From the NCBI RefSeq assembly GCF_003173355.1, contig NZ_QGMY01000008.1, positions 434,001 through 498,000 on the forward strand: a stretch of DNA of 64,000 nt. The letters are read 5' to 3'. Positions 1 through 64,000 of the stretch are shown in pieces. Under the pieces are notes generated by a model. It worked only from the letters and a program-made list of their open reading frames with translations. It had not been told where the DNA came from and made no database searches. The stretch is from Methanospirillum lacunae. Lineage in GTDB: Archaea; Halobacteriota; Methanomicrobia; Methanomicrobiales; Methanospirillaceae. Position numbers and translations under genes: made by a program. Each line of letters begins with the position of its first letter. Position 1 is the first letter of the stretch.

Positions 1-1780
1 GATTCAGGATTTCTTCGGTGATCAGCATTCTGCCTGTTTCAAAAACTTCAATATATTCTGCCCTGATCTTCTCGTCCAGAAATGGAAAGACATCAAAGAG
101 GTTCTGGTTGATAAGCGATTCAACAGTGGGAAGATCTATCCAGACATGGAAGGCATCGTTGATTAGAAGTATGGTATATGACCGGTCGATCACATGAACG
201 CCATCAACCATCGCGTTTATTGTTGACCGGTAGAGAAGATCTGATGCACGAATGTTTTCTTCAAGCTGTTTCAGATCTGTGATATCTCTGCCAACTGACT
301 GGTATTCAATGACTACGCCATCTTCGTTGAATATCGCTGTATCGTTCCACTGAACCCACCTGGCGGTTCCATCATGGGAAAGTATTTTTTGTTCTATGGT
401 TGCTGATGGAGTTTGTCTGTTTAATGATGAGAGGTGATTTGCCATGATCTGCCTCTCTTCCTGAGTCATCTCCGGGGTAAACCGTGACCCGAGCATCTCA
501 TTGATGCTTTTTCCAAAAAATCGTGCGTATGCATCGCTCACAAACAGGTGACTTCCATCAGGTTTGAACCTGCATATGAGTTCGGCTTGGGTCTCCACTA
601 CTTTGCGGTACCGCTCTTCACTCTGGAGAAGCTTCTCTTTTTCTTTTTTGAGATCATACACCAGGGTTCTGATACTTGAGACAAGTCTTATAGTGCTCTC
701 CTGAAGACTGCGAAGCTCGATACTGGCACCAGTTCTGATGGTGTGATCGAGGTTTCCACAGGCCACTCTGTCGACATCTTCGACGAGATCTTCAATCGGT
801 CGTGTTATCCTTCTTGAGAGCTGCACGGAAAGCAACATACCGCATATAATTATTATCAGAGCAAGAATGAGATGATTTACGAGTATGCGGTTTAATTTGT
901 CCTCAAGCCGATTGTTATGATACGTGATCTCTGCAACAAGACTCATATCAACACCATAGATTCCATTACGCATATCAACAAGGAGATATTTTACAACAGA
1001 CTCGTTTTCGGGGTAATGAAACTCTCGACTTTTACGATCAGTGAGAATACTACTGATGATTGAACGTTCCTCGTCGCTAGCGTTATATTTTGGATCACCA
1101 ACAAGTCGGAAATTTTTTCTGAACAGTCGTGCGTGATCGATATCAGGATTGATCTCTTTGATCTGAGTCATAACCCTACGATAATCGAGACGAAGTTCCT
1201 GTTGCCCAAACTCCGGCTTACTGTATGCAAGCTCCATGATGTACTTGTGATCAGGCGTTGGCATGTATGCATACTTTGTCAGGTTCCCGGTGTAGTAGTC
1301 AGGTGTAATCCGATCCGGGTACATTTGGCTTGTATTTCTGATTTTTTTTAAAAATTGTGCGACGTTTGGATAGATTTGGTTAAAATCAAGTGCGGGGTTC
1401 TGGGTATTTGAACTTTGTACAATGACGGCGGACTCGTTGATAAGGTAGATTTCCATCCCAAGTTGCTGGCTAAGATTCTGCAGGTCCCTTTGAGAGAGAT
1501 CCCCACCTGTTTCATTGTACTTCTCCATTGCCAATGAGAACCCGTTCTCCATTATGCCATTAAACGAGTTATCATAGTTCTCAAGTCCGGCATTGATGAT
1601 ACGAAATGAGGTGTTGATCATCTGTTCAGAGTGATCTCTGAGTCTCAAGGAGTTATCCTGAACAGCTCCCACCGTTACAAAATAATTAATCAGAATAATT
1701 CCTGTAACGATGAGTGCCACGGTGCAGAAAATAATGAGTGATATCTGCCGGGACAGTCTCCATTTCTCTAACATTCTCAT
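1..1780 (-). CDS. Membrane-bound PAS sensor protein (C-terminus outside window)
   Basis: I translated this by hand from the ATG at 1780 down to base 1 and found no stop, so the gene continues beyond the left edge. It starts MRMLEKWRLSRQ, followed by a first membrane helix at about residues 13-35. An extracytoplasmic sensor region of roughly 250 residues comes next, probably dCache-like although I see no diagnostic motif. A second membrane helix (LILALIIIICGMLLSVQL) leads into a HAMP linker (RRITRPIEDLVEDVDRV). Two PAS domains follow: the first ends in the usual GRDITDLKQLEE and the second runs to the edge. The output domain is not in the window; histidine kinase is the likeliest, but a purely sensory protein is possible. 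An ATG two codons downstream (1774) is an alternative start. The neighbour at 1859-2455 is on the same strand 78 nt upstream, so the two could share a transcript. Confidence 0.88.
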   Translation of the reverse strand, partial: MRMLEKWRLSRQISLIIFCTVALIVTGIILINYFVTVGAVQDNSLRLRDHSEQMINTSFRIINAGLENYDNSFNGIMENGFSLAMEKYNETGGDLSQRDLQNLSQQLGMEIYLINESAVIVQSSNTQNPALDFNQIYPNVAQFLKKIRNTSQMYPDRITPDYYTGNLTKYAYMPTPDHKYIMELAYSKPEFGQQELRLDYRRVMTQIKEINPDIDHARLFRKNFRLVGDPKYNASDEERSIISSILTDRKSREFHYPENESVVKYLLVDMRNGIYGVDMSLVAEITYHNNRLEDKLNRILVNHLILALIIIICGMLLSVQLSRRITRPIEDLVEDVDRVACGNLDHTIRTGASIELRSLQESTIRLVSSIRTLVYDLKKEKEKLLQSEERYRKVVETQAELICRFKPDGSHLFVSDAYARFFGKSINEMLGSRFTPEMTQEERQIMANHLSSLNRQTPSATIEQKILSHDGTARWVQWNDTAIFNEDGVVIEYQSVGRDITDLKQLEENIRASDLLYRSTINAMVDGVHVIDRSYTILLINDAFHVWIDLPTVESLINQNLFDVFPFLDEKIRAEYIEVFETGRMLITEEILN

Positions 1781-1858
1781 TCCTATACGACTCTAAACCT
1801 GATCTGGTTGTTTACCATAAAGCAGGATAACACTTCCCATATGAATTCGTAACGATCA

Positions 1859-2455
1859 TCACCCCTCTTCAAACTCCTCCTCTTCTCCGGAGTTTTCATC
1901 GTAGGACTGGTCAAACTCTGCCTGGTCCTGGTCAGCGACAGGAACATTCTGCATGATTAGATCCCAGGCATTTTCGTCACCTGCATATGCTTCAGGCCAT
2001 GGATCGCACTGACTCAATGCAGCAACCAGAGTCCGGATCGTTGCTTCGAGAGAGGCATTTTTTGTCTCAAGCGTGGAAATCCTGCCTCGAAGTTCATCAT
2101 AATCATCGCGATAACTCTTTGTATCCGCTTTTTCATTGGATGTCAGTAATGACCTGATAAACCTGTCCATCACTTCATCTGATGGCCGGAAGAGCAGGAA
2201 TCGTGATGGTCCAAGGATGTGCAAGATATCTGAAATATCATCGTGCCTAATGTCCTGCCTGTCCCCGGTGATGATTAAACCGGCAGCATCATTGCTCTGA
2301 AAGTAATCTTTAATGTTTTCAAGACTCTCTACCTGCACCACCTGCCTCTCCTGATCATCTTCACCCTGATCCTTTTTTTTCGTTGATGTTTTCTTTCCAA
2401 GGATCAGAATAGGTAACTCCGGGCTGGCGTGTTTATTGTCGATAGCCCTCACCAC
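1859..2455 (-). CDS. Hypothetical acidic coiled-coil protein
   Basis: A 198-residue soluble protein that I do not recognise. The N-terminal half has an alpha/beta look (PILILGKKTS, then GLIITGDRQD and FLLFRPSDEV), resembling a receiver-like or nucleotide-binding fold without its catalytic residues. Residues about 115-150 form a heptad-like coiled coil (LRGRISTLETKNASLEATI). The last 30 residues are very acidic (NSGEEEEFEEG). No ATG is available near the N-terminus; the start is one of two consecutive GTG codons (2455 or 2452). It lies 78 nt upstream of the membrane PAS sensor on the same strand, so a regulatory partnership is possible but only inferred. The acidic tail could contact basic proteins or mimic DNA. 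Confidence 0.6.
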   Translation of the reverse strand: MVRAIDNKHASPELPILILGKKTSTKKKDQGEDDQERQVVQVESLENIKDYFQSNDAAGLIITGDRQDIRHDDISDILHILGPSRFLLFRPSDEVMDRFIRSLLTSNEKADTKSYRDDYDELRGRISTLETKNASLEATIRTLVAALSQCDPWPEAYAGDENAWDLIMQNVPVADQDQAEFDQSYDENSGEEEEFEEG

Positions 2456-3147
2456 TGGCTGAGGTTCGTAGAGGTGACCATATATTGGGTTGCACGTACC
2501 AGAGATCGATGCCTCATTAGATGAGTTCTCCGATTCTGATCAGTAAAATGTGCTGGGTTATTACTACTGAATAAAAAAGATATGCAAGATTGAGATCAAA
2601 ATCTCCTTGAATGGTAATGCTCTGATCAATGGAGATTTGTATCTCACTGTCACTTCTAGAGGCGTTATTACTCCGGGTGTATGTTTCAGAGCATTGTTTA
2701 AATGATTGTTCTTTGAAGGTGATGGTTACCCGGTTGCCGGGCAGTTAATCGGGTATATCCATCATTCATACCATTGAAATTTCCACATATGAAGATCCAC
2801 GCAACTTCATAACGAGATCTCGACCTATCTTCATGACAGACCGGATCTCCAGTGGCATGGTTGTACTTGAGTGTTCAGCCCTCCTGATAAGGGCAGATTT
2901 CTATGGTAAAGATGTGCTTATAAGGATTTTCTATGCAGTATTGCATGGCATTAGTGACTGTAGGAAGTTGGGTGTATTGGACTTATATATAAATTACTTG
3001 TTGTGTACAACTTGATAATTGGTCTAGAAATAAATAGTGAAATCAATGCTTTGCTGAGGTTTTTCCTCTGAATATACTATTTAAACTTTTATTTTTTTAG
3101 GTTATTGCTTGGCATATCTTTATTAGTATGGTTCAGAGATTTCAAGT
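2456..3147. other. Intergenic region with candidate TATA elements
   Basis: About 690 nt between divergent genes. I see no convincing coding region; the short open frame at 2833-3015 has no ribosome binding site or recognisable product. Two AT-rich TATA-like blocks face the rightward PAS regulator: TTATATATAA near 2983-2992 and a TTTAAACTTTTA stretch near 3081-3092. The second sits at a suitable distance for a transcript with a short leader before the ATG at 3148. Confidence 0.45.
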
Positions 3148-5274
3148 ATGCCTGCAGAACGGGATAACCTCAATAAAATCCGTTCGCTGCTTAAATTTCA
3201 TCCCCGTGGCCTAACAATCTCCGATATTTCGCAGCGTCTGAAAATGAACCGAAATTCGGTTGCTAAGTATCTTGAGATCCTTGAAATATCAGGATGTGTT
3301 GAGATGCGGCAAATGGGGGCTGCAAAGGTCTTTTATATTTCTCAACGAATCCCACTTGCCGCTATCCTTGGGTTCACCAAAGAAGGGATTGTTGTCATTA
3401 ATCAGGAAGGCAGGATTAACCAGGTAAATGAAAGGTTCTGCCAGATGTTTGATCTGCGTCAGGAAGAGATTCTGAGTGCACCGATTACTGTTCTTCCTCA
3501 AAATCTGCTCAGTGTCCTTACAAGTCAGCGTCTTATGGAAGGTCTTGGGGAAAAAGCAGAACAAACGCGTATTCTCAAGATGGAAGAGTATGACTGGATC
3601 CAATATTATAAAGTCAGGATATTGAACACCATATTTGATACTGGTGAACACGGCCAGACTGTCATCATTGAGGATATCACTCTTGAAAAAGAGATGGAAG
3701 AGCGGCTTCGTCTTAATGAAGCCCGGTACCGAGGAATTGTCGAAGACCAGCTTGAGATGATCTGCAGGTATACGCCGGATGGTAAGATCACATTTGCCAA
3801 CGATGCATTTTGTAGGAACCTTAATATCACCCCTGAAGAGGTCGTGAACCACTCTATCCTTTCATATCATCCAGCCGAATCCATATCCCGACTAAAGGCT
3901 GGAATGGAAGCCTGCACTCCGCATTCCCCTGTATGGGACCTCGAGATGGAGGTTACACTACCCGGAGACAAAAGATGTTGGCAGCACTGGATTTACCGGG
4001 GAATATTTGATGAGCAGGATATGGTTCTGGAATATCAGGGTGTAGGCCGTGACATTACTGATCGTAAGCGAGCCGAGATCGAACTCCTGATCAAGAGCTT
4101 CGCCATTGAATCATCTATCATTCCTATCGGGCTTGCAACGCTTGATGGGATGGTTACCTATGTTAATCCTGCATTTTTGCAGATGTGGGGGTATAAGCAT
4201 CTGTCTGATGTTCTTGGACTTCCCTTGGAACATTTTGCCCATGGAAATGTTGACTCATTGCGAAAAATTTTTGAGATAAAGCAGGCTGTTTCCCGTGAAG
4301 GTGGGTTTTCCGGCGAGTTAACCGGAACCCGGAAATCTGGTGAGAAGTTTAACCTTCTTCTTAACGTGTCTGTTGTCAAGGATACAGAAGGATCTCCGCT
4401 CTGTCTTATTGGCTATTTCAATGATATATCGCTCCTTGTCAGGATGAACCGTGAGGTACAGATGAAAGAGACTGCAATCTCCCATTCGTATGAAGGAGTA
4501 GCCATCATCTGTCCTGATGGGCGTATTAGTTATAGCAATCCTGCTTTCACGAGAATATTTCAGCGTATTCCTGAACATGATCTGTACGGGAAACAGATCG
4601 ATCTTGTTTATTCCAGTTACCCTCAGCTTGAAGGAAAGAGGGATGAGATATCTGACTCTCTGGCCAGGAAAGGGAGCTGGATCAGTATTGTATCAGATAT
4701 TACCGAGGATGGTAAAACTAGTATAATCCAGATTCATCTCTCCCGCACCAATGATCTGGGAGGAAATCAACTATGTACTATCTTTTCTGCTCTTGATATT
4801 ACAGAACAGCGGATGATAGAGGAGTCTCTTTCGATGATGTATCATCACCTAGAGGAGGCGATTGAACATGTTGGTGATCCCACGTTTATCCTTGATAATC
4901 ACCGGCGTGTTGTTGCATGGAATAATGCGATGGCTTCCCTTACCGGGTATAGCAGGGATGAGGTGATTGGGACTGCCGGGTATCGGGATGCCTGTAAGCG
5001 GTTTGAACCAGGTATTCCTCTTCTTGCTGACCTGGTTGATCTTTCTGTCCGTGATCTTATCCGGAATTATCCGTCTGTCTCGCGGTTTGGTTCCGGTCTC
5101 TTCACCGAAGCATTTCTCCCCTCTCTGCAGAGTGGGAAGGGGGCAGTGATTTGGGCTAAGGCATCACCAATTCTCAATACAACCGGTCAGACTATCGGTG
5201 TAATTCAGACGATGAAGGATATGACCAACTGGAAACGGGTTACAGAACATGGGGTTACCCGTGAAATTTCCTGA
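3148..5274 (+). CDS. Winged-helix protein with five PAS domains
   Basis: A 708-residue cytoplasmic protein. Residues 1-70 form a winged helix-turn-helix (LTISDISQRLKMNRNSVAKY), the usual form for archaeal one-component regulators. Five PAS domains follow at about 70-185, 195-310, 315-430, 440-560 and 575-700. Several end in the typical DIT-E/D-R linker (GRDITDRKRAE, LDITEQRMIEE). There is no membrane segment, histidine-kinase core or other output domain, so the DNA-binding N-terminus is presumably the output and the PAS tandem the input. PAS domains commonly bind haem, flavin or small metabolites, but the ligand cannot be read from sequence. The ATG at 3148 precedes MPAERDNLNK and the winged helix begins a few residues later. 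The SemiSWEET gene converges on it from the right. Confidence 0.85.
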   Translation: MPAERDNLNKIRSLLKFHPRGLTISDISQRLKMNRNSVAKYLEILEISGCVEMRQMGAAKVFYISQRIPLAAILGFTKEGIVVINQEGRINQVNERFCQMFDLRQEEILSAPITVLPQNLLSVLTSQRLMEGLGEKAEQTRILKMEEYDWIQYYKVRILNTIFDTGEHGQTVIIEDITLEKEMEERLRLNEARYRGIVEDQLEMICRYTPDGKITFANDAFCRNLNITPEEVVNHSILSYHPAESISRLKAGMEACTPHSPVWDLEMEVTLPGDKRCWQHWIYRGIFDEQDMVLEYQGVGRDITDRKRAEIELLIKSFAIESSIIPIGLATLDGMVTYVNPAFLQMWGYKHLSDVLGLPLEHFAHGNVDSLRKIFEIKQAVSREGGFSGELTGTRKSGEKFNLLLNVSVVKDTEGSPLCLIGYFNDISLLVRMNREVQMKETAISHSYEGVAIICPDGRISYSNPAFTRIFQRIPEHDLYGKQIDLVYSSYPQLEGKRDEISDSLARKGSWISIVSDITEDGKTSIIQIHLSRTNDLGGNQLCTIFSALDITEQRMIEESLSMMYHHLEEAIEHVGDPTFILDNHRRVVAWNNAMASLTGYSRDEVIGTAGYRDACKRFEPGIPLLADLVDLSVRDLIRNYPSVSRFGSGLFTEAFLPSLQSGKGAVIWAKASPILNTTGQTIGVIQTMKDMTNWKRVTEHGVTREIS

Positions 5275-5332
5275 TACAAACGTTTCCAAATGGTATCTCC
5301 TTGGAAATGGGTCCTACGATTCTGATTTCAGG

Positions 5333-5587
5333 TCATGGATACCGTATCTTCATGACCGTGATTGTAGCCAGAAGGATGAGGGTGATTCCATTTGCAAGAA
5401 TTACCGGCAATTCCCCGATTACAACGCCATATATGAGCCAGAGTGTCATTCCCGTCATGAGAAGAAGGAGCATTCCGTAACTGATGTCATGAGCATGACG
5501 GGTCTTGTATGTTTGCCATACCTGGGGAAGAAATGCAACCGTGGAGCAGAATGCTGCAATGTATCCGGTCGCGTGGAAGAGATCCAT
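5333..5587 (-). CDS. SemiSWEET-type sugar transporter (MtN3/PQ-loop family)
   Basis: An 84-residue integral membrane protein with three predicted helices, the normal size for a SemiSWEET half-transporter, which works as a dimer. The PQ motif lies in the first helix (AFCSTVAFLPQVWQTYKTRH), followed by the conserved ISYGMLLLLMTGMTLWLIYG segment. SemiSWEETs move mono- or disaccharides down their gradient in both directions; the substrate cannot be assigned here. The ATG at 5587 has a good ribosome binding site (AGGAG, 9-10 nt upstream). It is a single gene converging with the PAS regulator. Bacterial members are commoner than archaeal ones, so it may have been acquired, but base composition gives no strong hint. 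Confidence 0.85.
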   Translation of the reverse strand: MDLFHATGYIAAFCSTVAFLPQVWQTYKTRHAHDISYGMLLLLMTGMTLWLIYGVVIGELPVILANGITLILLATITVMKIRYP

Positions 5588-5688
5588 ACTAAAGTTCTCC
5601 TGCGGTGCTCATAGGAGTTCTGGAAGATATGAATTACACTAAAAAAAGAATAATCGTTTGTGAAATCGCTGAATCAGTTTCCTGGCGA

Positions 5689-6393
5689 TTATTTGGTTTC
5701 GTACTTTTTAAGGGCAGTGGTGATCTTCTGTATCCGCTCAAGGCTGATCGTCTTCATTTTCTGTGCTGCAATGTCGAAGATGAGATTTGGCGGTACATCA
5801 ACTTCCTCTGCGAATTTGGTCTGTGTAATCTTCTTGGTTGCCGTGAGTGCGTTGAGCCGTTCAGATACACTTACCGGAACAGGAACCATGGTATCAAGTG
5901 CTGGCTGGACAAGTTTCCTGCCCCGCTTAGCTGGTACTTTTACAGGTGCTGTTGTCTGCTCTGGCGCCGGGGTTTTAGCCTTTGCCGCCCCTCTCCTCAC
6001 TGGAGAAGTTTTAGTGGCAGTGCTCTTGACCGGGGCCTTTGCAGGTGTTGCTGATGCTTTCTTTGCCTGAGTTTTGGCTTTTGAAATGGATTTTACTGGA
6101 GCTGCCTTTGCAGGTGATGCTTTAGTGGCAGCAGATTTTGCTGGTGCCTTGGCAGGTGTTACAGATGCTGGTTTAGCCACATCTGATGCGATCTTTACCT
6201 TAACCTCTTTCAGTTCAGTCTGCAGGGTTCCAACTGTCTTGTTTAACTGGAGCAGTTGCTTTGCCTGCATGTCAATGATCTTTTTAAGATCGGCAATTTC
6301 AGAAGTATTAACACTTTCCTGAACTTGTTTGGGTTTTGCCACTGGCTTTACCGGCTTTTTAACAGTTTTTCTTGGTGCTGGTTTTGTTGCCAT
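5689..6393 (-). CDS. Histone-H1-like Lys/Ala/Pro-rich protein with C-terminal HTH
   Basis: A 234-residue protein with three parts. The N-terminal 25 residues are strongly basic (PRKTVKKPVKPVAKPK). Residues about 30-68 form a coiled coil (IADLKKIIDMQAKQLLQLNK). Residues about 75-170 are a low-complexity tract of AKAPAKSAATKASPAKAAPVK-like units, as in eukaryotic H1 tails and bacterial HC1-like proteins. The last 55 residues look like a compact helix-turn-helix (TQTKFAEEVDVPPNLIFDIA). This suggests an oligomeric, DNA-coating or DNA-bridging nucleoid protein, but function is inferred from composition only. The ATG at 6393 has a strong G-rich ribosome binding site (GGGGGGAT). The Ala/Lys tract is repetitive at DNA level, so its length may vary between strains. 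Confidence 0.75.
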   Translation of the reverse strand: MATKPAPRKTVKKPVKPVAKPKQVQESVNTSEIADLKKIIDMQAKQLLQLNKTVGTLQTELKEVKVKIASDVAKPASVTPAKAPAKSAATKASPAKAAPVKSISKAKTQAKKASATPAKAPVKSTATKTSPVRRGAAKAKTPAPEQTTAPVKVPAKRGRKLVQPALDTMVPVPVSVSERLNALTATKKITQTKFAEEVDVPPNLIFDIAAQKMKTISLERIQKITTALKKYETK

Positions 6394-7284
6394 TATTATC
6401 CCCCCTTTATCTGATGAATATTGTATACATCTTTGAAATAAGAGTATACCGGATGGTATTAATCAACTGATCTTGTCTCAATCCGTAATCATCAGTATCC
6501 CTTCATATTGTGAATGTGATATTTAAAAATTTATAGGCGTTTTCAGTTGTTCATCACATGTTATGAGGTGATGAGGCTGGTATTGACAGGTACGTTCTGA
6601 TAAATTTCTTAGATTGATATTAAAAATCAATAAATCAACCTTGAAATGGCTGTGTCTGTGAGGCGCGGTATTTTGTTTAATAGTTTTCAGTACCTTTTTC
6701 TAACCCTATCCGGCTACCCTGTGATCCCTCCGGGTTCTCAAATATGTTTAGGAAAATCACTATACTTTAATCAAAAAAACGGTTAACTGGTCAAAAAATT
6801 CTTTCAGGCTTTACAGGACAGGCTCTGTTTATAGGCACCTTGGAATTTCTTCTCATCATTGCGGTGCCATAATATTATACGTGATGAATAATTGGTTCAT
6901 AAATTACCTGCTGAATCCCTGAATTCAAAAAAAAGAAGGTATTGTCCGAGTATCAGCATAGTCGATGTTCGATCAGAAACACATGAGATCATGGTATCAC
7001 ATAACCCCCCCCATCGGAGTACTATGTGACAATTACCAGATGTGTTATGGTGGTATATATTTTTTATCTTCACTTGGAATGTCTTGTACGTGGCGATTTG
7101 CACCTTTATTTGGAAATAATCCGTTATTTCTCATATGCCTAACTCAGTGTCATGTTTTCAGGTTTAGTAAAAATTTCAGATCGACGTGTTTCGAGGGATG
7201 TGTAAGAAAAACTGCCGCGCCCAAGTTGGTGTGTTTACCAGGGTCGTGGATGCGGAGATCTTGATAGATCCAAGCTGAGATAAC
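6394..7284. other. Intergenic region upstream of CRISPR array, no clear gene
   Basis: About 890 nt without a gene I can support. Small open frames exist near 6897-7264 but resemble no known family and lack ribosome binding sites. One short frame near 7168-7272 reads IDVFRGMCKKNC and VVDAEILIDP, which could be the tail of a decayed gene, though I cannot identify it. There is an 8-C homopolymer near 7006-7013. The stretch is AT-rich near 6590-6800. It probably belongs to the same degraded accessory patch as the CRISPR array and HEPN pseudogene to the right. Confidence 0.4.
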
Positions 7285-7495
7285 AGTTCATCCCCACATA
7301 TGTGGGGAACTCGACCTTCTGCTTGGCAAATCTTTATTATTTGAGGATTTATTAGCAGATATGTGGGGAACTCCCTTTCTCTTCCTTCAGCCAGTGATCA
7401 AATTCAGGTTTATCCCCACATGTGTGGGGAACTCTGTATAACACTATATACGCCCGTCGACGCTTAGGGTTCAACCCCATGTATGTGGGGAACTC
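7285..7495 (-). CRISPR. Short, decaying type I-E-like CRISPR array (4 repeats, 3 spacers)
   Basis: Four 28-nt repeat units lie at 7285-7312, 7346-7373, 7407-7434 and 7468-7495, on an exact 61-nt period, which leaves three 33-nt spacers (7313-7345, 7374-7406, 7435-7467). Each plus-strand unit ends in TGTGGGGAACTC. Three have the palindromic core CCCCACA-TGTGGGG or a close variant; the unit at 7346 has lost the left arm. Read on the minus strand the repeat begins GAGTTCCCCACA and ends in a GGGGATAAACC-like block, matching the shape of type I-E repeats such as that of E. coli, which suggests minus-strand transcription. No cas gene lies in the window. Sequence drift in three of four units shows the array is old or inactive. 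Confidence 0.85.
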
Positions 7496-7501
7496 TATTA
7501 G

Positions 7502-7791
7502 GCTGAGCAGGCCGCTGAAAAATCTATCAAAGGGGCATTCATCTCCTTACACCCGGTTTTTCCCACGTACTCATGACATCCATCTTCTTCTTACCCTTCT
7601 TGAAGAATCAGGAGTACTGATTCCTGAAGAGATCAAGTAATCAGAAAGACTGACTGCCTCCGCTGTTCAGGTGCGGTACCCCGGATTTTCTGCCCCAATA
7701 GAAGAATCATTATCGTCAGGCTCTGTCTCTTGCTGAACTGGTTATCACCTGGGCTGAAACTTTCATCCTGGTAGAATTTCAGCATCAATAG
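7502..7791 (+). pseudogene. HEPN-domain protein remnant (frameshifted)
   Basis: Joining three reading frames gives a recognisable HEPN domain (PF05168 type). 7502-7546 reads AEQAAEKSIKGAFIS. A frameshift then leads to FFPRTHDIHLLLTLLEESG, which carries the family's FPxTHD-LL motif, and on to a TAA at 7638-7640. Reading through the stop gives SERLTASAVQVRYPGFSAPI, the typical HEPN 'RYPG' segment. A further frameshift near 7710 leads to RQALSLAELVITWAE, ending at TAG 7791. The N-terminal part of the domain is missing, and the remnant begins only 6 nt after the last CRISPR repeat. Intact members are usually paired with a nucleotidyltransferase (MNT) as a toxin-antitoxin unit; no MNT is seen here. 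Its end overlaps the convergent primase-helicase gene by 7 nt. Confidence 0.75.
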
Positions 7792-10700
7792 CCCGCATTC
7801 CAATGTTCACCCCTCTCCGGTTTTCCTTTTTGTTCACGATGATAGCATGTCTCACAAAGGGCTACCTGCTGGACGGGATCAACCCAGACTGCAGCACCAG
7901 TTCTGCAGACTGAACACTTCCCGGTTGGACTAGTCCGATGCTCCATCATGTCTGTTCTGATAACTCCCGGGATTGTCCTGACTGAAAGGGCCTCCCTGAC
8001 CTGGGCTGCTTCATAGCAGACATCACAGAGCATCCGCTCAGATTTCCCATGACCTCTCTCCCGGTACCTGGAATATAAACTTCCACAGACTGCACACGGT
8101 CTCTTCTCAGGCCATCCGTCTATTCTTGAAAAGTCTGATGAACAGATCCCCGGCTCAGATGTCAGAGCGGCATAAGCGGCATCATGCGTGAGAGTGTCCT
8201 GATCTGCCACTCTGATATTTTTGCCGCTTTCAGGCAACCGCCCATCAGGTGGGTTTATCTGATCACCCAGGGCGGCAATGCGGCAGATCCCGGGATCAGA
8301 GGTCTGGGTACATACCTCTCCGTCAGGTCCTGTGACCTGCTTCACACCTTCACCTTCTGCCGCTCTCTGATCTGAATCTTTATAATCTATTATTTTATGT
8401 GATTCTAAAGAGGAATCACTCTCGTTTTTCGAGCGGCAGCCTCCCGCATCGTTCCGCTTTGTGCCATCTTCAGCCGCACTGCCGCCCGGATCATCACCAT
8501 CAATGTGATCAGCACCTTTTTCTTCCCGGACCAGCCAGACAACTCCACCTTCTGACCAGGGAAGATACAGTGATGGATCCCAGGTGTATACTCTCTGACG
8601 CCGCTGTGTGTGCTTTCCGTCAGAACCTGATGTCACCGTCCGGTCATAGAACGAAACTGCCGGACACTTTGCAAGAAGACCTGAGTACGACTGTCCTTTA
8701 CTCAGGTACCCGTTGAGCAGTTTGTGAATCGAGCTGTTATTCCACCCGGTAAGAATCTGCAGATCACTGACCGTCAATTCAGGCCTGCCTGATTCATGCA
8801 TAATAACAACCAGTTCAGCCTCCCTTCTGGTAAGCTTGGATACCTGGCTTCCACTCTCTCCGTTCAGTGATGTATAGAGCCTGGTTGCAATCGCAAAATC
8901 CTCTTCAGTTGCATAGACACACCTGACATTGTTCATCTCCACTTCAGAACGTTGATGCTGCATGAGCACTGCCGACGCCCTGATGAGATCCAGCAGCATA
9001 TCCGGATTTCTTCTGTTTGCAGCAGACACAAACCTTATGCGGTCTGCAAACGGCACTATCACAAATGCCGGGCTTAATGTGCTCCAGATCTCCTGGCATA
9101 CCAAATTCTCATCACGCTCTCTCTCACTACTGGCCGGGCCACAGGAAGCATGGGAAAGACTCCGTTTCAGTACCCTGATATCCTGGTCTTCACTGTCATC
9201 GATCCAGCAGGTCAGCATCCGGTTGTAAACCTGATCATCCCCGGTTCCATCAACTTTGGCTATCCACCAGACACACCGTTCAGGAATGATGCATTCCTGT
9301 GCAGTCCGATCTTTAGAGACAGTCCTGTACACAAACTGAGAATCAAACGAACTGGTCACTCCTTTCAGGATCTCCTGCATCTGGTCAGAAAGTGCCTGAT
9401 CATCAAGGGCTATTACGGTCCCTGGTTTCAACCCGTTTATGTAAAAGAGTGCCTTTTCACTGAGTCTGCCATCCAGACGGCTTACAGATGGAACCTGCCT
9501 GAGCATGGTCTTGATGGCATGACTCTTTCCTTTCCCTGACTCCCCGGTTATCGAGACATGAAGTCCTTTGCTGTTGAGGACAAGCCGTGAAGCCAGGGAC
9601 ATAATGAGCGACTCTGCAACAGTCTGATCGCCCTCATGTTCAAGAGCAAAGGTCTCAAGCAGGTATCCGAAAGGGTTACCATCGTGGAGGATGGTCTCTG
9701 CATGGTTTTTGATCTCTTCCTGTACCTGGGTTGTCTGGTTATCCTGCGGAAGTGAAATCGGTTCTGCAGATTGTGTAACTGGTTTCTTCTGCCCTTTATC
9801 AGAGTGAGAACATTTCGTTGCCTGTCTTTTTCCTTCGTACTGCTCACGAAGTTCAGGCCATCGCTGAGTTCCGCCCCCACATGACGCATGGTGACATCCG
9901 GCAAAGATAGCACCGTTTGCAAACTGAATTGCATATGCCCCGTCTTTGTGTTCTGATGAAAATGGACATTCACTGAGCACAAAGATAGAACCACCTGCAT
10001 ACGGTTTCTGATTAAACGAGATACTGTTCCGATTGAGCCATGCTCCCAGATCAATGGATCTGACTGTTTTCACCTCAGTTTTTTCAGACGGCTCTTTCGG
10101 AAAGAGATCTGCCAGATTACTGAGCATTTCTCCTGAAACGATCTCAAGCACCGGTGGGACTGAAAGGATTGATGCCCTGCGATGTGGCCTCGCTGCAATA
10201 TTGTCACCTTTTCTGCTTGTGGTGCCGTAGAGTTTCCAGATACGTGCAGCATTGAAGACCGTTGTGTCAACCGAAGCCTTCTCATCAGAGAAGAGGATGT
10301 GCAATGTTTCAAGCACGGTTCTGATAAGATCCCGGGATTCTTCGTCGTTTGGCAGATCAATACGGTACAGCAGGTGGGCCCCGTTGCCTGAGTCTGCGAT
10401 TACCGGATCAGGCCATCCCATACCGGTGAGGTGATCACGAATACGAAATGCCATGGCCTCTGCTGCTTCATGTTCTTCCCTGGACGAAGAGACACCTGAT
10501 GGTCTGACCGGATCGATATCAATCGGGAGCCAGCGACGGGAGATGATGTCACTATCTCCTGCTGATTTCTCATCTCTTCCAAGCCGTGTCTCAATTCTGT
10601 TGGCCCGACGTGCCAGGAGGTCAGGATTTACCGGATTGAGAGTGACATATGCTCCGGCATATTCGCCTCTGTTCTCAAGCAGAGTGACTGCACTTTCAAG

Positions 10701-10856
10701 CCGGTCATAGTTGTCAAAGAATCCGGATGCTGCCCCTCGCTTCCCGATAAATCTGACCTCTACGGTCTGTCCGGGAGAAAAGAGCAGGTTGCAGGCCGAT
10801 CTTACTGAATGAGAGTCCCTGCAAAGGTCCGCAGTTTCAGGGATATGAGGCTGCAT
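7785..10856 (-). CDS. Primase-helicase-type replication protein of a mobile element
   Basis: A 1023-residue multidomain protein. Numbering here is from an in-frame ATG nine codons upstream (10883); the ATG at 10856 is preferred because GGGAGGAGA lies just ahead of it. Residues about 40-250 look like an archaeo-eukaryotic primase (AEP) domain: the acidic pair in LPIDIDP (D122, D124), then SGNGAHLLY and a VFNAARIWKLYGT motif. A CHC2-like zinc site follows (C306, H312, C330, C335). Residues about 400-640 form a P-loop ATPase with Walker A GESGKGKS (447-454) and Walker B VIALDD. Next comes a winged helix, then a long acidic low-complexity linker and two C-terminal CxxC...CxxC zinc ribbons. This order is typical of replicases of archaeal plasmids and viruses. 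No integrase, capsid or partition gene lies beside it, so it appears to be a stranded element gene. Confidence 0.75.
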   Translation of the reverse strand: MQPHIPETADLCRDSHSVRSACNLLFSPGQTVEVRFIGKRGAASGFFDNYDRLESAVTLLENRGEYAGAYVTLNPVNPDLLARRANRIETRLGRDEKSAGDSDIISRRWLPIDIDPVRPSGVSSSREEHEAAEAMAFRIRDHLTGMGWPDPVIADSGNGAHLLYRIDLPNDEESRDLIRTVLETLHILFSDEKASVDTTVFNAARIWKLYGTTSRKGDNIAARPHRRASILSVPPVLEIVSGEMLSNLADLFPKEPSEKTEVKTVRSIDLGAWLNRNSISFNQKPYAGGSIFVLSECPFSSEHKDGAYAIQFANGAIFAGCHHASCGGGTQRWPELREQYEGKRQATKCSHSDKGQKKPVTQSAEPISLPQDNQTTQVQEEIKNHAETILHDGNPFGYLLETFALEHEGDQTVAESLIMSLASRLVLNSKGLHVSITGESGKGKSHAIKTMLRQVPSVSRLDGRLSEKALFYINGLKPGTVIALDDQALSDQMQEILKGVTSSFDSQFVYRTVSKDRTAQECIIPERCVWWIAKVDGTGDDQVYNRMLTCWIDDSEDQDIRVLKRSLSHASCGPASSERERDENLVCQEIWSTLSPAFVIVPFADRIRFVSAANRRNPDMLLDLIRASAVLMQHQRSEVEMNNVRCVYATEEDFAIATRLYTSLNGESGSQVSKLTRREAELVVIMHESGRPELTVSDLQILTGWNNSSIHKLLNGYLSKGQSYSGLLAKCPAVSFYDRTVTSGSDGKHTQRRQRVYTWDPSLYLPWSEGGVVWLVREEKGADHIDGDDPGGSAAEDGTKRNDAGGCRSKNESDSSLESHKIIDYKDSDQRAAEGEGVKQVTGPDGEVCTQTSDPGICRIAALGDQINPPDGRLPESGKNIRVADQDTLTHDAAYAALTSEPGICSSDFSRIDGWPEKRPCAVCGSLYSRYRERGHGKSERMLCDVCYEAAQVREALSVRTIPGVIRTDMMEHRTSPTGKCSVCRTGAAVWVDPVQQVALCETCYHREQKGKPERGEHWNAGY

Positions 10857-11359
10857 GTCTTCTCCTCCCTCTCCTTCAGGCATGGATATTATCCACCTGC
10901 AATCGAAAGTAAAAAACGTTCAGAAAATTATACTCATACCCTATCCCCGCCTTTCTTCCCTGTCCTGCAAGATCGAGAAGGATTGAGCGGGGTTTTTCAG
11001 TTCTTTTCTTTTTCATAAACACACCTGTCCGGGAACCCCCTGGGATCATCAGTTCTCCCCCTTGTCATCGTCGTCCTTGTGTTGTGATAGACGGTTAATG
11101 GGGTTTTTTATGATCGCTGATGATTGACTTCCCATTTTCTCAAAGCTTTATATGTTTATAATCTCAATCCCACCCCCCTAAATCCCGGGGTATGCTATCC
11201 CCGTTTTCGATTTCAAGTGCTGGTAGCGACATTACTTCTGCTTTCTCGATTTTGGTTGAAGTTTTAAAAGATAGGACTTGAGACACCAGTAGTGATTTTC
11301 TGATCTTATTCTGGTACGAAGATTCAATATCACTGAGCGATAAGGGGAGAGGATACTAG
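10857..11359. other. Divergent intergenic region with promoter-like AT blocks
   Basis: About 500 nt between the primase-helicase gene and the large sensor kinase. I see no gene in it. Candidate TATA-like elements facing right are CTTTATATG near 11146-11154 and GTTTTAAAAG near 11262-11271; the second would give a leader of roughly 65-70 nt for the kinase. GGGGAGAGG lies just ahead of the kinase ATG at 11360. Confidence 0.4.
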
Positions 11360-14300
11360 ATGCGAGGATTCGGTATTGTGTCCCCGGCTCTCAGCCCTGC
11401 TTCGCTGTATGATCGGATTGCGCTTTATTGTGGAATCCTGGCTGTTATCATAGGAAGCACAGCTCTTACCGGCTGGGCTGTGAATGCCAGAATCCTTGCT
11501 GGTGTCAGGGTTGATTACGTCCCGATGGCACCAAACACCGCACTCCTTGTCATCCTTTTGGGTTGTGCTCTCTGTTTGATATCGCTTTTTCCAATGCATT
11601 TCTATTCCCGCCGGGCCGTTGAGATCATCTCCTGTTTTGGGATTTTACTGGCTGGAATAACCCTGCTTGGGATTATCGGGCTCGTGGATTTTCAGATCGA
11701 CTACCTGTTTTTCCATCCGTCTGACATGCTTGGCTCTGTTCCTGTCGGGAAGATGTCTCCGGTGACTGCTGTCTGTTTCCTGCTTCTTTGCTTCGGGTTT
11801 CTTCTTCAAAAAATAAGATTCAGATATGCGGCACTCATCGCAACGGCAGTGTCAGGTGTCAGCGGAATGATGATCATCGGATACTGGTATGATGCACCTC
11901 TGCTCTATGGTGGGTCTGTTATCCCTGTTGCATTTCCGACAACTGTGGCTCTTATCATACTTGGAGCCGGGCTTGTTGCCCTCTGTGGCCCCGGTACCTG
12001 GCCACTTTCACGGGTATCAGGTGAGTCCACCAGCGCCAGACTCCTTCGAAGCCTGCTACCGGTTACTGTCCTCCTTGTTTTGTTTTTAAACTGGGTTACA
12101 ATTCTCATCAGTGGAAGATCAGACAGTCTCATTGTTCTCATATCTGCATTATGGGTCATCATTTCTGCAGGGATTGTATACATTGTAGTCTCCAGGCTTT
12201 CCAGGGCTATTGGTGGAGCCCTGGATAAGGCAGAGAACGATCGGAAGAGATCAGAAGAACAGTTGCGAGAAAGCCAGGATCTGCTCATCATGGCCCAGGA
12301 GATTAGTCACAGTGGTTCCTGGGTGTATTATCCAGATTCAGGAAAGGTATGGCAGTCTGCAGAGGCATCCAGAATTTTTGGATTTCCTCCACAAGTACGT
12401 GAGTATTCTCTGGAAGAACTGTGGTCATGTATTACATTTACTGAGCCGGATTTAACAGTTGAGAATTTTCTTGAGAAAATAACTGATGAAACTATTCTGT
12501 TTACCATTCAACCGGTTGATGGCTCTCCGTCCGGAATAGTGCATGCCATTGGAAGGCGTGAATATGATTCTGATGGCAATTTCGTGAGGGCTGTTGGTAT
12601 CATCCAGGATGTCACGAAGCAACAGGAGATATTACGGGAAAATGATCGGTTGATCATAGAACTGAGCACCAATAATGAACAACTCGGAGCAGCGTTTGAA
12701 GAACTATCAGGAGCTGAAGAAGAACTCAGATATCAATACAATGCCCTGTCACTCTCTGAAGAAAATCTCAGGCAGACAACAGAATATCTTGAAAACCTCC
12801 TGTCCATCGCAAATGTTCCAATAATTGTCTGGGATTCATCGTTTAGGATCACCCGGCTCAACCGTGCTTTCGAGGACCTGATTGGCAGATCCTCAAGCGA
12901 AATAGTGGGAAAAGAGATCACGACTTTGTTTCCTGCAGGTGCCCAGGATAGGTCAGAACGGCTTATTCAGACAACCCGGGATGGTGTCAGATGGGAGACT
13001 GTCGAACTTGAGATAATCAGAAGTGACGGTACTATCCGGACACTTGTCTGGAACTCGGCAACTCTGTATTCTCCTGATGGGATCACTCCGGTTGCAACCA
13101 TTGCTCAAGGCCGTGATATAACTGATCAACTGCGGCTTGAGTATGAAAAAGAGCGTGCGGTAACACAGATTCAAAAGAACGTTGCTCAGTTATCTTTTCT
13201 CAACGATGAGATTAGAAACCCGCTGACCCTCATTGCCATATCTGCAGAAATGGATGATGAGAAAGCAGTTGGTGTCATCCTGGATCAGGTGATGCGGATT
13301 GACCAGATGATCACACAAGTTGACAAACGGTCATGGGAGTCTGAGAAGATCCTTGAGTACCTTCGTAAGCATACGCCGATGGCAATTACCCAATCTGCTG
13401 ATCAGAAAAATGACTCCACAATTAAGAGCCACATTCCACTTGTCGAAGAGGTTCAGGCAGAACTTTACACTATTCTTGACAGTATTGATGCTATTGTGTA
13501 TGTTGCAGACATGAAAACCTACGAGATCCTCTTTTTAAACCGTCAGGGGAGGGGAATTTTCGGAGATTATGTTGGGAAGAAATGTTATGAATACATCCAG
13601 CATCTTCAAGGTGGTCCATGCCCGTTCTGCACCAACCATCTTTTGGTCGATGAATCAGGACCAACCGGTGTACATCACTGGGAGCTACAAAATACACAAA
13701 ACGGCAGGTGGTATGACTGTCGCGACCGTGCCATACGATGGACCAACGGAAAACTGGTCAGGCTTGAGATAGCAACTGATATCACTGATCTTAAAGAAGC
13801 AGAAGAGAGATTGCGCGAGAATGAGAGCCTGATCAGGAAAAAACTGGACGCTCTTCTCTCACCTGAAGGTGGTATTGATGTTCTGACGCTTTCTGAAATC
13901 ATAGATATTCCACAAGTTCAGCGGATCATGGATGATTTCCACTCGCTGACCGGCCTCCTCGTAGCTATCCTTGATCTTCAGGGATCGATACTTGTAGCGG
14001 CAGGATGGCAGGAAATATGTACACGCTTTCATCGTGTCAATCCGGAAACCTGCAGAAACTGTCTTGAGAGTGATACCATCCTGTCGAAAGGTGTTGCTCC
14101 CGGGACGTACAATGCCTACCGGTGTAAAAACAACATGTGGGATATTTCAACCCCGATTGTGGTAGGCGGCGTCCATATTGGTAATCTCTTCCTGGGTCAG
14201 TTCTTTTATGATGATGAGGTTGTAAACCTGGATTTCTACAGGGAGCAGGCTATCAGGTATGGGTTTGATGTTGATTCGTATCTTGCAGCCCTTGAGAAGG

Positions 14301-16222
14301 TCCCCCGGATGAGCAGGGAGAAGATCGACATTGCAATGCATTTTTACACGCGGTTGATCTCGCTCGTCACCCAGGTCAGTTGGAGCAACATTAAACTTGC
14401 ACGTATCGTTCACGAACGTGATCTCCTCCTTGCGTCTGTTAAAGAGAATGAAGAGAAGTACAGGCATCTGATTGAGCATGCTAATGATGGCATTGCGGTA
14501 ACACAACAAGACAGACTACAACTGGTTAATACCCGATTGGAAGAGATAACAGGGTATCAGAAGAGTGATCTTCTCTCCCTCCCCTTTGTCACGTTTATTC
14601 ACCCTGATGACCAGGCAACGGTATCCGAACGATATATGAAGCGGCTTGTAGGTATGGACGTCCCTTCCCGGTATACGTTCAGGCTGATCAGACCAGATGG
14701 GGCTGTTGTCTGGATTGAAGTGAGTGCGGTGATTGTTGACTGGGAAGGAAGACCTGCGACACTGAATTTTATTACTGATATTACAGAGCGGAAACTTGCA
14801 GAAGATGCTCTTCGTATCAGTGAAGGCCGGCTCTCCACACTTGTCCAGACACTTCCTGATCTGGTCTGGCTTAAAGATCCTAATGGGGTGTTTATCGCAT
14901 GTAACCACATGTTTGAGCGATTTTTTGGTGCTAAAGAAGCCGAAATCATTGGAAAAACAGATTATGATTTCCTAACCCCTGATCTCGCAGAGTTTTTCCT
15001 TTCCTATGATCGTAAGGTGCTGGAAACCGGTATTCCTGGTAGAAATGAGGAGTGGATCACCTTTGCCGATGATGGGCATCGGGCACTCCTGGATACAATA
15101 AAGACGCCGATGTATGACTCCGAAGGTACTCTTATCGGGGTGCTTGGGATCGGCCGTGACATAACATCACGCAGAGAAGCAGAAGAGGGGTTGATTGCTG
15201 CCCAGGAACGGCTCAAAGAAGCTCATCGTCTTGCCCATTTTGGTACCTGGGATTGGATCATTGAACCTGAAACCATAACCTGGTCAGAAGAGATCTACAT
15301 GATTGCAGGCTTGGATCAAAACCGGCCAGCTCCCGGTTCTGCTGAAATGCGACGTATATTCTCCCCCTCGAGTTGGGAACGGTTGATTACGTTATTTGCT
15401 CACTCTCTCTCTACAGGTGAATCTTTTACTATTGAACTTGAGATGGTCAGACCGGATGGAAGTACCTGCTGGGTTCAGGGGTTCGGAGGTGTTAAAAAGG
15501 AAGAGAATGGGAAGATCATCGGTTTGCATGGGACACTGCAGGATATTCAAGAACTCAAACAGGCAGAAGCAGCCCTCTATGAAGCAAACCATAAGTTACA
15601 TCTGCTCACCAGCCTGACACGCCATGATATCCTGAATCAGGTGTCAGCACTGGAAATGTTCCTTGATTTGGCATCAGAGTCTTCAGACCCACTCAAGACA
15701 AGGGAGTATATTAAAAATTGTATTACGGCCACTGAGCAGATCGAGCGAACAATCGGGTTCACCCGTGAGTATGAGCGGTTTGGCGTTGTATCCAGTGGAT
15801 GGCAGAGAATCAGGGTCATCATCAGTTCTGCGATGGCAGAGATCACTCTTGAGAGTATATGTGTGCAGAACGAAATTCCTGAAACTCTTGAGGTATATGC
15901 CGATCCCATCCTCCGGAAAGTCTTTACTACCCTCATTGAAAATGCAGTCAGGCATGGGGAGAAGATAACGTATATCCGGTTTTCAGTCTCTGAAACAGTT
16001 GATAGCCGTGTTATCATCTGCGAAGATGATGGTGTCGGAGTGCCTGATGGAGAGAAAAAACTTATATTCGAACATGGATTTGGGAAGAATACCGGAATCG
16101 GACTATTTCTCGTGCGGGAGATCCTCTCTATCACTGGGCTTATGATTAAAGAGACCGGTGTTCCGGGAGAAGGGGCACGGTTTGAGATCCTGGTGCCTGC
16201 AGGAAAATTCAGACAGACCTGA
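11360..16222 (+). CDS. Membrane-anchored multi-PAS/PocR sensor histidine kinase
   Basis: A 1620-residue protein. Residues 1-280 hold about eight membrane helices (MASE-like input region). PAS domains lie at about 310-425 and 480-600. A degenerate kinase-like helix pair with LNDEIRNPLTLI follows near 610. A third PAS near 705-805 contains a CPFC cysteine pair. A PocR ligand-binding domain lies at about 835-1010 (CTRFHRVNPETCRNCLESD; YRCKNNMWDISTPIVVGG). Three more PAS domains lead to the kinase core. The H-box is LTRHDILNQVSAL, the short archaeal variant, and the ATP-binding domain shows NAVRHG, EDDGVGVP and GIGLFLVREIL. No receiver domain is present, so it must signal to a separate partner. 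PocR domains are associated with sensing small hydrocarbon metabolites; the ligand is unknown here. The ATG has a good GGGGAGAGG ribosome binding site. Confidence 0.9.
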   Translation: MRGFGIVSPALSPASLYDRIALYCGILAVIIGSTALTGWAVNARILAGVRVDYVPMAPNTALLVILLGCALCLISLFPMHFYSRRAVEIISCFGILLAGITLLGIIGLVDFQIDYLFFHPSDMLGSVPVGKMSPVTAVCFLLLCFGFLLQKIRFRYAALIATAVSGVSGMMIIGYWYDAPLLYGGSVIPVAFPTTVALIILGAGLVALCGPGTWPLSRVSGESTSARLLRSLLPVTVLLVLFLNWVTILISGRSDSLIVLISALWVIISAGIVYIVVSRLSRAIGGALDKAENDRKRSEEQLRESQDLLIMAQEISHSGSWVYYPDSGKVWQSAEASRIFGFPPQVREYSLEELWSCITFTEPDLTVENFLEKITDETILFTIQPVDGSPSGIVHAIGRREYDSDGNFVRAVGIIQDVTKQQEILRENDRLIIELSTNNEQLGAAFEELSGAEEELRYQYNALSLSEENLRQTTEYLENLLSIANVPIIVWDSSFRITRLNRAFEDLIGRSSSEIVGKEITTLFPAGAQDRSERLIQTTRDGVRWETVELEIIRSDGTIRTLVWNSATLYSPDGITPVATIAQGRDITDQLRLEYEKERAVTQIQKNVAQLSFLNDEIRNPLTLIAISAEMDDEKAVGVILDQVMRIDQMITQVDKRSWESEKILEYLRKHTPMAITQSADQKNDSTIKSHIPLVEEVQAELYTILDSIDAIVYVADMKTYEILFLNRQGRGIFGDYVGKKCYEYIQHLQGGPCPFCTNHLLVDESGPTGVHHWELQNTQNGRWYDCRDRAIRWTNGKLVRLEIATDITDLKEAEERLRENESLIRKKLDALLSPEGGIDVLTLSEIIDIPQVQRIMDDFHSLTGLLVAILDLQGSILVAAGWQEICTRFHRVNPETCRNCLESDTILSKGVAPGTYNAYRCKNNMWDISTPIVVGGVHIGNLFLGQFFYDDEVVNLDFYREQAIRYGFDVDSYLAALEKVPRMSREKIDIAMHFYTRLISLVTQVSWSNIKLARIVHERDLLLASVKENEEKYRHLIEHANDGIAVTQQDRLQLVNTRLEEITGYQKSDLLSLPFVTFIHPDDQATVSERYMKRLVGMDVPSRYTFRLIRPDGAVVWIEVSAVIVDWEGRPATLNFITDITERKLAEDALRISEGRLSTLVQTLPDLVWLKDPNGVFIACNHMFERFFGAKEAEIIGKTDYDFLTPDLAEFFLSYDRKVLETGIPGRNEEWITFADDGHRALLDTIKTPMYDSEGTLIGVLGIGRDITSRREAEEGLIAAQERLKEAHRLAHFGTWDWIIEPETITWSEEIYMIAGLDQNRPAPGSAEMRRIFSPSSWERLITLFAHSLSTGESFTIELEMVRPDGSTCWVQGFGGVKKEENGKIIGLHGTLQDIQELKQAEAALYEANHKLHLLTSLTRHDILNQVSALEMFLDLASESSDPLKTREYIKNCITATEQIERTIGFTREYERFGVVSSGWQRIRVIISSAMAEITLESICVQNEIPETLEVYADPILRKVFTTLIENAVRHGEKITYIRFSVSETVDSRVIICEDDGVGVPDGEKKLIFEHGFGKNTGIGLFLVREILSITGLMIKETGVPGEGARFEILVPAGKFRQT

Positions 16223-16334
16223 CAATTCTGGTTTTGTATCAGTCCGGTGATGTAGGTTTTTATCAGAGAAGATTTGTCCTTGATTTGCATCCCGGATATC
16301 TATAAAAAAAGTATTGGATAGATTACTGTTGGGT

Positions 16335-17585
16335 TTACTTTTCTGTTCTCTCTGAACCTGCTTCTTTCTCATCACAGGTCTGGTATCTTCCAACTCCGAC
16401 GACATACTGATTGCCGTCACTTCCCTTTACCATCTGGTAGTAACTCATCTTCTGATAGAGTCCCAGTGAGTCAGGATTCGAGTAGATATATGATACCCAT
16501 CCGGTGCCGTTCTTTTCTGCACCTTTCACGATCTCATCACGGAACGGATACCCAAAAACATCAGTTGTTCCTGCAAGATTTTTTCCTAAATTAGCAGAAT
16601 TTACTGCGTTTGCCACGAGATTCACTGATGTATCAAACACGAATACATAAAGATCAGGGTCAGTCGGACTGCGGTACGGGCTTTTTCCTGCATTAATTGA
16701 TGTGATAGTGCCCGGTGCATCGGCAGCGATGTCTGTTGCAGTCATATTGACAAGGTTAATCACCTGATCTTGAGGTGTTGATTTTTCTGTACATCTGACT
16801 GGCAGGTAATCTGCAATAGTGCGTTCGTACTTTGTCACACCTGCCTCTGTCCGGTTCCGCTTGAAATCCTGCAGGGTGTTGTTTACCGCATTTACAAATT
16901 CAACCGGTGTTTCCGGGTTGAATGCAAGGTAGTATCTGCTTGTTCCAAGTACCTGTCTCTCTCCGATTTGTACCGGGTCTGTGGCATATTTCATAATGGC
17001 ATGCTGACCCGCGAGTTCATCATATGCCCATCCGTATGCAGATCCGTTCTCGATCATCATAACCGCCTCTTTTGCCTGAGGCACTTCTATGATATTTTTC
17101 TCATCTGCCCCGGCTTTGATGGCATATGCCTTTCCGCAATCATCGGTTAGTACTACGATCTTCTGGGAACCTAACCCGAGGTCAGAGCGGTTGGTATCTG
17201 TCCGGGTAAAGAGAACCTGTGAGTTTTCCATAACCGGGCCTGCCCAGAGAAAGAGATCCTCACGTTCCGGGAGCCTGTCAGTTGAGAAGAGGATGGTATT
17301 GGGAGTGGTTCTTGCCAGGTTGTATGCTTCACTCCAGGGTAGAACACTGAATGATTCACGTGTTAAGTTACTTCCGAGCTGGTGCAAAGCAGCCTCTGTC
17401 AGATCAACAGAGATTCCTTTCAGTGTTCCGTTATCAAGATAATTAAGGGGTGCATAATCTTCTGTGACAACTTTGAGATCATCAGTCTGAAAGTCATGAA
17501 TTGGTGCAGCCAGTGATACTGCGGGAATAAGCATGAAAACCAGGATAATGAATACTGGAATTTTTGTCTTGGTATACGTCATCAT
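16335..17585 (-). CDS. Secreted solute-binding protein fused to a single Cache domain
   Basis: A protein of about 416 residues with an N-terminal signal peptide (IPVFIILVFMLIPAVSLAA). Residues about 38-260 are a family-3 extracellular solute-binding domain (LKVVTEDYAPLNY; FSTDRLPEREDLFLWAGPV), as found with amino-acid ABC transporters. Residues about 275-405 form a Cache domain (DPDLYVFVFDTS, then VFGYPFRDEIV and GTGWVSYIYSNPDSLG). Both are ligand-binding modules, and there is no membrane anchor or output domain after them. No ABC permease or ATPase gene is nearby, so it may be a periplasmic-type sensor accessory rather than a transport component. Its 3' end converges on the large sensor kinase, a plausible but unproven partner. 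Three start codons are stacked (GTG 17588, ATG 17585, ATG 17582); I chose the middle one. Confidence 0.85.
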   Translation of the reverse strand: MMTYTKTKIPVFIILVFMLIPAVSLAAPIHDFQTDDLKVVTEDYAPLNYLDNGTLKGISVDLTEAALHQLGSNLTRESFSVLPWSEAYNLARTTPNTILFSTDRLPEREDLFLWAGPVMENSQVLFTRTDTNRSDLGLGSQKIVVLTDDCGKAYAIKAGADEKNIIEVPQAKEAVMMIENGSAYGWAYDELAGQHAIMKYATDPVQIGERQVLGTSRYYLAFNPETPVEFVNAVNNTLQDFKRNRTEAGVTKYERTIADYLPVRCTEKSTPQDQVINLVNMTATDIAADAPGTITSINAGKSPYRSPTDPDLYVFVFDTSVNLVANAVNSANLGKNLAGTTDVFGYPFRDEIVKGAEKNGTGWVSYIYSNPDSLGLYQKMSYYQMVKGSDGNQYVVGVGRYQTCDEKEAGSERTEK

Positions 17586-17812
17586 CACTATGTCATGTTA
17601 ATTTACACAGAAATGGAAAAATACTTCTCTCCTTGGTTTCACTGGATCATGATCAGCGTAACACATGGTATGGATCTGACTATTTGAATTTGTATCTGTT
17701 CTCTTCCGCTTTCATGAGTTTAATTTTGAAAATATCGAATATTCATGGAAATTAATCTTAATAATCAAGAAGCCTCATATACAAGAAGTTCAAATCTATG
17801 TAATTGGTTCAT

Positions 17813-18223
17813 ATGAATCAGAATGTTTTAAAAATCTCGGTAATTTTAATTTCATGCCTCCTGCTTGCTGGGTTCGCTGCGGCGAGTAACACGACCGATT
17901 CAAAGAGTGATGTAAAGGATGTATCAGCTCTTGCAAAGCCGAATATCACTGCAATCAACCCAACATCTGGCAAGGTCGGAGAAACTGTTGATTTCACCAT
18001 CACCGGAGCCAACTTCTCAAAGAGTTCAAAGGTTTACCTTGAAAACGAGTCAAACAGAGAAGCCAAGAACATCAATGCAAAGGATGTGACCTCTAACTCT
18101 ACTACAACCCTCACCGGTTCATTTGACATTCCATCCGGTACCGATACCGGTTCCTGGATTGTAAATGTCAAGGACAATGGTCAGACCAGCGCATCAAAAG
18201 TCAAGTTTACTATCAACAAGTAA
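17813..18223 (+). CDS. Small secreted IPT/TIG-domain protein
   Basis: A 136-residue protein with a signal peptide (VLKISVILISCLLLAGFAAA) and one immunoglobulin-like IPT/TIG domain at about residues 45-135 (ITAINPTSGKVGETVDFTIT, then GANFSKSSKVYLE and GSFDIPSGTDTGSW). The usual TIG pattern of a proline/glycine start, GxxF and a closing P-x-G-x-x-x strand is visible. It is probably a cell-surface or envelope protein that binds a partner; no catalytic residues are seen. The ATG at 17813 is preferred over an in-frame TTG three codons upstream (17804), because it places the lysine directly before the hydrophobic core. A perfect 12-bp hairpin follows the stop codon, so it is probably transcribed alone. 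Confidence 0.8.
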   Translation: MNQNVLKISVILISCLLLAGFAAASNTTDSKSDVKDVSALAKPNITAINPTSGKVGETVDFTITGANFSKSSKVYLENESNREAKNINAKDVTSNSTTTLTGSFDIPSGTDTGSWIVNVKDNGQTSASKVKFTINK

Positions 18224-18247
18224 AAAGAAGTAATTTTACTTCTTTTT
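18222..18247 (+). terminator. Perfect 12-bp hairpin with T-run after IPT/TIG gene
   Basis: AAAAAGAAGTAA at 18222-18233 pairs exactly with TTACTTCTTTTT at 18236-18247, with a 2-nt loop. It starts within the TAA stop of the IPT/TIG gene and ends in five Ts. Archaeal termination relies mainly on T-runs, so the hairpin may serve as a terminator or protect the 3' end. Confidence 0.6.
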
Positions 18248-18311
18248 ATCCTGATAGAGTTTAAGGTGCGTCAATATCTCATTAGATAAATACCTGCATG
18301 AAATATCTGGT

Positions 18312-19499
18312 ATGCAGTTCTCTACAGATCAGAGATTTATCCTCAACCTGTCAATAGTCGGCTTTTTTGCTATCTTCTCGACAACAATCTCAAAGAATCC
18401 TGTTCTTCCCCTCTACGCCTCATCATTAGGTGCAAACGAAGCCCTCATTGGATTGATTTCAGCAGTTTCACCTTTTGCCGGTATCCTCCTGAGTTTTCCT
18501 GTAGGAGTTCTCTCTGATCATCTTGGAAAAAAGCGGCTTCTTATGCTTGCAGGAGGAGTTTTCCTAACTGCACCTCTTCTTTACCTCCTGGTAACTGATC
18601 CCATTCTATTGATTCCTGTACGGTTTTTTCATGGTATGGCAACAGCCATCCTCGGGCCTGTTGTATCTGCCCTTATTGCAGAACGATTTTCAGTAACAAG
18701 AGGTGAACGAATCGGTCAGTACTCATCAGCAACGCTCTATGGCCGGACCCTTGCTCCCCTTGTTGGTGGAGCATTGATCTCACTCTTTGTTATCGTACCT
18801 GGTGTTTTCAGGTACCAGAGTGTGTACCTTGCCGCTTTCTTTTCCGGGCTTCTTGTCTTCCTTCTTCTTCTCAAAATCCCTGATGAACCAAAGGGTGCCC
18901 TTAAGACAATTTCCCCGGCTGTATTCAAAGAGAGCCTGGTGGCTTTCAGGGCTGATCGCAGGTTGCTTGCAACTGCCACGGTTGATATGGGGACCTACTT
19001 TGTATTCGGGGTGTTTGAAACTTTTTTCCCGGTATACCTCATCGGGATTGGTGTTGAGGCTTATCTCATAGGAATAATTTTTGCTGTCCAGGTGCTTTCG
19101 ATTGCCATAACCAAACCCTTCTTTGGCAGAATTGCAGATCAGAAGGACCCCAGGTACCAGATCGGTGCTGGTGTATTTCTGCTTGGAATTTCTGTCTCAC
19201 TCATAGCAGTCTCATCATCTCTGGTTCTGATGATCGTCATTAGCCTTGTTTCTGGTATCGGTATATCGCTTTCAACAGTGGCAACGACAAAGTATGTTGC
19301 AGATCTTGCAAAAAAAGAGCAGATTGGGGCGTCAATGGGTGCCCTATCCTCGGTTATGGATATTGGTCACTCAGCAGGTCCGCTGGTTGCAGGTCTTCTT
19401 ATCACCATATTTGGATTCGGGGCAGGATTCTTCTCATGTTTCCTTCTCAGCATGGTGATCATCATATACTTCGGGTTTGCAACCCGGTTGATACACTGA
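18312..19499 (+). CDS. MFS transporter, 12-helix efflux type
   Basis: A 395-residue integral membrane protein with about 12 predicted helices. The loop 2-3 MFS signature is visible (GVLSDHLGKKRLLMLAGGV), and a related motif lies in the second half (KPFFGRIADQKDPRYQIG). The fold resembles drug or small-molecule proton antiporters of the MFS. The substrate cannot be deduced. A conserved Arg-rich loop occurs after helix 4 (ERFSVTRGERIGQYSSATLYGR). It starts at the ATG at 18312, 65 nt after the hairpin of the preceding gene, and ends 7 nt before the convergent metallo-beta-lactamase gene. It appears to be a single gene without a dedicated regulator. Confidence 0.88.
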   Translation: MQFSTDQRFILNLSIVGFFAIFSTTISKNPVLPLYASSLGANEALIGLISAVSPFAGILLSFPVGVLSDHLGKKRLLMLAGGVFLTAPLLYLLVTDPILLIPVRFFHGMATAILGPVVSALIAERFSVTRGERIGQYSSATLYGRTLAPLVGGALISLFVIVPGVFRYQSVYLAAFFSGLLVFLLLLKIPDEPKGALKTISPAVFKESLVAFRADRRLLATATVDMGTYFVFGVFETFFPVYLIGIGVEAYLIGIIFAVQVLSIAITKPFFGRIADQKDPRYQIGAGVFLLGISVSLIAVSSSLVLMIVISLVSGIGISLSTVATTKYVADLAKKEQIGASMGALSSVMDIGHSAGPLVAGLLITIFGFGAGFFSCFLLSMVIIIYFGFATRLIH

Positions 19500-19506
19500 G
19501 ATCTGA

Positions 19507-21354
19507 TCAACCAGAATTATCAAAGTTTGCTGATTTTTGAAATTCAATCCTGATATCCTCTTTTCCAGGTTCCATCACGCTTTCGACAACACCACCGGCA
19601 TAGGCTATCTCCCTGATTGTTGAACCCGGGAGCGGAAGTTCTGATTCAAGGTTTGGTCCCACCGGGGTCAGGATCATATGAATTCCGTTCTTTTCACCTG
19701 TCAGTGTAATATTCAGAGATTTGGCGTTGATACATTCAAGATATTCGATGAGAGCGATAAATGAGTCATACAACCGTTCTCTGTCTGCCAGGATTGTAAT
19801 TGCATCTTCATCGACTTCGTAGTTTTCTGTGGAAATGTGATATGGAAGATGATGGGCATAGGGATGATGAGCAATTCTTTTTACTATTGCCTGGCGGTAT
19901 GCCTCTTCATCATCCGCAATTGTAATGAGTTCCTCATCACTCACTCCGGACTGTTCTCCTGCAAAGACCTCATGAATCATGGATATCAGCATGACAGGTT
20001 CGTCTTTACCGTCCGGGATGATGCCCTGGATAGTTGAGAGAAAATCTGAGAGGATTCTTCTTGCCCGTCTGAGAAGGGATCTGTCAATAACTGATTCCAG
20101 TGATTCGGCAGGAAATGCCTTTTCTATCTGTTCAAATACCTGCAGGGCTTTGTGGACTACCTCGGGTTTAATCTTTTTTCCCGCCTTGAATTCCTCATAG
20201 AACCGGTTGAAATCCAGAAGAAATTGATCCACCTGTTCATCGCTGAATAGGACACATATATCTGCCGCCTCCTGTTCCATCTCAATATTTTCAAGACGAA
20301 AGCATAGTGACATCATACGGCCTGCAATGATCGGAAAGAGTCGGTGAGCTTCATCGATAAGATCAAGCCCGTGCCAGAGTGAGAGGTTCAGCCTTTTAAC
20401 GTTGTACTCTGAAATGTCAGGCATCACACTGATCTCTTTTTCCATGCGGCTGACCATCGCCATGGCACCTGAATAATCAAACGTTCTCCCATGGCCCGGG
20501 CAGCAGATTGTGTCTTCTGTCAGAAGATGATCCCTGATATTGTAGATAGAATCGAGCAGGTCGCTTTTATTCCAGCCAGCCCTTCCTGCGATTCCCGGAT
20601 TGGTGGCAAACGGGATATCACCGACATGAAGCAGCGTCCCTATACTGATGGACATACTCTCCTGGCTGTGACCCGGAGTGTTCCAGAAGGTTATGTAATC
20701 CCCATCTTCAAGCAACATAGACTGGCCATACAGTGTCCGGCCGTTAGTAGAGACCTGGTGAGAATTGAGGATAATTTCTCCAAATCCTTCAATGTTAACG
20801 ATCTTTTTTATCTCTGCTGCCTTGTCTTCTGGTGTCAGGAGGTGAAGGGCCACATGTACTGGTGACTGGGGCAGACCAACGATATCTGATCCCGTCCAGT
20901 GTGCGTCACCGGCCTCAAGTTGCTCTGCACCCCAGTGCTCTGCTGCAATGATAGTCCTGCCAATTCTGCGCAGCTGGCGATCAACCAGCCCGAAGTACAT
21001 ATGATCCACATGGATATGCCCTGCAATCAGAATGATCCGATGATTTTGGTCTGAAACTTCTTTAGAAAGAATCTCTCTGACTTTCTCCATCTGATCCGTG
21101 ATAGCTCCCGGATCGATGACCAGTAAATGCCTGCCGCTTCTGATAATGTAGGTATTTGAACCGGTAATCGAGGGTTTTCTGATAAACGGATAGACCCATG
21201 CACTTCGTGTCTTTGGTATCTGCTGCCAGACCTCATTCTCGAGTTGCATCACGCGGTTATTCTCTACTGGCATTCTTGGTACTAGTTTTTGTGTTCTATC
21301 ATAATACTCATTTTTCCGGTGTATGATGAACTCCTTCTTTCTGCCTTCTGCCAA
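19507..21354 (-). CDS. Metallo-beta-lactamase-fold protein with a kinase-like C-terminal module
   Basis: A 615-residue cytoplasmic protein. The N-terminal part is a metallo-beta-lactamase domain with the metal-binding motif GHIHVDH (residues about 112-118), TPGHS with the next histidine, VGDIPF with the bridging aspartate, and CPGHGR with the last histidine. The full metal site is therefore present and hydrolase or oxidoreductase activity is plausible. Residues about 330-610 are a helical region followed by an alpha/beta domain closely resembling the C-terminus of the fusion protein at 34887-38345 (LFPIIAGRMMSLCFRLENIE here, LFTIISGRLLSLEFIMSQIG there). It resembles a histidine-kinase dimerisation plus ATPase unit without the H, N and G boxes. 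The start is uncertain: TTG at 21354 or ATG at 21273, neither with a clear ribosome binding site. It is divergent from the STAS/RsbW-like pair with a 38-nt gap. Confidence 0.85.
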   Translation of the reverse strand: MAEGRKKEFIIHRKNEYYDRTQKLVPRMPVENNRVMQLENEVWQQIPKTRSAWVYPFIRKPSITGSNTYIIRSGRHLLVIDPGAITDQMEKVREILSKEVSDQNHRIILIAGHIHVDHMYFGLVDRQLRRIGRTIIAAEHWGAEQLEAGDAHWTGSDIVGLPQSPVHVALHLLTPEDKAAEIKKIVNIEGFGEIILNSHQVSTNGRTLYGQSMLLEDGDYITFWNTPGHSQESMSISIGTLLHVGDIPFATNPGIAGRAGWNKSDLLDSIYNIRDHLLTEDTICCPGHGRTFDYSGAMAMVSRMEKEISVMPDISEYNVKRLNLSLWHGLDLIDEAHRLFPIIAGRMMSLCFRLENIEMEQEAADICVLFSDEQVDQFLLDFNRFYEEFKAGKKIKPEVVHKALQVFEQIEKAFPAESLESVIDRSLLRRARRILSDFLSTIQGIIPDGKDEPVMLISMIHEVFAGEQSGVSDEELITIADDEEAYRQAIVKRIAHHPYAHHLPYHISTENYEVDEDAITILADRERLYDSFIALIEYLECINAKSLNITLTGEKNGIHMILTPVGPNLESELPLPGSTIREIAYAGGVVESVMEPGKEDIRIEFQKSANFDNSG

Positions 21355-21392
21355 ATAGTGAAATAGCTATCACACCTTCATTCTTATTACGT

Positions 21393-21743
21393 ATGAGTGA
21401 ACTGCTCGATGTCACAACCCGGAACATTGAGGATGTTACTATTGTTGATGTATCCGGAAGAATGGATGCAGCCACATCTCGTGATGTGGAATCTGTATTG
21501 AACTCCCTGATTGATGGGGGTTCCCGTAAACTAGTCTTTAACGGGCAGCATCTCTCCTATATCAGCAGTTCCGGTCTGAGGGTAATACTCGCCTCATTGA
21601 AACGTCTCCGGCAGGACGGTGGGGAGATGATTTTAGCCTCGCTCCAGGCCGCTCCTTTGGAGGTAATAAAGATGACCGGGTTTGATCGGATTTTTACCAT
21701 CTGTGAGACTCCTGAACAGGCGATCAGCCGTATAACCAGTTGA
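21393..21743 (+). CDS. STAS-domain protein (anti-sigma-factor-antagonist family)
   Basis: A 116-residue single-domain STAS protein. It has the family layout: an N-terminal strand pair (IEDVTIVDVSGRMDAATSRD), a conserved Asp/Gly turn, then LVFNGQHLSYISSSGLRVIL. The serine in the SSSGL motif is the site that RsbW/SpoIIAB-type kinases phosphorylate in bacteria. The next strand-helix (GEMILASLQAAPLEVIKMTG) and C-terminal ICETPEQAISRI complete the fold. In bacteria such proteins release sigma factors from anti-sigma kinases. Archaea generally lack sigma factors, so the downstream target here must differ. The RsbW-like ATPase gene follows 46 nt downstream on the same strand, and the two are presumably co-transcribed. 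Confidence in the family is high; the pathway is inferred. Confidence 0.92.
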   Translation: MSELLDVTTRNIEDVTIVDVSGRMDAATSRDVESVLNSLIDGGSRKLVFNGQHLSYISSSGLRVILASLKRLRQDGGEMILASLQAAPLEVIKMTGFDRIFTICETPEQAISRITS

Positions 21744-21789
21744 TGCCGGATGTATCTGGGCATTCTCTGGTTAATCATCAGGTGATATT

Positions 21790-22206
21790 GTGATCTGCGA
21801 ATCTGAAGGGATTGTAGTTCCAGCAACGATTGATGCTATTGAAGTGGTGGCTCAGTACCTTGAGGAATGTCTTGAGCAGGCAGATGTTCCCCTGATGGAT
21901 ATGACGAGGATTCAACTTGCAGTTGAGGAGGCTGTCACGAATGTTGTTACTCACGGATATGAAAATCCGGGTGGTAATGTCTCTGTCAGGTGTGTTTCAT
22001 CCCCTGAACTTGTCACGATCACGATAACAGATACCGGACCTGCTTTTGATCCAACGAAAATACCTCCTGCTGATGTGACTGCTGATCTGGATCACAGAAA
22101 TATCGGAGGTCTTGGGGTTCACCTGATCAGATCAGTGATGGACGAGATTACATATAACCGCGAGATGGATGAAAACCATCTGACACTGGTTAAACGGCTC
22201 GGTTAA
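21790..22206 (+). CDS. RsbW-like serine-protein kinase (GHKL ATPase)
   Basis: A 138-residue single-domain GHKL ATPase of the HATPase_c_2 (RsbW/SpoIIAB) class. The N-box is IQLAVEEAVTNVVTHGY, with the Glu-Glu-Ala-x-x-Asn pattern. The G1 box is ITDTGPAFDP and the G2 region is NIGGLGVHLIRSVMDEI. All ATP-binding elements are present, so it should be an active kinase, most likely for the serine of the adjacent STAS protein. The start is a GTG at 21790 preceded by AGGTGA at a suitable distance; there is no closer ATG. Together with the STAS gene it forms a classic partner-switching pair. Because sigma factors are absent in archaea, likely clients are a response protein, a transporter or the divergently encoded metallo-beta-lactamase protein, but this is inference. 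Confidence 0.9.
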   Translation: MICESEGIVVPATIDAIEVVAQYLEECLEQADVPLMDMTRIQLAVEEAVTNVVTHGYENPGGNVSVRCVSSPELVTITITDTGPAFDPTKIPPADVTADLDHRNIGGLGVHLIRSVMDEITYNREMDENHLTLVKRLG

Positions 22207-22212
22207 AAATTT

Positions 22213-24183
22213 TTATATTAATGAGATATCTGCCAACTGTCTTGAAAAGTCGCTGATATTTGTTGCAATAATATTTTGTTCAGATATTGTATACAAAATA
22301 TCATCCATCATAATTGATCTCCTGACAACAGAACCCGAGTTGGGAGAATTTGCAGGTTCGATTTTATGCTGGGTGACTCTTCCCTTTGCGATAAATCCTT
22401 TTGCCAGATCAATGCCGTACACATATGTCCCCTGCCAGATGGAAGGAGTCTGTGATCCGGTGTATTGTGTCCCGGCGGCCGGGAAATTGGTCTGTTCTTT
22501 CATGGGAATAGCCATTACATTCTTTTCTTTATCCAGAAGAAATGCATGATGATCATGGAGGATCTCAGAATCCGACCCCTTGTCTCCCAGAATTATATGA
22601 TCTATTTCTTGCGGGTTTGTAAGATTTGATACATCAAATAGTGCAATTTTTATCCCGGTTGCTGATACTCCCCCATGATTTTCGGTTGTGTTTTTTCCTA
22701 TGCCAATCAGATGGGTGTCATCATATGGGTGGAGGTACTCTGAGTACCCTGGAATCTTCAATTCTCCCAGAACTCCCGGTTTCTTTGGATTTGAGAGATC
22801 TATTACAAAGAGTGGATCCATGGTCCTGAATGTCACCAGGTAGAGAAGATCACCCATAAACCGGGCAGAATAGATCTTTTCACCTGCTGCCAGATCATCC
22901 AGGCTCCCGATAACTGTCAGATCAGGATCCAGCACGTATACCCCATTTGATCTTCCGTTCGTTGCTCCACTCTGATCACGTGTTGTAGCAACACGAAGAT
23001 TTCCTCCCTGCTCATCAAGTGAAAACTGGTTAAGCAGGTACCCGGGAAAAGTGCCGGTTGCTTTATAGGATATATCCCCTTCCTTTATTGAGAACCGGTG
23101 TACTACTGATTCCTGTCCGTTTATCTTGGTTTCTGGATTTGTCAGGATATTCTTGTAAGCAATGTATACATTATCTGGTGAAACATACAGGGTGCTGTCT
23201 TTTCCTAGAAGAAATGATTCTCCCTTTGGTTGCGCTTCATTTAGTAGATTGAAAGATGATAGCGAATAAAATGCATAATTTGCCGGAGGTTGGGGAGGAG
23301 CCCAGATATTTCGTATACTCACTTCCTTTTTCCCCTCAAACAGGGATGGCATATGATAATCTCCGGAACTTCTGCTTTCCTGGTTTAGTACATAGATATC
23401 ATTACCGATCATCCGTGCATTCTGATATTTTCCCGGGATTGTAATATCTCGAAGCAATAATGGATGGGCATGATCGGATATGGAATATATCAGTGCATGA
23501 GTCTGATATTCAGAAGTTGGTACCGGAGCAACTGAACCTGATGGTTTTATCCATCCCTGTCCGGGCTTACCGGTAAAAACTACGAGCCGATCTCCGTTAA
23601 GAAAGATATCAGATACATCCCCTTCCATGGGTGTTTGTGAGAGTATCGTTGCATGTTCAGGTGGATATGCGTCAATTATTTTCAGAGAATTTTTATGAAT
23701 AATGTAGATGTATTTCCCATCATTTTTTACAAAATCGGGTTCATCTACTCCTTTTACCTGGATATTTGTCGTGGAGTATGTAGATGCAGGGTTTTGTATG
23801 GATGTATCTGGGGCACTTGTAGATGCAAATTCTAAAGAAAAAACCTGATTTTCAGGCATCTGGTTCGGAAACCCTCTCTGAAAACTTTGTATGCCTCCCG
23901 CGTTTTGAGGTTCAGCATTATGGATCCCTGCAGTATCCTTTTTGATAGATCCTCCATTTGTGAGAAGAGAACTCCCTGGTGTGAACGGAGTACTATTCAG
24001 GGTTTGTCTGGTGTTTTGCACCGTACTCTGGTTGGATATATACTGTTCAAGTTCATCTGCCGAACTGAGTTTATGTAATGCTATTGAATTATCCAGGAGA
24101 TCTCCTAAAACCGGAAGAACTCCTGTTGTAAGCATGAGAAGGAATACTATTATAAAAAAATATGGTGGTCGTGACAGATTCAT
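22213..24183 (-). CDS. Secreted beta-propeller protein (Beta_propel family)
   Basis: A 656-residue exported protein with a signal peptide (YFFIIVFLLMLTTGVLPVLG). After a low-complexity region, residues about 145-640 match the archaeal and bacterial secreted beta-propeller family often annotated as 'beta-propeller domain-containing protein'. Typical blade phrases are visible: TNIQVKGVDEPDFVKNDGKY, YIYIIHKNSLKII, GDRLVVFTGKPG, DPLFVIDLSNPKKPGVLGEL and HPYDDTHLIGIGKNT. The WD-like Asp and Gly turns repeat every 45-60 residues. Function of the family is unknown; it is probably displayed on the cell surface or linked to the envelope. It ends 6 nt from the convergent RsbW-like gene, so termination must be tight. 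Confidence 0.85.
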   Translation of the reverse strand: MNLSRPPYFFIIVFLLMLTTGVLPVLGDLLDNSIALHKLSSADELEQYISNQSTVQNTRQTLNSTPFTPGSSLLTNGGSIKKDTAGIHNAEPQNAGGIQSFQRGFPNQMPENQVFSLEFASTSAPDTSIQNPASTYSTTNIQVKGVDEPDFVKNDGKYIYIIHKNSLKIIDAYPPEHATILSQTPMEGDVSDIFLNGDRLVVFTGKPGQGWIKPSGSVAPVPTSEYQTHALIYSISDHAHPLLLRDITIPGKYQNARMIGNDIYVLNQESRSSGDYHMPSLFEGKKEVSIRNIWAPPQPPANYAFYSLSSFNLLNEAQPKGESFLLGKDSTLYVSPDNVYIAYKNILTNPETKINGQESVVHRFSIKEGDISYKATGTFPGYLLNQFSLDEQGGNLRVATTRDQSGATNGRSNGVYVLDPDLTVIGSLDDLAAGEKIYSARFMGDLLYLVTFRTMDPLFVIDLSNPKKPGVLGELKIPGYSEYLHPYDDTHLIGIGKNTTENHGGVSATGIKIALFDVSNLTNPQEIDHIILGDKGSDSEILHDHHAFLLDKEKNVMAIPMKEQTNFPAAGTQYTGSQTPSIWQGTYVYGIDLAKGFIAKGRVTQHKIEPANSPNSGSVVRRSIMMDDILYTISEQNIIATNISDFSRQLADISLI

Positions 24184-24458
24184 CCAGATTCCTCTAATGG
24201 TATCATATGAAAAGATGTGTTAATTAGTTGTCTGTGATTCTACCTTATCGACACCATTTATGTTTTTTGGTCTGTCACAATTTTAGAGAGGGTGATGCAC
24301 TCAAGTACATAGGTTTATCAGTTTTTTTTGTTTTTCCTGAATCTGAAACCAGAGAGAATTCTTAATATCAGTTCCTCTCTGTTATACAAGGTTTACAAAA
24401 AAGGTTTGTAGCATTGGATAAGATTATCACATTAGCTGACCGAAAACGGGGTGAATGT

Positions 24459-27215
24459 GTGAACCAGGATCTGAAGGTAAGATGGGTACAACCAGGTAGG
24501 GAATTGAGATGGCCCCTCAATATTTTTTTTAATCTTCCGTTTTGGTCTCATGTTACCATGAGATTCATGCTATTCCTTCTATTCATCGGAATAACTCAAA
24601 TCACTGTAGTTCTTGGAGATTCTGTGGCTCCGATAACCCTGGTGCAATCCGAAATTGGCAGTATTCTTACTGACTCTCATGGAAAAACCCTCTATGTATT
24701 TGCAAATGATATTCCTGGTAGTAACACCAGTGCCTGTAGTGGGAGTGGCTGTACCGGCGTATGGCCTCCCTACTTTGCAGATCTATCAGGTATATCCCGA
24801 TTGTCTGATCCTCTTCATTCAGAGGATTTTTCAACATTTGTTCGTACTGATGGGAAAAACCAGACAACGTTTCATGGATGGCCCTTGTATTCGTATTCAG
24901 GGGATATAAATCCGGGAGATGTAACCGGACAGGCATATAACAATTCATGGTATGTGATGGGAGTGTCTGGGATGATTTCTACAGTGCCTCCGGTGGTGAC
25001 TGTGCCGCCCACTCCCATTCCTCCTCCCACTACTGTTCAGACATCTGTTTCTACTCCGGTTCCCACAAAACCTCCTGGTTCTGAGTGGTATACTCTCACC
25101 TTCCAGAATGGAGGAATGTCTCTTCAGGCAGAATCACCTGGATATTCAATAATTGATGGAAACCAGTCTGTGATGGATGAAAAAAATAATATGTCGATAC
25201 ATGGCAAAAACGCAGGAATTTTTCTTGCAGGATTTGGCATGGTGATTATTCAGAATATTACTTTTCAAACAGCAGGCAGATCAGAGGTCAGGATAGATCC
25301 CGGTTCCGGGTACACCATTACCATAACCAACAAGTCTCCTTATGTTGTTCCAACATCAAAAGATGGACCTGTTCATGGTGATCCGATCTCAATCATGATA
25401 CCTTCTACAGGTATGCGGGATGATGACGGATTAAATACCCGGATACACGTGAATAAGGGAGGTATGTATGCAGTCAATCTCTCCTTTCAACCCCGTGGGC
25501 CGGGAGGATATCATCTGAACCTGACAGATGCCAACGGTTCTGTCCTGTATGATATTTCTGACTGGGAAACTCTTCCTGAAGGAGTCAGGTTTGATAACGA
25601 ATCCCAAACATTATTTTTCAAGGATGGTGTCTTGCCGAATGTATCTGTTACCTATTCACTCAACAGTATCCTGACCATATCCGGGATTTCACCATCTTCA
25701 GCGATGAATACCAATGATCTCAGGTTTGATCTAGAAGGATCCAGATTCCAAACCGGAACCCGGGTTTACCTCATAAAGGATGGTGAATACACACAATCTG
25801 CCAGGGATATATCTGTCATATCCCCGCAAACCATTCAATGCACTCTCCCGATCAACAAATTATCTCCTGGTGTGTGGCAGGTAATGGTCCGGAATCCTGA
25901 TGGGAGTACAGCAGTTCTTCCAGGCGGCCTGGCTATTACCTCCCCTGTATCTCTTCCGTTTTTCCCGGATATTTCAATATCTTTCCCCCATGCAAGCAGT
26001 ATGTCCCTCTTTGATCAAATTGGGCACTATTTACATAATCAAACCGATTTTATTGTGAATGCGACCAGTAAGGCTGATTTTGGGATTACTCACATCACGG
26101 ATTTTTCTTCTATTACCTTTCACTATAATCCTGCCAGTACTGATACTCCTCCCCTGTCAGGGTGGAAATTCAGATCAGATCTCCAGGGTACTGGAGTATA
26201 TGATGATGGAGGGAACCGTCCTGGTAAGGATCGGGTCTGGATGTTCAAAACCGGGGGAGAAGTCGTGTCCAGTCCGGTTATAGTCCAAAATGTTGTGTAC
26301 ATCGGAAGTACTGACTCCTTTTTGTATGCCCTTGATGCATCAGATGGTCATGAATTCTGGAAATTTCAGACAGATGGGGCTGTTTACTCAAGTCCGGCTG
26401 TTGTGAATAATTGTATATTTTTCGGAAGTGCTGACAACAGGTTGTACTGTCTCGATGCTACAAACGGGAAGGAAAAATGGCGGGTTCAAACCGGGGGGAT
26501 TGTTAGTTCAAGTCCTACGGTGATCGATAATGTCGTGTATGTAGGAAGTGAGGACAACAATTTATACGCGTTTGATGCATTGGATGGTCAAGAAATCTGG
26601 AGACATGAAATTCAAGGTCCAACCAGTCCTGTTATAGCACACAATATGATTTATATCGGAAGTATAGATGGCAGGATTTATGCCCTCAATGCAACTGACG
26701 GCGAAGAGATCTGGCATATGCAGACCGGTGATCTGATTCGTTCCAGTCCGGCAATCGGGTACGGATTGGTGTACATAGGAAGTTTTGACAATAAGGTCCA
26801 TGCAATCGATGCCATAACCGGTATTGAGAGATGGACATTTCACACCGGAAATAATATCTGGTCTAGTCCGGCTGTTGCAAATGGTCTGGTGTATATCGGG
26901 AGTGATGATACCTGGATATATGCGATTGATGCCATTTCCGGAACCCGAAAGTGGATGTTTGAGACTGGAAAGGAGGTCAGGTCCAGTCCGGTAGTTGCAC
27001 AGGGAATAGTGTATGTCGGAGGGTATGACTCCTATATATACGCGATTAATGCATTAACCGGTGGCCGTGAAAAATGGATGAGTCCGACAGGGGGATCAAT
27101 GCGTTCAAGCCCTGCTGTGGTGAATGGAATGTTGTACGTCGGAAATAATGATTCCAATGTATACGCATTTGGAAATTCCCGAACACTCCGTGTTCAGATC
27201 CCTAAATCCCGGTAA
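24459..27215 (+). CDS. Secreted multidomain protein: Lipoprotein_15 repeats, IPT/TIG, PQQ-like propeller
   Basis: About 918 residues. I chose the GTG at 24459 because GGGGTGA lies 5 nt upstream; an in-frame TTG (24414) and an ATG (24558) are alternatives, the latter directly before the signal sequence MRFMLFLLFIGITQITVVLG. The first exported domain has two 'secreted repeat' (PF03640) units: LTDSHGKTLYVFANDIPG with CTGVWPP, then FHGWPLYSYSGD. A Thr/Pro-rich linker follows, then a domain of unknown type and an IPT/TIG domain (ISGISPSSAMNTNDLRFDLE). The C-terminal 330 residues are eight PQQ-type propeller blades at 26246-27180 with the pattern SSPvv-n-vYiGS-D--iYAlda-tG-e-W. No PQQ enzyme active-site residues are evident, so it is likely a surface binding or scaffold protein. 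Confidence 0.85.
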   Translation: MNQDLKVRWVQPGRELRWPLNIFFNLPFWSHVTMRFMLFLLFIGITQITVVLGDSVAPITLVQSEIGSILTDSHGKTLYVFANDIPGSNTSACSGSGCTGVWPPYFADLSGISRLSDPLHSEDFSTFVRTDGKNQTTFHGWPLYSYSGDINPGDVTGQAYNNSWYVMGVSGMISTVPPVVTVPPTPIPPPTTVQTSVSTPVPTKPPGSEWYTLTFQNGGMSLQAESPGYSIIDGNQSVMDEKNNMSIHGKNAGIFLAGFGMVIIQNITFQTAGRSEVRIDPGSGYTITITNKSPYVVPTSKDGPVHGDPISIMIPSTGMRDDDGLNTRIHVNKGGMYAVNLSFQPRGPGGYHLNLTDANGSVLYDISDWETLPEGVRFDNESQTLFFKDGVLPNVSVTYSLNSILTISGISPSSAMNTNDLRFDLEGSRFQTGTRVYLIKDGEYTQSARDISVISPQTIQCTLPINKLSPGVWQVMVRNPDGSTAVLPGGLAITSPVSLPFFPDISISFPHASSMSLFDQIGHYLHNQTDFIVNATSKADFGITHITDFSSITFHYNPASTDTPPLSGWKFRSDLQGTGVYDDGGNRPGKDRVWMFKTGGEVVSSPVIVQNVVYIGSTDSFLYALDASDGHEFWKFQTDGAVYSSPAVVNNCIFFGSADNRLYCLDATNGKEKWRVQTGGIVSSSPTVIDNVVYVGSEDNNLYAFDALDGQEIWRHEIQGPTSPVIAHNMIYIGSIDGRIYALNATDGEEIWHMQTGDLIRSSPAIGYGLVYIGSFDNKVHAIDAITGIERWTFHTGNNIWSSPAVANGLVYIGSDDTWIYAIDAISGTRKWMFETGKEVRSSPVVAQGIVYVGGYDSYIYAINALTGGREKWMSPTGGSMRSSPAVVNGMLYVGNNDSNVYAFGNSRTLRVQIPKSR
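26246..27180 (+). repeat. Tandem PQQ-like blade repeats (about 40 codons each)
   Basis: Eight in-frame units of about 117-120 nt, each encoding SSP, a YIGS or YVGS strand, a Y-A-I/L-D/N-A turn and a G-x-E-x-W close. The first tryptophan strand (DRVWMFKTGGEVV) precedes unit 1 and the last unit ends after YAFGNS, which suits a ring closed by its first strand. Units remain similar at DNA level, so recombination could change blade number. Confidence 0.8.
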
Positions 27216-27283
27216 TTGGTGGGCTTCTCAAGGGAAAAATAATAATTCTATGGGAAACTCAAAAATAACTACTTTTCTTAATT

Positions 27284-28867
27284 TTATGTTTTCTTTTCTT
27301 TTCTGGTGCGGTACCGGTCTGATGCCCTGTCATCTGTGTTATTTGAGGCCTGTTTCCGTGAACTCCAGGTTTTAAGTGGCGTCCGCTCCTCGGTGGATGG
27401 TTTCATCTTTCCTAACTGACCGGTTGATGTCCGTCGATCGCGTCTCTCAAATCCTGTTCCATCTCTCCGCTCCCTGCGTTCGGGTAGATGTTCTATCTCT
27501 GATACCCGGGGAAGAGGAATGCCCATCTCTTTTGCAAGTTCACGCATCTTTGGTGGTGGCGATTTCCAGCGCCACATCCCACACCGGTTATATTCAATAG
27601 GGAGCCCGTGGTCTAGAGCCCACTTGTCAAGGAATGCATCCCACCGGTCAGAGAGTTCGGGATGAGTCTCCCGCAATATTTCGTACTCAGCCTCCAGCAT
27701 GGCAGGACAAAGCCAGCACCCAATCCGCTCGATTCCCATATCATAGAGCGGGTTGTATGGTATGTTTCTCCATTTCAGATAGAGAAAGACCTCAAATGCC
27801 CTCCAGGATCGTATCGGTGAGCAGTTTGTCTGGTTTGGGTTGTGCGGATTATTACTGAGCAGATCAAGTTCTGCCCTGTTGAATGACTCGTACCACCTGT
27901 TTCCCTGTATAGTCAGGACCGGACCGAGGGTATCCATCCATCGCCTTACTGGTGCCATCTTCACAACCTTACAGCACCATCTGTTGTCTTTTCCCGGTGG
28001 CCCAATCTTCTCAACACCGGTCCAGAAGTCTCCTCCGTCCAGTTTTATCTGAACCTGCTGCTGGTCGATGAATGCATAGGTCTCGGGGAATTCAAGGTGG
28101 GTGTCAACAAAGTAGGCCTCCTCTACACCTGCTTTTCTGGCCAGGGCGAGGGCTACCGTGCTGTCCTTTCCGCCAGAAAAAGAGACGTTGACATGCTTGA
28201 AGTTCTTCATCTCCGCCTTGATAGATCGGACAGCAGAGCGTTCAAGATCCTTGAGCCTGTCATAGTTACGCCTGATAACCTCCCCCCAGTCCGAATCAGT
28301 CACCTCACAGGGGTCCACTTTGACGAGCTCCTTGATCCTGACCGAGCCGTCAGTAAGAATGCCGGTACCGTACCTGTTCCCGTACCTGACGATAACTGAT
28401 CCATCAGCCTCGGTTGTATTGACACTGACCTTCTTTCCGCCGATACGTCTGGACTTTCCGTCTTCATCGTCTCCGCTTCCCGGTGGGATCTCGATGATTC
28501 CCTTCTCTGCAAACGGAACGATGAAGGGCAGTGCTTCAGGAAGAAGGGTGAGTTCGTGTATGCGGGTGGCAGGATTAAAGGCTATCCAGCCAAAACGTCC
28601 ACCATTTGCGATAAGCATTTCATAGCGATCAAGCCCTCCGGTTTTGTTGAGGAGGATGACGTTCGGGACCGGGATCTGGCCGAATCGTTCACGGAGGAGC
28701 CGGGTGATCAGTTCCTGATCTGCATGTAAAGCTGGTCGAAGGTCATATGGTTTATTGAGTGGTATGGCTTCGCCAGATGCACCACATCCGCAGGTTCTCC
28801 CGATAAGGGGAACATTGCAGGTTTTGCACCAGTATAATGTATTTTTAACAGCCGGCTCCTGTTGCAC
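27284..28867 (-). CDS. PAPS-reductase-family (adenine nucleotide alpha hydrolase) protein with N-terminal zinc ribbon
   Basis: A 527-residue protein. The N-terminus is a zinc ribbon (WCKTCNVPLIGRTCGCGASG). A PUA-like or methanogen-specific region follows at about 50-220. The core, about 235-440, is a PAPS-reductase/ATP-pyrophosphatase fold with the PP-loop SFSGGKDSTVALALARK and VDTHLEFPETY. A cysteine-bearing segment (NQTNCSPIRSW) and IGCWLCPAMLEAEYE suggest an iron-sulfur or zinc site. This long architecture is common in methanogens and has been annotated as phosphoadenosine phosphosulfate reductase, but most have no demonstrated role in sulfate assimilation; tRNA or cofactor thiolation is equally likely. 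The C-terminal tail (residues about 455-527) is basic and low-complexity. No cysD, cysN or cysC genes are nearby. Confidence 0.8.
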   Translation of the reverse strand: MQQEPAVKNTLYWCKTCNVPLIGRTCGCGASGEAIPLNKPYDLRPALHADQELITRLLRERFGQIPVPNVILLNKTGGLDRYEMLIANGGRFGWIAFNPATRIHELTLLPEALPFIVPFAEKGIIEIPPGSGDDEDGKSRRIGGKKVSVNTTEADGSVIVRYGNRYGTGILTDGSVRIKELVKVDPCEVTDSDWGEVIRRNYDRLKDLERSAVRSIKAEMKNFKHVNVSFSGGKDSTVALALARKAGVEEAYFVDTHLEFPETYAFIDQQQVQIKLDGGDFWTGVEKIGPPGKDNRWCCKVVKMAPVRRWMDTLGPVLTIQGNRWYESFNRAELDLLSNNPHNPNQTNCSPIRSWRAFEVFLYLKWRNIPYNPLYDMGIERIGCWLCPAMLEAEYEILRETHPELSDRWDAFLDKWALDHGLPIEYNRCGMWRWKSPPPKMRELAKEMGIPLPRVSEIEHLPERRERRDGTGFERRDRRTSTGQLGKMKPSTEERTPLKTWSSRKQASNNTDDRASDRYRTRKEKKT

Positions 28868-29008
28868 AGATATATATGCTGCCCGAAAGGAGATAATAGT
28901 CGAGGATACCTACCTAGCCCCTTAAACCCTGAAAATTATTCAAGAGTATCTGGATACCAAAAACAAGTATTTTCTCTATGAATTGTTGCAAAAAAATATA
29001 GCGACCTC

Positions 29009-30916
29009 TCAAACAGTCTCTTCATGTATCTCTTGTTTTTTCAAAGGTGAAAACCGGTTAGGATCTGTATTCACATCAATGATGACCGGTTTGTTCAGTT
29101 GCATTGCCCATCTGACTGCCCTTCCAAGGTCATCAGGCTCGAACACGTGCTTTCCTTCTCCGCCACATGCCTTGGCATACATGGCAAAGTCAGGATTTTT
29201 CAGATCAGTTGCAAAGTTTTCGTAATTCTCGACCTTCTGTTCGACCCTGATCATCCCGAGCTGATGGTTATTCAGGACGACGACAACCATTGGCAGGTTA
29301 TACTTTACAGCAGTGACGAAATCTGCCATCGCCATTGCAAACCCGCCATCACCGGTGATACAGAAGACCTGGCTTTCAGGATACGCCAGTTTGGCTGCGA
29401 TGGCTCCGGGAAGACCAAAGCCCATGGTTGCAAGGTATCCTGACATTGCAAACCGCTGTTTCTTCATCTTGAAATTCCTGCCAAACCACCAGGCATTCTC
29501 CCCGATATCAATCGAGATTAGGGCATCATCTGGAATAACCTCTGAAAGTACTTTCATGATGTAAGGTGGCCGGATTGGTTTTGCATTCGGGTCTGCCTCT
29601 TTCTCCAGTTGTGCATCCCAGGATTCTACAATCTCCTTCACTCTTCTCGGTGAGTTTGGCCTGCCACGCTGTCTGACTATCGGGATAAGCCGCGAAAGCA
29701 CCTCACCCACATCACCGTAAACCGGTAATGTCTTATCGCCCTTTCCGAGCATGAGCGGTTCCCTGTCTATCTGCAGTATCTGTACCTGTTCAGGAACCAT
29801 GGTCTTCTTTGAGAATCCTACGCCGAGAGTTATGAGAAGGTCTGCCTGTTCTACCAGTTCACGGGCCTGTGGTGAGCCGACTGATCCAAGTATACCAACA
29901 TACTGCGGGTGTCCGTCAGGCAGGATACCTTTTGCCCTGAATGTTGAGAGGATGGGGGCATCAATTGCTTTTGAGAATGAAGAAAGGATATCTGCGTAGG
30001 AGAATGCCCCCCATCCGGCCAGGATCACCGGGTTTTCTGCCATATCGAGCATCGCTGCAGCCCGGGAGAGGGTGTCTGAGTCAGGTACAATTTTCAGGGA
30101 TGGAATAGATCCCTGAAGTGAGTAGACCTTTCCATCTAGTTGCTGTTTCTGAACATCATTTGGGACAGATATCTGCGCGACTCCTGACCTGACGATGGCA
30201 TGCTGAAGGGCGAGGATCAGGATCTTTTGTGTCATCTTCCGGTCATAGATGGTGTTATTATATACTGTAATTGGCCTGAAAAATGCATCCTGATCGATCT
30301 CCTGAAATCCTCCTGGTCCTGCATATTGCATAGATACCTGCCCGTTCAGGGATAGAACCGGAGTTTTGTCCTCTTTGGCATCGTACAGCCCGGTTGCAAG
30401 ATTCGTAGCACCTGGTCCTGCGATAGTAACACAGACAGCTATCTTTCCCGTGAACTTGTGATATGCTGATGCCGCGAGTGCCGCGTTCTCTTCGTGGCGG
30501 AATAGTGTAAACCTTGCATCTTTGTTCTTCCTGATAGCCTCAATGATGCCGAGTGAACTGGTTCCCGGGATTCCAAAGAACTCGTGAATTCCGAACGATG
30601 TTAACTGACGTATCAGCACATCCGAAACTGTAGTCTTCTTATCACCTTTTGTTTCACTCACCTTTTCTTCCTCAATCCGGGCAAAAGAACTCTTTCCAGC
30701 ATTGCATATCGGGCATTTCCAGTCCTCCGGAAGATCCTCAAACCGCGTTCCCGGGGCTGTGTGGGTTTGCTCTTCTCCTGTTTCTTCGCGGTAGATATAT
30801 GAACAGATGGCACAGCGCCAGGAATGATACGGTTCTTTCTTTCGTGCCCGTGTAATAGGTTTCAGAGGGTCAGGAAGGTTTTGAGGCATTGTTATACAAT
30901 TGATGCGATCTTTCAT
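29009..30916 (-). CDS. Rubredoxin-TPP-dependent enzyme fusion (pyruvate oxidase/acetolactate synthase-like)
   Basis: A 635-residue protein. Residues about 30-85 are a rubredoxin domain (WRCAICSYIYREETGEEQT; APGTRFEDLPEDWKCPICNA) with both CxxC pairs for one iron. Residues about 95-625 are a three-domain thiamine-diphosphate enzyme. The catalytic glutamate lies in FRHEENAALAASAYHKFTG, the central domain has VILAGWGAFS, and the cofactor motif is GDGGFAMAMADF followed by VVVLNNHQLGM. The closest relatives by pattern are pyruvate oxidase/PoxB-type and acetolactate-synthase-like enzymes; the GGFQEIDQDAFFRPIT segment fits that group. The rubredoxin could deliver or accept electrons, suggesting an oxidative decarboxylase using a non-quinone carrier. 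The substrate is not determined. The start ATG at 30916 gives a short basic N-terminal extension. A small zinc-finger gene is divergent. Confidence 0.87.
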   Translation of the reverse strand: MKDRINCITMPQNLPDPLKPITRARKKEPYHSWRCAICSYIYREETGEEQTHTAPGTRFEDLPEDWKCPICNAGKSSFARIEEEKVSETKGDKKTTVSDVLIRQLTSFGIHEFFGIPGTSSLGIIEAIRKNKDARFTLFRHEENAALAASAYHKFTGKIAVCVTIAGPGATNLATGLYDAKEDKTPVLSLNGQVSMQYAGPGGFQEIDQDAFFRPITVYNNTIYDRKMTQKILILALQHAIVRSGVAQISVPNDVQKQQLDGKVYSLQGSIPSLKIVPDSDTLSRAAAMLDMAENPVILAGWGAFSYADILSSFSKAIDAPILSTFRAKGILPDGHPQYVGILGSVGSPQARELVEQADLLITLGVGFSKKTMVPEQVQILQIDREPLMLGKGDKTLPVYGDVGEVLSRLIPIVRQRGRPNSPRRVKEIVESWDAQLEKEADPNAKPIRPPYIMKVLSEVIPDDALISIDIGENAWWFGRNFKMKKQRFAMSGYLATMGFGLPGAIAAKLAYPESQVFCITGDGGFAMAMADFVTAVKYNLPMVVVVLNNHQLGMIRVEQKVENYENFATDLKNPDFAMYAKACGGEGKHVFEPDDLGRAVRWAMQLNKPVIIDVNTDPNRFSPLKKQEIHEETV

Positions 30917-30994
30917 CTCAAAAAGAGCTCGACGAGTCAGCAGACCTGATTTGGATCCAGCTTGCTGGATACTCTGAAGTGTAATCAGGTAAAA

Positions 30995-31156
30995 ATGAGA
31001 ATCATGGCAGTCGATCCTTCAAGTGTCTTCTTCAAGGATAAAGTAGTCTGCTCTGAATGCAAAAGACCGCTTATGGGGGAGGTCCTGATTGCATTTGGTG
31101 ACAAGACTCTGTGTCCTGAGTGTTTTCAAAAACTAAACGGTGGTGGTAGAGGCTAA
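30995..31156 (+). CDS. Small zinc-ribbon protein
   Basis: A 53-residue protein (MRIMAVDPSSVFFKDKVVC...). Two CxxC pairs, CSECKRPLMGE and LCPECFQKL, are about 22 residues apart and would bind one zinc ion, as in a LIM-like or rubredoxin-like knuckle. There are no other features. I chose the ATG at 30995, which has CAGGT upstream; an in-frame TTG at 30962 would add 11 residues, and the ATG at 31004 would remove three. It is divergent from the rubredoxin-TPP enzyme with about 80 nt between them. Function is unknown; proteins like this often mediate protein contacts. Confidence 0.65.
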   Translation: MRIMAVDPSSVFFKDKVVCSECKRPLMGEVLIAFGDKTLCPECFQKLNGGGRG

Positions 31157-31168
31157 AGAATTTCAGGG

Positions 31169-32260
31169 TTATGAAAGTTTGACCCGTTGTGCCATCTCCA
31201 TCCCACAGATGACCAGCAGAGTCTCACCAAACTGCGTGTTCATTTCTGGATCTCCGGTGTCGATATACAGAACCGGAGTATGCTGTAATTTAGCAGGAGT
31301 AGCAACCACGATCAATGCACCTGTACCGGTTTTTTTAAGGACTCTCCTGCTAATCTGCTGGTTCCCCCGCCCTAAAACGAAACCTTGTGCTCCGATAGGG
31401 CTCAGAATTATTCTGACATTCTCATACTGATCGACAAGCCTGAGGATCGCCTCTTCATTGAGATCTTGTGCCACAAGGGTTCCCTGATATACGGCGTCAA
31501 CGCCAAGCAGGGTTGAATTGAGACCGAGCCTGTTTGCGATAGCCCCGGTTGTTGAACCTGCACCAAGGAGGTAGAGTGTATCAGGTCGCATGATGCCTGT
31601 AATAAACCTGGCAATATCATCCTGCATACGGGTTTCATCGCCGAATGAGACCTCCTTGCAGGACTGACATAAACCAGAAATATATGGCATGGACGCAATC
31701 CCGAAAAGACGGGTGGTGAGAATACCAGCACGATACTGTTCTTCATCTACATCCATGACCTCGGCTTCAGTCAGACTTGCCTCGTCAAGTTTGTTGAGTA
31801 CTTCTGCTCCTGTTTCTGGAGTTGTGGAAAAGACACCTGAGTAAATCTTTACTCCTGCCGGGATACCAAGGATTGGAATATCTTTTCCGGTTACTGAAAA
31901 TACATCCCGTGCTGTCCCGTCACCGCCACAGAAGACAATCAATCTGACACCTTCTCTGACCATGAGTTCACATGCTGCTCTAGTATCTTCTGCCCCAGTT
32001 TCCGGAGATGACGGAGTAAATATAACCTGAGACGAGGAAATTCCTGCGTCCCGGAGCTCATTCTCTCCCATGTCTCCGGCAGCCGTCAGAAAATAGAATC
32101 CGTGTGGGTTAAGCCCGGAGAGGAACTTGACAGCCCGGGACGGGGAGAGTGGTTCTGCCCCGAGAGAGCGTGCTGCCTTTACACACCCGTCTGTACCTTT
32201 CAGTCCGACTGCCCCTCCCATCCCCGCATACGGGTTTACTACAAACCCGATTCTATTCAT
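31169..32260 (-). CDS. ATP-NAD/AcoX kinase family protein
   Basis: A 363-residue protein of the ATP-NAD kinase superfamily. It begins with [20 protein letters not shown], typical of the archaeal AcoX-like subgroup, and contains the conserved nucleotide-binding motif [12 protein letters not shown] followed by [15 protein letters not shown]. The GGDGT motif is the hallmark of NAD kinase, diacylglycerol kinase and related enzymes. The C-terminal half ([38 protein letters not shown]) fits this subgroup, whose substrate is not settled. The start codon overlaps the stop of the upstream TrpB-like gene (ATGA at 32257-32260), indicating translational coupling. It may phosphorylate NAD or a related metabolite. 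Confidence 0.85.
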
Positions 32261-33612
32261 GCAACGTGTGGAAGATTCTTGAGCGATTCTGCGATGAGAT
32301 CTGCCGGATATTCGTAATCCGGGAGTGTTCCTGCAAAGTATGCCTCATAACTGGAGAGATCAAAGTGCCCGTGTCCGGTGTTGTTGAAGAGGATTGTCTT
32401 CTCTTCTCCGGTCTGTTTGCACTCAAGAGCCTTGTCGATGACAACCCTAATGGCATGTGCTGCTTCTGGTGCCGGGATGATGCCTTCAGCTCTTGCAAAG
32501 GTAGCTGCTGCTTCAAAGACCCTGTTCTGGTGAACCGATGTTGCAGTGATCAGATTGTCTGCATGGAGCTTTGAGACAAGGGGTGCCATCCCGTGGTATC
32601 TGAGCCCACCTGCATGGATGGATGGTGGTATGAAATCATGACCGAGGGTGAACATCTTCAACATTGGCGTGAGACCGGCAACATCACCAAAGTCGTAGAC
32701 ATAGAGTCCTTTGGTAAGAGATGGACAGGCTGCCGGCTCAACTGCTATGATCTCGGTTTCTGTCTTTTTATCGATGTTGTCTTTTACGAATGGGAATGCA
32801 ATGCCTGCAAAGTTGGATCCGCCTCCCGCTGATCCGATTACGATGTCAGCAGTGGCCTCGTCCATTGCAAGCTGCTTTTGTGCTTCCTGCCCAATGATGG
32901 TCTGGTGAAGACAGACATGATTGAGCACACTGCCGAGTGCGTAGTTCGTGTTGTCGTGGGTTGCTGCATCTTCAACAGCTTCTGATATTGCGATCCCAAG
33001 ACTTCCCGGTGTGTTTGGATCTTTTGCAAGGATGGCCCGGCCTGAATTTGTGTCCGGTGATGGTGAAGGTACACATTCTGCACCCCAGACTTGCATCATC
33101 ATCTTTCTGTATGGTTTCTGGTCATAACTGCCTCTGACCATGTAGACTTTGCATTCAAGGCCGAAGAGCTGGGTTGCAAATGCAAGTGATGAACCCCACT
33201 GACCTGCACCGGTCTCGGTTGCAATCCGTTCAATCCCTTCCTTCATATTGTAATAGGTCTGGGCTATTGCAGTGTTGGGCTTGTGAGATCCCGGCGGGCT
33301 GACACCCTCATACTTGTAGTAGATCTTTGCCGGTGTCTTCAGGACTCGTTCTAGATTGTGAGCACGAAAAAGCGGACTTGGTCTCCAGAGTGTCAGGATA
33401 TCACGGACCTCTCCCGGAATGTCGACGTATCGATCCTGACACATCTCCTGTCTGATCAGTTCTTTTGGAAAGATTGGTTCAAGATCAGAAGGTCCGACCG
33501 GTTTGCCAGTCTGGGGGTGCATTGGGGGAGAAAGGGGGGTCTCAAAATCGGCTTGTATATTATACCATTTCTTGGGAATTTCGTTTTCATCAAGGATTAT
33601 CTTTGTCTTCAT
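32257..33612 (-). CDS. trpB2: TrpB2-type tryptophan synthase beta subunit
   Basis: About 451 residues from the ATG at 33612 ([20 protein letters not shown]); earlier in-frame starts would add up to 12 residues. The sequence is the longer TrpB2 class, with N-terminal [18 protein letters not shown]. The PLP lysine lies in [18 protein letters not shown], the catalytic [14 protein letters not shown] motif follows, and [17 protein letters not shown] is the phosphate-binding glycine loop. The C-terminal [15 protein letters not shown] is also TrpB2-specific. TrpB2 enzymes make tryptophan from serine and indole, often without TrpA, and some use O-phosphoserine. No other trp gene is present, so it may act in indole salvage. 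It is coupled to the downstream AcoX/NAD kinase gene through a 4-nt overlap. Confidence 0.92.
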
Positions 33613-33834
33613 GAACATTATTGTATTATGATGAACATATTTATACATATTTGAACACGCCCAATTTCAGGGCAACAGGTAATGTTCTCCATATAATAGA
33701 GACCTCGTCCTTTCAGGCTTAAATTTCCAGGTTCATCCTGATGTATTTATCAGGATAATATTTCTGAAAAAACCGGATATTTCCTTCGTAATGGGATTCT
33801 GGTGGTGGTCCGGGAAATAAAAAAATAAGAGAAA

Positions 33835-34806
33835 TTAGAACCCCGTGAGAATCCGGGAGAGAGCATCCATTCGTGGATCTGTTTTTTGTTGTTTTCCGAT
33901 TACATCGCTGAACGGCTGGAACACAATTTCTCTCTTTATCTCACCCACCATCACGCCTCCCTGACCATTCAGAAGGGCATTTACTGCAGATACACCGAGC
34001 TTTGCAGCAAGCACCCTATCACGAGATGTTGGGCTCCCACCTCGTTGAGTGTGACCGAGAACACAGACCCTCGATTCCATCTTAATCCTAGATGACACCT
34101 GCTTAGCGATACTGAAACTACATCCGGGGTGGTCTCCTTCTGCAACCACAACGATGGCATGGTGTTTTCCTTTTGTGAAGAGTGATTCGAGATGTGAGCA
34201 GAGTGCCTCAACCTCCTGATGACCGTTATGAAGAACCAGATATGCAGCTCCCCCTGCAATACCTGCCTCAAGAGCAATGAAACTGCTTGTGTGTCCCATC
34301 ACCTCGACAAAGAAGAGACGACCGTGGGAGATTGCGGTGTCACGAATCCTGTCGATTGATTCAAGCGCAATATTAACAGCAGTGTCAAAACCGATAGAAA
34401 AGTCAGTTCCTGCAATATCGTTATCGATGGTTCCGGGAATTGCGATGATCGGGATCCCTGTCTCCTCAGAGAGATAATTACCTCCTTTGAATGATCCATC
34501 ACCACCGATCAGTATCAGACCGTCGATCCCTTTCTCAAATAGTTGATCTGCAGCTTTCTGCCTACCTTCAGGTGTCTTAAACTCTTCGCTTCTGGAGGTT
34601 CCGAGAATTGTTCCTCCCTGGTGAATGATATTTCCCACGTCATGACGCTGAATCTTGTAGATATCACCGTCGATCATGCCGGTGTATCCACGTCGGATTC
34701 CGTATATTTCCACACCTGCATAAACACCTGCCCGGTATACTGCCCTGATACAGGCATTCATCCCGGGAGCGTCGCCTCCTGATGTAACAACGGCAATCCG
34801 CTGCAT
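33835..34806 (-). CDS. pfkA: ATP-dependent 6-phosphofructokinase, bacterial type
   Basis: About 323 residues, the usual length of bacterial PfkA. It begins MQRIAVVTSGGDAPGMNACI, with the ATP-binding GGD motif. The ATP site reads LIGGDGSFKGG, with glycine where PPi-dependent enzymes have aspartate. The catalytic loop is PGTIDNDIAGTDFSIGFDTA, again with glycine rather than the lysine of PPi-dependent enzymes; both predict ATP as donor. The fructose-6-phosphate region includes VEVMGHTSSFIALEAGIAGG and LGHTQRGGSPTSRDR. I prefer the ATG at 34806, which has GGGAGTG upstream, over the ATG at 34818. Most methanogens use ADP-dependent phosphofructokinase or lack the step, so this gene is likely acquired from bacteria. 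Confidence 0.93.
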   Translation of the reverse strand: MQRIAVVTSGGDAPGMNACIRAVYRAGVYAGVEIYGIRRGYTGMIDGDIYKIQRHDVGNIIHQGGTILGTSRSEEFKTPEGRQKAADQLFEKGIDGLILIGGDGSFKGGNYLSEETGIPIIAIPGTIDNDIAGTDFSIGFDTAVNIALESIDRIRDTAISHGRLFFVEVMGHTSSFIALEAGIAGGAAYLVLHNGHQEVEALCSHLESLFTKGKHHAIVVVAEGDHPGCSFSIAKQVSSRIKMESRVCVLGHTQRGGSPTSRDRVLAAKLGVSAVNALLNGQGGVMVGEIKREIVFQPFSDVIGKQQKTDPRMDALSRILTGF

Positions 34807-34886
34807 CTTCACTCCCATGGATATCCAGTTCTGTTAATCACCTATATAGTGATATTCTAGATCTGGTAGATTGGTCAGTGTCTGAA

Positions 34887-37800
34887 TCAGCCCTGCCAGG
34901 GTGTCAGACTGATGTGGATCAGAAGATTACTCTCGTTATGGGTCTGGCTGATTTTTCCTCCACTGATTCGGCACTCTTCAAAGAAGGATACCAGACTTTC
35001 CTGGGCTGGTGGCCATCCCGGCCCTGATCCCCGGCAGTCAAGTGTGAGCAGGATATCTGTCTCTTGCTTTAGACATGATAGTCTGATACTCTCTGCTCCT
35101 GCTACTCCAAGGTGTTCAAGAAGAGATATGATAAAGTCCTCGAATCGATCCCTGGCTATGCAAACTTTTGGTATGTTTTCACCTTGATCAAACGAGATTG
35201 AAACAGTTTCAAATATGGGAATATGGGCAAGACGGGTTACGAGAAGTCTGATGTACTGTTCTGGATCATCGCTGGCTTCAAGAAACTCTTCGTCAGTGAC
35301 CTGTTGACGCGTCAGATTGTCAAGAATGGACCTGATAAAACCTGATAGTTCAACATGGTCTTCTCTTGGGACCGGTTCCTCTCCTTCAAGCAGAGAGAGA
35401 TAATCCTGGTACAGCCGGTCAGCACGTCTTATCAGTGATGGATGGATAATACGGTCCAGTCCTTCCTTTTTGATCATCCGGTCTAATTTTTTTGTTATCT
35501 GCCCTGCCTTGAGTGCAAGTTCAAGATCATCACGGGTCCCTTCCTTGTGAAGATTTGAGAACTGGCTAAAGTCTTCGAGGAGATCATCTATGAGATCGGT
35601 GCTGATAAGAGTTCGAACCTTTCGGGCAATCTCTTCTTCACCGATCTGGCTCATGATAAACTCAAGTGAGAGGAGTCTGCCCGATATAATGGTGAACAGG
35701 TTACTCAAGCGTTCCATCGTCTCACTCGAAAGGATGGCGAGTTTCTTTTCCTGAATACGATCCTCTGCAGCATTTCCTGTTCGATTAATTGTGAGGAATG
35801 ATACTGTCTCTTCCCTGATGATAAACTGAAAGAGTATCAGTCCGAAGATTGGAAGCAGAACATTGAGAAGAAATGTTGCCAGAACTTTTCCATCATATAC
35901 CTCACCGGTTGTATAGAGGAGAAGAAACCTAAGTGAACCGATAAGAAATCCGATAAAGATAACCCGCTGGTATGTAAGATTCCGACGCCATAAAAGAGCA
36001 AAAAGACCAGCGACCACACCTGAAAGGATGGTGATCAGAGCACTGGCAGCCATATCTGGCCCACCTGTAACGAGTGCATATCCACCACCCAGGACTCCTG
36101 CAGCTGCTCCGATGATGGGACCGCCCAGGATACCTGCGATAGCAGGACCAAGATCTGGGAACTGGATTGCGATTCCCCACCGGGATTTGAATTCCATGTA
36201 CCCATATGCAGAGAAGAGACCGAAGATGACAGTCAACCAGACCCGTTCGGTCATGGTAGTCGCACTGATGAGGATATCCTGAAATGTTCGAGACCTTGTG
36301 AGAAGAAAAATGATGGCACCAAGAACTGCAATCCTGTTCAGGAGAGGAACGCCTGTCTCACTCATCCGGCCAGTTAAGAACACACTGATCAGGGCAAACC
36401 CGATGATCAGGATTACTACCACCTGTTTCAGGATTGGTGTTGATCCCAAGAACTGAGACAAAGATTGCCTGATGCCAGCCGGGAGAGGAAGTGAACCAGG
36501 CTCTGAATGCGTTTTTGTTCTCCTGGTCTTCTTCTCTTCTTCGATCAGGTAAAACACGATTACAAGACCAATCAGCAATGTTCCTAGTGTCGGGATAGTT
36601 ATCTGGTGGAGTTCTTCTATAGCATCTCCGACTACAGCCGGTTTAACAGCCCAGAGTAGAATAACCTGAATAAGTCCTGTAAATACAGTGATTAATCCAA
36701 GAATAAGTGTCCTGCGAGATGCAAATGCATCCCTGTACCTGGATATTACACCAGCAAGACATCCGGCAACGAGTGGAGGGATAATTTCAGCGTACCAGGG
36801 AAGTGTTTCAAAACCAGGGGAACCATACCCTCCGATTCCTGAAACTGCTCCTACAATTATTCCTGCGACTGGACCGCCAAGGAAAGCTGCAATGATGGGG
36901 ATAAGGGTGCCAAAACTGATCGGGAGAGTGTCAATCAAGATACTTGACCTGGTTCCGTATATCCCAAGGATAGAGAATATGCATATGAAAAGCAGGAGAT
37001 CTCCCCTCCCGGGTTTATGGTCAAGTACCGGGGTAATTACTCCTGACCTGATGACAAGGTAGAGGAGTATGAGAAGTCCGAGCAGGTTTTGCACAAGTGG
37101 AAGGCCGACATCATAAAAAACCTCTTCTCTAAAGAGGGCCATGAGCAGGTAGGCAAAAGTGCCTGCCGTCATGATAACAAACCAGAGGCGTGATCCACGT
37201 GCATACCGGGGAAGATGGGCATCGAGGTAAAGCAACATGATCCCGGTGAATGCAAACATGAATGCACCAAACGCAGAAGTGTAACTGATAAGAGTTTTGG
37301 GATTACCTGACCAGACGATGAAGAGCATAAGTCCAATGAACCCGGTGATGATAATCTGATAGGTTAGTTTTTCATTCCATCCCGAAACACCTGTTGAACA
37401 GAGGATTGAAGCGACTGCACGTGCCCGTCCGTCTGCCCCGGTTATGAGCACACCAAAGAGGATGACATACCCGGTAAAGAAGAATATCACTGCCCCGTGC
37501 GGAAGTGTGTTGAGTCCGGCAACCGCACCAGCAAAGAGATCTTCTCCTCCTTTTGTGTAATACCCCATTGTGAAGAACGCAAGGGTCATTAGTCCAGTGA
37601 TGAGAAATGCAATTCCCTGGGTAATCCTGACATTTCGTATCTGTTCTGCATAAAATGAAGCACCGTGGCGAAGACCGATCTTTTCCCTGAGCCATATTGA
37701 GAAGATGAGAAGGTTCAGACCCGAACCAACCGCACCCATAATCGGGATGATCTCGGTTACCTGCCCACGGGAAGCTGATGGGATGAGCCCGGCAGCCATG

Positions 37801-38345
37801 GCCTCGAATGGGATGGTGATTCCGAGGAATGTATAGATGACCCCGCCGATCATCACTGCTGCAAAGAAGAAGACCAGTTTTTCAAAAAGTGTGAAGTTCT
37901 TTTTGATTAAGAGTGGCAGGATAATAAACAGGGTTATTGTGGCGAGTATCTCTCTAGAACAACTAATCGGTATGAGTTCCTGAAGAAACTGTGCCGAGAA
38001 GAGGGCAAGACCGCCGTATCCGATCATCTCGAGCACGTAGATAAGGACCATGAAGAAGACTTCCCAGTTTTCAGGACCGGGAAAGCCATGCATACCATCA
38101 AAGATGTGTTCACCCTTGGCAAGTGTGTACCTGGCCAGTCCCTCGACAAGGACATACTTATAGATAAGAACCAGGATAGCAAGCCAGAGAAATGAAAAAC
38201 CTGTAAGGGTGCCAGCATTTACTGCCTCAGGAAATCCTCTGCCGCTGATAGAAACGGCAAGCATGATACAGGGGCCGAGGAAGAAGATGAGGTCAGTAAG
38301 AATGGGAAGGGAGAATTGGGTGAGTGAGTGGAATTTTGTGGTCAT
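34887..38345 (-). CDS. Nramp-like transporter fused to two LytS-type (5TMR_LYT) membrane units and a kinase-like module
   Basis: A 1152-residue protein. Residues 1-435 form about 11 membrane helices resembling Nramp transporters (FFLGPCIMLAVSISGRGFPE; WLAILVLIYKYVLVEGLARY), but the metal-binding DPGN and MPH motifs are not recognisable, so the substrate may not be a divalent metal. Residues about 445-605 and 680-845 are two LytS-type five-helix units with the repeated signature GP-xx-AGILGGPIIGAAAG and FGTLIPIIAAFLGGPVAG. Residues about 875-1152 are cytoplasmic and align with the C-terminus of the metallo-beta-lactamase protein at 19507-21354. That tail looks like a kinase dimerisation helix pair plus a degenerate GHKL fold ending in a DCRGSGPGW segment, but has no phospho-acceptor histidine motif. 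The start is the ATG at 38345. This is probably a transporter-coupled sensor. Confidence 0.8.
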   Translation of the reverse strand: MTTKFHSLTQFSLPILTDLIFFLGPCIMLAVSISGRGFPEAVNAGTLTGFSFLWLAILVLIYKYVLVEGLARYTLAKGEHIFDGMHGFPGPENWEVFFMVLIYVLEMIGYGGLALFSAQFLQELIPISCSREILATITLFIILPLLIKKNFTLFEKLVFFFAAVMIGGVIYTFLGITIPFEAMAAGLIPSASRGQVTEIIPIMGAVGSGLNLLIFSIWLREKIGLRHGASFYAEQIRNVRITQGIAFLITGLMTLAFFTMGYYTKGGEDLFAGAVAGLNTLPHGAVIFFFTGYVILFGVLITGADGRARAVASILCSTGVSGWNEKLTYQIIITGFIGLMLFIVWSGNPKTLISYTSAFGAFMFAFTGIMLLYLDAHLPRYARGSRLWFVIMTAGTFAYLLMALFREEVFYDVGLPLVQNLLGLLILLYLVIRSGVITPVLDHKPGRGDLLLFICIFSILGIYGTRSSILIDTLPISFGTLIPIIAAFLGGPVAGIIVGAVSGIGGYGSPGFETLPWYAEIIPPLVAGCLAGVISRYRDAFASRRTLILGLITVFTGLIQVILLWAVKPAVVGDAIEELHQITIPTLGTLLIGLVIVFYLIEEEKKTRRTKTHSEPGSLPLPAGIRQSLSQFLGSTPILKQVVVILIIGFALISVFLTGRMSETGVPLLNRIAVLGAIIFLLTRSRTFQDILISATTMTERVWLTVIFGLFSAYGYMEFKSRWGIAIQFPDLGPAIAGILGGPIIGAAAGVLGGGYALVTGGPDMAASALITILSGVVAGLFALLWRRNLTYQRVIFIGFLIGSLRFLLLYTTGEVYDGKVLATFLLNVLLPIFGLILFQFIIREETVSFLTINRTGNAAEDRIQEKKLAILSSETMERLSNLFTIISGRLLSLEFIMSQIGEEEIARKVRTLISTDLIDDLLEDFSQFSNLHKEGTRDDLELALKAGQITKKLDRMIKKEGLDRIIHPSLIRRADRLYQDYLSLLEGEEPVPREDHVELSGFIRSILDNLTRQQVTDEEFLEASDDPEQYIRLLVTRLAHIPIFETVSISFDQGENIPKVCIARDRFEDFIISLLEHLGVAGAESIRLSCLKQETDILLTLDCRGSGPGWPPAQESLVSFFEECRISGGKISQTHNESNLLIHISLTPWQG

Positions 38346-38490
38346 AGGGGATTTTCGTTCCCGGTATGGTATTTGGAGCAGTAATAAGAGTCAATGTCTC
38401 CGGGTAAAAATTATGCCAGTCTGGTTTGTCCAGATAATATTTGCCTGACCTTTCTGGCATCCGGATGTGGTCCCGGGTTCTGTCTTCTCG

Positions 38491-39009
38491 TCATCTGCGC
38501 AAAGAGGGCTGTGTCTTGTGTTTTTGCAACCATTCGGAGAGCAGATAAAGACCAATGAGAATCATCGGCATGCAAAGGTCAAGCCAGAGTACCAGGCCTG
38601 CGTTGTTTTCCGAGAGGTTCTGATTTGATATGATCTGCCAGATATGGCCTATCCCTGCTCCCATCATGAATATGGCATATGCTATCAGGGGTGCTATCCT
38701 GAATGTTCCCGGGATTAAAAGAGCGAGGATTCCAAGTACTCCTATAGCCAGGTTGGCAAGGGCAACCTCCTGCTGGAATGGGTTTCCGACTGGCCATCCG
38801 ATACTCTCTGCCACGAGGTCTGCAAAGAGGGTATGACCGATAAATGCCCAGATTCCTCCGATACCAATAATTAACAAAAAAGCCCAGTTCAAAAAAATTT
38901 CTGCTCTCCGGGCATTATCAGATCGTGGCCATTCCCTTAATATCTGAGCGAGAGCACCGATTATGGTGATGACGATAAAAATGATAGGAATGAACTCTGA
39001 CACAGACAT
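38491..39009 (-). CDS. DUF6790 family membrane protein
   Basis: A 172-residue membrane protein with four or five helices (IIFIVITIIGALAQILREWP; WAFLLIIGIGGIWAFIGHTL; AFIGH-TLFADLVAESIGWP; IAYAIFMMGAGIGHIWQI). The conserved polar motifs GHTLFADLVAES and GIGHIWQ fit the DUF6790 family, whose function is unknown. It has a normal ATG start at 39009 and a basic C-terminal tail. It lies upstream of, and on the same strand as, the Nramp/LytS fusion, with about 145 nt between them, so co-transcription is possible. Transport or quinone-related redox roles are conceivable but unsupported. Confidence 0.7.
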   Translation of the reverse strand: MSVSEFIPIIFIVITIIGALAQILREWPRSDNARRAEIFLNWAFLLIIGIGGIWAFIGHTLFADLVAESIGWPVGNPFQQEVALANLAIGVLGILALLIPGTFRIAPLIAYAIFMMGAGIGHIWQIISNQNLSENNAGLVLWLDLCMPMILIGLYLLSEWLQKHKTQPSLRR

Positions 39010-39099
39010 GAACAGGAGGTCGGCAGGATGATTAATAATGATGTCTGGTGGTTTACATGAAAATTCAAACTCAGTTCATGCCCAGCCTTAATGGACACC

Positions 39100-39945
39100 T
39101 TATGTTTTTATAAATGTACCTTCTTCGTACTCTCTGAATGCCTGCTGTAGTTCCTCCTGTGTGTTCATCACAATCGGACCTCCCCATGCAATTGGTTCTT
39201 TTATAGGTTTTCCAGAGAGAAGGAGCAGGCGGCATGGTCCGTTTACTGCCTTGAACTGTACGTGATCACCATCGCCAAACAGGACCAGATCCCTGTTTTT
39301 AAGTACCTGTCCACCTTGTCCACAGGTTCCTGTTCCCGCAAACATGTAACAGAAAACAGTGTAACCACGGGGAACCTGGTGCAGGAATGTTCTCCCTTCT
39401 TCGAGTGAGATATCAAGATAATCGGGATCTGCAACAATATCCTTTACTGGTCCCTTTATTCCACCATATGATCCTGCTATTACCTTTATAGAAACTCCCC
39501 GTTCAGGTGATATTGCCGGAATATCCTCTGCTACTATCTCCTGGTACCTGGGATGTATGAGTTTCTCTGACCTGGGGAGGTTTACCCAGAGTTGAAATCC
39601 TCCCATCTTCCCGTTTACGGGTTTTGGCATCTCCTGATGAATAATACCAGACCCAGCTGTCATCCATTGGACTGCACCTGCTCCTATTGTTCCGGAATTG
39701 CCCATACTGTCACCGTGTTCAACTTTTCCTTCAAGCATGTACGTGACGGTTTCAATCCCCCGGTGAGGATGCCAGGGAAACCCTCTGATATAGTCATCAG
39801 GGTTATCACCTCTGAAATCATCGAGCATCAGGAAGGGATCAAACATGGGAATCTGGTGATATCCAAAGGCCCGGTGAAGTCTGACTCCTGCCCCTTCTAT
39901 CGTCTCTTGAGCATGCAAAATATGTTGAGCAGTACGGATCAGCAT
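39100..39945 (-). CDS. Pirin family protein
   Basis: About 281 residues with two cupin domains. The pirin signature is clear: FDPFLMLDDFRGDNPDDYIR, GFPWHPHRGIETVTYMLEG, VEHGDSMGNSGTIGAGAVQW and MTAGSGIIHQE. The metal-binding histidines H-P-H-R-G and the later HxxE are present. The second half carries the pirin C-terminal domain (GPCRLLLLSGKPIKEPIAWG). Some pirins have quercetin dioxygenase activity; others act as redox-sensitive regulators. The ATG at 39945 is chosen because GAGGTG lies at ribosome binding site distance; an upstream in-frame GTG (39957) falls within that site and is unlikely to be the start. It is probably a single gene. Confidence 0.92.
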   Translation of the reverse strand: MLIRTAQHILHAQETIEGAGVRLHRAFGYHQIPMFDPFLMLDDFRGDNPDDYIRGFPWHPHRGIETVTYMLEGKVEHGDSMGNSGTIGAGAVQWMTAGSGIIHQEMPKPVNGKMGGFQLWVNLPRSEKLIHPRYQEIVAEDIPAISPERGVSIKVIAGSYGGIKGPVKDIVADPDYLDISLEEGRTFLHQVPRGYTVFCYMFAGTGTCGQGGQVLKNRDLVLFGDGDHVQFKAVNGPCRLLLLSGKPIKEPIAWGGPIVMNTQEELQQAFREYEEGTFIKT

Positions 39946-39997
39946 GAACTTAGACACCTCTGTATGATACCTTAATGGTTCTTATCCAGGTACCTGT

Positions 39998-40747
39998 ATG
40001 ATTATCTGCCAGGTGATCAATGGTAAATACATGCTAAAAACCCGGGCTCTTCTCTTTCTCATTTTATTAGGTGCTGGTGTGGCAACAGTTCAGGCGTATT
40101 CTCTGAATATCAGTGATCTTATGGGTGGGGCAGCTGCATACAAAGGACTTGGCGATCATCCTGATTCAGAATGGTATACTCCGTTTTCAATCAATGAATC
40201 ATCTGATGAGAATCTTACGTTAATTAAGGTACCTTCAGTGCAGCAATCTACCGAGATTACATGTGGCTCAGCAGCTGCTTTAGATAATCTCCTCTATTAC
40301 GGCAGTACCGGTGATGAGATGAGCATGGCTGAAGAGATGGGGACTGTCCCAGTGTACGGGGCCAATGTTGTCCAGATGGCAAAATTATTTACTGACCGGG
40401 GATGGACAGTCCATTCCAGTACAACTGATGGTGATGGTGATCTTGCCATGCTTCAGAATAATCTCAAAGTGGGTGTGCCAACACTTGTAGCCTGGGCTGA
40501 CTGGGGAGGACACTGGATGGTGGTCACTGGGTATGACACTATGGGGACTGATACAGTTGTTGATGATGTGATCATCTTTGCAGATCCGTATGATGTTACT
40601 GACCACAATCAGGATGGATATTATCGATTCCCTGCAGCTCGGTTTTATTCACTCTGGTTTGTTCCTCACTGGTATCCTGACAAAGATGCAGTGAGGCCCT
40701 GGCTTACTGCAACTCCTTCTTCCCCTATTTCCCAAAATCGTGGGTAA
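39998..40747 (+). CDS. Secreted C39-like papain-fold protein
   Basis: A 249-residue exported protein with a signal peptide (ALLFLILLGAGVATVQA). The mature part contains the C39-type papain-fold signature: QQSTEITCGSAAALDNLLYY with the nucleophile cysteine, then the histidine in WGGHWMVVTGYD and the aspartate in IFADPYDV. All three catalytic residues are visible, so cysteine peptidase activity is plausible. In bacteria C39 peptidases cleave bacteriocin leaders at double-glycine sites; archaeal secreted ones have unknown substrates. The ATG at 39998 has AGGT upstream; an in-frame ATG at 40031 gives a shorter signal sequence. It is divergent from the pirin gene. Confidence 0.82.
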   Translation: MIICQVINGKYMLKTRALLFLILLGAGVATVQAYSLNISDLMGGAAAYKGLGDHPDSEWYTPFSINESSDENLTLIKVPSVQQSTEITCGSAAALDNLLYYGSTGDEMSMAEEMGTVPVYGANVVQMAKLFTDRGWTVHSSTTDGDGDLAMLQNNLKVGVPTLVAWADWGGHWMVVTGYDTMGTDTVVDDVIIFADPYDVTDHNQDGYYRFPAARFYSLWFVPHWYPDKDAVRPWLTATPSSPISQNRG

Positions 40748-40932
40748 TCAGAATCTTTGTGACCGGAAGATGAGGCTTGAACACCCTCTCTTCGTTTATT
40801 CTGACATATTTACAATACCTTAAATAGCAGGATGCTCCTCTTTCTCTTCATTGACTCATATCCTGCCATCTGTGGATATGAATTAATCCCGGTCAAACGG
40901 TTAGCAGGAAAGTAAGGACCCGGTTTTATCAA

Positions 40933-42966
40933 ATGGACTATCAACTCAGTGATCTGATCAACATTGACGAACTTCAGGGCTTGATGGATCTTCTCTACTC
41001 AATCAGCAGATTTGCAACAGGCGTCATAGACAACAACTCGGTTATTCTCACAGGAAATGGCTGGGTGGATCTCTGCACCAAGTTTCACCGTGTTCATCCA
41101 ACGACCCTGAAACGATGCCTGGAGAGTGACATAAAGATTCTCGGGCACATGGAAGAGGCAAATCCTTCCTATATGTACAAATGTAACAACGGGCTCGTGG
41201 ACGTTGCAACCCCAATTATCATTGATGGTAAACACCTAGCCAATATCTTTATCGGACAGTTTTTCTTAGAGCCCCCTGATATGGAGTTTTTCCGGGAACA
41301 GGCGCGGGAATTCGGTTTTCAAGAGGAAGATTACCTGAAGGCAGTTCAGGATGTTCCAATTCTGACAGCTGATCAGGTGAATCAGAATCTTGCATTTCTT
41401 CGAAAAGTAACAGAGATGCTCGGAGAGATGGGGCTGACTCAAAAGAAAATCCAGGATGCTGAACGTCTTTTAAAGGAAGCCCACGACTCACTTGAACAGA
41501 AAGTAATTGAGAGAACCGCTGAACTGGCAGTGGCAAAGGAGAGGGCAGAGGCTGCAAACAGGGCGAAGAGTGAGTTTCTTGCCAATATGAGTCATGAGCT
41601 CAGAACTCCGATGAACGCAATTCTAGGGTTTTCCCAGCTCATGCAACGGGATTCTTCACTCACCCCAGAACAGCGGGAGTACATTCAGATCATCAATCGG
41701 AGTGGAACCCATCTGCTTGCATTGATCGATGAGGTGCTTGAAATATCAAAGATAGAGGCACGGCGTGTTACTCTGGAAGAAACCTCGTTTGATCTTCATG
41801 AACTTGTCAGGGACATGGAGAACATGTTCAGGGTCAGAACTAATTCAAAAGGCCTGTATCTTCAGGTTATTGGTTTAGATACCATACCCCGGTACGTCCA
41901 TTCTGATGAAAGTAAAATCAGGCAGGTTCTGATAAACCTCCTTGGTAATGCAGTGAAATTTACAGAACATGGTGGTGTCCTTCTCAGACTTGAAGTTAAT
42001 AAAAAAGAAGATACTGCTGCAATGCTCAACATCGCTATTGAGGATACCGGAATAGGAATTTCGGAGGATGAGCATGAACTCCTGTTCAGGTATTTTGAGC
42101 AGACCACAAGCGGGAAAATGTCAAAGAGTGGAACTGGTTTGGGCCTGGCCATCAGCAGGGAATATATCAGGCTCATGGGTGGAGATATTTCTGTTGTCAG
42201 CCATCCGGATAAAGGAAGTATCTTTTCCTTTTCTTTACCTGTCAGGATTGCTCAAGCTCCTGCTCCCGATGACCAGGAGAAACCTGGCATCGTGCTCAGA
42301 CTCAAGTCCGATGCTCTGTCTCCAAAAGTTTTGATCGTTGAGGACAATGAAGAAAACCGGACTTTTCTTGAGACACTGCTTAAACAGACTGGTTTTACTG
42401 TCCGGACTGCAATAAATGGAAGGCAAGCCATATGTGAAACAGAGAAGTGGCGTCCTGATTTTATCTGGATGGATATCCGAATGCCTGAAATGGATGGACT
42501 TGAGGCAACCAGGCAGATCCGGTTGCTTCCTGAGGGCAAAAATCTGGTCATTGTTGCGCTGACTGCCTCCGTCTTTGAAGAAGATCGGAAGAAGATCCTG
42601 GAGGCCGGATTTGATGATTTTGTCAGTAAACCCTTTCTTGAAGAGGAAATATTTGAGATAATGTCAACCCATCTCGGGGTTGAATATGATCTCTTCCCTG
42701 AGAGTTCTGATCAGATCCCGGGAGTTGGAGCACAGCTCAATGCTGAAAACCTTCTTGAGATTCCTCCTTCATTGCGTTCAGCACTTTCAAATGCAGTAAT
42801 AAAACTTGATCGTGTCGAGATCGCCATGGTAGCTAGACAGATAAAAGATAAGTTTCCTGATGTTGGCAGGATCATAACGGGTCTTGCTGATCATCTTGAT
42901 TTTGACCGGCTTATCCAATGGCTTGATGAAGCAGAAAAACTGGAGAGAGAAAATGAATCAGTCTGA
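40933..42966 (+). CDS. PocR-domain hybrid sensor histidine kinase with receiver domain
   Basis: A 677-residue cytoplasmic protein. Residues 1-170 form a PocR domain ([53 protein letters not shown]). A coiled coil leads to a classical HisKA domain with [14 protein letters not shown] near residue 217. The ATPase domain shows [26 protein letters not shown] and [19 protein letters not shown] receiver domain at about 462-580 has [10 protein letters not shown] and the phospho-acceptor aspartate in [12 protein letters not shown]. The last 90 residues are helical and similar to the tail seen in BarA-like hybrid kinases. The conventional H-box differs from the short archaeal type used by the 1620-residue kinase. 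The next gene overlaps its end by 14 nt, so the two likely act in one pathway. Confidence 0.92.
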
Positions 42967-44470
42967 ACCTGGAGATCCAGCCCAGATCCTGGTTGTTGAT
43001 GACTCCCCGGGCAGCCTGAAACTCCTGACTGATATCCTGTCAAAACCAGGATATCTTGTTCGGCCGGCTCCAAGTGGCAGACTCGCTCTTCGATCTGTTG
43101 ATGTTGAGATTCCTGATCTCATCCTTCTTGATGTGATTATGCCTGATCTTGACGGGTATGAGGTCTGCAGACAACTGAAGGGAAACCCAAATACGGTTTC
43201 GATTCCGGTTATTTTTATCAGTTCACTTGAAGAGCCTGCTGATAGAGTAAAAGGGTTCGATGCTGGGGGTGTGGATTTTATAACAAAACCGTTTCAGTCT
43301 GAAGAAATTCTGGCCCGGATCCACACTCATTTATCCCTTTACCGGCTTCAGAAGCAGATGCAAGCACAAAATGTTCTGCTAGAAGAACAGATTCAGGAGC
43401 GAAAGAAGAATGAAGAGGAACTGAAACGGTATCATAAGAATCTTGAAGAGATGGTCAGAGAGCGGACTGATGAACTCGATCAATTCTTTTCCCTGACTCT
43501 TGATCTGCTCTGTATTCTTACAAGGGATGGAAAGTTTATCAGGCTAAACCCTGCATGGGAATCTGATCTCGGATACCCACTTCAGGATATCCTCTCTCAT
43601 AAATATCTTGATTTTGTTCATCCTGATGATCTGGAGCAAACTCTTGAAATGGGAAAAAGAGCTGTTTCAGGAAGGATAACCAGCTTTGTTAACCGTTACA
43701 GGCACCGGGATGGATCATACCGATGGCTAGAATGGTCTTCCATCCCTTCCGGCAATCGAATATTTGCTTCAGCACGTGATATCACAGAACGGAAGAATGT
43801 TGAAAATTCGCTCCATTATGCACGAAAGAAATTAAACCTGCTGAACCATGTTGCTTTTAGCGATATTCAAAACTATGTCTTTTCCCTGACTGGTTTTCTG
43901 GATCTGCATCAAGAACTGGTTACTGATTCAAAGCAGGCATATTATCTGGAGAATGAACGAAAGGCAGTTGATAAGATCCTCCGGTCTCTGAACTTTGCGA
44001 AGATGTATCAGGACATGGGCATCAAACCCCCTGTCTGGCATGATGTATCCCAAACATTTCTCTATGCTATCTCTCACCTTGATTTTTTACAATACAATCG
44101 TGAGATTCAGGTGAACGGTCTTGAAATTTATACTGATCCTCTCCTAGAGATGGTTTTTTACATCCTCGCTGAGAATGTGGTGAAGTACGCCCATTCTGCA
44201 ACTACTGTCAGACTGAGTTATGAGATCAGTCCTGAAGGGTGCATCTTGGTATTTGAAGATAACGGGGTAGGAATTGAGACTGATCTGAAAGAGAAGATCT
44301 TTGAACAGTGGTATGGTGAACAAAAGGGGATGGGTCTCTTTCTTTCACGTGAGATACTGGCTATCACCGGGCTTTCTATACGGGAGATAGGAAAACCCGG
44401 GTCTGGTGCACGGTTTGAGATTTTGGTTCCCCATATGATGTTCAGGCAGGTAATCTCAAATGATGAGTAA
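42953..44470 (+). CDS. Receiver-PAS-kinase-like protein without phospho-acceptor histidine
   Basis: About 505 residues from the ATG at 42953, which has GGAGAGAG just upstream and overlaps the preceding kinase gene by 14 nt. Residues 1-125 are a receiver domain ([49 protein letters not shown]). A coiled coil leads to a PAS domain at about 170-285 ([33 protein letters not shown]). The region corresponding to an H-box is [16 protein letters not shown], where a serine stands at the place of the histidine in the related RHDILNQ motif. The ATPase domain looks intact ([34 protein letters not shown]). The conserved S-D-I-Q-N pattern suggests a variant family rather than random decay. It probably receives phosphate on its receiver domain from the neighbouring kinase. 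Confidence 0.9.
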
Positions 44471-44529
44471 CTATTCTCTGGACTTTTGTTTACATTACAT
44501 TCATATTATCTGCGACTAATGAATTTGTG

Positions 44530-44853
44530 ATGGATTCAATCCGCTACTTTCTGGTGTGTATCAGTATCCTCGTGATAGCAAGCATAGGTATCACAAACGG
44601 AAATGAAGTTGTCGGTTTAATTGAGAATGCCACAAATCACTCATCCCAGGTTTCATGGCTCAATACTATGAATGCTTCAAACAACACGTTTCAGGAATCT
44701 GATGGTCTTTATGTAAACAATACATCGAGTGAAACCCTGTTGGACAATAACACAATCGATAAGCGGGTGACGGGTCCCGGTCTTCCACCTCCTGGGTGGG
44801 AAAAGGATGCCAATCTTCCTAACCAAAGTGACAATTCTACGAAAATAATTTGA
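44530..44853 (+). CDS. Small secreted protein with GPGLPPxGW motif
   Basis: A 107-residue protein with a signal peptide (YFLVCISILVIASIGITNG). The mature part is rich in Asn, Ser and Thr and contains several N-glycosylation-like sites. Its C-terminus carries VTGPGLPPPGWEKDANLPN, very close to ITGPGLPPSGWVKDMNAVN near the N-terminus of the secreted C39-like/PEGA protein encoded 103 nt downstream. It has no other recognisable domain. Because the shared motif lies just before the peptidase domain of the neighbour, the small protein may be a substrate, a processing tag carrier or a propeptide-like inhibitor; this is inference. The start ATG at 44530 is preceded by GTG (44527), which is an alternative. 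Confidence 0.7.
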   Translation: MDSIRYFLVCISILVIASIGITNGNEVVGLIENATNHSSQVSWLNTMNASNNTFQESDGLYVNNTSSETLLDNNTIDKRVTGPGLPPPGWEKDANLPNQSDNSTKII

Positions 44854-44956
44854 GCAGTGGGTTTCACAGGCTTTCTGATGAAGGATAGGCGAATATCGGG
44901 TAACTCATGATGACAATTGCCTAAATATTTATATTTCGTTAAACAATACAATTTCA

Positions 44957-46930
44957 ATGAATAATCACTTCCCTTTTCTTTCCTGGTTGTCAGCCATAAT
45001 TTTGATTAGTCTGGTTCTATTTAGTACCGGTGTATGTACAGTTTCTGCAGAAAACCAAAGTTATTTCATAGGTCAGATTTCTGATAACGGGAATCTTATT
45101 GATCAATACATAACAGGTCCTGGTTTGCCACCATCCGGGTGGGTTAAAGATATGAATGCAGTGAACGCTTCTGATCCCTCGATAACTGTATTAAAAACTG
45201 GCGAAGTCCCGGCACTTCGATGGTCATATGGGTGTTCAGCAACTTCTGCTTCAATGTATTTTGGATATTTTGATCGCAATGGGTATCCAAACCTCTATGT
45301 AGGTTCCACAGATGGTGGAGTCTTCCCTCTTACAAACAAAGTCTGGGGAAATTCCTCTGAAGGATATGGGGAGTGTCCTTTAAGCGCATCGCATAAAGGG
45401 ATCGATAATCTGACCATTAAGGGTCATGTTGATGACTACTACTCGGCATATGACTCTGCAGTTGATCCATACTATGGTTCATGGGCTGAACATAGTGCAA
45501 AGAATTGTGTCGGGGATTATATGGGCACAAACCAGTATCAGAACTGGCTGAATACTGATGGAAGTACGGTATTCTTCTATTACACTAATGGCTCTCCTCT
45601 CTACGACTATTCAGGATCAGAGAGTGATAAATATCGTGATGGAACGCATGGAATGAGACTCTTTGCTGAGTCAAGGGGTTACTCGGTCGCAACCAATTAC
45701 AACCAATATATCTTCGGATACAAAGGAAATACAAAAGGATTCACCTACAGCCAGTACAAATCAGAAATTGATTCCGGATATCCTGTTCTGATCCAGGTAG
45801 AGGGTCATACTATGATTGGTGTAGGGTATACAGGAACCGATCAGATAATTGTTCATGATACCTGGGATTATTCCAGTCATACCATGACATGGGGAGGAAA
45901 ATACTCTGGTATGCAACATTTTGCTGTAAGTGTATTCCATATGAAGCCAGTTTCCCCCACTCCCACCCCAACAGCCACAAAAACTCCCACACCAACAGTA
46001 TCACCAACCCCTACTACTACTGTAACACCCACGCCAACTGTTACGGTAACTCCAACCCCTGTTCCTGAAACCGGTAACCTTTCCATCTCTTCGAGTCCTT
46101 CAAAGGCTGCAGTCTGGCTCGATGAGACGAGTACCGGACATAATACGCCTGTTACCATAAACAAAATCTCTGCAGGCAATCATTCATTGAAACTCATAAA
46201 GAGTGGGTACGTGGATTATTATCAGAATATTACAATCAAATCCAATGAAACGAGTTCTGTTGCAGCTGTTTTAACTCAGGCAGGATCCCTTACTGTTTCC
46301 TCAAAACCAACCGGGGCATCCATCTGGGTTGATGGAACTGATATGGGTCGGGTTACCAAGGCAAATATTGATTCACTGAGCACGGGAAATCATGAACTCA
46401 AACTTGTATTGAGCGGATATGCCGATTACACCTCAATTGTTACGGTTAGAGGTGGACAGAGTTTCCCGGTGTATGCTATCCTCACCCAGACCGGAGGTAG
46501 TATTTCTATAACTTCAAACCCTTCAGGAGCCGGGATCTTTGTTGATAATACTGATACCGGGTATCAGAGTCCATATACTGTCTCTGGTCTCTCATCTGGA
46601 TGGCACACTGTACTTTTGAAGAAAGATGGGTATAAAGACTGGTCAAAGACAGTGATGGTCAACTCGCATATGACTACCTCGATCTCTGCAAGCCTAATTC
46701 CGGGAGGAACAAACGGATCGATATTCATATATTCGAATCCGTCCGGAGCATCCATCTCTATTGATGGTGTCAGCACTGGATCAGTTACCTCCAAGACAAT
46801 AACTGGAATTTCCTCAGGTGAACATACTGTCACCCTGTCTAAGGCCGGGTATGCTAACTGGTCCCAGGATGCCCTGGTAAAAGCAGGTGTCACTACAACT
46901 GTATTTGGCAAGTTATCTCCGGTTTCATAG
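44957..46930 (+). CDS. Secreted C39-like peptidase with Pro/Thr linker and PEGA domains
   Basis: A 657-residue exported protein. After the signal peptide, residues about 45-75 hold the ITGPGLPPSGWVKDMNAV motif. Residues about 85-330 form a papain-like domain: RWSYGCSATSASMYFGYFDR with the nucleophile cysteine, IQVEGHTMIGVGY with the histidine, and IIVHDTWDYSSH with the aspartate. A Thr/Pro-rich linker (TPTPTATKTPTPTVSPTPTT) spans about 335-372. Four or five PEGA domains follow (GNLSISSSPSKAAVWLDETS; GSLTVSSKPTGASIWVDGTD; GSISITSNPSGAGIFVDNTD; GSIFIYSNPSGASISIDGVS), which are common surface-binding repeats. A TATA-like ATTTATATTT near 44926-44935 gives a very short leader. It is probably a cell-surface protease. 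Confidence 0.87.
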   Translation: MNNHFPFLSWLSAIILISLVLFSTGVCTVSAENQSYFIGQISDNGNLIDQYITGPGLPPSGWVKDMNAVNASDPSITVLKTGEVPALRWSYGCSATSASMYFGYFDRNGYPNLYVGSTDGGVFPLTNKVWGNSSEGYGECPLSASHKGIDNLTIKGHVDDYYSAYDSAVDPYYGSWAEHSAKNCVGDYMGTNQYQNWLNTDGSTVFFYYTNGSPLYDYSGSESDKYRDGTHGMRLFAESRGYSVATNYNQYIFGYKGNTKGFTYSQYKSEIDSGYPVLIQVEGHTMIGVGYTGTDQIIVHDTWDYSSHTMTWGGKYSGMQHFAVSVFHMKPVSPTPTPTATKTPTPTVSPTPTTTVTPTPTVTVTPTPVPETGNLSISSSPSKAAVWLDETSTGHNTPVTINKISAGNHSLKLIKSGYVDYYQNITIKSNETSSVAAVLTQAGSLTVSSKPTGASIWVDGTDMGRVTKANIDSLSTGNHELKLVLSGYADYTSIVTVRGGQSFPVYAILTQTGGSISITSNPSGAGIFVDNTDTGYQSPYTVSGLSSGWHTVLLKKDGYKDWSKTVMVNSHMTTSISASLIPGGTNGSIFIYSNPSGASISIDGVSTGSVTSKTITGISSGEHTVTLSKAGYANWSQDALVKAGVTTTVFGKLSPVS

Positions 46931-47003
46931 ATTTCAAGATTGAAGCAGTCATAAATCTCAATCAGACCGATCAAACTTTTTTTGTTACAGGCACCAGATG
47001 ACC

Positions 47004-47013
47004 TTTATATATA
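47004..47013 (+). promoter_or_regulatory. TATA box of the crcB operon
   Basis: TTTATATATA at 47004-47013 matches the archaeal TATA consensus. A start point about 25 nt downstream (near 47035) would leave a leader of roughly 40 nt before the ATG at 47076, which also contains the hairpin at 47044-47069. Confidence 0.55.
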
Positions 47014-47043
47014 TGTCACTCGCCTCAGTACTGAAGGCATAAT

Positions 47044-47069
47044 CACCTTTCAGGCTCACTCAGCCGGTG
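47044..47069 (+). promoter_or_regulatory. Leader hairpin covering the crcB ribosome binding site
   Basis: CACC (47044-47047) pairs with GGTG (47066-47069), and GGCT (47053-47056) with AGCC (47062-47065), around a CACTC loop with a five-base TTTCA bulge. GGTG is also the putative ribosome binding site, 6 nt before the ATG at 47076. It does not match the known fluoride riboswitch (crcB motif) consensus that I recall. Opening of this hairpin could regulate translation. Confidence 0.35.
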
Positions 47070-47075
47070 TATGAT

Positions 47076-47453
47076 ATGAACATTTCACTTTCTGATGAAG
47101 CACTGGTCTGTATCGGCGGATTCTGCGGAGCTGTCGGGCGATACCAGATTAATGACTGGATACCTTCACTCTCCGGGACATTGGTTGTGAATGTTCTCGG
47201 ATGTATCGCCATAAGTATCCTGATGTATAGTTCTATCTTTTTTGGAGCATTTGACAGGAAATCACGCCTCTTCTTTGGTGTTGGCGTGATTGGATCTTTC
47301 ACTACCTTTTCGGCTTTTGCTTATCAGAGTTTTTCAGCCGGACCGGTTATTGGCATTCTGAATATCCTGGCCAATATTCTGTTAGGACTTACCGGAGTAT
47401 TTATTGGCCGCGTTATGGTTACAAATCCAAGAGGGTCTGCATGGATCACCTGA
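47076..47453 (+). CDS. crcB: Fluoride channel CrcB/Fluc, first subunit
   Basis: A 125-residue membrane protein with four helices. Fluc signatures are present: [32 protein letters not shown] with the pore Asn, and [15 protein letters not shown] with the Phe-box Ser-Phe-Thr-Thr-Phe. It forms part of a dual-topology or heterodimeric pore that exports fluoride. The ATG at 47076 is preferred because GGTG precedes it; the GTG at 47067 overlaps that site. The second crcB gene starts inside its end (47441), as is common in genomes where two antiparallel subunits are made from separate genes. Transcription probably begins from the TATA box at 47004. Confidence 0.93.
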
Positions 47454-47803
47454 TTCTAGTAGGGCTTGGCGGTGCGGCTGGCTCGTTATGCAGATTTGAG
47501 ATCTCTAAAATAGCAACAATAAGGGGTATTCCTCTTGGAACTGCACTTGTAAACATTCTGGGTAGTCTACTCTTCTCACTGGTTGCGTTCTCCCGTTCAC
47601 CCGGAGATCTCTACTATTTCATTGATGTGGGTGTGCTCGGGGGATTTACCACTTTTTCTACCTTCTCATTTGAGACATTCAGGATGTTTGAAGAGCAGAA
47701 TTATCTGGTCATGACTGGTAATATCCTTATAAATCTCCTGGGAAGTCTGGGTGGAGTCTGCGCTGGATACCTGGTAATTACCGGTCTTGGGGGTGGTGTA
47801 TGA
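47441..47803 (+). CDS. crcB: Fluoride channel CrcB/Fluc, second subunit
   Basis: A 120-residue membrane protein with four helices. The signatures are [34 protein letters not shown] and [20 protein letters not shown]. Differences from the first subunit (GGFTTFSTF rather than GSFTTFSAF) are in keeping with an obligate heterodimer of oppositely oriented subunits. It overlaps the first crcB by 13 nt, and its stop overlaps the start of the following DUF190 gene (ATGA), so all three are translationally coupled. Confidence 0.93.
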
Positions 47804-48123
47804 TGTTATCTGAAGGAATGCTATTGCGTGTGTATATTGCAGAGTCTGCACGAATCGGAAAAAAACCGGCATACAAACATCTTGTAGAACTTTTTCATGA
47901 GCGTGGTTTTCCCGGGTGCACAGTATTTCGTGGAATGGTAGGATATGGGCATGAACATACGATCCATTCCATTGATGTGCTAAATTTCTCATTTGATCTG
48001 CCGGTGGTTATTGATGTGGTTGATTCAAAGGAGCGGATTCTTGGTATAGCTGAAGAGATAGAAGGGCTGGTTGAGCATGGCCTTGTTGTCACCCAAGAAG
48101 TGATGATGGGCAGAAAGCGGTGA
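47800..48123 (+). CDS. DUF190 family protein
   Basis: A 107-residue soluble protein with the ferredoxin-like DUF190 fold: [60 protein letters not shown] and [16 protein letters not shown]190 proteins resemble P-II signalling proteins and are often encoded with crcB, as here, pointing to a role in regulating or assisting fluoride export. It overlaps the second crcB stop by 4 nt. Binding of a nucleotide or anion is likely by analogy but is not shown. Confidence 0.92.
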
Positions 48124-48225
48124 GATCTTTATTTGCTCTCCTATTCCATTCCCCAGATTAATAGTAACACGATGAGGGTGGGTATCCAAACACTCATCCT
48201 TTTCAACTCCGATGTATAAGCCCAC

Positions 48226-51200
48226 ATGATCATCCTGCATGGGCTTTACTCCCCGGTTGTTCCCGATCAATTCATTCTCTTTGCAGAGGATACCACAATA
48301 AACCTGGAGAAGAACCCTGCCCTCAGGCGGGGAAGGAAAGGTGAAAAGCCTGCATCACCTCTCCATCCCTTTAGTCTCTCTTCTGTAGATCTATCTCTCT
48401 GCCTTGAACGCTGGAAGATTCTTCCTTCCCGGTTTGATGAGACTGTGTGTAATCTCTCTCTTCCTTCCCGGGAAATGGGGAAAACCCTGGTCTGTTCACC
48501 AGAATATTATCTCAATAAAGGTCTTGAAGTTCCCCGCGCAGTTAGTTTCTCTGAATGGTCGGTACCTGCTCTCAGGTTCCCGCTTGAATACGTTCCTCAG
48601 GTGATATCGGGCATCAAAAACCTCACTGATGATTCATGTGTCATGGCAGAGTCACTACAGTACTGGGCATCGGTGACTCAAGGAGGTCTTAGTTTGATTG
48701 CATCCGGGCATTATCTTCCTGCATATCGGATGAACGGCAGATCGGGATTTCATGTACTCTGGGATCTTCATCCCGTTGAATATGAGCATGAAATGATCCG
48801 GACATTTCATGCTGCTATCCCTCCATTTTGTATACCTGCAACCGGGTTTGGAGTTCATGATCCTGGACTTCACGAGTATCAGGCCCAGGCAACAGTCTAT
48901 ACATTTCTCACTTCGCTCGTCAGGAGGACAATCTATGAAGCACTGGTCCGCCAGCCGGTTGACCTCCATCTGACACCGGCAGTCATGATTCAGCAGACAA
49001 TTCCGCTCATCTTCTACCTGAGCCTTACCGGCCAGAGTTCACTTCTCGGACTTGACTCTCTGATCCCGGCTGAGCATGGGGATGGCAAGAGACTCATCTC
49101 CTGGATGCAAAAACCCGCAGATAATAAAATAATTGCAAAGATGGGTCTCGTACTCCGGGTTCATGAACCTGAAAGAGAGGGTGCATCATGGTTGATCACC
49201 TATGAGTTGAGACCCGTTGATGATCTGACCTGTCTCATTCCTGCCGCGGAGATTTGGTCTGGTGGTGATATTCTCTCAGAAACTCTCCCATCCCTGCGTA
49301 TCCTCGAAGAGACCCTTCTGCAGGAACTGGGTCGGGGTTCAGCAGTCTCTAACTCAATTCTCGTCTCTCTGAGCAGCCCTGCTCCGGGAGGATTTACCCT
49401 GAGTACTCCTGACCTCTGGACGTTCCTGACCCACGATGTACCGTTGCTAAAAGAGATCGGTATCGAGACGATTGTCCCATCATGGTGGGCAGAGCGAAAA
49501 TCAAAACCTGTAATCAGGATCAGGGTGAGTAGAGATCCAAGTGCAGTTACCTGTTTTGGACTTGAAACTGTTGTCAGGTTTGACTATGAGGTTGCTCTTG
49601 GCGATGAGATCCTGACTCCTGAAGAATTCCTTCAAAGAACTGATCTCAAAAATTCCATCATCAGAACCGGGGATGGATGGATGGTCTGTCAGGCAGGTGA
49701 TCTCGAGAAAAACCTCAGGCGGCTTCAGGATGCATATGCAGGAGAGACACTCCCGGCAGTTGACCTGTTAAGGCTCACGGCCCTTGCAGATGATGAAGAA
49801 TCGTTTATCGAAGTGATAGGGGATGATTCCTGGAGCCAGGATCTTGTTATGAGTGCAAAGGGCGGAGCAGCCCTGCATGAGCAGGAGATTCCCTCATCGT
49901 TTGTCGGGGTACTCAGACCCTACCAGGTGAGTGGGTTTTCATTCCTTCTTGCCGGGGCAGAACGAGGACTTGGTGTCTGCCTTGCTGATGATATGGGACT
50001 TGGAAAGACTCCCCAGACCATTGCTTACCTCCTTGCCCGCAAAGATGCCGGGTGTTCAGGTCCTTCACTCCTTGTTTGTCCAACCTCGGTTGCCGGAAAC
50101 TGGGAACGGGAGTTGCACAGGTTTGCCCCTTCTCTCTCTGTATATATCCATCATGGAACCGGGAGGGAGAAGTCGGGTTTTTCAGATATGGCTTCTGCTC
50201 ATGATCTTGTCATCACGACCTACCCCCTGGCGTCCCGTGATTCAGATCTTATCACTGCCATCAGGTGGAACAGTCTCATCCTTGATGAAGCCCAGAATGT
50301 AAAGAATCCCCGGACAAAACAGAGCAGGTCTATCTTTCTTATCCAGGCAGATCACCGGATTGCCCTGACCGGAACTCCGGTTGAGAACCGGCTGAGTGAA
50401 CTCTGGTCTATCATGCAATTTTTAAATCCCGGGTACCTTGGTTCTGCACAACAGTTCAGGACCGGGTATGCTGTACCTATCGAAAAGGATGGCAGCCAGG
50501 AAAAAGCTGAGGAACTTCGCCGTCTGATCCGCCCATTCATGCTTCGTCGTCTGAAGACAGACAAAAATATCATCAGGGATCTTCCGGAAAAGATGGAGTC
50601 GCGGGTCTTTGTTACCCTCACCAGAGAACAGGTCACCTTGTATCAGGCGATTGTAAACGATGTGAAACAGGCTGCAGAAAAGCTCACCGGTATTGCCCGT
50701 CGGGGTATGATCCTTGCAGCACTTACAAAACTTAAGCAGATTGCAGATCATCCGTCTCTGTATACCCATGACGGGGTGACCGGATCATTCAGGTCTGGAA
50801 AGGTCAGACGTCTGATTGAGATGCTGGAGGAGGTGTCAGATGAGGGAGATGCAGCGATTATCTTCACCCAGTTTGCCTCATTTGCAACCCTTCTTCAGGG
50901 AGCTATTGAGGAGCATTTCCATTCACCTGTTCTTCTTCTCACAGGGCGGACACGCCGTCACACAAGAGAGGATATGATTGCACGTTTCATGAAACCTGAA
51001 GGACCGAGATTTTTCGTGATATCACTCAAAGCAGGTGGAACAGGCCTGAACCTTACCCGGGCAAACCATGTCTTTCATGTTGACAGATGGTGGAACCCGG
51101 CTGTCGAGGATCAGGCAACTGACCGGGCGTTCAGGATTGGTCAGATCCGTGATGTCCAGGTTCATCTCATGGTCGCTGCAGGTACACTCGAAGAACGGAT

Positions 51201-51336
51201 TGATGATGTACTTGCCGGAAAACGTGGTCTTGCTACCGAGATACTTTCAAGTGGAGAGGACTGGCTAACCTCACTCTCTACCAAAGAATTGATGGATGTG
51301 ATTACCCTGCGTGACGCTGTGTTTGAGGAGTACTAA
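48226..51336 (+). CDS. SNF2-family helicase
   Basis: A 1036-residue protein. The N-terminal half (about 1-560) matches the region found in bacterial and archaeal SNF2 proteins of the HepA/YqhH type, beginning MIILHGLYSPVVPDQFILFA. Motif I is LADDMGLGKTPQTIAYL near residue 587, motif II is LILDEAQNVKN near 685, and motif III is IALTGTPVENRLSELWSIM. The C-terminal helicase half has AIIFTQFASFATLLQGAI, ISLKAGGTGLNLTRANHVFH and DRWWNPAVEDQATDRAFRIG. All SNF2 motifs are present, so it should be an active DNA translocase. The SWIM protein gene overlaps its stop (TAATG). This SNF2-SWIM pairing is common in prokaryotes, but its role is unclear, perhaps in nucleoprotein remodelling or repair. Confidence 0.93.
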   Translation: MIILHGLYSPVVPDQFILFAEDTTINLEKNPALRRGRKGEKPASPLHPFSLSSVDLSLCLERWKILPSRFDETVCNLSLPSREMGKTLVCSPEYYLNKGLEVPRAVSFSEWSVPALRFPLEYVPQVISGIKNLTDDSCVMAESLQYWASVTQGGLSLIASGHYLPAYRMNGRSGFHVLWDLHPVEYEHEMIRTFHAAIPPFCIPATGFGVHDPGLHEYQAQATVYTFLTSLVRRTIYEALVRQPVDLHLTPAVMIQQTIPLIFYLSLTGQSSLLGLDSLIPAEHGDGKRLISWMQKPADNKIIAKMGLVLRVHEPEREGASWLITYELRPVDDLTCLIPAAEIWSGGDILSETLPSLRILEETLLQELGRGSAVSNSILVSLSSPAPGGFTLSTPDLWTFLTHDVPLLKEIGIETIVPSWWAERKSKPVIRIRVSRDPSAVTCFGLETVVRFDYEVALGDEILTPEEFLQRTDLKNSIIRTGDGWMVCQAGDLEKNLRRLQDAYAGETLPAVDLLRLTALADDEESFIEVIGDDSWSQDLVMSAKGGAALHEQEIPSSFVGVLRPYQVSGFSFLLAGAERGLGVCLADDMGLGKTPQTIAYLLARKDAGCSGPSLLVCPTSVAGNWERELHRFAPSLSVYIHHGTGREKSGFSDMASAHDLVITTYPLASRDSDLITAIRWNSLILDEAQNVKNPRTKQSRSIFLIQADHRIALTGTPVENRLSELWSIMQFLNPGYLGSAQQFRTGYAVPIEKDGSQEKAEELRRLIRPFMLRRLKTDKNIIRDLPEKMESRVFVTLTREQVTLYQAIVNDVKQAAEKLTGIARRGMILAALTKLKQIADHPSLYTHDGVTGSFRSGKVRRLIEMLEEVSDEGDAAIIFTQFASFATLLQGAIEEHFHSPVLLLTGRTRRHTREDMIARFMKPEGPRFFVISLKAGGTGLNLTRANHVFHVDRWWNPAVEDQATDRAFRIGQIRDVQVHLMVAAGTLEERIDDVLAGKRGLATEILSSGEDWLTSLSTKELMDVITLRDAVFEEY

Positions 51337-52181
51337 TGCCGCTCCATACAGCCCCGATTCCCCTGACTCCAATTCTCTCTTCGCAACGAGGATCTGTTGG
51401 AGATACCTGGTGGGGCCGAAAATTCCTTGAAGTGATGCTGAAATCCAACGACTACATCAGACTCAATGCCGGCAAATCCTATGCCCGCAACGGTCAGGTG
51501 CAGTGGATAGAGGCTTCGCCATGCTCTGTTGAGGCTAAGGTTTCAGGTTCGTACATTTATGCGGTCCGGATCAGGTTTCTCCCGATTTCTGATGAATCCT
51601 GGAAGAAGATGCGGGCTCTCATCTCTGACGAGGCATCGTTTGCGGCACGACTGATGGCAGGTTCGGTTCCAGAAGCGATGGAACGCCGGCTTGCTAAGGA
51701 ACGACTCTCCCTTTTTCCCAAGGTGGATCCCAAGAGCAAAGGGTGTAACTGTCCTGACCGGGGCAGCCCATGCAAACATGAAGCGGCAATATATTTCCTT
51801 CTTGCGGAAAACATCGACAAGGATCCCTTCCTGCTCTTTCTGCTTTTTGGAAAGACAAAAGAGGAGGTCCTCTCCGGGCTGCGGGAAGCACGTTCTGTGC
51901 AGCCAGAGGTATCTGAAAAACCCGAAGTTTCAATTTTAAACTCAGGATCTTCTGACTCATATTACTGTATGGGAGCTTCGCTGCCTGATATATGCCCTGT
52001 TTCCAGCATTCCGGATGAACAGAGTATGAAAAAAGCCCTGTTTGATCAGCTTGGAAAATGTCCGGTTCCTCTGGGGGACGCCAGCCTGGGAGCTGTAATT
52101 GCAGAATTATATCCCAGGGCAGCGAAGGTTGCTTCCAGATGGGCCTTGCAGATGAAGTCTGAAGATCCTGATTCTTCATAA
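51336..52181 (+). CDS. SWIM zinc-finger protein
   Basis: A 281-residue protein that starts in the stop codon of the SNF2 gene (TAATG). The N-terminus (SQRGSVGDTWWGRKFLEVML) is the typical opening of this family. The SWIM zinc finger is GCNCPDRGSPCKHEAAIYFL, with the CxC...CxH pattern near residues 132-145. SWIM domains bind DNA or protein, and proteins of this type are nearly always encoded next to a SNF2 helicase, to which they probably provide target recognition. The C-terminal 100 residues are less conserved, with a low-complexity stretch. Coupling of translation supports a stable complex with the SNF2 protein. Confidence 0.92.
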   Translation: MPLHTAPIPLTPILSSQRGSVGDTWWGRKFLEVMLKSNDYIRLNAGKSYARNGQVQWIEASPCSVEAKVSGSYIYAVRIRFLPISDESWKKMRALISDEASFAARLMAGSVPEAMERRLAKERLSLFPKVDPKSKGCNCPDRGSPCKHEAAIYFLLAENIDKDPFLLFLLFGKTKEEVLSGLREARSVQPEVSEKPEVSILNSGSSDSYYCMGASLPDICPVSSIPDEQSMKKALFDQLGKCPVPLGDASLGAVIAELYPRAAKVASRWALQMKSEDPDSS

Positions 52182-52253
52182 TTCCTGCATGGTGAAGTAG
52201 CGAAGACATGTCCTTTTCTTCAACTTTTTTCTCTGGCTCCTTTCGGAGGAGTT

Positions 52254-52292
52254 ATGCATGAAAAAGACAGATTGATGGTAAATGGTACTTGA
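52254..52292 (+). CDS. Candidate 12-residue leader peptide overlapping the next gene
   Basis: ATG at 52254 follows a very strong ribosome binding site (CGGAGGAG at 52245-52252) and opens a 12-codon frame, MHEKDRLMVNGT, ending TGA at 52290-52292. It overlaps the start of the 331-residue gene (ATG 52282) in another frame. The downstream ATG has only a weak site, so translation of the leader may allow reinitiation at 52282. It could instead be chance; conservation of the pair in relatives would decide. Confidence 0.35.
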   Translation: MHEKDRLMVNGT

Positions 52293-53277
52293 GGAACGGA
52301 TACCGGTGGAATCCGAGGATGTGGCAAAAGAGATCGTCCGTTACCTTAAAAAAGAGGGGATACCTGCCAGGATTACTACTGAACCAAGGATGACCGTCGC
52401 ACTTATTCTTGCAGGACGGCATGAGGATCTCAAGGCATTCTTAACTGCCTGCCAGGAGAAGCACCAGGAACATGGGACTGGTGGTGAAGATACCGATAGA
52501 TATCCAAAAGAGTTCGATTCATCAGTCTGGAATAATACACTTGAGGATTTGCATATCGAACAACATGCAGTCTCACAGATTCTGGATGAGCATAAGCCAG
52601 GTGATATCATCGGCTCACATATCTTTCAGAGTGTGTTTCTAAAGACCAAATCCGAAAATGACTGTACTCCTGAAGAGTTTGCTCGAGAATTAGCAACTGT
52701 CCGAACTCTCATCTCAAATCGTTTGTGTGAGATCACTCAGCAGGGTTTTGTTCTTATCTCCGTACCCGATCCCGGGAGTGTTACCCTGTATATCCCATTT
52801 GATTATCCATTCCCTCCTGAAAAAGAGGTGTGCGACCGGTACCATATTACCTGTATCAGACATTTCAGGGGTGAGATGGATCATGTGGTACTTATCGGCC
52901 CTGAAATTCTTCTTTTAGAGGATATTGAGGCATTTGTTATGTTTCTGTCCGAGAATGGTGTTACTCCGAGGTCACTTATCAGTATTACTGAACGATGCAT
53001 GTCCCGCCTTCGTATCACCCAGGAACTTATCGACCAGCTCTTTGATGCGGGAGAATCTTCTCTTGAGGATTTAAGGCTCCATTTTGTAGATGAGATAGCA
53101 ACACAGGATGGCCAGGGTTATGTACAGGACAGGTTTGGTCTCTCTCCTGAGTACGTCGATAGCCTGGTTAAAGATATGAGAAAACTTGGTCTCATTAAGG
53201 GTAAGGATTCTCGGATCAGGCCTGGTAATCCTTTTAAAATTAAACCTTCTTCTAGACAGAATGAACCGGTAGCATGA
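52282..53277 (+). CDS. Hypothetical protein encoded with SbcCD
   Basis: A 331-residue soluble protein that I do not recognise. An N-terminal alpha/beta domain (residues 1-65, IPVESEDVAKEIVRYLKKEG) resembles a ferredoxin-like or signal-transducing fold. A helical section follows (LEDLHIEQHAVSQILDEHKP), then an alpha/beta central part (LYIPFDYPFPPEKEVCDRYH; RGEMDHVVLIGPEILLLEDI). The C-terminus looks like a winged helix (YVDSLVKDMRKLGLIKGKDS), suggesting nucleic-acid binding. It overlaps sbcD by 4 nt (ATGA at 53274-53277), so it belongs to the same operon and may be an accessory or regulator of the SbcCD nuclease. The start ATG at 52282 has a weak ribosome binding site and may depend on the leader ORF at 52254. 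Confidence 0.75.
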   Translation: MVLEERIPVESEDVAKEIVRYLKKEGIPARITTEPRMTVALILAGRHEDLKAFLTACQEKHQEHGTGGEDTDRYPKEFDSSVWNNTLEDLHIEQHAVSQILDEHKPGDIIGSHIFQSVFLKTKSENDCTPEEFARELATVRTLISNRLCEITQQGFVLISVPDPGSVTLYIPFDYPFPPEKEVCDRYHITCIRHFRGEMDHVVLIGPEILLLEDIEAFVMFLSENGVTPRSLISITERCMSRLRITQELIDQLFDAGESSLEDLRLHFVDEIATQDGQGYVQDRFGLSPEYVDSLVKDMRKLGLIKGKDSRIRPGNPFKIKPSSRQNEPVA

Positions 53278-54506
53278 GAGTCCTCCATACTTCAGACTGG
53301 CACCTTGGGTCCTCTCTTGCCGGAAAAAAACGGTACGATGAAGAAGAAACATTCCTTAACTGGCTTATTAATATAATTAATCGCGAATACATTGAATCCC
53401 TCATCATTGCTGGAGATATCTTTGATTCGGGAACTCCATCAAACCGGGCGCTTGAACTCTATTACCGGTTTTTAGGCAGGGCTGGAAAAACATGCTGCCG
53501 TCATATCCTGGTTACTGCCGGGAACCATGATTCCCCGACCCTACTGACAGCCCCACAGGAATTACTTTCAGCTTTGGATATTCATGTTGTTGGTTCTATA
53601 CCGTCATCTATAGAAGATGAGGTTTTCATCTTCACGAATACTGATAACGAACCTGATCTTGTCGTCTGTGCAGTTCCTTTCCTTCGTGATCGTGATATCA
53701 GGACAGCAGAAGCTGGTGAGAGCATTGAAGAGAAAAGATCTCGGCTTCTAGCAGGTATTGGGGATCATTACACGCAGGTCTGCGGGATTGCAGAGCTGTA
53801 CCGGGAGCATCTTGGCAAAAAACTGCCTATCCTGGCGACCGGTCATTTGTTTGCGGCAGGAGGATGTACTGTTGCCGATGACGGGGTCCGTGATCTGGCT
53901 GTTGGAAATCTTCTACAGGTCAGTAATACTGCTTTTCCTGCCTGCATAGATTACCTGGCACTTGGTCATCTACACCAGCCCCAGATCGTAGGTGGTGAGC
54001 CCTCACGTCGATACTCGGGCTCTCCGTTCATGATGGGGTTTGGAGAATCTGATCGTGATAAGGAGGTTCTTATTGTTGATATCAGCCCTGACACGCCGGT
54101 GTGTGTGACACCAGTGATTGTCCCCCGTATTCGAAATCTGGTGCAGATTTATGGTGATGCTGATTATATACGGGATAAACTTGGTCAATTGATCTTTTCC
54201 GGCAGACCTGCCTGGATTGAGATCCTGCTTGAGGATACCGGAGCCGGACCATCTGTCAGGGATGAATTCTTCCGCATTGCCGATGGATCTGTGGTCGAGG
54301 TGCTGAAGGTAAAACTCATTGATCCAAATTCCGAGACAATCACGAGTTCTCATGATCAGGAATCTCTTGAAGAGCTAAGCCCGGATGAGGTGTTTATACG
54401 CTGTCTGGATATGGCAAATGAGCCTGAAGAGAATCGGAAAGAACTGATTGCTGCGTACCATGAAGTCCTTGCCGAAATTCTGGAAGGAGATCAGCATGCC
54501 CGGTGA
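53274..54506 (+). CDS. sbcD: Exonuclease subunit SbcD (Mre11-like)
   Basis: A 410-residue metallophosphoesterase. The five calcineurin-type motifs are seen: LHTSDWHLGSS, IIAGDIFDSGTPSNRA, VTAGNHDSPT, the histidine in ILATGHLFAAGG, and YLALGHLHQPQ. With SbcC it forms a DNA hairpin and double-strand-end nuclease. The form is bacterial-type SbcD rather than archaeal Mre11, judged by the conserved opening MRVLHTSDWHLGSSLAGKKR. It starts within the stop of the unknown gene and is followed 27 nt later by sbcC. Most archaea have Mre11-Rad50 linked to HerA-NurA; this locus has none of these, which suggests the bacterial-type pair was transferred. Confidence 0.95.
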   Translation: MRVLHTSDWHLGSSLAGKKRYDEEETFLNWLINIINREYIESLIIAGDIFDSGTPSNRALELYYRFLGRAGKTCCRHILVTAGNHDSPTLLTAPQELLSALDIHVVGSIPSSIEDEVFIFTNTDNEPDLVVCAVPFLRDRDIRTAEAGESIEEKRSRLLAGIGDHYTQVCGIAELYREHLGKKLPILATGHLFAAGGCTVADDGVRDLAVGNLLQVSNTAFPACIDYLALGHLHQPQIVGGEPSRRYSGSPFMMGFGESDRDKEVLIVDISPDTPVCVTPVIVPRIRNLVQIYGDADYIRDKLGQLIFSGRPAWIEILLEDTGAGPSVRDEFFRIADGSVVEVLKVKLIDPNSETITSSHDQESLEELSPDEVFIRCLDMANEPEENRKELIAAYHEVLAEILEGDQHAR

Positions 54507-54533
54507 TTATCTGAGAGTTACTAGAGGGTTCTT

Positions 54534-57500
54534 GTGAGAATTCTTACGGTCAGGTTTAAAAATCTCAATTCTCTTGCAGGTGAGTGGGAAATAAACTTAC
54601 AGGACCCTGTCTTCACCTCTTCTGGGATTTTTGCCATAACCGGCCCGACCGGCTCGGGTAAGACCACGATTTTGGATGCTATCTGCCTTGCTCTGTACGG
54701 CCAGACTCCAAGGCTTGCAAATATTTCTGCAACAACCAATGAGATCATGACCCGGCATACTGGTGAATGCCTGGCTGAAGTTACGTTTGAGTCCTCTCAT
54801 GGAATATTCAGATGTTTCTGGCACCAGAATCGTGCCGGAAAAAAACCCGGAGGAAAACTTCAATCTCCTGATCACGAGATAGCAGATGCGAAAAGCGGCC
54901 TGGTTATTTCTACAAAGATAAAAGAGGTTGCCGCAAAGGTCAGAGAGGTGACCGGGATGGACTTTCACCAGTTCACCAGATCGATGCTTCTGGCACAGGG
55001 TGGATTTGCTGCATTTCTTGATGCAAAACCTGATGACCGTGCTCCAATTCTTGAGCAGATTACCGGGACCGGCATCTATAGTGATATCTCTATCCTGGTT
55101 CACGAGCGGACCAGTAAAGAGCGGGAGAGTCTTCAGCGTCTTAAGGATCAGGCCGGAGCAATAACTCTTCTGAGTCCGGAAGAGACTAAGGCATTAACTG
55201 TAGAAAAATCAGAGAAAGAGAATGCTCTATCCGGGATACAGACGAAGATTACATTCCTTCAGGCTCATCTTGATCTGCTTCAGCGAATAGCAGCATTACA
55301 GTCTGAAGTAAGGAAAATTGAAGATCAACAGAATGACCTCACAGTTAGAAGACAGGAGGCTGCCCCTGATATCCATCGTCTTGCTATGGGACAGAGAGCC
55401 GTAGTTCATGAGTCAGCATGGCGTTCCCTTTCTGATCTTCGATCACGGGAAAATCAGCAATCAAAAAAAATTGAAGATCTTCAGTCACGATGTGCAACTC
55501 TGCTTGAGGCCCGGCGAATTGCAGATGAATCTGTGAGGGATGCAGAACAGGCCTGTCAGAAGGCACAGGCTGTATTTGATGAGCAACGTCCGATCTTACA
55601 GCAGGTGCGTGAGCTTGATGCCAGAATAGAGAGTGCATCAGAATCCTACAAATCAGCGTCCGGTACTGTTGACGAAAAAAATCGCCGTCGCACTGTAGTT
55701 TTAACTGATCTAGAGAGACTTAAAACAGAAAGGCTGGATCTTGAGGCACAAAAAGAGAGAGCCACGTCGTACCTCACTGAACATGGTGGGGATGCACTGT
55801 TGATTAGTGCCTGTTCTGGTATTAGTGCAAGGCTTTCAGCCTGGCAGAAAAACTACAAAGATCTTAGTGATTTGACTGTTTCGTTTGAAAAAGCTACAAA
55901 ATCTCCCTCTCAAGTCAGGGCTAGTTATGAAGAGGCTAAAAAGACCGTCCTTGCTAGTGAGAAAAACCTTGCTGATAAAAATGCAGAACTCTCTGATCTG
56001 CGAAAGCAGGCAGTTCTTCTCCTCCAGGGCTCTCCTATCGGTGATATTCGTAAACGTGAGATAGATCTCCGGAATCGAATAGAAATCCTGAAGAGAATGC
56101 AAGAGATACTCTTCTCAGAAGATGGACACCGGGCTGATCTGAAGATACTCACTACCGCTGCTGTCGAGTTGGAAACATCAAAGAAGGAGCATGAACGACT
56201 CAAAGCTGATCTTGTCCTCCACCAGATCAGACAGGAGGCTCTTGTTGAGTCTGAAGAGAAAGCCTTCCGAAGAGCCCTCATCATCAGGGATCTCACTGTT
56301 CACCGTGTCCACCTGAAAAATGGTGAACCCTGCCCTCTTTGTGGTTCACGAGATCATCCATATAATACAGGTGTTATTCCTGATATTGACAAAGATGAGT
56401 CCGGGCTTACTTTAGCCAGAAAACAGCTTACAGAGATTGTCAATACAGTTCGTGAACATGATCTTGCTATTGCTTCAATAACCAGTGAAATCTCCTCGAA
56501 TCAACAGGAACAGATTCGGTTATCGAACCTTATCTCTGACGAGATGAAATCCTGGACCGAAGGTGTCCAGGAACTTGGTCTTGTGGGTGATCCCGAAGAC
56601 CGGAATCAACTTGTGCAAAATGCCCGGTTAAATACAGAAGAAATACTTGCCAGAGTCCTGGAGCAGATATCCGGATATGATGAATGTGATAAAAAGATTC
56701 GAACTCTGGAGCTGGACTATAATTCTGCAAAAGATCATCATTCATCAGTCCTGAAATCTGAACAGGGTGCGCAATTTGCATGTAGCAGTGTTGAAGCGGA
56801 AATGGCTCGCCTGCAGTTTGCAAAGGATGAGAGTGAGCGTTCCCTTGCTGCTCTTCATGAAGATCTTAGGGATTCACTAACACCATTTCAGATATCAGAC
56901 ATCACCCCTGATTCTGTCAAAGAGATCACCGCTCTTCTTTCAAAAAGACGCGACGTATATCAGAAAAATGAAGAGCATATCAAGGCTGCAATTCTCCGGA
57001 TTGCTGATCTTGACGGCAGGATAGCAGAGAAAGGAATTTCCATTTCTGTACTTGATGATGAGATAACCCTTGGGTTAGAAGAACTTCAGAAAAAGAAGGA
57101 CTCTCTTTCTGTCATCCAGAATGAACGCCGTGCTCTCTTTGGCGACAAACGACCTCAAACTGAAGAAGAACATCTGATACAAGCGGTTCGTGCATGTGGG
57201 GAAGTTTTTGAATCTGCCCGTAAGGTGGCAGAGCAAAAACGAGGAGATTGTGATACAATCGCCGGGCAGATACAATCACTCTCTCTCTCTCTTGATGAGG
57301 TAAGAAGAGAAGTCAACACCCGGACTGACTCATTCGTTCAGGCGATACATGGTTCCGGCTTCTCTGATGAGGATTCGTTTGAGGCCTCACTTCTTTCTGC
57401 CTCTGATCTATCAGCGCTTGAAGTAATGATATCAGGGCTTGAAAAAGAAGAAACCAAGCTTACTGCCCTGAAGAATGATAGGAAAAAGGCTCTTTTTGAG

Positions 57501-58214
57501 GCAGAGGCTGAAGCAGCCGGATATCAAGATCCAGGAACTCAAGGTCCTGATGAGGCCTTTCAGGAGGCTGTCCATCTCCGTGATTCACTTCAGGAAGAGA
57601 TTGCCATGATCGTTGTCCGGATTGATGAGGATCAAAGAAAACGCGATCAGATAGCAGGCAGTCTCTCTATGATAGAGGCACAGAAGCGGGAACTTCAAAA
57701 ATGGGAGCGTCTACACACTCTTATCGGTTCTGCTGACGGGAAAAAGTTCAGAGTCTTTGCACAGGGGCTCACATTTCAGATTCTGATAACTCAGGCAAAT
57801 CGGCATCTTCAGATGATGACTGACAGATACTTGCTTAAACCAGATCCAGACATGGCTCTCAATCTTGCAGTCATCGATACCTGGCAGGCAGGAGATCACA
57901 GGAGTACAAAGAACCTCTCCGGTGGTGAGAGTTTTCTCGTAAGTCTCTCTCTGGCACTTGGCCTATCGGGAATGGTAAGTAAAAATGTCCGGGTTGATTC
58001 GCTCTTTCTTGATGAAGGGTTTGGCACCCTTGATGACGAGGCTCTTGATATTGCATTAGGGGTTCTATCAGGACTCCACCAGGAAGGGAAACTGATAGGA
58101 ATCATCTCGCATGTTCCAGCGATCAAGGAACGCATTTCTGCCAGAATAACTGTTGAAAAACGAAGTCATGGGAGGAGTGTGATAGTCGCTCCCGGATGCA
58201 GGAAAATATCTTGA
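54534..58214 (+). CDS. sbcC: Exonuclease subunit SbcC (Rad50-like ATPase)
   Basis: A 1226-residue SMC-type ATPase. Walker A is GPTGSGKTTILDAI near residue 37. A long coiled coil extends on either side of the zinc hook GEPCPLCGSRDHPY near residue 600. The C-terminal part has the signature motif NLSGGESFLVSLSLALGLS and Walker B SLFLDEGFGTLDDEALDIAL, and ends in a beta-rich domain. The zinc hook CPLC is intact, so dimerisation across DNA ends should be possible. The start is a GTG at 54534 preceded by AGAGGG. It forms an operon with sbcD and the unknown gene. The SNF2-SWIM pair just upstream suggests a wider DNA-end processing or remodelling island. Confidence 0.95.
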   Translation: MRILTVRFKNLNSLAGEWEINLQDPVFTSSGIFAITGPTGSGKTTILDAICLALYGQTPRLANISATTNEIMTRHTGECLAEVTFESSHGIFRCFWHQNRAGKKPGGKLQSPDHEIADAKSGLVISTKIKEVAAKVREVTGMDFHQFTRSMLLAQGGFAAFLDAKPDDRAPILEQITGTGIYSDISILVHERTSKERESLQRLKDQAGAITLLSPEETKALTVEKSEKENALSGIQTKITFLQAHLDLLQRIAALQSEVRKIEDQQNDLTVRRQEAAPDIHRLAMGQRAVVHESAWRSLSDLRSRENQQSKKIEDLQSRCATLLEARRIADESVRDAEQACQKAQAVFDEQRPILQQVRELDARIESASESYKSASGTVDEKNRRRTVVLTDLERLKTERLDLEAQKERATSYLTEHGGDALLISACSGISARLSAWQKNYKDLSDLTVSFEKATKSPSQVRASYEEAKKTVLASEKNLADKNAELSDLRKQAVLLLQGSPIGDIRKREIDLRNRIEILKRMQEILFSEDGHRADLKILTTAAVELETSKKEHERLKADLVLHQIRQEALVESEEKAFRRALIIRDLTVHRVHLKNGEPCPLCGSRDHPYNTGVIPDIDKDESGLTLARKQLTEIVNTVREHDLAIASITSEISSNQQEQIRLSNLISDEMKSWTEGVQELGLVGDPEDRNQLVQNARLNTEEILARVLEQISGYDECDKKIRTLELDYNSAKDHHSSVLKSEQGAQFACSSVEAEMARLQFAKDESERSLAALHEDLRDSLTPFQISDITPDSVKEITALLSKRRDVYQKNEEHIKAAILRIADLDGRIAEKGISISVLDDEITLGLEELQKKKDSLSVIQNERRALFGDKRPQTEEEHLIQAVRACGEVFESARKVAEQKRGDCDTIAGQIQSLSLSLDEVRREVNTRTDSFVQAIHGSGFSDEDSFEASLLSASDLSALEVMISGLEKEETKLTALKNDRKKALFEAEAEAAGYQDPGTQGPDEAFQEAVHLRDSLQEEIAMIVVRIDEDQRKRDQIAGSLSMIEAQKRELQKWERLHTLIGSADGKKFRVFAQGLTFQILITQANRHLQMMTDRYLLKPDPDMALNLAVIDTWQAGDHRSTKNLSGGESFLVSLSLALGLSGMVSKNVRVDSLFLDEGFGTLDDEALDIALGVLSGLHQEGKLIGIISHVPAIKERISARITVEKRSHGRSVIVAPGCRKIS

Positions 58215-58226
58215 TCTCTTGGTTTT

Positions 58227-59501
58227 TTATTCAACCGGATGATGTCTGAGTTTCATGATATCGCGATATGGGACCACTCCGATGATCTTTCCGTCCGGGT
58301 CTATTACCGGTAGAGCACGGAAATCATACCTTGTAAATTCCTCTGCTGCGTCTTTTAGTGTGTTTTCGGTGGTAAGAGTGATCATCTCATATACCATGAT
58401 GTCAATGAGAGTAGCATCGTCCTCTGCCTGAAGGAGTTCCTTGATATCGACAATTCCCCGTAGGATGTCTGAATCGTCCACGATATAGAGATACATGATA
58501 ACATCTTTATCCCGTGCCAGGTGTGCGTATTCATCCCTGACTTTTCCTACTTCTGCGTCAGGTGGAAGCATGATGAATTTTGTTGTGGTATAATCGAGGA
58601 TGTTCTCTTCAGATTTTTCAAGGATGGATCTAACCTTCTTAGCCTTGTCGGGAGTCATTGTGTTCAGGATATCCCTGGCATCGGTAAATGGAATCCCTTC
58701 AAGTATGTCAGCAGCCTGACCCGGTGTCATCTCATCTATTACAGCAACGGCCTTCTCACGGCTGAGTACTGAAACGATCTCACGCTGAATGGGTGGAGCA
58801 ATTTCTTCGAGAGCATCAGATGCCGTGCTGGTGTCAAGTTCAGAAAAGACCACTGCACGCTGTTCCTGATCCATGTCCTCAATGATCTCGGCAATATCAA
58901 CCGGATGCATCCGGGAAAGCTTATCTTTCAGTGACTTGATATTGAACCGCCGCTTTTCTTCTCCTGTTGAAGGTGGAAGGAGCTGGATATCGGTCCAGGG
59001 AACCAGTGTTCGCTCTTCATTCCTACCTCCCTGTATAAACTCAGCCAGCCATCTGAGCCTGTACCTGCGAAGATATCCCATCTTGCTGAAATCAACCTCA
59101 AAAACAAGGAGTTTGTTGAACATGTTGATGATAAGGTTGATGTCATTTACAAGCCTGATCTCGTGATCTTCGAGATCTATTACCTTCTTATTCAGAATGA
59201 ACAGTTGCAGTGGGATCTTATCTGTATCAGGTTCCTGTTCATATTCATTTAATGAGTCAGGGGCAATCTCGATCGTTGAATTATGGATTGAGATGACCTT
59301 CTCCCAAGGAACAAAGAAAGGTCGTTTTCCTGCTCGTTGAACGATAAAGTGGGTTACTTCCGGACATCGCAGTGTTTCGATTATGAGTAGATCCTGGAGT
59401 CTTCCTATTCTTTTTCCATTGGTTGTAACCTTTTTGGAAAGTAGTTCTGTATAATATATTGAAACATTAATTGGTCGTGCGAATAGATCTCCCTCGATCA
59501 T
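58227..59501 (-). CDS. Soluble PRC-barrel/MgtE_N/CBS-domain protein
   Basis: A 424-residue protein without membrane helices. Residues about 1-185 contain two PRC-barrel-like units (KVTTNGKRIGRLQDLLIIET; DLEDHEIRLVNDINLIINMF). An MgtE N-terminal domain spans about 190-300 with repeated helices (KLSRMHPVDIAEIIEDMDQE; VIDEMTPGQAADILEGIPFT). Two CBS domains close the protein (TTKFIMLPPDAEVGKVRDEY; VYEMITLTTENTLKDAAEEF, then YDFRALPVIDPDGKIIGVVP). In MgtE magnesium channels the N-domain and CBS pair close the pore at high magnesium, but here the channel domain is absent. It is probably a magnesium or nucleotide sensor. It converges with sbcC, 12 nt apart. Confidence 0.9.
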   Translation of the reverse strand: MIEGDLFARPINVSIYYTELLSKKVTTNGKRIGRLQDLLIIETLRCPEVTHFIVQRAGKRPFFVPWEKVISIHNSTIEIAPDSLNEYEQEPDTDKIPLQLFILNKKVIDLEDHEIRLVNDINLIINMFNKLLVFEVDFSKMGYLRRYRLRWLAEFIQGGRNEERTLVPWTDIQLLPPSTGEEKRRFNIKSLKDKLSRMHPVDIAEIIEDMDQEQRAVVFSELDTSTASDALEEIAPPIQREIVSVLSREKAVAVIDEMTPGQAADILEGIPFTDARDILNTMTPDKAKKVRSILEKSEENILDYTTTKFIMLPPDAEVGKVRDEYAHLARDKDVIMYLYIVDDSDILRGIVDIKELLQAEDDATLIDIMVYEMITLTTENTLKDAAEEFTRYDFRALPVIDPDGKIIGVVPYRDIMKLRHHPVE

Positions 59502-59584
59502 AAGCGGTCCGGTCCCTGTATATCTGGTTGGTGACCTGATGTCATAAGGGATAGCACTAGAATTTTTGAAAAGGGTAGAGGAGT

Positions 59585-59917
59585 TCAGAGGATCATATCC
59601 CCATTTTCTCTGGTTTGAATCCTGATGGCTTCTTCAACCGGGATGATGAATATTTTCCCGTCTCCAATATTTCCAGTAAATGCACTCTCACAGAGTATGT
59701 TTACAATCTCTTCCACGATATGATCGTCGACTACCATCTCAATCTTAACTTTTGGCATGAAATCATAGAGTGACTCAACATTATACTGGTTGATCTCTTT
59801 TGACGTTCCGCGGTACCATATGTCGTAGTTGATCATTGAACCATGACCCATGGCTTTCATGGCATTTCTGACATCAGTAATTTTCTCAGCTCTGACGAAG
59901 GCTTCCACCTTTTTCAT
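59585..59917 (-). CDS. P-II family signalling protein (orphan)
   Basis: A protein of about 110 residues with P-II signatures: MKKVEAFVRAEKITDVRNAM at the start, a T-loop region with Gly37 (YRGTSKEINQYNVESLYDF, Tyr51 present), PKVKIEMVVDD, and the C-terminal signature GNIGDGKIFIIPVEEAIRIQ. P-II proteins bind ATP, ADP and 2-oxoglutarate and control nitrogen metabolism. The T-loop is unlike that of GlnB or GlnK (it lacks the Gly-Arg-Gly-x-Gln-Lys-Gly stretch), so the partner may differ. No amtB or nif gene is adjacent. The ATG at 59917 gives the normal P-II N-terminus; an in-frame TTG at 59944 would add nine residues. It lies on the same strand as the MgtE_N/CBS gene. Confidence 0.88.
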   Translation of the reverse strand: MKKVEAFVRAEKITDVRNAMKAMGHGSMINYDIWYRGTSKEINQYNVESLYDFMPKVKIEMVVDDHIVEEIVNILCESAFTGNIGDGKIFIIPVEEAIRIQTRENGDMIL

Positions 59918-60300
59918 GGAAGCGAGATCTCTTCGGATTGACAATATAGGTTTTGACAGTAATCTCTATAGGGGAATTGGGGATATGAGAGGTGTACGTC
60001 GAGAAATTTTTATAAATAAAAATTTTCTGAAAAATACTTTGAAATACGTTTTCTTTTTATGATGCCCGGCATCATATCAAAAAAAGTCACTTGTTCACCA
60101 GTGTTTCATCTCCCGATCTGGGCCACACACTGGCTAGTCAGAATGGTAATATGGTTACTAATCCCAATCAGGGGGAGGTGTGCTTGCGAAGAAGAGTTCA
60201 GGATAGTCGGAAACGATGCCACGGACAAACGAGTCGGCGGGCATACGCCTTTCTCTGTCATCCGATTATATTGTGGTTGTGGTTTGAGAATATTGAATAC
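59918..60300. other. Intergenic region, no clear gene
   Basis: About 380 nt between the P-II gene and the tetR gene, both leftward. A run of A/T near 60001-60060 includes TTTATAAATAAAAATTTT, a candidate promoter element for the P-II gene. Open frames near 60059-60324 have no family resemblance or ribosome binding site, and I treat them as chance. Confidence 0.4.
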
Positions 60301-60903
60301 TCACTGATCTCTATTGATGTCTGATATACCCAGAATAATGTTACCGGTTTCATAGAAACGTTGTCTTATCTCTTCCGGTTCAATACCCTTCAGAGCCAGA
60401 CTACTCAGTCCGCTCATGAGCGAAACCAAAGCAAGAGCCATTGTGCGTGGATCAGCATTTGTTCGTGCTTCACCTCTTTTCTGAAGACACATAATCCCTA
60501 ATGCGGCTTTTTCGATGATCTTGTTCATATGCTCCTGATGAATCGTCCTGATTGTTGGATTTCGTGCTGAAAGAGCCAGGATATCATGGGTGAAACCAAT
60601 CCTGTTTAAATCCTTGCCCATGAGGAGATCCAAAACATGAATATATGCATCAAGGACTGGTTCTGTTTTAAAAAATTCAATAGCCTGGTTCTCGATATCA
60701 GCATGGACGCTCCTGATGATTTCAATGACCAGGTCTTCCTTGTTTGAAAAGTACAGGTATAATGTTGTCTTGCTTACACCTACATGACCGGCGATATCAT
60801 CCAGGGTAGTTGCGCAATACCCTTTTTGTGACATCATCTCGAACCCGGCTGAAATGATCTTCTTTTTTGCTTCTTCTCTATACTCGGGGATAACCTTTGG
60901 CAT
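60301..60903 (-). CDS. TetR/AcrR family transcriptional regulator
   Basis: A 200-residue regulator. The N-terminal TetR DNA-binding domain is textbook: KIISAGFEMMSQKGYCATTL, DDIAGHVGVSKTTLYLYFSN, then KEDLVIEIIRSV. The C-terminal ligand-binding part is all helical. It is divergent from the MFS drug-pump operon, with about 160 nt between the starts, and most likely represses both directions until a ligand binds. Candidate operator sequences with a shared ACTCAT element lie in the gap (60955-60968 and 60997-61006). Confidence 0.92.
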   Translation of the reverse strand: MPKVIPEYREEAKKKIISAGFEMMSQKGYCATTLDDIAGHVGVSKTTLYLYFSNKEDLVIEIIRSVHADIENQAIEFFKTEPVLDAYIHVLDLLMGKDLNRIGFTHDILALSARNPTIRTIHQEHMNKIIEKAALGIMCLQKRGEARTNADPRTMALALVSLMSGLSSLALKGIEPEEIRQRFYETGNIILGISDINRDQ

Positions 60904-60954
60904 ATTTCAGATATCAGATTGTATTTTGTATTGCTTAATAGTTCGTCTTAAAAC

Positions 60955-61006
60955 TTACTCATTGGTAATTATTAATAATAATAAGACCTTATTCATACTC
61001 ATGAGT
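60955..61006. promoter_or_regulatory. Candidate TetR operator sites
   Basis: TTACTCATTGGTAA (60955-60968) is an imperfect palindrome, and ACTCATGAGT (60997-61006) a perfect 10-bp palindrome. Both contain ACTCAT, exactly 40 bp apart (60957 and 60997), about four helical turns. They lie between the divergent tetR and MFS genes, where such a repressor usually binds. This is a pattern-based prediction only. Confidence 0.4.
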
Positions 61007-61061
61007 TCAAAACCACGATCTGATAAGATTCACTTGAATATTTCACTTCGGGGGCTAGGCG

Positions 61062-62537
61062 ATGCCTGAAGCATTTCCTGAAAACACAATACCTACGCGG
61101 ATTCCAGCTCTGATGGCAGGAGTGATGCTTGGGCTTTTATTAGCTGCTCTCGATGGGACTATTGTAAGCACTGTGATGCCAACAATCGGACATCAACTCA
61201 ATGGAATGGATCTCTACGTCTGGCCATTTACCGTGTACCTTCTAGCGTCAACACTGGCGATTGTAATTTTTGGAAAATTATCTGACATTTTTGGCAGAAA
61301 ACCGGTATTCATTACTGGTATCCTGATATTTATAGCCGGGTCGATTGGTTCCGGCCTTTCATCTGACATGATTACTCTTATTCTTTTCAGGACTATCCAG
61401 GGAATTGGAGGTGGAATACTCATGACTGTATCATTCATCATGGTGGCAGAACTTTTCCCAATTTGGCAGAGAGGAAAGTACATGGGTATTTTAGCGTCTG
61501 TATATGGAATTGCCAGCATCATCGGCCCTGCACTTGGAGGCATTATCACTGAAACAGTTGGGTGGCAATGGGTATTCTTTCTGAATATACCACTTGGTAC
61601 AGCATCCCTTATCATGATAAAGGGGTGGTTTCCGGATCTCCCGCCGGTAGCTCATTCTCGTCCAATTGATTATGCAGGGATTGTTACATTTACATCAGCA
61701 ATAATTCCGCTCTTCCTTGCTCTTTCCCTTGCAGGTTCATTCTATAGTTGGACTTCCTATGAGATCATGGGAATGTTCATTGCTGCTCTGACTATTTCCG
61801 TTATCTTTATCCGTACGCAACTTAAGGCATCAGAGCCCATCATAGCAATCCGGATGTTTAAAAATCGTGTTTATTCTATTAGCATGGCTGCGGCATTTTT
61901 CTCGAATGCCATATTTTATGTTGCGATTATCTACCTGCCTCTTTTTATGCAGGATGTTCAAAAAACCAGTGCAAGTACCGCCGGACTTGTAATCACTCCA
62001 ATGGTACTTTCGATGATTCTTGCAGCGGTTGTCACCGGTCAGATGATCTCACGGACCCGGCGATACCGGAGTCTGGCCTTGTCTGGTTTTATTCTCATTG
62101 GAATAGCAACTGTGATCTTTGCCCTGCTGAAACCTGATACGTCCTTTGAGGTGATTGTCCTGGGTTCCATTCTTCTTGGGTATGGGTCTGGAATTATGCA
62201 CCCACTTTTATCAATTGCTGCACAAAATGCCTTTACTCAAAAAGAGATTGGGGTAATTACATCCTCACTACAATTCTCCCGGAATATGGGGGCTACAATA
62301 ATAACTCCACTTCTGGGGATTATCATGTATGGTGCTATTCAAAGTTCGAATGGTTCGATTGACATAACCACTGTTTCACCTGAAGTTTTAGCACATGCAA
62401 TTGCTCTTGTGTTTGGCGTTTGTCTAATTCTTGTAGCAATTGCTTTTATTGCAACATGGCTTCTCGAAGATGTAAGGCTGACTCCACAGATCACCATCAA
62501 ATCCGATGGGAACTCTATGAAAGAGGCGACTTCATGA
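61062..62537 (+). CDS. MFS multidrug efflux pump, 14-helix DHA2 type
   Basis: A 491-residue membrane protein with 14 predicted helices, the DHA2/EmrB type. The signature in loop 2-3 is FGKLSDIFGRKPVFITGILI, and motif C lies in GIASIIGPALGGIITETVGW. The family motif LDGTIVSTVMPTIGHQL in the first helix is also typical, with the membrane Asp important for proton coupling. It is divergent from the TetR gene and starts an operon with overlapping genes, a common arrangement for drug or toxic-metabolite exporters. A possible 22-residue upstream frame (61001-61069) overlaps its start. The substrate is unknown. Confidence 0.93.
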   Translation: MPEAFPENTIPTRIPALMAGVMLGLLLAALDGTIVSTVMPTIGHQLNGMDLYVWPFTVYLLASTLAIVIFGKLSDIFGRKPVFITGILIFIAGSIGSGLSSDMITLILFRTIQGIGGGILMTVSFIMVAELFPIWQRGKYMGILASVYGIASIIGPALGGIITETVGWQWVFFLNIPLGTASLIMIKGWFPDLPPVAHSRPIDYAGIVTFTSAIIPLFLALSLAGSFYSWTSYEIMGMFIAALTISVIFIRTQLKASEPIIAIRMFKNRVYSISMAAAFFSNAIFYVAIIYLPLFMQDVQKTSASTAGLVITPMVLSMILAAVVTGQMISRTRRYRSLALSGFILIGIATVIFALLKPDTSFEVIVLGSILLGYGSGIMHPLLSIAAQNAFTQKEIGVITSSLQFSRNMGATIITPLLGIIMYGAIQSSNGSIDITTVSPEVLAHAIALVFGVCLILVAIAFIATWLLEDVRLTPQITIKSDGNSMKEATS

Positions 62538-62983
62538 CGGGAAAATTTTCCCTTTCATTGATAAAGCCTCTTTTTCTGGCTCTCCTCATTTTAAACGGGT
62601 TGATATTTGTTGCAAGCTTACCAGCACTTTTCGATCCTGACCTCGCACTTCGTATTCACAGTGATCTGTATCCTGAAAGTGGAATGCTGATGATCTTTTT
62701 GAAATCGGGAATCTGTTTCTTTTCAGGTATAACATACCTGATTGCAGCGTACGGATACTATCGCAGGTCGTTACATGTTTTTGCCGGAGTGCAGGGTTCA
62801 GTTCCGCTCTTCCTGTTATATCTTGTTGAACTTGCAGCCTGGGGGACTTTTTATCTGCCTGTTTGGATAGGTTTCACGACATTCGGATTGGCAAGCCTTA
62901 TCATCATGACTGGCTCATGGTTCTCACTGAGAACGACTATTTCAGAGCGTGATAGACATATTTCGCAGAGTTCCCCTTCCTGA
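62534..62983 (+). CDS. Four-helix membrane protein of unknown function
   Basis: A 149-residue membrane protein with four predicted helices (LIKPLFLALLILNGLIFVAS; IFLKSGICFFSGITYLIAAY; FLLYLVELAAWGTFYLPVWI; GFTTFGLASLIIMTGSWFSL). The C-terminal 20 residues are polar. I do not recognise the family. The ATG overlaps the stop of the MFS pump (ATGA at 62534-62537), so it is translationally coupled and may assist the pump or form part of the same detoxification response. The following phosphatase gene starts inside its 3' end. Confidence 0.8.
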   Translation: MTGKFSLSLIKPLFLALLILNGLIFVASLPALFDPDLALRIHSDLYPESGMLMIFLKSGICFFSGITYLIAAYGYYRRSLHVFAGVQGSVPLFLLYLVELAAWGTFYLPVWIGFTTFGLASLIIMTGSWFSLRTTISERDRHISQSSPS

Positions 62984-63482
62984 AGATATACCTGGCAGAC
63001 TATATCTGACTGCCATGCCGGGGAGATATGAGTCGATAACTGAATTTGATGCACGGATCTTGAGACTTTCGATTCGTCATGTGGTCTGCCTGACTCCAAT
63101 AAAGGAGGTAATTGACAAATCACCTGATTATTACTCGTCTATATCAACTGGAAAACATCCGTGGTTGTTTCATCATTTTCCAATTTCCGATTATGGAGTT
63201 CCGGATGATCGGGATACATTTCTCTTTCTTTCCGAACTTATGGCGAAGAGTATCTTTGCCGGAGATGCAGTACTCGTTCATTGTGGGGCTGGTATTGGAA
63301 GAACCGGAACCTTTGCCATAGTTCTTGTTATGGCCCTTGGGATGAGTCGCCAGGACGGGGCTGCTGCTGTGCGAATGGCAGATGCTGAGCCGGAAGGGAT
63401 GGGCCAGAGGGTCCTCATTGACTGGTGTGCAGATGAACTTCGGAAGAAGAGCGAAATAGAAGAGACCTGTAAATCTGAGTAA
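62949..63482 (+). CDS. Dual-specificity/tyrosine protein phosphatase
   Basis: A 177-residue cytoplasmic phosphatase. The active-site loop VLVHCGAGIGRTGTFA has the Cys-x5-Arg signature with the following Thr. The general-acid aspartate is probably in HHFPISDYGVPDD. The N-terminal PGRLYLTAMPGRYESITEFD is typical of archaeal DSP-type proteins. Its GTG start at 62949 overlaps the membrane protein gene by 35 nt, and its stop overlaps the next start by one base. Targets could be protein tyrosine, serine or phosphoinositide-like substrates; the context of a TetR-controlled efflux operon is unusual for a phosphatase. Confidence 0.88.
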   Translation: MIDIFRRVPLPEDIPGRLYLTAMPGRYESITEFDARILRLSIRHVVCLTPIKEVIDKSPDYYSSISTGKHPWLFHHFPISDYGVPDDRDTFLFLSELMAKSIFAGDAVLVHCGAGIGRTGTFAIVLVMALGMSRQDGAAAVRMADAEPEGMGQRVLIDWCADELRKKSEIEETCKSE

Positions 63483-64000
63483 TGCGAATTCTTCTCATCC
63501 TTGCCCATCCGGATATCTCAAGTTTTAATTATTCCATAGCCCAGGCGATAAGACAGGCATTAACAAAGAAGGGACATGATGTCATCTTTCATGATCTGTA
63601 CTCTGAAGCCTTTGATCCGATCCTTCCTGCATATGAGATTCCCCGTGATGTTCCTCTTGATCCGGTGATAGCCAGACATTGTTCTGAACTTGCTCAAGCA
63701 GAAGGAATTGTTGTTGTTCATCCGAACTGGTGGGGCCAGCCTCCTGCTATCCTCACCGGATGGATTGATAGAATTATCAGGCCTGGTGTTGCTTACCGCT
63801 TTATCAAAAACGATAATGGCGAAGGTGTGCCTGAAGGCCTGCTGAAAGCTCGAGCAGCCCTTGTAATCAATACCTCAAATACCAGAGAAGAAAGGGAGAA
63901 TCTGGTCTTTGGTGATCCACTTGAACGTATCTGGCGTGATTGCGTCTTTGGCCTGTGTGGTGTTACAGAATTTCATCGCCGGATTCTCCGCATTGTTGTG
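63482..64000 (+). CDS. NAD(P)H quinone oxidoreductase, flavodoxin-fold (C-terminus outside window)
   Basis: The gene begins with the ATG at 63482, sharing one base with the phosphatase stop, and is open through base 64000. The translation starts MRILLILAHPDISSFNYSIA, typical of the NQO1/MdaB/KefF flavodoxin-like family (LAHP and NxS motifs for FMN binding). It continues with IVVVHPNWWGQPPAILTGWI and DRIIRPGVAYRF, then ALVINTSNTREERE. This is a probable FMN-dependent quinone or azo reductase. Placement at the end of a TetR-controlled operon with an efflux pump suggests detoxification of quinones or electrophiles. Confidence 0.9.
   Translation, partial: MRILLILAHPDISSFNYSIAQAIRQALTKKGHDVIFHDLYSEAFDPILPAYEIPRDVPLDPVIARHCSELAQAEGIVVVHPNWWGQPPAILTGWIDRIIRPGVAYRFIKNDNGEGVPEGLLKARAALVINTSNTREERENLVFGDPLERIWRDCVFGLCGVTEFHRRILRIVV

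Follow-up and report, generated by a model that had tools for sequence, protein, structure and literature searches.

A metallo-beta-lactamase protein with a pseudokinase tail as a candidate target of the STAS/RsbW proteins of Methanomicrobiales

To our knowledge archaea have no sigma factors, and it is for this reason that the anti-sigma and anti-anti-sigma proteins encoded by the Methanomicrobiales have been puzzling since 2009. Proteins resembling SpoIIAA, SpoIIAB and SpoIIE were described in three members of this order, with targets that could not be determined, and the 'sigma factor regulators' reported include Memar_2467-2469 of M. marisnigri and Mlab_1450-1452 of M. labreanum (Anderson et al. 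2009, PMC2686161). Bacteria, too, have partner switches whose outputs are non-canonical or are not sigma factors. SypE/SypA and BtrU/V/W are examples (PMC8256260), and the HsbR/HsbA switch acts with the diguanylate cyclase HsbD (PMC5085249).

We analysed a stretch of 64,000 nucleotides of the methanogen Methanospirillum lacunae (the window; contig NZ_QGMY01000008.1, positions 434,001 to 498,000), in which a sequence-only reading had placed genes for a STAS protein, an RsbW-like kinase and a metallo-beta-lactamase (MBL) protein side by side. All three genes lie where that reading put them, and profile and structure matches confirm their identities. The features of the locus are:

19507..21354, minus strand: MBL-pseudokinase protein, open reading frame of 615 aa
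20425..21246, minus strand: metallo-beta-lactamase domain, residues ~37-310 (Foldseek; conserved ligands)
20029..20400, minus strand: helical hairpin or bundle, residues 319-442 (AlphaFold2 secondary structure; DHp-like position, no conserved His)
19534..20001, minus strand: degenerate histidine-kinase-type ATPase (GHKL) domain, residues 452-607 (AlphaFold2 element order; hhalign)
21393..21743, plus strand: STAS protein, SpoIIAA/RsbV-type antagonist, 116 aa (PF01740, TIGR00377; PDB matches SpoIIAA, TM1442)
21567..21569, plus strand: Ser59 of the STAS protein, predicted phospho-acceptor, equivalent of SpoIIAA Ser58
21790..22206, plus strand: RsbW/SpoIIAB-type serine kinase, 138 aa, GTG start (PF13581; PDB matches SpoIIAB, RsbW)

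The same trio, in the same order, was described by Anderson et al. (2009, PMC2686161), and the window locus is very probably a member of that group. In Methanomicrobiales the trio is therefore not new.

The surrounding genome (3.74 Mb; completeness 99.9 %, contamination 1.8 %) encodes six STAS domains, a single strong RsbW and four SpoIIE-type PP2C phosphatases (PF07228), none of the latter within 19507-22206. A sigma factor, the expected target of such a kinase, was sought through sigma-70 region 2 (PF04542), which has no match in the genome; the proposal of a partner-switching set that lacks a sigma factor therefore stands. The suggestion that the set forms a complete switch needs qualifying: every partner-switch component bar the sigma factor is present in the genome, while the locus alone lacks the phosphatase, which is encoded elsewhere. 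In many relatives a PP2C gene does lie at the locus, and the sensor parts found on these phosphatases are 5TMR, Cache-HAMP and CHASE4-PAS.

Upstream of the locus the window encodes a sensor histidine kinase of 1620 aa, very large and rich in PAS domains (11360-16222, plus strand). At 29009-30916 (minus strand) a thiamine-diphosphate enzyme with TPP_enzyme N, M and C domains carries a fused rubredoxin domain, which looks an unusual combination. Between 48226 and 58214 (plus strand) lie a SNF2-type helicase with DUF3670 and, further on, an SbcC/Rad50-like ATPase of 1226 aa, possibly a defence or DNA-repair cluster.

The STAS protein scores 75.6 bits against PF01740 (cut-off 22.6) and 81.3 bits against TIGR00377 (cut-off 53.45), and its closest solved structures in the PDB are SpoIIAA and TM1442. 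It falls below the cut-off of the SpoIIAA equivalog TIGR02886 (51.5 against 114.75). Ser59 is unchanged in all 97 distinct STAS sequences taken from the loci. The kinase matches PF13581 (HATPase_c_2) at 103.5 bits and has SpoIIAB and RsbW as its PDB neighbours. Across 66 aligned RsbW sequences E47, N51 and D81, the N-box Glu and Asn among them, are invariant, and the GG-LG box is almost so. Its scores against the NCBIfam equivalogs for anti-sigma B/F factors lie well under their thresholds (65.4 against 145, 57.4 against 155.05 and 51.1 against 135 bits), and we therefore call it RsbW-like only. RsbW-type kinase domains also form the C-terminus of a separate family of proteins of ~800-1020 aa (f6; L139:6360-8774, L140, L141 and L142). 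The L139 member matches the Cthe_2159 carbohydrate-binding family, and STAS and PP2C genes adjoin some of the f6 genes.

The MBL open reading frame begins with a TTG at 21354, which is probably too early, since orthologues start near its residues 28-36; the real start is likely to be the ATG at 21273 or 21249, giving a divergent intergenic region of ~120-145 bp rather than 38 bp. In an AlphaFold2 model of the protein (mean pLDDT 77.8) an MBL-like region precedes a long stretch of helices, after which comes an alpha/beta domain; a Foldseek comparison of this model with the PDB matches GloB and further MBL structures at E ~1e-8. Residues H113, H115, D117, H118, H229, D246 and H288 make up the HxHxDH, H, D, H ligand set, and none of the seven varies among the 81 aligned orthologues that exceed 500 aa. 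The window protein alone misses the Pfam MBL cut-off (12.7 against 22.7 bits), and its orthologues match Lactamase_B, down to 2.6e-17. Some members of the family also give a weak match to an ODP-family sensor.

The MBL protein had been credited with a kinase-like tail. The likeness is real: a profile of 84 tails aligns by hhalign to 47 histidine-kinase ATPase domains at 91.9 % (p 7e-7, 104 columns), against 9.6 % for a reversed-profile control, and unrelated families scored no more than 1 % in an earlier profile-comparison run. The 91.9 % was reached by iteratively widening a narrow histidine-kinase set, whose 4-5 sequences had given 38-84 %. Comparison with the RsbW profile was negative (3 %), and we regard the homology to GHKL domains as remote. 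The tail is nevertheless degenerate: the orthologue alignment contains no conserved His in it and no N-box Asn, and judged on these residues it is a pseudokinase. Spo0B/ChpT-type degenerate kinases resemble it in that a degenerate ATPase domain comes after a helical part. The helical region of the tail differs from theirs in lacking a conserved His, and on this test we reject a role as histidine phosphotransferase. Kinase structures were absent from the best 50 Foldseek matches listed for the whole-chain MBL model, and a model of an MBL-STAS fusion gave only MBL-fold structures among its best 50 listed; such whole-chain results say nothing on the tail.

GHKL domains bind STAS proteins in bacterial partner switches, and a tail derived from a GHKL domain would thus be a natural dock for STAS, a role that this analogy makes plausible. 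In one genome (G113; L223:7527-8459) the MBL domain has been lost, while the tail and an adjoining STAS gene are retained and RsbW is matched in part. This remnant fits a tail that is the STAS-linked part of the protein, yet may belong to a decay series of the system. The tail has a second carrier in the window, 13.5 kb from the MBL locus:

34887..38345, minus strand: membrane protein of 1152 aa with an Nramp-like part, a 5TM-5TMR_LYT sensor part and the pseudokinase tail also borne by the MBL protein (PF01566, PF07694)

Its 5TMR_LYT domain is double and its tail (residues 870-1151) scores 260 bits. The same architecture occurs in two further genomes (G214, L215; G211, L222), with partial evidence in a third (G206), and the protein may serve the system as a second docking protein. 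In G214 and G211 the gene adjoins one for 327 aa, whose counterpart in the window belongs to the phosphofructokinase family.

Whether the three genes co-occur in other archaea had been named as a check on the sequence-only reading, and they are indeed found together in many archaeal genomes. In a sample of 150 Methanomicrobiales genomes, 64 have an MBL-family match and 86 have RsbW. RsbW is present in 63 of the 64 genomes with the MBL match, against 23 of the 86 without it (Fisher p 2e-21, uncorrected for phylogeny), and the sole MBL genome lacking RsbW has a partial match only. Furthermore, both are missing together from members of several genera that otherwise carry both; where genomes lacking both were checked, PP2C matches were weak or absent. 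Outside the order, full-length MBL homologues occur in four genomes of another archaeal family. STAS or RsbW genes are present at three of these four loci and a PP2C gene at the remaining one, and in one of the four genomes a CHASE4-HAMP-PAS-PP2C-RsbW fusion protein adjoins the MBL gene. Counting against an MBL output are the 23 genomes with RsbW and no MBL match, where RsbW must be supposed to have other targets; its neighbours there (cation efflux, aminotransferase and CxxCxxCC proteins) look incidental or lineage-specific.

Where both genes lie on one contig, MBL and RsbW are at most 5 kb apart in 22 of 45 genomes and at most 25 kb apart in 39. We examined 56 loci in which 4 kb or more flank the MBL gene on both sides. 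A few of these loci overlap or stem from very similar genomes, so that the counts are not of independent events. STAS is fused to MBL or within 300 bp of it in 31 of the 56. Within 5 kb of MBL, STAS is found in 38 loci, RsbW in 23, PP2C in 22 and a STAS-F14 protein in 13, and the next family after these reaches 8 at most. In three metagenome-assembled genomes (L171, L172 and L178, two of them titled Methanolinea) MBL, tail and STAS form a single polypeptide, and 24 further MBL genes have STAS on the same strand, overlapping or within 300 bp. Arrangements differ: in Methanoregula STAS and MBL typically share one strand, with 5TMR-PP2C and RsbW divergent on the other, while in the window's genus MBL is divergent from STAS-RsbW. 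A Cache-HAMP-PP2C-type protein adjoins MBL in five relatives (G149, G205, G207, G208 and G210), the domains having been read in G149 only. MBL and RsbW are separated by 11-15 kb in Methanoculleus and by large distances in some genomes, which counts against an MBL output; the intervening Methanoculleus genes (DUF2207, DUF3821 and unknown families) offer no coherent effector.

Our conclusion from the co-occurrence and neighbourhood counts is that the MBL protein is the linked partner of the STAS/RsbW set that it had been taken for; as far as genome comparison goes, it is a conserved partner of archaeal STAS/RsbW and genetically tied to STAS. Gene-level evidence likewise establishes the components of a sigma-free switch, their conserved catalytic residues, their linkage and their fusion.

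From these we infer the phosphorylation of STAS, its docking on the MBL tail and the direction of control. RsbW would phosphorylate Ser59 of the STAS protein, and a PP2C with a membrane or PAS/Cache sensor would strip the phosphate again. STAS, most likely in its unphosphorylated form, would dock on the degenerate GHKL tail as RsbV does on RsbW, and this docking would switch the MBL hydrolase or its assembly; the output would then be an MBL enzyme instead of a sigma factor. That the phosphorylation state of Ser59 is governed by PP2Cs and RsbW, and that STAS controls MBL through the tail instead of a sigma factor, is the reading we favour, with rather better than even confidence. More tentatively, and at somewhat less than even confidence, we suggest that the tail acts as a general receptor for STAS, carried by the MBL protein and the Nramp/5TMR protein alike, in a sigma-free post-translational pathway that controls a metallo-hydrolase directly.

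The order of events could also be the reverse, with MBL-pseudokinase upstream: MBL would sense or make a ligand, the tail would sequester STAS or RsbW, and the output would be unlinked, for example a transcription factor. The presence of the tail on an input-like Nramp/5TMR membrane sensor in the window's genus speaks for this, as do the weak ODP-family matches and the retention of RsbW in 23 genomes with no MBL match. We nonetheless think it unlikely, given that the dinuclear metal site is complete and invariant, as in MBL hydrolases, and that the PP2C proteins already supply the sensors.

Another candidate for the main output, leaving MBL as a side branch, is the F14 family, in which STAS is joined to an uncharacterised domain of ~320 aa and which repeatedly adjoins RsbW or PP2C (L161:7079-10307 (G000:C7), L094, L095, L107-L112 and L126). 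F14 genes are neighbours of RsbW at many Methanoregula-like loci and at some others, and of HAMP-PP2C in the window's own genome, and they account for the 13 of 56 MBL loci given above. However, F14 is rarer at the MBL locus than single-domain STAS and is missing from many MBL loci, and no F14-MBL fusion was seen at the loci examined, making this reading improbable.

We consider it highly improbable that the neighbourhood is simply an inherited gene island whose products do not interact directly. The variable distances, large in some genera, would suit such an island, but the MBL-STAS fusion, the joint absences within genera and the reappearance of the set, differently arranged, in a second family would not. 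Finally, it is extremely improbable, and largely refuted, that the set came from bacteria by transfer or contamination as a sigma-factor regulator and still acts on an unrecognised sigma factor: these families are best known from bacteria, yet PF04542 is unmatched in this genome, its contamination is low and 86 of the 150 genomes sampled from the order have homologues.

If an MBL enzyme is indeed controlled by STAS, archaea, for which few signalling routes are known, would gain a serine phospho-switch. Full-text searches of an open-access library found no paper tying an MBL protein to archaeal STAS/RsbW, and a recurrent, partly fused MBL-pseudokinase partner appears to be a new and concrete candidate for the missing target. 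Having such a conserved partner makes the question of the target testable with few proteins.

Compared with the loci of Anderson et al. (2009, PMC2686161), for which no target was named, the present analysis adds a candidate target, fusions and a range outside the order. With the SpoIIAA/SpoIIAB/SpoIIE and RsbV/RsbW/RsbU switches of Bacillus subtilis the archaeal set has in common a STAS protein with a conserved serine, a GHKL serine kinase and a sensor PP2C. It differs from them in that it lacks a sigma factor, that the protein repeatedly linked to it is a pseudokinase-tailed MBL enzyme, and that the phosphatase is not at the window locus. With glyoxalase II and hydroxyacylglutathione hydrolase-like MBLs (PDB 7l0b and others) the archaeal MBL protein shares the fold and the dinuclear metal ligands, whereas it adds a C-terminal helical and degenerate GHKL tail, and the window sequence on its own does not reach Pfam-level membership. 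SypE/SypA, BtrU/V/W and HsbR/HsbA have in common with the proposed switch a STAS protein under kinase/phosphatase control that acts on a non-sigma target; they are bacterial, and in the literature on them we found no MBL output of the kind suggested for the archaeal switch.
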